This document shows, in pieces, positions 1 to 7,771 of a stretch of 7,771 bases of DNA (position 1 is the first letter of the stretch; every line of letters begins with the position of its first letter). Location of the stretch: assembly GCA_020061125.1 (NCBI GenBank), contig JAGUYV010000380.1:1-7771 (forward strand). The letters are read 5' to 3'. Source of the DNA: a bacterium. GTDB taxonomy: Bacteria > UBP15 > UBA6099 > DSWB01. The position numbers and the translations under genes are program-made. The notes beneath the pieces are model-generated. The model was not told the DNA's origin. It worked only from the letters and a program-made list of their open reading frames with translations, and did not search any database.

Positions 1-694
1 CGGCGAGGTTCACGGCCGCGACCTTCACGCGGCGCAGCATCTCCAGCGTGGCGTCCGGATTGTCCGTAAGAACGGAAGCGACGGAATCGGCTCCGGCGCT
101 TTCACGCATCTGTTGCGCATAAGCCACAACGCTGGACATGTCGAATTCCCAGAACGGCAGGGGCGAACTTTCGAACAAGCCCTTGAACCGCTCTTCGCTT
201 TGCCGGATCTTGTTTTCGGCGCGCTTGCCCGGCGTGGTATCGTGCACAATGGAAAACAGAAGCCTGCGTTCCTCGTGGAAAACCGGGCCGCTGGTCACGA
301 TCACGGCCCTGTCCTCTCCGGACGCCAGGCGGTGGCGGAAGTGGAAGATGTTCTCATTGCGCGCAATGGCGCGCGCCATTTCCTTTTTCACCTGTTCCGG
401 TGTCAGGGTGTTGATCTGGGTTATCTTCATGCTCGTGAGCTGCTCGTGCGAATACCCGTAAAACGCTTCCGCGGCCCTGTTCGCATCCACAAGGGCGCCG
501 GTTTCGGGATCTATGAGCAGCATGACCATGGGGCTGTTGCGGAAGGTTTCGGATAAAAAACTGGCGGCTGGCAATGGCGCTTGGGCCGTCTCTTTGCCGC
601 AATCCCGCTTGAGAGCGGCAAGCTCGCGCTCGAGCGTTTTAATGCGCTCGTTCAGCGCGGCTTCGCCGGGGTCCTTGTCCTGTCTTTTCGCCAT
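1..694 (-). CDS. PAS-domain sensor protein, N-terminal part (cut by left edge)
   Basis: The minus frame is open from ATG 694 to the left edge and gives about 231 residues (starting MAKRQDKD) with no stop. Residues 11-31 are charged and heptad-like, probably a short coiled coil. Residues 46-152 read as a PAS domain: FRNSPMVMLLIDPETGALVDANRAA, then a YGYS turn, and closing with LLFSIVHDTT before GKRAENKI. A second PAS-like unit begins near 167 with EERFKGLFESSPLPFWEFDMS. Repeated PAS domains of this form usually precede a histidine kinase or diguanylate cyclase output domain, but that part lies outside the window, so the output is unknown. There is no N-terminal membrane segment, so it is probably a cytosolic sensor. 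The same frame stays open upstream of 694 (possible GTG near 730), and the ATG has only a weak ribosome site (GGGAACGG). ATG 694 is preferred because the protein becomes ordinary from there. It follows the secreted-protein gene by 147 bases. Confidence 0.85.
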   Translation of the reverse strand, partial: MAKRQDKDPGEAALNERIKTLERELAALKRDCGKETAQAPLPAASFLSETFRNSPMVMLLIDPETGALVDANRAAEAFYGYSHEQLTSMKITQINTLTPEQVKKEMARAIARNENIFHFRHRLASGEDRAVIVTSGPVFHEERRLLFSIVHDTTPGKRAENKIRQSEERFKGLFESSPLPFWEFDMSSVVAYAQQMRESAGADSVASVLTDNPDATLEMLRRVKVAAVNLA

Positions 695-744
695 GTGAAG
701 CCGTTCCCGAACAATGTTGAGGGCCACTGCCTTGCCGGGTGCGG

Positions 745-768
745 AAATTCCCGCGTTTGGGAAAATTT
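745..768. repeat. Inverted repeat upstream of the PAS gene
   Basis: AAATTCCC and GGGAAAATTT face each other across GCGTTT, with arms TTCCC at 748-752 and GGGAA at 759-763. The repeat lies 51 bases upstream of the PAS gene start, between it and the hairpin at 771-802. It could be an operator or simply a small hairpin in the leader. No matching copy was seen elsewhere in the window. Confidence 0.3.
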
Positions 769-770
769 GA

Positions 771-802
771 GGCGGCCGCTTTTCCTTGGAGGACGGGCCG
801 CC
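771..802 (-). terminator. Possible hairpin terminator after the secreted-protein gene
   Basis: GGCCGCC at 796-802 and GGCGGCC at 771-777 are exact complements and form a 7-bp GC stem. The loop between them contains a smaller nested hairpin (TCCT-CCA-AGGA). On the minus transcript the stem is followed by UCAAAUUUUC, which is only a weak U-tract. It lies 40 bases past the stop at 842 and before the PAS gene, where a terminator would be expected. The long loop and poor U-tract keep confidence low. Confidence 0.35.
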
Positions 803-841
803 GGAATTCAATACTAGATGATAAGAATGAAGCCGTTCATG

Positions 842-2866
842 TCAAATATTGCCGGGAATAAACCCGTAATACCGGCCCATCCAGTAGGGCGTGATCATGT
901 CTATGCCCTGGAAATAGCGGTCTCCGGTGGGCCAGTTGCTTCCGATTTTGTACGGGCTTCTCTGCCACTGGAAATCGCTGGTCACGCGGTACTGCACGGG
1001 CAGCGGCTCGCAGGCCCAGTCCGGGTGATCGGGCACGGCCGCAAATGTCATGGGAACTTTAGGCTCGAATGCTTTGCGCGGGCCGTGGGGGAAGGCCATG
1101 AGTTCGCTAACCGCGCCGAAGATGCGGCGCGGCTCGCGCGCGCCCTGCGCAGCCAGGTACTGCCAGGTAAAGTGCGGATTGCGCTCGCGCCCCGCGCGCC
1201 GCGCCGTGGGCGCATCACAGCCGCTTCCCTCGGGAATTTGCTTTTTGTCTTCCCAGAAGTACCGGATGGTGTCCCTGTACTTGTCCGCCAGCTTGGGGTT
1301 CGGCTCGAACAGAATCAGGTGATAGTAGTTGTTGAACAGCAGATTCAGGTTGAACCACACGGTTTCGTAGTAATCGTTGTAAGCCTCGCCGTACACATAG
1401 ACCTTCTTGAGATTGCCCACATAATTGCACTCGAACTCGCGGCCCGGTTCCGAAGAGGGGCATTTGGACACCATGCCCATGACGCGCGCGCGCCAGGTTT
1501 CCCGGAGTTGCGGATCCGGGGCCGCGGCCGCGGCCAGACCGAACCAGTTCAGCAGCATGGCGCTGTTCATTCCGTTGGGAACCTTCACGGCCGGGTTCAC
1601 ATAGGGGTCGTAATTTTTCTCGCCATCGGAATCCTGGATGCCCCACCCGCTCATCACGCCGTGGCGCGTGTGCTTGCCGTCCACATCCATGATGTGCATG
1701 TTGTTGTCCCAGATGTGCGCGGCCATGGCCGTGATGTTTTCGGCGGCGCGTGCCGCGAAATCCGGCTCGTTCAGAATCTGCCAGATGATGGCGTTGCCCC
1801 AGAACACGCCTGTGAACTGGTCGCGGCTGGCCGTGCCACGGAAGCGCCACCCCTTGTACTTTCCTTCCTTGACTTCGTACTGGTTGTGCGCAGGGTCAAT
1901 GTCAATGATGGGCTTGTCGCGGCGGCCCTTCCACTCATCCACCTCATAGGAACGCGCGATGAGGCCGGGCACGCCCGTGATCTCGCGCAACTGCGTCATG
2001 CCCGTGAGGCATTTTTCCACATTGGCGCGCGCATAGTCCTCGCCCGTGACCGCGTAATAGAACGCCGCGCCTCCGCAATAGGTGCCGGTCCAGATGGCGG
2101 TGTCGCCGTAGCCCGCGTACGAGCCGTCATAGTACATCTCGTGCGCCAGGCCCGTGGGGGACATGACCTCGTCGTAGTGCTTGTTGTATTCGCGGGCCTT
2201 GGATTCGAGCCAGCCCGGGGCCGAGGGGTCCGCGGCGCTGCGCAGGGCGTAGAACTCCTCGGAGGTTGCTCCTGCGGCGTCTCGGGCGGAAACCACCAGC
2301 AAAACCACGGCTTCCCTGTCCGGAGCGGCCGCAGTGAGCGCACAATCGCCACCGATCGCCAACCATTCCGGCGCCGCGTCCACGGCGGGCGCGGGTGCGC
2401 CGGGTTCGGCCGCATCCGCGTAAAAGGTGCGAGCCATCTCGATTCGGCACCCGCCGTACGGGGCCGCCCCGCCCTGCCCCTGTATCTGCACGCGCACGGT
2501 TTCGCCCAGTTTGACCGCGGGCAGATCCCTATAGATCAGCCGGAACTCCGGAGCAGCGGCGGCGAACGCCACCTCGCCCTCGGCGGCGGCGCCGTCTGCA
2601 CCCGTGACTTTGATAACCGCGCTCGTGCGCTCCACCGCCGTTGGCAGACCCGCGATGCGGCCGTCTCGCGTGATGCGCAATCCGTAAGGAAGTTTGCCGG
2701 AAATCAATTTCACGGAACCGGGCTGCGCCACGCCCTGCGCCTGCACGGGCGCGTCGAACGGCTTGCCGGCCGCGATGGCGTCCGCACCCGGAACGCTCAC
2801 GCCCGACGCAAGCGCGGGCGCGTGGAGCAGAAACAATAGAGCTGAAAGCGCGATGATTCGTGTCAT
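842..2866 (-). CDS. Secreted protein with Ig-like domain and probable alpha/alpha-toroid (six-hairpin) domain
   Basis: A 674-residue protein. Residues 1-20 are a clear Sec signal peptide (MTRIIALSALLFLLHAPALA, probable cut after ALA), so it acts in the periplasm or outside the cell. Residues about 35-105 resemble putative Ig (He_PIG-type) domains, with the motif GKLPYGLRITRDGRIAGLPT. Residues about 110-210 look like a second beta-rich region. From about 215 to the end the chain is rich in W, Y, F and N, with helix-like stretches such as DTAIWTGTYCGGAAFYYAVTG (about 255-275) and WFNLNLLFNNYYHLILF (504-520), typical of six-hairpin glycosidase or polysaccharide-lyase toroids. I cannot assign a family, substrate or catalytic residues. 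Start: ATG 2866 has AGGGGGG (2875-2881) eight bases upstream and begins directly with the signal peptide. It is divergent from the ModE-like gene, which may regulate it. Secretion is secure; the enzymatic role is inference. Confidence 0.85.
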   Translation of the reverse strand: MTRIIALSALLFLLHAPALASGVSVPGADAIAAGKPFDAPVQAQGVAQPGSVKLISGKLPYGLRITRDGRIAGLPTAVERTSAVIKVTGADGAAAEGEVAFAAAAPEFRLIYRDLPAVKLGETVRVQIQGQGGAAPYGGCRIEMARTFYADAAEPGAPAPAVDAAPEWLAIGGDCALTAAAPDREAVVLLVVSARDAAGATSEEFYALRSAADPSAPGWLESKAREYNKHYDEVMSPTGLAHEMYYDGSYAGYGDTAIWTGTYCGGAAFYYAVTGEDYARANVEKCLTGMTQLREITGVPGLIARSYEVDEWKGRRDKPIIDIDPAHNQYEVKEGKYKGWRFRGTASRDQFTGVFWGNAIIWQILNEPDFAARAAENITAMAAHIWDNNMHIMDVDGKHTRHGVMSGWGIQDSDGEKNYDPYVNPAVKVPNGMNSAMLLNWFGLAAAAAPDPQLRETWRARVMGMVSKCPSSEPGREFECNYVGNLKKVYVYGEAYNDYYETVWFNLNLLFNNYYHLILFEPNPKLADKYRDTIRYFWEDKKQIPEGSGCDAPTARRAGRERNPHFTWQYLAAQGAREPRRIFGAVSELMAFPHGPRKAFEPKVPMTFAAVPDHPDWACEPLPVQYRVTSDFQWQRSPYKIGSNWPTGDRYFQGIDMITPYWMGRYYGFIPGNI

Positions 2867-2874
2867 GAACGATA

Positions 2875-2881
2875 CCCCCCT
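2875..2881 (-). promoter_or_regulatory. Ribosome binding site of the secreted-protein gene
   Basis: The minus strand reads AGGGGGG followed by eight bases and then ATG at 2866. This supports that start, which also opens a typical signal peptide. Confidence 0.6.
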
Positions 2882-2900
2882 GACGGCACACTCTGTTTGA

Positions 2901-2917
2901 GGATCATATTATAGACC
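2901..2917 (-). promoter_or_regulatory. -10 element and imperfect palindrome between the divergent genes
   Basis: The minus strand carries a perfect TATAAT (2908-2913) 41 bases upstream of the secreted-protein start. The hexamer 17 bases further upstream (CCCGCA) is a poor -35, so the promoter may need an activator. The -10 sits in an imperfect palindrome, GGATCATATTATAGACC, with 5 of 8 paired positions complementary. The plus strand of the same AT-rich island also offers TATTAT for the ModE-like gene. This is the only AT-rich patch in a very GC-rich spacer, so it is the likeliest place for both the promoter and regulator binding. Confidence 0.4.
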
Positions 2918-3021
2918 AAAACCGGGACGCTGCGGGCGGGACGGCGTTGCGGCGCGAGGCGAACGGGAGTAAAATCAAGCCAGATCCGCAACCGGCGCGG
3001 CGCGCGCGCCAGGGGGACGCC

Positions 3022-3354
3022 ATGAAGGTGAAAGTCAAGGTCTGGCTGGAGAAGGACGGCCGCAGCGTAATGGGCGGCGGACGGTATGCGCTTCTGAAAG
3101 CCATTGATGAAACCGGATCCCTGCGCGAAGCGTGCGCGCAACTCGAAATCTCGTACCGACACGCCTGGGGGCACATCAAGAAGCTGGAGCAGAGCGCGGG
3201 ATTCGCGTTCGTGGACTCCAAGGTGGGCGGCCGCGGCGGCGGTGCATCGGCCCTCACGCCACAGGCCCGCGAATTCCTCAAACAATTCGATGAACTCAAA
3301 TCCGACATCGAGCAATATGCGGAGCAGCGCAACAAAGACATCAAACAGCAATGA
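3022..3354 (+). CDS. ModE-type winged helix-turn-helix regulator, DNA-binding domain only
   Basis: A 110-residue protein matching the N-terminal LysR-like DNA-binding domain of the molybdate regulator ModE. The order is typical: GGGRYALLKAIDETGSL (18-34), then EACAQLEISYRHAWGHIKKLE (36-56, helix-turn-helix with YRHAW in the recognition helix), then a glycine-rich wing KVGGRGGGASALTP (67-80), and a C-terminal helix (81-108) likely to dimerise. The C-terminal molybdate-binding MOP/TOBE domains of full ModE (about 260 residues) are absent, so molybdate sensing cannot be assumed. ATG 3022 was chosen because AGGGGG (3011-3016) lies just upstream and the homology begins there. The frame is open further upstream to 2947, but that extension is arginine-rich and looks untranslated. 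It is divergent from the secreted-protein gene and convergent with the C45 gene. Its targets are unknown; the shared upstream region is the natural first candidate. Confidence 0.85.
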   Translation: MKVKVKVWLEKDGRSVMGGGRYALLKAIDETGSLREACAQLEISYRHAWGHIKKLEQSAGFAFVDSKVGGRGGGASALTPQAREFLKQFDELKSDIEQYAEQRNKDIKQQ

Positions 3355-3403
3355 CCATGCCATAAATCCACAAATGAATTAACGAGGCTGTGCTGTCGTG
3401 CGC

Positions 3404-4591
3404 TCAATGCGCGGCCGCAGCGCTTGCGGCAGGTTTGCTCTTTGCGAACAAGGGAACAGGCGCCCATTGCGCCTGGCAGGGGTTGCCCTCGGCGAACCAC
3501 ATGGTCCGGCTGGCGATGTCGAAGATCATGCCGGAGAGCGTGGACCCGCTGTGGCCGTGGCAGCAGACTGTGTAGTCGCTGCCTTTGGGGTCGTCGCCGC
3601 TGTGATCCGACAGAATGGTCTTGATGGTGTCAATCGTCACCTTGCCCGCGGCCTGTTTGATGAGGCGGTCCGCGGCGTCGTAGCGCTTGTGGGACGATGT
3701 GGCGTACTCAAGCCCCTCCATGCCCTTGACGGTCCAGTAGGTGCCCTCGGGCAGATTGGCGTCCGTCATGTTGATGTAGTGGTTGGTCTGGGCCATGACG
3801 CCCTCGGGGCCGGGGCGGCGCACCATGGTGCGGCATGCGGTGAACTCCACGATGGCGTTGTCCCCGGACTCGTCCATGAAGCCGAAGAACCCGGCGTTGG
3901 CGCGCGCCGGGAACTGCTGGATATATTCCATGGCCTGGGCCGTGGTGCGGCATGTTTCGAGAATTTCATTGATGATCATCATGTAGGGCGCGCCGGTGTA
4001 GGACAGGTCCGGCCCCTTCCACAGGCGGGCGTTGTTGGCGCCCACCACGAGGCCGGCCTCGTTCATGCCCATGTGGCATCCGGCGCTGGGGCACTGGGTC
4101 ACGGTGAGGGTGGCCAGGCGGTCCGGCTCCGAGGGCAGCATGCGGCGCACAATCTGGAAGTCGCGCAGCAGGTTGGGAAAATCGTAGTTGCGCGCCATGA
4201 GCGGGGTTCCGGCAACCGTGGCGTGTGGCTGCGCGTGGACCTGCGTGCACCCGCCGGGCGCCTTGAGCGATTTGCCGGCCTCGCAGAACATGATCTCCAT
4301 GAACTGCAGGCCCCACACATAGCCGCGGCCCATGCCCAGACCGTCGGCCAGCCCGTCCGTGCGCTCGGCCTGCGCGGGCATGTGCCGCATGACTGCGCGC
4401 CGCGTTACGCGGTTGCCGATCACGCCCAGCGCGGCTTTGACCACGGACACCGGGATGGGCGCGGGCCGGTTGTCCAGCCACATCTCGGATGTGAAAAATG
4501 TGTTCAGCATGTCCCGCGTTTTCTCGCGCATTTCCATACCCTGCATGGCGCCGCGCTCGTATGCCGTGCCCGTGAGTTCAAGTATCTGCAT
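3404..4591 (-). CDS. C45-family Ntn-hydrolase / acyl-CoA:6-aminopenicillanate acyltransferase-like protein
   Basis: A 395-residue protein of the peptidase C45 / penicillin acyltransferase-like family. These enzymes are Ntn-hydrolases: the precursor cleaves itself before a cysteine, which becomes the N-terminal nucleophile for amide hydrolysis or acyl transfer. The expected site is GGCTQ with Cys115, followed by MARNYDF (132-138) and NEAGLVVGANN, a family hallmark. Mature subunits of about 114 and 281 residues would result. The N-terminal ELTGTAYERGAMQG is also typical of the family. No signal peptide or membrane segment is visible, so it is probably cytosolic. Start: ATG 4591 has AAGGAG six bases upstream. 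A longer GTG start at 4636 exists but would place this ribosome site inside the coding region. The C-terminus is a low-complexity KSKPAASAAAAH tail. It lies 84 bases downstream of the amidohydrolase gene and is probably co-transcribed with it. The family is confident; the substrate is unknown, and beta-lactam activity should not be inferred. Confidence 0.88.
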   Translation of the reverse strand: MQILELTGTAYERGAMQGMEMREKTRDMLNTFFTSEMWLDNRPAPIPVSVVKAALGVIGNRVTRRAVMRHMPAQAERTDGLADGLGMGRGYVWGLQFMEIMFCEAGKSLKAPGGCTQVHAQPHATVAGTPLMARNYDFPNLLRDFQIVRRMLPSEPDRLATLTVTQCPSAGCHMGMNEAGLVVGANNARLWKGPDLSYTGAPYMMIINEILETCRTTAQAMEYIQQFPARANAGFFGFMDESGDNAIVEFTACRTMVRRPGPEGVMAQTNHYINMTDANLPEGTYWTVKGMEGLEYATSSHKRYDAADRLIKQAAGKVTIDTIKTILSDHSGDDPKGSDYTVCCHGHSGSTLSGMIFDIASRTMWFAEGNPCQAQWAPVPLFAKSKPAASAAAAH

Positions 4592-4597
4592 CTGTGG

Positions 4598-4603
4598 CTC
4601 CTT
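4598..4603 (-). promoter_or_regulatory. Ribosome binding site deciding the C45 start
   Basis: The minus strand reads AAGGAG, six bases, then ATG at 4591. This canonical site selects 4591 over the upstream in-frame GTG at 4636. Confidence 0.75.
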
Positions 4604-4620
4604 AAAGTGTGTGCGCCCTG

Positions 4621-4671
4621 CGAAAAGCGGGATCACGAATGAACGCGAATCAAAAACGAATCTGCGCGAAA
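4621..4671. repeat. Phased CGAA(T) repeats between the amidohydrolase and C45 genes
   Basis: The plus strand carries CGAAT at 4636, 4646 and 4657 and CGAA at 4667, spaced 10, 11 and 10 bases apart. A further CGAAA lies at 4621. The units form a degenerate tandem array with period about 10-11 (CACGAATGAA, CGCGAATCAA, AAACGAATCT, GCGCGAAACC). This fills most of the 84-base gap between the two genes. It may be a fragment of a dispersed intergenic repeat, or a helically phased binding or bending element. Confidence 0.45.
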
Positions 4672-4675
4672 CCCT

Positions 4676-5728
4676 TCAAACAGCCTGCGCCAGAGGCGCG
4701 TTGCCGCACAGGTTGTACTGGCGGATCAGGCGGAAGGCATTGCCGGACAGAATCAGATCGCGGGACTCGCGGTCTTTGTCCGTGGCCACAAGCACCTTGG
4801 CCAGCGGCAGGATAATGGGATAGAAAGGCCAGTCCGTGCCGAACAGGATTTTGTCGTTGCCCAGAGTGTCAATCATGCGCTGGATGTTCTGCGGGGGCTG
4901 GCCGCCGATTTCGAGGCAGGTGTTGCCGTGCGCTTTGGCGTATTCGACCGCGGTTTCATAGAACAGCATGCCCGCGTGCCCGAGGATGAACGGGATTTCC
5001 GTGAATTTCTTGAGCGGTTCTTCGTACAACTCCATGTCCGACAGCTTGCGGAGCAACGAGGGTTCGAGTCCGTTGTTGGCCGTGTGGAACAGGATGGGCA
5101 GTCCGGTGCGGCTCCAGCGCTTGTAAAGCTGCATCATTTTGGGATGGTTCGGTGGCAGGAACTGGGCGTAGGGGTGCACCTTGAGTCCGCGCGCGCCCAT
5201 GGCCAGGCATTGTTCGAGTTCCTCCTCCCAGCGGCGCGCGTTCACATTGATGGCGCAGAACGGGATGAGCCGCGGGTTGCCCTGCAGGTATTTGGCCTGG
5301 TGCAGGGAGTTGTTGGAACCGCCGGGCAGGTCAATGGCCAGCACCACGGATTTTTCCACGCCCATGCGGTCCATTTCCTCGATGATGTTGGGAATGGTGT
5401 AGGTGGCGTTGGCGCCCTTGTTGGTGAAAATGGTGTGCGCGTGGTCGCTGAAGGTGCCGTTGCGGCGGGTGTTGCGCAGATTCACGCCCGAGTACAGGGA
5501 CAGGTCAATGGGCAGCTCGTCGTGGCGGAAGCAGTGGTCCACGGCATCCGTGCGCCGGAAAAGATCAATGGGCCGCGACAGATAGAAGGACGAGCCGAGG
5601 TGGGTGTGGAAATCCACGATGGGCGGCGCGTCCTCCAGGGCCAGCACGGGTTTGCCGTCCGCGTTCATTTCAAAATACGGCAGGCGTGTGAGATCGTTAC
5701 AGTTTGAAAAGGTTTGTGGTGTGGACAA
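4676..5728 (-). CDS. Metal-dependent amidohydrolase (amidohydrolase 2 / COG2159 family)
   Basis: A 350-residue TIM-barrel hydrolase with the expected active-site set: HTH in DFHTHLG (His41, His43) at the end of strand 1, LKVHPYAQ (Lys183, His185), LFHTANNG (His215), LGHAG (His251) and FGTDWPFYP (Asp299). Family members are zinc- or manganese-dependent hydrolases or non-oxidative decarboxylases. The motif pattern fits the general amidohydrolase 2 group but does not name a substrate. There is no signal peptide, so it is cytosolic. The start codon is TTG (5726-5728), supported by AAGGAG seven bases upstream. The next in-frame ATG, at residue 21, has no comparable site. It is the first gene of a likely two-gene unit with the C45 hydrolase and follows the HTH gene in the same direction after 84 bases that hold a candidate promoter. 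Family assignment is strong; the reaction is unknown. Confidence 0.9.
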   Translation of the reverse strand: MSTPQTFSNCNDLTRLPYFEMNADGKPVLALEDAPPIVDFHTHLGSSFYLSRPIDLFRRTDAVDHCFRHDELPIDLSLYSGVNLRNTRRNGTFSDHAHTIFTNKGANATYTIPNIIEEMDRMGVEKSVVLAIDLPGGSNNSLHQAKYLQGNPRLIPFCAINVNARRWEEELEQCLAMGARGLKVHPYAQFLPPNHPKMMQLYKRWSRTGLPILFHTANNGLEPSLLRKLSDMELYEEPLKKFTEIPFILGHAGMLFYETAVEYAKAHGNTCLEIGGQPPQNIQRMIDTLGNDKILFGTDWPFYPIILPLAKVLVATDKDRESRDLILSGNAFRLIRQYNLCGNAPLAQAV

Positions 5729-5735
5729 TGCGGCG

Positions 5736-5741
5736 CTCCTT
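5736..5741 (-). promoter_or_regulatory. Ribosome binding site supporting the TTG start of the amidohydrolase
   Basis: The minus strand reads GAAGGAG, seven bases (CGCCGCA), then TTG at 5728. This near-perfect site at normal spacing is the main reason for accepting the rare start codon. Confidence 0.75.
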
Positions 5742-5757
5742 CTTTCCCCTGAATGTT

Positions 5758-5776
5758 TGCATTATTTATTGTGACA
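5758..5776 (-). repeat. 19-bp AT-rich site, copy 1 (candidate operator or terminal inverted repeat)
   Basis: The minus strand reads TGTCACAATAAATAATGCA. The plus strand at 6326-6344 reads TGTCACATTATTTATTGCA. The two are identical at 15 of 19 positions and differ only by A/T swaps in the centre. They therefore face each other across the HTH gene. This copy overlaps the candidate -10 and start region of the amidohydrolase promoter. Confidence 0.55.
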
Positions 5777-5793
5777 ATTTTTGCCGTTGCCAA
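5765..5793 (-). promoter_or_regulatory. Candidate promoter of the amidohydrolase-C45 unit
   Basis: The minus strand has TTGGCA (5788-5793, five of six to the -35 consensus), a 17-base spacer, and AATAAA (5765-5770, four of six to the -10 consensus). Transcription would start near 5758, giving a leader of about 30 bases that contains the AAGGAG site. The -10 and start region fall inside the 19-bp site at 5758-5776, a normal place for a repressor to bind. Confidence 0.4.
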
Positions 5794-5794
5794 T

Positions 5795-5810
5795 CGTGGC
5801 GCGCGCCACG
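5795..5810. promoter_or_regulatory. Perfect 16-bp palindrome CGTGGCGCGCGCCACG
   Basis: The two halves CGTGGCGC and GCGCCACG are exact complements. It begins two bases past the HTH gene's stop codon and ends one base before the candidate -35 of the amidohydrolase promoter. As RNA it could form a six-bp stem with a GCGC loop, but no U-tract follows, so it is a poor intrinsic terminator. As duplex DNA it is a plausible binding site for a dimeric regulator just upstream of a promoter. Confidence 0.45.
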
Positions 5811-5812
5811 GG

Positions 5813-6295
5813 TCATTCCTGGTCCGGAGCCAGGCCGAACAGGGGCATGCCGCGCTGGCGCGGCGCGCCGGGCCGCAGTTCGTTGAGATAATTGCGCGCC
5901 TGCCGGGTCTTCACCTTGATGCCGAAGCGGCGCTGCAGGTGGAGCTGGAGCTTGTGCGCGTTCCACTTGCCGCGGGGCAGGCCGAACACGCGGGGATCCT
6001 CGAGCAGATCCTCTTCGAGCTGGCGCTTGGATTCGTCTGACAACTGGCTCGGGCGGCCCGGCGGCGGGGTCTTTTCAAGCGCCTCCAGGCCCTCTTCGTT
6101 CACCTGGTGCACCCACCGGGTCATGGTCTGGCGGCTCAACCCGAACACCTTGTTCAGTTCCGTGGGCCGGTGGCCTTCCTTGAGCAATATAAGAATGGCG
6201 ATTTTCAGCCCGGTCCACGCGCCGGGGATCTCCTTGGCCTTGCGCAGCAGCGCATCCACATCCACGGTCTTGTTGTCAATGTTGAGAGCTTTCAC
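5813..6295 (-). CDS. Stand-alone IS630-type helix-turn-helix protein
   Basis: A 160-residue DNA-binding protein resembling the N-terminal half of IS630/Tc1-mariner transposases. Residues 29-66 form a homeodomain-like HTH (LKIAILILLKEGHRPTELN, then GLSRQTMTRWVHQVNEEG). A linker follows with GRPSQLS at 80-86, an AT-hook-like GRP motif. A second winged-helix unit spans about 88-141 (GKWNAHKLQLHLQRRFGIKV, then TRQARNYLNELR). A complete IS630 transposase is about 340 residues with a DDE domain next. Here the protein stops at 160 and only 84 bases separate it from the next gene, so no catalytic domain or remnant fits downstream. It cannot be an autonomous transposase. It could be a domesticated regulator or a truncated IS. 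The start is GTG (6293-6295) with no ribosome site but a near-consensus promoter immediately upstream. The flanking 19-bp inverted sites make it the candidate regulator of itself and the amidohydrolase gene. Confidence 0.8.
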   Translation of the reverse strand: MKALNIDNKTVDVDALLRKAKEIPGAWTGLKIAILILLKEGHRPTELNKVFGLSRQTMTRWVHQVNEEGLEALEKTPPPGRPSQLSDESKRQLEEDLLEDPRVFGLPRGKWNAHKLQLHLQRRFGIKVKTRQARNYLNELRPGAPRQRGMPLFGLAPDQE

Positions 6296-6302
6296 AAAAA
6301 CC

Positions 6303-6331
6303 AGTATAGCACGCCCAAATCAATATGTCAC
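6303..6331 (-). promoter_or_regulatory. Near-consensus promoter of the HTH gene, probably leaderless
   Basis: The minus strand has GTGACA (6326-6331, five of six to -35), exactly 17 bases, and TATACT (6303-6308, five of six to -10). The expected start is six to seven bases downstream of the -10, at 6295-6296, which is the G of the GTG start codon or the base before it. No Shine-Dalgarno sequence precedes the codon, which fits leaderless initiation. The -35 lies within the 19-bp site at 6326-6344. Confidence 0.65.
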
Positions 6332-6344
6332 ATTATTTATTGCA
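6326..6344 (+). repeat. 19-bp AT-rich site, copy 2 (candidate operator or terminal inverted repeat)
   Basis: The plus strand reads TGTCACATTATTTATTGCA, the inverted partner of the site at 5758-5776 (15 of 19 identical). It covers the -35 of the HTH promoter. The two copies also share the exact 12-mer CATTATTTATTG on the plus strand (5760-5771 and 6331-6342), because the core is nearly symmetric in A/T content. Confidence 0.55.
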
Positions 6345-6494
6345 CGGGGAAATGGGGATCGGGGCTGACGGTGCCGACCTGTCAACAGTCCGCTTACATA
6401 TTTAATTTTTTGTAACTGCACGGTATTTACTATTGGCGCTCCGGCCGGACCTTGTGATTCTGCGATCATTGGTGCGATATGTGACGCACGCCAT
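6345..6494. other. Intergenic stretch without a recognised gene
   Basis: This stretch separates the HTH promoter from the terminator of the next gene. It holds three GGGG tracts (6346-6349, 6354-6357, 6361-6364), an AT-rich patch (about 6395-6417), the 10-bp palindrome TCCGGCCGGA (6440-6449), a direct repeat TGCGAT (6461-6466 and 6473-6478), and a GTGCG/CGCAC inverted repeat (about 6472-6488). No open frame here has a ribosome site or recognisable protein. None of the small motifs alone justifies a functional call. Confidence 0.4.
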
Positions 6495-6520
6495 AAAAAG
6501 AGCGGCCACTTGCGGGCCGC
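6495..6520 (-). terminator. Rho-independent terminator of the SCP2-like gene
   Basis: On the minus strand GCGGCC (6515-6520), a seven-base loop, GGCCGC (6502-6507), then TCTTTTT. This is a GC-rich stem followed directly by a U-tract, 37 bases past the TAA stop at 6557. It is the best terminator in the window and separates this gene from the HTH gene. Confidence 0.8.
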
Positions 6521-6556
6521 CCGGTGGTTTCTTTTGGGAATGACGCGATTGCGCGG

Positions 6557-7318
6557 TTATCCGAGGTACTGGGAAATGCGGCCCATGATGTAGCTCAAAT
6601 CCCCGAACAGCGGGATGAAGCCGCGCAGCACGATGTCCCCGCGGCCGATGGCGGCCATGGTGTCCAGTTCGCCGCTCAACATGCCGTACGCGATCTTGAG
6701 GTCCTTGACTTCCAGCTCCACGCTCGGGGACGCGGTCTTGCCCTTGCTCGGGAACAGGGTCTGATCCTTGACATCCATGTAGGCGAACGGCCCGTCCGGG
6801 AGCACGGCGAACTGGGCGCAGCCGTCGGCCAGATGATGCACGGTCGGCTCCACGCCGGGGTCGTACTCGGCGATCTCCCGCATGCCGAACACCGCGGTGT
6901 TCAGCAGCAAAGTGACCGTGCGCTTGAGCCGGACGGGGTCTTCCAGGTCCGCGGCGGAGGGCTTGAGGGTCTTTTCCATGGCTGCGGTCAGTTTCATGAA
7001 TTTCAGCAGAATGATGAGGTGCAGCAGGCCCTTTTTGGGCATGGGCTTTGTCACGCCGTCCATCATGTCCACGATGTCCTTGACCGAATCGAAGGTGAAC
7101 AGCACCGTGGGGCTGGAGTGCGCGCCCTGCTTGACCTTGAGATTGCCGCCCTGGAATTCCAGGTGAGCGGCCGGGCCGCCGTTCAGCACCTCGAACTGGA
7201 TCACATTGTTCCAGCCCCGCACCATGCGCTTGAGCTGCGGGTCGAGTTCCATGAGGGTTTCAAGATGCGGAAGCAGGACTTTGAGAAACAGGTTGGCTTT
7301 GATCACATTCGGGTCCAT
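6557..7318 (-). CDS. Protein with two SCP2-like lipid-binding segments
   Basis: A 253-residue protein (MDPNVIKANLFLKV...). Two stretches resemble the SCP2 sterol-carrier fold. Residues about 38-115 include NVIQFEVLNGGPAAHLEFQG, then SSPTVLFTFDSVKDIVDMMDG. Residues about 166-250 include CAQFAVLPDGPFAYMDVKDQ, then SVELEVKDLKIAYGMLSGEL and end in a hydrophobic helix. SCP2 domains hold fatty acyl chains or sterol-like lipids in a hydrophobic tunnel and are about 110 residues, so a tandem arrangement fits the length. No signal peptide; probably cytosolic. Start: ATG 7318 has GGGAG six bases upstream. In-frame alternatives are ATG 7357, whose start codon overlaps a candidate -10, and TTG 7384, so 7318 is preferred. 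It has its own promoter and terminator and is probably monocistronic. The SCP2 call is from pattern and is moderately sure; the ligand is unknown. Confidence 0.8.
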   Translation of the reverse strand: MDPNVIKANLFLKVLLPHLETLMELDPQLKRMVRGWNNVIQFEVLNGGPAAHLEFQGGNLKVKQGAHSSPTVLFTFDSVKDIVDMMDGVTKPMPKKGLLHLIILLKFMKLTAAMEKTLKPSAADLEDPVRLKRTVTLLLNTAVFGMREIAEYDPGVEPTVHHLADGCAQFAVLPDGPFAYMDVKDQTLFPSKGKTASPSVELEVKDLKIAYGMLSGELDTMAAIGRGDIVLRGFIPLFGDLSYIMGRISQYLG

Positions 7319-7355
7319 GGCAGTCTCCCGTGCCGGTTTATCTTTCAAGGTCTGC

Positions 7356-7384
7356 ATTGTATCACCTGCCGGTTGAATATTCAA
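7356..7384 (-). promoter_or_regulatory. Promoter of the SCP2-like gene with a palindrome over the -35
   Basis: The minus strand has TTGAAT (7379-7384, four of six to -35), exactly 17 bases, and TACAAT (7356-7361, five of six to -10). Transcription would begin near 7349, leaving a leader of about 30 bases with GGGAG before ATG 7318. The -35 is the left half of a perfect 12-bp palindrome, TTGAATATTCAA (7373-7384), a possible operator. Confidence 0.5.
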
Positions 7385-7417
7385 TCGCGCGGTGCGTGCG
7401 CTCCGCGCCGATCATGA

Positions 7418-7771
7418 TCATAATGAACCCCGCCGCAATACGGAACTGTAAATGTCCATGATTTCCCGCGCGTGCGCGGCGGGCGAGAACAGGGAGCGCG
7501 CGCGCTCACGCGCGGCCTCGCCCATGCACGCGCGCATTTTCTCGTCCGCGAGCAGCGAAATCAGGCCTCTCGCCAGCGCGTGCCCGTCGCCCGGCGGCAC
7601 GACAAGCCCGGTCTGACCGTGAACGATCATTTCGGGAATGCCCCCGATGTCCGAGCCGATCGAGGGAACGCCCGCGGCCATGGCTTCGAGCACGGTGCGC
7701 GGCAGGGAGTCGGGCCGCACGCTGGGCTGCGCGTGCACGGCGCACGAGGCCAGAATCGCGGGCACATCGTC
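7418..7771 (-). CDS. GT4-type glycosyltransferase, C-terminal end (cut by right edge)
   Basis: The last 117 residues of a glycosyltransferase that enters from the right edge. The visible part is the nucleotide-sugar-binding half of the GT-B fold. PDSLPRTVLEAMAAGVPSIG contains the acid-x7-acid signature with Asp in place of the usual first Glu. It is followed by SDIGGIPEMIVHGQTGLVVPPGD, the standard family continuation, and then C-terminal helices (ALARGLISLLAD to the end). Such enzymes move a sugar from a nucleotide donor to a lipid, polysaccharide or small-molecule acceptor at the cytosolic face of the membrane. The acceptor-binding half and the start lie outside the window; the GTG at 7765 is an internal valine codon, not a start. 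The TGA stop is at 7418, about 34 bases before the SCP2-like promoter. Confidence 0.88.
   Translation of the reverse strand, partial: DDVPAILASCAVHAQPSVRPDSLPRTVLEAMAAGVPSIGSDIGGIPEMIVHGQTGLVVPPGDGHALARGLISLLADEKMRACMGEAARERARSLFSPAAHAREIMDIYSSVLRRGSL

Follow-up and report, generated by a model that had tools for sequence, protein, structure and literature searches.

A stand-alone IS630/Tc1-type helix-turn-helix protein as the probable autoregulator of scattered metabolic genes through asymmetric 19-bp sites

In ISY100, a bacterial Tc1/mariner element, a domain of two helix-turn-helix (HTH) units with an AT-hook-like linker binds a 24-bp end, and in Tc3 the major groove receives the two HTHs and the minor groove the linker (PMC2170065). 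A domain of this ancestry serves as a regulator in animals, where the Pax paired (PAI+RED) domain is thought to be derived from a Tc1-like transposase (PMC4901127). For bacteria, the excerpted text of a further account of regulators derived from mobile elements covers Xre/Ner-SfsB and antitoxin-derived RHH proteins, which come from phage repressors and antitoxins, and that excerpt does not mention IS630-type domains (PMC8987985). The locus described here resembles those covered in the excerpt in that a mobile-element DNA-binding domain appears to have been co-opted for metabolic genes, but differs in the origin of the domain. We found no IS630-derived bacterial regulators in the open-access literature, which is weak evidence of novelty.

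The window that we analysed, 7,771 nucleotides long, is a whole contig (G000:C358) of the host metagenome bin (4.1 Mb, estimated completeness 79%). It contains a gene for a small HTH protein, with amidohydrolase and C45-family acyltransferase/hydrolase genes downstream of it (Table 1). Pfam identified HTH_32 and HTH_29 in the protein and no recognised ligand-binding domain in its 160 residues. Its two HTH units, at approximately residues 26-75 and 87-140, are joined by a PPPGRP stretch (77-82), and the DNA-binding domains of ISY100, Tc3 and Sleeping Beauty (PAI+RED) likewise have two HTH units and a short GRP-type linker. The NCBIfam IS630 transposase model NF033545 aligned residues 32-140 with model positions 3-108 of 299 (E 4e-22; 79 bits, below the cut-off of 100 set for a whole protein). 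The protein thus shares the first 108 positions of the IS630 profile with the IS630/Tc1/mariner group and matches only the DNA-binding third of these transposases. Unlike them, it has no DDE catalytic domain, ending after the HTH region, and no transposon ends; it is encoded by a single-copy gene, and the sites associated with it lie in promoters. A regular-expression test found no DDE-type signature in the frames flanking the gene, whose neighbours are unrelated enzymes. The nature of the family suggests that the HTH protein descends from a transposase and not the other way round.

Several distant relatives of the protein are IS630 OrfA-like, some with an adjoining OrfB-like frame. Plasmid matches fell below 60% identity, those listed being approximately 30% identical and annotated as HTH proteins or IS630 transposase, and no relatives were found in viral contigs. 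The only relative elsewhere in the host genome, at 28% identity, is a 284-aa protein (G000:C432, L002:1435-2289, plus strand) that combines an IS630-type HTH with a DDE-like region. Its catalytic motifs look degraded by eye and its end is cut short; it may be a second IS630 protein that has degenerated or been domesticated. A PDB sequence search with the HTH alignment returned nothing credible. The predicted structure, which is weak (mean pLDDT 64), consists of two helical bundles around the PPPGRP stretch, and this stretch is invariant between the protein and the orthologue described below. Structure searches with this model of pLDDT 64 gave no significant match, and no transposase or paired domain stood out; with the same low-confidence model, Foldseek listed Pax8, prd and Pax6 at E 3-4, and VIA gave prd (1pdn) at Z 4.2 with an rmsd of 14.1 over 104 residues. 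Two other features of the window were recorded. A G+C-rich, terminator-like inverted repeat at 6497-6540, just downstream of an SCP2-domain gene (6557-7384, minus strand), separates that gene from the HTH promoter region. Another small gene of HTH type (2947-3354, plus strand; Pfam HTH_1, LysR/ModE-like N-terminal domain) is divergent from a gene (842-2866, minus strand) whose 674-aa product is an exported protein of unknown function.

A sequence-only reading of the window had pointed out two inverted 19-mers that bracket the HTH gene, identical at 15 of 19 positions with all four differences being A/T swaps. Direct reading bore this out (TGTCACAATAAATAATGCA on the minus strand at 5758-5776 and TGTCACATTATTTATTGCA on the plus strand at 6326-6344). 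The promoter overlaps that it described also hold: the second site covers the HTH -35 GTGACA, 17 bp upstream of TATACT, and the first covers AATAAA, which follows TTGGCA at a distance of 17 bp, and stops 29 bp short of the amidohydrolase start. Promoter assignments at these and all other targets are consensus matches. Since the HTH start codon follows the -10 TATACT by only 6-7 nt (window 6295-6308; L118 462-492 in the relative G001), both genomes probably produce a leaderless HTH mRNA. When the window was searched with the pattern TGTCACANTANNTANTGCA at up to three mismatches, two matches were obtained against a shuffle mean of 0.04, although this count is not an independent test because the pattern was derived from both sites. 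An unbiased test, which asked for an inverted pair with at least 15 of 19 identities, one member in each of the gaps on either side of the HTH gene, succeeded in 2.5% of shuffles, and pairs of that quality number in the hundreds across the whole window when overlaps are counted, so that the pair by itself is only suggestive. In the 19-mer the blocks TGTCAC and TTGC are conserved, and the centre between them is mostly A/T. Two other identities for it were considered and rejected: it is not palindromic, as a palindromic dimer operator would be, and its blocks lie approximately 3 bp too far apart for a sigma-54 promoter (TGGCAC/TTGC).

Table 1. Features of the window and motif copies elsewhere in the host genome. 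Positions that carry no contig label refer to the window; G001 is a relative from a different family.
Feature	Position	Strand	Basis or remark
HTH regulator gene	5813..6295	-	160 aa, GTG start; without catalytic domain; Pfam, NCBIfam
HTH promoter -10 TATACT	6303..6308	-	Sequence; start codon 7 nt downstream; arranged alike in G001
HTH promoter -35 GTGACA, within predicted operator	6326..6331	-	Consensus match, 17-bp spacer; conserved in G001
Predicted operator at the HTH gene's own promoter, overlapping -35	6326..6344	+	Exact motif match before HTH gene; same place in G001
Candidate amidohydrolase promoter -35 TTGGCA	5788..5793	-	Consensus match only
Candidate amidohydrolase promoter -10 AATAAA, within predicted operator	5765..5770	-	Consensus match only
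Predicted operator before the amidohydrolase-acyltransferase pair, over candidate -10	5758..5776	-	19-mer match
Amidohydrolase (Amidohydro_2), putative target	4676..5728	-	Orthologue in the HTH gene cluster of G001
C45-family acyltransferase/hydrolase (Pfam AAT), putative target	3404..4591	-	Similar G001 gene with its own exact site
Exact site before alpha/beta hydrolase with divergent Gfo/Idh dehydrogenase	C46:6292		
Exact site before second amidohydrolase (paralogue)	C90:487		
Exact site before class-III aminotransferase	C419:2463		
One-mismatch site before TPP enzyme gene	C46:1441		

Copies of the motif were then counted genome-wide by pattern searches. With the two-site pattern, other close copies in the host bin lay among chance matches. 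A refined motif, TGTMACWNTWWTWWTTGCM, settled on after sites had been seen, has four exact copies in the 4.1-Mb host bin, all of them upstream of genes, while its reversed control gave none even at one mismatch. The sequence-only reading had held that copies upstream of genes without the HTH would favour an operator, and most copies are indeed single and precede metabolic genes that have no HTH gene beside them. A PWM was built from nine sites in the two genomes, and these sites, being the ones that trained it, score 24.9-32.6 bits; the amidohydrolase site of the window, with two mismatches to the refined motif, scores 24.9. At three other targets, the genes for the TPP enzyme, the alpha/beta hydrolase and the second amidohydrolase, 48-50 bp separate the start of the site from the best -10 candidate (consensus matches), which puts the site on the upstream side of the best -35 candidate, where activators also bind. 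Since its position relative to the -35 and -10 candidates varies among targets, the site is not simply a promoter element. Weaker matches (one or two mismatches) in the host and in G001 were excluded, those examined being inside genes or beside unrelated genes. A further one-mismatch copy, TATAACTATTTTTATTGCA at C195:4382-4400 (L140), is found approximately 150 bp upstream of a small-heat-shock-like gene and has no clear place in the regulon.

Only two genomes, the host and G001, carry the HTH gene. G001 is one other genome of the order, belonging to a different family, and its HTH orthologue is 59-64% identical. When named genomes were scanned, the HTH protein had no match, and a scan with the HTH alignment gave one contig, JAJRTR010000195.1 (bin Dive96_bin1.91), with the match starting as in G001. 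Conservation of the sites beside HTH orthologues was a point on which the sequence-only reading had staked its proposal. At the HTH promoter of G001 the site is kept in the same place, on the same -35 (GTGACA-17 bp-TATACT), and the remaining upstream region has diverged. The HTH gene there is followed by TPP enzyme and amidohydrolase genes, with a degenerate site before the TPP gene. Beyond the one at the HTH promoter, G001 has just two exact sites, one before an acyltransferase gene (C139) and one before an enoyl-CoA hydratase-aminotransferase operon (C170). The amidohydrolase, acyltransferase, TPP enzyme and aminotransferase are tied to the regulator or the site in both genomes, in differing gene order, the acyltransferase correspondence being based on visible sequence similarity alone. 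A site is present in one genome only for the alpha/beta hydrolase, the second amidohydrolase and the enoyl-CoA hydratase. Because the reversed control produced two matches in G001 at up to one mismatch, individual sites in that genome carry weight mainly through the genes that they precede.

Taken from these sequence comparisons, it is very probable that the 19-mers are operators of the stand-alone IS630/Tc1-type HTH protein, which would be an autoregulated transcription factor with a scattered regulon. The alternative that fares best, though still an unlikely one, is that the 19-mers are operators of a different regulator and that the HTH gene is merely one of its targets. Binding by the HTH protein itself is a prediction, and the genome encodes other small regulators. 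However, no regulator other than the HTH gene turned up in association with the site in both genomes, and a bipartite site without palindromic symmetry is in keeping with a paired-type domain of two HTH units. Moreover, five members of the order in which no HTH was detected have no exact site anywhere in their bins, and their TPP and amidohydrolase orthologues are present with no site upstream; absence of the HTH is less certain in two of these five bins, as their completeness is 80% or less. In the HTH-less genomes the best PWM match per locus scored mostly 1-10, with one at 19.

It is very doubtful that the HTH gene is instead carried by a miniature IS630-like element of 577-587 bp whose terminal inverted repeats are the two sites, the rival that the sequence-only reading itself had raised. 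The protein is of IS630 type, the sites bracket its gene in inverted orientation, and the HTH gene of G001, among different neighbours, is likewise flanked by a good site and, at its opposite end, by a degenerate one. That second G001 site, however, has five mismatches and may be just a promoter (-10 TATAAT). Several copies with a shared interior would be expected of such an element, whereas the HTH gene is single-copy and the majority of the remaining sites occur singly upstream of metabolic genes. A target-site duplication would also be expected, but reading of the sequence revealed no TA directly flanking the 19-mers at both ends, and the version trimmed to TA (5763-6339) gained no support. 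Across the nine sites, mean pairwise identity was 78% within the 19 bp and 27%, the level of chance, in the 30 bp on either side, indicating that nothing longer was copied with the sites; with flanks unrelated and the gene in single copy, the mobile-element explanation fails. Finally, a chance likeness of two A/T-rich promoter pieces is scarcely credible, for although the pair alone is only mildly unusual among shuffles and TGTGACA resembles a -35, the exact genome copies against an empty control, all upstream of genes, and above all the presence of sites before equivalent genes in a second family refute it in practice.

Strong support for the operator explanation comes from the second family, in which the site is kept both at the promoter of the HTH orthologue and at corresponding target genes. 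We infer binding of the HTH protein to the 19-mers, and the direction of control, from sequence. The protein would bind each asymmetric, bipartite site, probably as a monomer, with one HTH unit on the TGTCAC block, the other on the TTGC(A/C) block and, judging from ISY100 and Tc3, the linker in the A/T-rich centre. Like the asymmetric 24-bp end of ISY100, the two blocks around an A/T centre fit two-HTH-plus-linker binding. An operator over the regulator's own promoter, with more before metabolic genes, is also what ordinary autoregulated one-component regulators show, but here the site is asymmetric, unlike a dimer palindrome, and the protein has no recognised ligand-binding domain. By occupying its own -35 the HTH protein would limit its own synthesis. 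Repression, as the sequence-only reading had proposed, is suggested at the HTH and amidohydrolase genes because the sites overlap the -35 and the candidate -10, but less so at the TPP enzyme, alpha/beta hydrolase and second amidohydrolase genes, where a site upstream of the -35 would permit activation as well. The proposed switch on the neighbouring hydrolases is likewise upheld in part: the amidohydrolase has its site, but the system appears to be a scattered regulon and not only a local one. Single sites would control the amidohydrolase with the acyltransferase, the second amidohydrolase, the TPP enzyme, the class-III aminotransferase (with enoyl-CoA hydratase in the relative) and the alpha/beta hydrolase and/or its divergent Gfo/Idh neighbour. 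The host aminotransferase (C419, L029:1118-2347, minus strand) has aminopentol aminotransferase as by far its best PDB match (6hbs, E 2e-91), a hint at the regulon's substrate class. The TPP enzyme is related to acetolactate synthase, oxalyl-CoA decarboxylase and 2-hydroxyacyl-CoA lyase. As a guess, the C45 hydrolase, aminotransferase, TPP enzyme and enoyl-CoA hydratase would together suit the breakdown of acylated amino compounds.

We lean towards regarding the HTH protein as a bacterial counterpart of Pax, in which an IS630/Tc1-type two-HTH domain without its catalytic part has become the regulator of scattered metabolic genes and has retained the bipartite, monomer-type reading of DNA by which transposases recognise transposon ends. 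Pax and other paired-domain factors share with it the bipartite site and the use of a transposase-type domain as a regulator; they differ in being animal proteins and an independent case, and a comparison of folds using the low-confidence model did not establish a likeness to the protein of the window. Small IS630-type HTH proteins are usually annotated as parts of transposases. A defined operator and target set conserved across two bacterial families would make the conversion of a transposase into a regulator testable in bacteria, with an asymmetric, monomer-type operator as the concrete prediction, and similar cases may be found by searching for IS630-type HTH genes that stand alone and have a promoter motif seen again elsewhere in the genome.
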